Part shown: one piece after another, positions 1-5,598 of the stretch
Layout of the letters: each line of letters opens with the position of its first letter
Numbering within the stretch: position 1 is the first letter of the stretch
DNA from: Chloroflexota bacterium
GTDB lineage: Bacteria > Chloroflexota > Anaerolineae > J102
Length of the DNA stretch: 5,598 bases
Reading direction: 5' to 3'
Assembly (NCBI GenBank): GCA_003353825.1
Contig: PIVW01000391.1
Span: 1-5,598, forward strand
The notes under the pieces: generated by a model
Seen by the model: the letters and a program-made list of their open reading frames with translations, nothing else
What the model was told of the DNA's origin: nothing
Databases searched by the model: none
Program-made: the position numbers and the translations under genes

Positions 1-1
1 C

Positions 2-1153
2 TGCTTCCCGGTACCGGTGGGCGCCAATGCCGGCCATACCTATGCTCGCTTCCGCCTCAGCCGGGCGGGTGGTTTACCAGCGGACGGACTGGCGCTTGAT
101 GGTGAGGTAGAAGATTACAGGACCTACGTGGAGGCAATCAAATGGGAGCAGGCACCGGCCCTGAACGAGAACTCGCCCTATCCGCTCTGCTATTGGGGTT
201 GGGATGAACCCTCGGTCTATGAGCTGGGTATCGCGCCCATAGTTGCCGACGATTGGCCCTGTGAAGATGACAGGCCCATTACCGACATCCACTGGTGGGG
301 ATCCTATGCGGAGTGGCAAGAAGAGGCGCCGCCGCAACCAGCGCCCGATTCCTTCCACATCGCCATTTGGACCGATGTACCCGCCAGCGCCGACTCTTTC
401 AGCCATCCCGGCGTGGTCGTCTGGCAGCATGTTATTAAACGTAATGAAGCTAACGAACAATTTGTCGGATGTGACTACCATCCCGACTTCATGGCAACAA
501 CCGATGCCTGTTTCCGCTACGATCTGCGGCTTCCTCCTGAATCGTGGTTCTACCAGGAACCAAATCCTGACGGTACGCCGAATATCTACTGGATCAGCAT
601 CTCAGCTATATACGAAGGCGAACAACCGGGCAACATCTGGGGCTGGAAGACGCGTCCGCATGTTTTCATGGACGACGCCGTACGCATCTTTGATCCGGCC
701 GTCCCCGTTGTCGATGACATATATAAAGATGGCGAGCCGATCAAAGACAAAGACGGGTCTACCTGGGATATGGCTTTCATACTGACCAGTGAGCCCGGAC
801 CACCCAAACCACCTGTACTTACTATTGACATTGACGCTGTCACCCCTGTCGATGTCGAGCTCTCCTGGCCGCATGTACAGCAAGATATATACGGACAGCC
901 GATCACCGTTCATACATACCGAATCCATCGCTCCACGAGTCCCTATTTCACACCCGGCGGCGCAAATCTGGCGCAAACGCTCCCAGGACCTTTCCCGGCA
1001 GGGCCGATTGTCTGGGACGATTCTGGCAAGATAGGTGATGTCACCCAAAATTACTACTACGTCGTCATAGCTGTCACCACCGACAGCTTCCTAATGTCAC
1101 TTCCCTCCAACCGGGTCGGTGAGTTTGATTTTGGATTAGTACCAGGGTCTTGA
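2..1153 (+). CDS. Secreted GEVED / W-rich domain / FnIII-like protein, 5'-truncated
   Basis: The reading frame is open from the first complete codon of the window (position 2), so the true start lies upstream; the GTG at 17 is only an internal valine. Three regions are visible. The end of a GEVED domain (YARFRLS, then DGEVEDY at about 98-118) is typical of large extracellular bacterial proteins. Next comes a tryptophan-rich domain from about 160 to 700, with HWWGSY near 290, FHIAIWTD, YWISISAIY and WGWKTRP; I associate it with the DUF7901-type module, from memory. Last, a proline linker leads to a fibronectin-III-like domain (about 810-1120) ending in SNRVGEFDF. No transmembrane segment or sorting signal is seen at the C-terminus. 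No catalytic motif is evident, so a structural or binding role outside the cell is likely but inferred. It ends with TGA, just before a strong terminator, so it closes its own transcription unit. Confidence 0.85.
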   Translation, partial: CFPVPVGANAGHTYARFRLSRAGGLPADGLALDGEVEDYRTYVEAIKWEQAPALNENSPYPLCYWGWDEPSVYELGIAPIVADDWPCEDDRPITDIHWWGSYAEWQEEAPPQPAPDSFHIAIWTDVPASADSFSHPGVVVWQHVIKRNEANEQFVGCDYHPDFMATTDACFRYDLRLPPESWFYQEPNPDGTPNIYWISISAIYEGEQPGNIWGWKTRPHVFMDDAVRIFDPAVPVVDDIYKDGEPIKDKDGSTWDMAFILTSEPGPPKPPVLTIDIDAVTPVDVELSWPHVQQDIYGQPITVHTYRIHRSTSPYFTPGGANLAQTLPGPFPAGPIVWDDSGKIGDVTQNYYYVVIAVTTDSFLMSLPSNRVGEFDFGLVPGS

Positions 1154-1182
1154 TCTGGCGCGTTCTACGCATGCTCGAGAAG

Positions 1183-1214
1183 AAACAGACCGTCCAGATC
1201 GGGCGGTCTGTTTT
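1183..1214 (+). terminator. Rho-independent terminator
   Basis: A 13-bp stem (1183-1195 with 1201-1213, containing one T-G wobble) encloses the 5-base loop AGATC. The run TTTT at 1211-1214 forms the 3' edge of the stem and the U-tract. It begins 29 bases after the stop codon of the upstream gene, and separates that gene from the selenoprotein gene. Confidence 0.85.
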
Positions 1215-1235
1215 CATGTGCTGTGTGTCGAATAG

Positions 1236-1244
1236 TGGTAGAAT
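1236..1244 (+). promoter_or_regulatory. Candidate extended -10 promoter element
   Basis: TGGTAGAAT matches an extended -10 (TGnTATAAT) with one mismatch in the hexamer. It lies between the terminator and the selenoprotein gene and would give a leader of about 35 bases. No good -35 hexamer is found 16-18 bases upstream, so support is only positional plus the TGn motif. Confidence 0.35.
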
Positions 1245-1271
1245 TGTGGCAACTCGTCACCACCTGACCCT

Positions 1272-1277
1272 GGAGAG
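1272..1277 (+). promoter_or_regulatory. Ribosome binding site fixing the selenoprotein start
   Basis: GGAGAG lies 9 bases before the ATG at 1287 and directly abuts the in-frame ATG at 1278. The spacing therefore favours 1287 (protein starting MSRELD) over the earlier ATG, which has no room for ribosome binding. Confidence 0.7.
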
Positions 1278-1286
1278 ATGTGCCTT

Positions 1287-1916
1287 ATGAGTCGTGAATT
1301 AGATACCCGCCAAAAAATGCGGGCCTGGCAGAAAAAGTATGACGCCGTGGCGCCCAAAGTAGGGGACGCGGCGCCAGATTTCGAGTTGTACGACACCGCT
1401 GGAGAGAATCCCGTTCGCCTCTCCGATTACCGTGGCCGGCAACCTGTAGCCCTTATCTTCGGCAGTTTTACCTGACCCCCCTATGTCAAGGGGACCGTCG
1501 GTCTCCACGATCTGTACCGGCAATATCATGAGCAGGTGCAGTTTCTCAACATCTACATTCGAGAGGCGCACCCGCTTGATGGCTGGTGGATGGGTGGTGG
1601 CATACAGGGATTGTTTTTGAAACTTTCCAGATCGAAAGCGGCAACCGATGTCTATGATCCGACCACAATCGAAGAACGCCGGGAAGTGGCAGGTCGTTGC
1701 GAAACAACCCTGCAGTACGGCATTCTCACGCTGGTGGATGACATGGATGATACCGTGAACAAAGCCTACGCGGCCCTGCCAACACGCTTATATTTGATCG
1801 ATGTCGATGGTCAGGTCGCCTATGCCGGTGGCCCAGGCCCCTTTGGATTCAAACCGGCCAAAATTGCAAAGGCGATTACAGAGTACTTGGTTCGACTACA
1901 AGCGACCATGGCGTGA
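1287..1916 (+). CDS. Deiodinase-like selenoprotein (thioredoxin fold) with in-frame UGA
   Basis: The frame gives 209 residues if the TGA at 1473-1475 is read as selenocysteine (residue 63). The N-terminal part carries the redoxin signature GDAAPDFEL (26-34) and LSDYRG, then the beta strand ALIFGSFT leading to U63-P-P-Y. Downstream, in the same frame, come the deiodinase hallmark IYIREAHPLDGW (89-100), the segment LVDDMDD (149-155) and AALPTRLYLI (162-171), which holds the cis-proline-type position. GGPGPFGF (181-188) parallels the KSGPWNY end of animal type I deiodinase. Animal enzymes have GSxTU-P at the catalytic site, so the UGA aligns with their selenocysteine. Bacteria have no thyroid hormone; a redox or peroxiredoxin-like activity, or reductive dehalogenation of another compound, is possible but unproven. 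Apart from U63 the only cysteine is C138, a candidate resolving residue. No signal peptide is seen, so it is probably cytoplasmic. Alternative: a nonsense mutation or sequencing error in a cysteine homologue (TGC or TGT to TGA). Conservation on both sides and the SECIS-like hairpin argue against decay. Confidence 0.85.
1473..1475 (+). other. In-frame UGA codon, predicted selenocysteine
   Basis: The codon follows FGSFT and precedes PPY, the position of the catalytic selenocysteine in deiodinases (cysteine in many bacterial relatives). After it the same frame stays open for 146 codons of clearly homologous protein. UGA is a real stop at 1151 and 1914, so general reassignment of UGA does not explain it. 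Confidence 0.85.
1490..1506 (+). promoter_or_regulatory. Candidate bacterial SECIS element
   Basis: A 7-bp stem (1490-1496 with 1500-1506, one G-U wobble) carries the apical loop GUC at 1497-1499. The loop G lies 22 bases after the UGA. The E. coli fdhF SECIS has its key loop GU at about 20 bases, and the general bacterial consensus asks for a G in the first two loop positions roughly 16-37 bases downstream; both points are from memory and are met. It lies inside the coding frame, encoding GTVGLH, and would bind SelB with selenocysteinyl-tRNA. A competing 5-bp hairpin (1478-1482 with 1489-1493) shares its 5' arm. Confidence 0.65.
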
Positions 1917-1927
1917 CGCCTCACTAT

Positions 1928-1949
1928 CACACTTGTTCCACGTGTGTTT
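1928..1949 (+). terminator. Weak hairpin between selenoprotein and hydrolase genes
   Basis: CACACTTG pairs with CACGTGTG around a TTC loop with one mismatch, followed by only TTT. It is too weak to be a convincing terminator and may permit read-through into the next gene. Confidence 0.2.
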
Positions 1950-2002
1950 CTAGAACCCTATGAGATACTACTGAGCTAACCTGGCATAAGGAGAATCGAT
2001 CA

Positions 2003-4585
2003 ATGAATATCCGTATCGAGGATGGACCTGTATCACCCCTGTTTAGACCGCTGCAACTCAAGGGCGAACAACCCTTGCCTGAGATGGCAGATGCGGCATT
2101 GCCCGATGGAATGGCCGCTGTGCGTGAAAAAGCACTCGCCGGCGAAAATGTTACTTGGGGCTTTCCTTTCGATATTGGCGGCGTCATCTCGATCTCGGAT
2201 GAGACCGTGCGGGTTGATGTTGAACCGACCAGCGCCCAATGGCTCGTTTTTATGCATACCTCCGATCTACAACCACACACATACAACGAGTCGCGTTTTA
2301 TTACACCCATGCGTGGGGAAGGGCATATGGCCGAGCACGCAGCCGACTATGTGATCGGCTACGAGGATGGCAGTGAGGTGCGGACGCCCGTGCGTCACCG
2401 GCATCAGATCGGCGGTTTTCAGCGGCGCTGGGGCGAGAACTGTGTCGAAGCGGTCGCTGTGCCCAAACCCTATCCCCTACGGGCCTCTCACGAGCAATTG
2501 CGCGAGGGCTGGGGGCGCACGCAAACACGGGTTGAGATTCCTGACCAGAGTGAATGGGTAAACTGGTTGTGGGCGTGGCAGAACCCACATCCTCGGAAAG
2601 CGATTACTTCGATCCGATTTGAACCGGTGTCCGGCCATGTCGTCATCTCTGCTGTAGCGGCCGGTGATGCCGGGGAACAACCGTTACGCTGGCGCGCGCG
2701 CCGCAAAGCCGTGCTACGGTTACCCGAGGATGTGGTGCTTCATCCCGACCTGGATGACAGCGGATTGCTGCAACAGATCCAGTTGGATATGGGCCAGGTG
2801 ATCTCAGCCACCCCCCGCTTGATCTACCCGAAAGAATCCTGGTCAGACTCCTACGCCAACGCTCTGCCACAGAAGTCCGGAGACGATGTGCTGATCGAAT
2901 ACACTGCGCATCCCGACGCTCATTTCCACCTGGTCGGCGGTCAGATCATCCCGGTCTCGAGTGTCGAATCAGAACAAGTGACATCTCCCTTGCAGGTGAC
3001 ACCCACAGCCAGGCAACGTGTGAAGATACGCACAGTGGCTAAAGAGAGTGGCAAGAGGGTGGCCACCAAGCTGCACATTCATGGAGCACATGGCGAATAT
3101 CTCGCACCTATCGACCGGCATCGCATTATCAACCCTGCCTGGTTCGAGGACTACAGTGTGGATTACGCCCACATTGCCTGGTGGGATCCCGAAACGCTGG
3201 GCGCACATTCCAGTACCTACATTTCAGGTGACACCACTATCGATGTACCACTTGGAACCCTCTACATCGAAGTGACAAAGGGCTTCGAGATGCGCCCGGT
3301 GAGACAGGTCGTTGAGGTGGCGGCGGAGACCGAGGAGATCGTCATCGAACTGGACAAGGTACTGACCTGGCGTGAGCGTGGTTGGGTAACAGCCGATACG
3401 CATGTACACTTTTTGTCGCCAACCTCTGCCTTACTGGAGGGCGCTGCTGAAGGGGTCAACGTTATCAATCTGCTGGCCAGCCAATGGGGCGAACTCATGA
3501 CTAATGTCGGGGATTTCGATGGCCGCACCACCTGGGGTTCACAGGAAGCGGGCGGTGAAGGCGAATACCTGGTGCGAGTGGGCACTGAGAACAGACAACA
3601 TGTGCTGGGCCATATCTCGTTGCTGGGCTATAACGGCTCCATGATCACGCCATTAACTACGGGGGGCGCCAATGAATCAGCCCTTGGTGATGCGGTTGAT
3701 GTCTTGCTTACGGAGTGGGCAAGAGCGTGCCGGGCGCAGGGCGGGCTGGTCGTGATCCCGCACTTCCCCGATCCCCGTCTGGAAAATGCCGCAACCCTGG
3801 TCTGTGGCGATGCCGACGCTATCGAGATGACGTCATGGGGTAATCACTACGAAGGTATCGACCCCTATTCGCTCTCCGACTGGTATCGATACCTCAATTG
3901 TGGGTATCAGGTTGCAGCTGTGGGCGGAACCGACAAGATGTCGGCAAGCATGGCGGTAGGTACGATTCGCACCTACGCGCATACAGATCCCAACGCTCCC
4001 TTCACGCACGATGCCTGGATGAACGCTGTTCGCCGTGTCGAGACCTTTGTGACTTATGGACCACTGCTGGAGTTCAGTGTGGATGGACAAGCTATGGGCA
4101 GTCGATTCGCCATGTCTGCCAGTGGAGGAACAGTCGATGTCGTATGGGAGGTTGCCAGCGTGACTCTACCGATATCGCGGGTTGAATTGATCGTCAATGG
4201 AGAAATTCGGGAGAGTGTGGCCGTTGAGTCAAATCAGAAGACAGGGCATTGGAAGGTCAGCGTAGATAGAAGTTCTTGGATGGCACTATTGGTGCGGGGT
4301 CATTATCCAGATAAAGCAGAGATCATCGGCGCTCACTCCTCAGCCATCATGATCGATGTCGAAGGTTCTCCCATGTTGGCTGCTGCCGATGCCGTCACTA
4401 TCTTGGAGCAGATCGAAGGTTCATTGGCTTATATCGACACCGTCGGCACCCGGGCGCAGGATGTCGTCTATAAGCGTATGCGCCAGGTTTTGGTATCAGC
4501 ACATCGCAGTCTGCACAATCGTATGCATGAGCAAGGCCATTATCACGAGCATACCCAATTAGCCGATCATGACGCGCATTTCTAG
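2003..4585 (+). CDS. CehA/McbA-like PHP-domain metallohydrolase
   Basis: This 860-residue protein starts at an ATG preceded by TAAGGAGA with 8 bases of spacing. The N-terminal 330 residues are unassigned and rich in beta-strand and tryptophan. Residues about 335-450 resemble the carboxypeptidase-regulatory-like beta-sandwich often found before PHP domains (KIRTV, HGAHGEYLAP). The PHP metallohydrolase core spans about 455-690: ADTHVHF (H467, H469), E483 in AAEGVNVINL, H537 in LGHISLLGY, H587 in VVIPHFPD, H615 in SWGNHYEG and D644 in GGTDK. These are the likely metal ligands, by family analogy. A beta-rich module follows (GPLLEFSVDGQ to VELIVNG), then a helical tail with an unusual histidine spacing. 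Named relatives CehA and McbA hydrolyse the carbamate carbaryl, but most members have unknown substrates, so the substrate here cannot be named. No signal peptide is visible, so a cytoplasmic location is inferred. It lies 86 bases after the selenoprotein gene on the same strand, without a convincing terminator between, so cotranscription is plausible. Confidence 0.85.
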   Translation: MNIRIEDGPVSPLFRPLQLKGEQPLPEMADAALPDGMAAVREKALAGENVTWGFPFDIGGVISISDETVRVDVEPTSAQWLVFMHTSDLQPHTYNESRFITPMRGEGHMAEHAADYVIGYEDGSEVRTPVRHRHQIGGFQRRWGENCVEAVAVPKPYPLRASHEQLREGWGRTQTRVEIPDQSEWVNWLWAWQNPHPRKAITSIRFEPVSGHVVISAVAAGDAGEQPLRWRARRKAVLRLPEDVVLHPDLDDSGLLQQIQLDMGQVISATPRLIYPKESWSDSYANALPQKSGDDVLIEYTAHPDAHFHLVGGQIIPVSSVESEQVTSPLQVTPTARQRVKIRTVAKESGKRVATKLHIHGAHGEYLAPIDRHRIINPAWFEDYSVDYAHIAWWDPETLGAHSSTYISGDTTIDVPLGTLYIEVTKGFEMRPVRQVVEVAAETEEIVIELDKVLTWRERGWVTADTHVHFLSPTSALLEGAAEGVNVINLLASQWGELMTNVGDFDGRTTWGSQEAGGEGEYLVRVGTENRQHVLGHISLLGYNGSMITPLTTGGANESALGDAVDVLLTEWARACRAQGGLVVIPHFPDPRLENAATLVCGDADAIEMTSWGNHYEGIDPYSLSDWYRYLNCGYQVAAVGGTDKMSASMAVGTIRTYAHTDPNAPFTHDAWMNAVRRVETFVTYGPLLEFSVDGQAMGSRFAMSASGGTVDVVWEVASVTLPISRVELIVNGEIRESVAVESNQKTGHWKVSVDRSSWMALLVRGHYPDKAEIIGAHSSAIMIDVEGSPMLAAADAVTILEQIEGSLAYIDTVGTRAQDVVYKRMRQVLVSAHRSLHNRMHEQGHYHEHTQLADHDAHF

Positions 4586-4619
4586 TTTGTGTTGATATTT
4601 CAGCCCTCGATTTCAATCG

Positions 4620-4670
4620 GTGGTCTGGCTGACCACAGCGCCTGAGGGCGCTTTGTGCTTTGAGCCAGAC
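4620..4670 (+). terminator. Nested and competing hairpins after the hydrolase gene
   Basis: Three perfect stems are present: GTGGTC/GACCAC (4620-4625 with 4631-4636), AGCGCC/GGCGCT with loop TGAG (4637-4642 with 4647-4652), and an outer 8-bp stem GTCTGGCT/AGCCAGAC (4623-4630 with 4663-4670). The outer stem excludes the first hairpin. The T-tracts (TTT at 4652-4654, TTTTT at 4683-4687) are imperfectly placed, so termination is likely from position but not proven. Confidence 0.4.
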
Positions 4671-4763
4671 AATTCCATTGTCTTTTTCTCGACTTTAGCC
4701 ATTTTGTCATTATTGTCAAGTAAAGCACCAAAAACCCGCTAGGTTTACATAACAGCAGTCCGT

Positions 4764-4795
4764 ATATAGTAGTTATCTTTTATGAAGTACTATAT
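4764..4795. repeat. AT-rich inverted repeat
   Basis: ATATAGTA (4764-4771) and TACTATAT (4788-4795) are perfect 8-base inverted arms separated by 16 bases. The same stretch also holds an imperfect direct repeat, TATATAGTAGT against TATATGTAGTAGT. It could be an operator or chance in AT-rich DNA. Confidence 0.4.
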
Positions 4796-4931
4796 GTAGT
4801 AGTCGTGATCTGATTAAAAATCGATTTTGGAAAATGGCCAAAGTCCAGTTTTTGATAGCCATCAAATTCGTCGAAAATCCTTAGCTCGAGATCCCAAACG
4901 GATATCTTGAATGGCCCCGTAAGCGGGCCTG

Positions 4932-4960
4932 TTGGCTTCATTGGCATAGTCTGTTAGGAT
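4932..4960 (+). promoter_or_regulatory. Candidate sigma-70-type promoter before pentapeptide gene
   Basis: TTGGCT (-35, four of six consensus) and TAGGAT (-10, four of six) are 17 bases apart, and the -10 is preceded by TGT, making an extended -10. Transcription would start near 4967, about 36 bases before the ATG at 5003. Confidence 0.4.
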
Positions 4961-5002
4961 GGTGCTCCACATACACTATTTCAGTCGCGTAAGGAGTGAC
5001 AC

Positions 5003-5221
5003 ATGGAGCACACACGCTGGCACATTTACGATCTTTTGAACCGCCCCAAACCCCTGTGGCTTGTAGGAATCGACCTCGAAGGAGAGGATCTGAGACATGC
5101 TGACCTCAGCCACGTCGATCTCAGCCATGCCAACCTGGCCAATGCCAGTCTCAAGGCATCGAATCTGCGGGATGCAAGGCAGTGTACCACTCCGTGGACA
5201 TACGCGACCAAAGCGAGGTAA
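5003..5221 (+). pseudogene. Pentapeptide-repeat protein, N-terminal fragment
   Basis: The ATG at 5003 has a good ribosome binding site (TAAGGAG at 4990-4996) and a promoter candidate. Residues 1-22 form a short lead (MEHTRWHIYDLL). Residues about 23-58 are pentapeptide repeats of the A(D/N)Lxx type: IDLEG, ADLSH, VDLSH, ANLAN, ASLKA and SNLRD. These stack as a right-handed quadrilateral beta-helix; family members have no single function. Homology ends at about residue 58 (near 5176), where the frame runs into unrelated ketoreductase sequence and adds a nonsense tail to the stop at 5219. A normal member would continue with many more repeats, so this is a truncated gene or the left side of a chimeric junction. 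Confidence 0.75.
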
Positions 5222-5304
5222 GCGAAGTCGTTAAGCAGGTGCGCGAGCACGGACCTATTACCGGGCTTATTCATGGGGCAGGGGTAATCGCCGACCGCCT
5301 CAAA
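5177..5304 (+). pseudogene. Polyketide-synthase ketoreductase domain fragment
   Basis: Read in the frame of position 5182, about 40 residues match the middle of a PKS ketoreductase (KR) domain: VYHSVDIRD, then VSEVVKQVREHGPITGLIHGAGVIADRL. The phrase GPITGLIHGAGV is characteristic of the modular-PKS SDR fold. Both the nucleotide-binding N-terminus and the catalytic Ser-Tyr-Asn half are absent. It has no start or ribosome binding site of its own, and after ADRL the frame passes into sequence that makes sense only on the other strand. It is therefore a detached fragment, not a gene. Confidence 0.7.
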
Positions 5305-5379
5305 ATCGGTCAGGGTCAGGGTTCCGTCAATATCAAATATCACAACTCGGGGTTTGGTGGTCACAAAGAGATACCCCAA
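5293..5379 (-). pseudogene. HAD-type phosphatase N-terminal fragment
   Basis: On the minus strand the frame reads KPRVVIFDIDGTLTLTDFEAV. The DxDGT motif I of the haloacid-dehalogenase superfamily (nucleophile Asp of FDIDGT) lies at 5320-5337. Only this first strand and motif are present; motifs II-IV are missing because the sequence changes to ketoreductase (opposite strand) at about 5293-5306. The only available start is a TTG at 5379, without convincing ribosome binding site, so the true start is uncertain. Confidence 0.6.
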
Positions 5380-5598
5380 ATCTTGAACATGAAGGCATAA
5401 TCCAGTGCCTTGTCAGGGTGTTGAGTAACTAAATAGAGTTCGGCCAGGCCATTCTGAGTTGAAGCCGCAATGCCATAATTTCTGCTTGTTAGGTTAACGT
5501 CAATGGCGTTTAAGAAAGTAGCCTCTGCTTTTTCATAATCCTTCTGCTTAAATTGTATGAACGCCTTATGCGACAAGGCGCTACCTATCCAATTAGTC
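5361..5598 (-). pseudogene. TPR-repeat protein fragment, open at window edge
   Basis: On the minus strand the frame is open from the right edge of the window. It reads a helical repeat pattern: ALSHKAFIQFKQKDYEKAEATFLNAI, then GIAASTQNGLAELYL and HPDKALDYA. The spacing and the A/G/Y positions are typical of tetratricopeptide repeats (protein-protein interaction helices). Homology appears to stop after LDYA, near 5395; the last ten or so residues before the stop at 5361 look unrelated. The piece is more AT-rich than the genes to the left, suggesting a different origin. Confidence 0.65.

Follow-up and report, generated by a model that had tools for sequence, protein, structure and literature searches.

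Does the in-frame UGA of this locus separate two small genes, or is it a selenocysteine codon within a single one, and what would such a protein do? The window, by which we mean the whole stretch of 5,598 nucleotides of a Chloroflexota contig that was analysed, contains two adjacent ORFs in the same frame, which the mechanical list made with genetic table 11 gives as 65 aa (1278-1475) and 126 aa (1536-1916). The first-pass annotation held that they are one deiodinase-like selenoprotein, which a standard gene caller would split into a short fragment and a headless C-terminal ORF. This is precisely the split found in the list. When TGA is translated as U, the frame of the gene (Table 1) has this UGA as its sole interruption. 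Residue 63 then lies in the context FGSFT-U-PPYV, followed by EAHPLDGW and ALPTRLYLI, and the second TGA of the frame is its true stop. The Pfam family T4_deiodinase (PF00837) spans the read-through (7.7e-25, 88 bits against a gathering cut-off of 27) and homologues align across the UGA, confirming that the two ORFs form one protein. Translation could also start at an ATG at 1278; the spacing of the upstream GGAGAG fits the start at 1287. The consensus scan found two terminator-like hairpins in the region against a shuffle mean of 0.7.

Table 1. Features of the deiodinase-like gene and its upstream region, in window coordinates.
Feature	Position	Strand	Remarks
Terminator-like hairpin and T tail	1195..1210	+	Between upstream ORF and gene; consensus scan only
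GGAGAG, Shine-Dalgarno-like	1272..1277	+	9 nt 5' of ATG 1287; direct reading of the sequence
Deiodinase-like gene, most likely of a selenoprotein	1287..1916	+	209 residues with TGA as U; real stop TGA 1914-1916; PF00837 at residues 14-195
In-frame UGA, almost certainly Sec63	1473..1475	+	TGA 200, TGC 14, TGT 2, frameshift 1 among 217 aligned loci
Bacterial SECIS hairpin (predicted), GGGGACC-GUC-GGUCUCC	1490..1506	+	Loop 25-27 nt, U of UGA = 1
YIREAH (Tyr90, Glu93, His95), deiodinase active-site anchor	1554..1571	+	= Dio3 Tyr197, Glu200, His202
Cys138 codon, candidate resolving cysteine	1698..1700	+	Helix after active site (3' of EAH loop)

Among the 120 database matches listed, 105 are only 126-160 aa long, and the eight of these that were inspected are C-terminal pieces; the match with the highest identity (P0014, 96%) is itself a 126-aa headless ORF. 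The 15 full-length homologues among the same matches (P0002-P0013, P0015-P0017) all print W at the Sec position, probably as a result of reading TGA by table 4. Together, the misprinted W and the split gene calls hide a selenoprotein family in protein databases. Each kind of entry also agrees with another account of the locus. The short ones, like the two ORFs of the list, are compatible with a nonsense mutation or a faulty assembly, or else with two proteins and a restart at GTG 1536. The printed W is compatible with a deviant code, such as table 4, in which UGA stands for tryptophan. Both accounts can be weighed against the codons that relatives carry at residue 63.

We searched one genome per species with the seeds IYIREAHP and [AT]YA[AG]xPTRLY, which gave 128 relatives, of which the best 80 were kept. 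Residue 63 is covered by the alignment in 79 of these best 80, with TGA in 77, TGC in one and a frameshift in one (L061, where TGA at residue 63 is followed by a one-base frameshift). An earlier set, restricted to sequences in which an EAH-like motif follows a U or Cys at residue 63, contained 190 proteins (178 TGA, 11 TGC, 1 TGT); 18 of 216 sequences yielded none, six of them being SelB or tRNA-Sec loci. Since the motif requirement would bias the counts, we recounted the codons by tblastn with X at residue 63, so that the alignment and not the motif fixes the place. Of 218 loci, 217 align (Table 1); they are a census of search results and not a random sample, some genes having been fetched twice and eight CxU loci having been sought for that very feature. 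All sense codons encode cysteine (16/16, L061 left out) and there is no TGG. A homologue with neither Cys nor Sec at this place, which had been named in advance as speaking against selenocysteine, was not found among these loci: 216 of 217 carry TGA or a Cys codon and the remaining one is L061, frameshifted just after its TGA.

The window gene itself terminates with TGA, as do 33 of 73 relatives, a few of whose frames (e.g. L015) may be broken, and the upstream 383-aa ORF of the window. The use of TGA as a true stop in the gene and in these relatives rules out a code in which TGA means tryptophan, to which we give practically no chance in spite of the printed W. As for a mutation, an assembly error or two proteins, these are at odds with a TGA common to 200 of 217 relatives from many phyla. 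They are also at odds with the stretch between TGA and restart. In 65 sequences, codons 64-83, which lie 5' of any restart codon, vary most at third positions, although in codons 75-83 two thirds of the pairwise codon differences alter the residue. This stretch is also conserved at the protein level, and we consider an interrupted gene or a pair of proteins very improbable.

If the UGA encodes selenocysteine, a SECIS element should follow it. Folding of the window sequence by itself gave no convincing structure after the UGA (z from -0.7 to 0.2), and Rfam showed no match at the gathering score; the hairpin becomes visible only by comparison across relatives. In the window its stem has seven pairs (1490-1496 with 1500-1506) and begins 17 nt after the U of the UGA. 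Counting this U as 1, positions 19-23 pair with 29-33 around a five-base loop in the relatives. In 62 distinct relatives 97.1% of the cells of this five-pair stem are paired, against 25.8-56.8% when the stem is slid by one to three bases, its columns having been picked after inspection of these same sequences. Cells with double changes number 21, against 5.3 in shuffles, and RNAalifold recovers the same stem unaided. Because the stretch is coding, we used a synonymous control in which codons are drawn by each gene's own usage. All five pairs are present in 53 of the 62 sequences and four in the other nine, with 1.25 full stems expected; eight loci in another register (L066, L067, L069, L070, L073, L074, L078, L080) had been set aside beforehand, and with them the count is 53 of 70. 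The window stem has a chance of 0.01 under such shuffles. Total folding energy separates weakly from the same control (mean z -1.1; p of 0.05 or below in 30% of 70), as does a second folding measure (31% of 100). Under a permissive rule all 100 Sec genes examined have a hairpin, at a mean weight of 14.7 as against 8.2 after synonymous shuffling; of 9 Cys genes 4 have one, with a mean weight of 4.4 (3.2 in shuffles). The SECIS described for bacterial deiodinase-like genes is a hairpin directly 3' of the UGA that carries a G in a small apical loop (PMC1088965), as does the one seen here.

The position of the stem is not the same everywhere. It lies a few bases earlier in L066, L070 and L078, and many Planctomycetota have a GGUC loop; in both forms the stem follows the UGA closely. 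With the amino-acid frame as reference, the stem occupies two registers, one in L066, L070, L073 and L078 and the other in L001-L065, the distance from the U to the loop being about 21-23 or 24-28 nt. From these two registers, the SECIS element seems to have slid during evolution.

The genomes of the relatives were also searched for the machinery that decodes selenocysteine. Among the genomes of 50 of the best 80 loci, 44 have SelB above its cut-off and 42 a tRNA-Sec scoring at least 60 bits. The 60-bit line is our own; Rfam's 47 bits would let through 5 of 14 control genomes, as against 2 for SelB. At least one of the two is present in 46 of the 49 UGA genomes; the three that lack both comprise two of 1.2-1.3 Mb and one of 7 Mb. 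G047, the single Cys genome of the 50, has neither. A larger comparison comes from 343 genomes of Planctomycetota, with SelB taken at E <= 1e-60 and TGA copies identified by their in-frame stop count. Of the genomes that have a TGA copy, 71 of 79 contain SelB, compared with 3 of 8 that have Cys copies only and 136 of 252 that lack the gene (TGA versus Cys only p 0.0015, TGA versus no gene p 1.7e-9; Fisher tests, which ignore kinship). Four genomes with partial matches, all of which have SelB, were left out, and one of the eight Cys-only genomes, G625, has a weak match (1e-20) with an odd motif. Among Anaerolineae SelB is present in 8 of 10 genomes with the gene, which is uninformative since 160 of 199 have SelB anyway. 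Verrucomicrobiota show a strong match in only 2 of 240 genomes, one with Cys and one with TGA. Some Planctomycetota have three to six family matches, namely G544 (L110, L157, L179, L203, L209), G632 and G644, of which some are pieces of one gene.

The identification of the UGA as selenocysteine has thus held up: TGA occurs in 200 of 217 loci and Cys codons in 16, a covarying hairpin follows, and the TGA form is associated with SelB. A tryptophan code would leave the hairpin and the SelB association without reason. Comparison of the relatives makes it almost certain that the UGA is decoded as Sec63.

What kind of protein is this? The proposed kinship with deiodinases is backed by the PF00837 match over most of the protein, by the alignment of the read-through protein with Dio3 and by a predicted structure (pLDDT 91.9) whose best solved matches are Dio2 and Dio3. 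The N-terminus of the 209-residue protein is hydrophilic by eye and no membrane anchor was seen in it; the protein is most likely a soluble, thioredoxin-fold, deiodinase-like selenoprotein. In the alignment with Dio3 many active-site positions are kept: Ser167 (Ser60 here), Thr169 (Thr62), Sec170 (Sec63), Pro171-172 (Pro64-65), Tyr197 (Tyr90), Glu200 (Glu93), His202 (His95), Trp207 (Trp100), Arg225 (Arg131) and Arg260 (Arg167). Most are also nearly invariant in the family, since among 217 aligned loci Ser60 is found in 206, Thr62 in 213, Tyr90 and Glu93 in 215 each, His95 in 216, Arg131 in 210 and Arg167 in 207, together with Asp151 in 215 and Pro165 in 214; Trp100 is present in 83 of 100 Sec proteins. 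Other Dio3 residues are replaced, i.e. Cys168 by Phe61, Asp211 by Gly104, His219 by Pro125, Tyr257 by Leu164, Phe258 by Pro165 and Arg275 by Pro183. The thyronine-binding Arg275 and Tyr257 are among them, and their places are variable among relatives: Arg occupies that of Arg275 in 13 of 100 relatives with Sec and in 7 of 11 with Cys. The cysteine of the animal CxU motif is replaced by Phe61, two residues before Sec; in DIO1 this cysteine, Cys124, serves the thiol recycling of Sec (PMC9141512). Roles for the residues of the deiodinase active site, including a proposed proton relay to the dehalogenated carbon, are given in PMC7506546 and PMC9141512. By its residues, the inner catalytic network is of the deiodinase type, and most of the residues that hold thyronine are absent, as is the DIO1 reduction cysteine.

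Which thiol, then, might reduce Sec63? We found a candidate in the helix that follows the active site. A cysteine within two alignment columns of residue 138 is present in 172 of 192 distinct Sec proteins, and none of the 11 CxU proteins has it, against 172 of the 181 others. The motif-based set gave the same picture, with Cys138 in 168 of 178 Sec proteins and in none of the three CxU proteins there. We then looked for new CxU proteins in 397 genomes, in the class of G050, with the DNA pattern FGSCT-UGA-PP(F/Y) and near variants, ignoring the helix. Nine genomes matched, one of them already known, as against one match for the reversed control, and all eight new proteins lack the helix cysteine. 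Most of the eleven CxU proteins form one clade, and the tree has four changes to CxU, each paired with absence of the helix cysteine. Branch support is good for just one of these pairs, and with four independent pairs a sign test is unable to reach significance. Neither thiol is present in 9 of the 192 distinct Sec proteins (7 of 178 in the motif-based set, two of those seven having UxxC). UxxC itself occurs, among the 178 Sec proteins, in the related L208, L210 and L211, the last two without a cysteine near the helix site and L208 with one. Hence, the nine proteins with neither helix cysteine nor CxU, and L208 with both UxxC and a cysteine near the helix site, indicate that a second thiol is not indispensable and that one site for it need not exclude another. 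Two Sec proteins without the helix cysteine, L193 and L203, have a cysteine directly after ER at the start of the helix (+58), near a Dio2 cysteine in the alignment. Dio3 differs in having its Cys239 about eight residues beyond the position of Cys138 in the corresponding helix, and a simulation of Dio3 found this helix rigid and Cys239 too distant to resolve Sec (PMC7506546).

The case for Cys138 as the resolving thiol, based on its absence from the CxU proteins, is good but not conclusive. We found no report of the helix cysteine or of its swap in the open-licence literature (PMC12013277 does not mention deiodinases at all), and as far as that literature was searched the helix cysteine and its absence alongside CxU are new. 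One might speculate further that the bacterial family is a two-centre class with a movable second thiol, in which a helix cysteine is the rule and is dropped by lineages that gain CxU. The deiodinases of animals would accordingly represent a single late form of a bacterial selenoreductase that at first served something other than hormone chemistry, a view that we think somewhat less likely than not and offer as a possibility.

These elements can be assembled into a mechanism that we think somewhat probable, i.e. that a small oxidised or halogenated compound is reduced by Sec63, which a thiol reductant then regenerates through a Sec63-Cys138 bond. Sec63 would attack a soft substrate, either an organic peroxide or hydrogen peroxide or a carbon-halogen bond, while Ser60, Thr62, Tyr90, Glu93 and His95 would hold the substrate in position and relay a proton. 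Once oxidised, Sec63 would be resolved by Cys138 of the next helix, and a cellular thiol system would then reduce the resulting Sec-Cys bond. In rare lineages the second thiol would instead stand beside Sec, as CxU (the animal DIO1 arrangement) or UxxC. How the Sec of deiodinases is re-reduced is itself debated (PMC9141512, PMC7506546). The pattern of residues argues against thyroid hormone as the substrate, which we regard as unlikely, and for a thiol-recycled Sec. The best reading, from the sequence comparisons, is that of a reductase of selenoperoxidase or dehalogenase type. Dehalogenation and a peroxide/thiol redox role were the two functions suggested in the first-pass annotation.

The protein might more narrowly be a reductive dehalogenase proper, acting as animal deiodinases do on a halogenated natural product or pollutant, with Sec taking the halogen as a selenenyl halide. 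The active site is in line with this: Ser60, Thr62, Tyr90, Glu93, His95, Arg131 and Arg167 are kept in 206 to 216 of the 217 loci, and they include residues proposed for the proton relay to the dehalogenated carbon (PMC7506546, PMC9141512). Chloroflexota are also common among the relatives. Yet, the relatives span many phyla, the Dio3 thyronine residues Arg275, Tyr257, Asp211 and His219 are not kept, the Arg at the place of Arg275 being a minority feature of Sec relatives as counted above, and the neighbours that Pfam could name (15 proteins at six loci and in the window) are not halogen-related. We therefore consider a dedicated dehalogenase unlikely, though not negligibly so, and prefer the broader reading of a thiol-recycled selenoreductase.

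The gene seems to stand alone, with a terminator-like hairpin before it and no widely recurring neighbour in relatives: among 396 neighbours of 74 genes no family is common to more than six loci. Some local associations were seen. In five Chloroflexota loci (L006, L011, L025, L044, L077) the gene has, no more than about 1.1 kb away, a neighbour from a single BLAST cluster, which Pfam identifies as GrdB-like (PF07355) in three loci tested. In a clade of six (L021, L026, L031, L035, L036, L064) the gene is closely 3' of a phosphofructokinase gene, with hypA next in four, an apparent operon whose families were named by Pfam in L021 only. Upstream in the window, 2-1153 encodes the C-terminal portion of a longer protein, which matches DUF7901 (2.9e-41) and, weakly, GEVED. 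Downstream, 2003-4585 encodes an 860-aa metallohydrolase of the CehA/McbA type (NF038032, 8e-39), to which 2816 of the candidates scored are related at E <= 1e-20; the five organism-labelled entries among its 120 matches listed are Anaerolineae, Anaerolineaceae or Chloroflexota, at 65-67% identity, which makes an uncultured member of the Anaerolineae the most likely source. Between 5003 and 5400 a piece of a ketoreductase/short-chain dehydrogenase (5182-5400, PF08659 2.6e-5) and a pentapeptide-repeat ORF (5003-5221) overlap in different frames, and this stretch is apparently gene debris, decayed or recombined.

Deiodinases control thyroid hormone. A large bacterial family that shares their inner active site but lacks the residues for hormone binding, and whose resolving thiol seemingly swaps position, offers, in its soluble enzymes, direct tests of deiodinase chemistry, of Sec recycling and of the origin of these enzymes. 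How does the window protein compare with systems already described? Peroxiredoxins have the active-site motif PxxxTxxC. The window protein has Leu56 and Ser60 at the places of the required Pro and Thr, and it differs from the peroxiredoxins and ResA-type thioredoxins (AhpE, Bcp, ResA) in lacking CxxC and in having the EAH loop of deiodinases. The NCBIfam model for deiodinase family proteins, NF038285, matches residues 22-198 (9.8e-58, 196.2 bits), which is below its curated 250-bit cut-off, so that the protein falls outside the equivalog, and only the second half of the 347-long model is matched. Relative to animal DIO1-3 (PDB 4tr3, 9h48), the protein has Phe for Cys two before Sec, a hydrophilic N-terminus without a visible membrane anchor, and a bacterial SECIS inside the frame.

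The closest known systems are bacterial. The first-pass annotation stated that deiodinase-like selenoproteins had been reported from marine metagenomes, and this is borne out: Sec and Cys forms were described from the Sargasso Sea in 2005 (PMC1088965) and again from the GOS metagenomes in 2008 (PMC2398784). The family has thus been in print since 2005 and the window gene is a further member. Reviews of 2022 and 2026 list its motif as UxxC (PMC9312934, PMC13188914), whereas the window protein has UPPY. We do not treat UxxC as defining, because the 2008 GOS table gives no motif (PMC2398784). A redox role was suggested for the Sargasso Sea forms because thyroid hormone is not expected there (PMC1088965). 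Compared with the family as tabled, the window protein thus stands apart by UPPY in place of UxxC, by a second cysteine in the next helix and by its Chloroflexota host, and it shares with the Sargasso Sea and GOS selenoproteins the PF00837 domain, Sec or Cys at the catalytic place, the bacterial SECIS and the proposed redox role.
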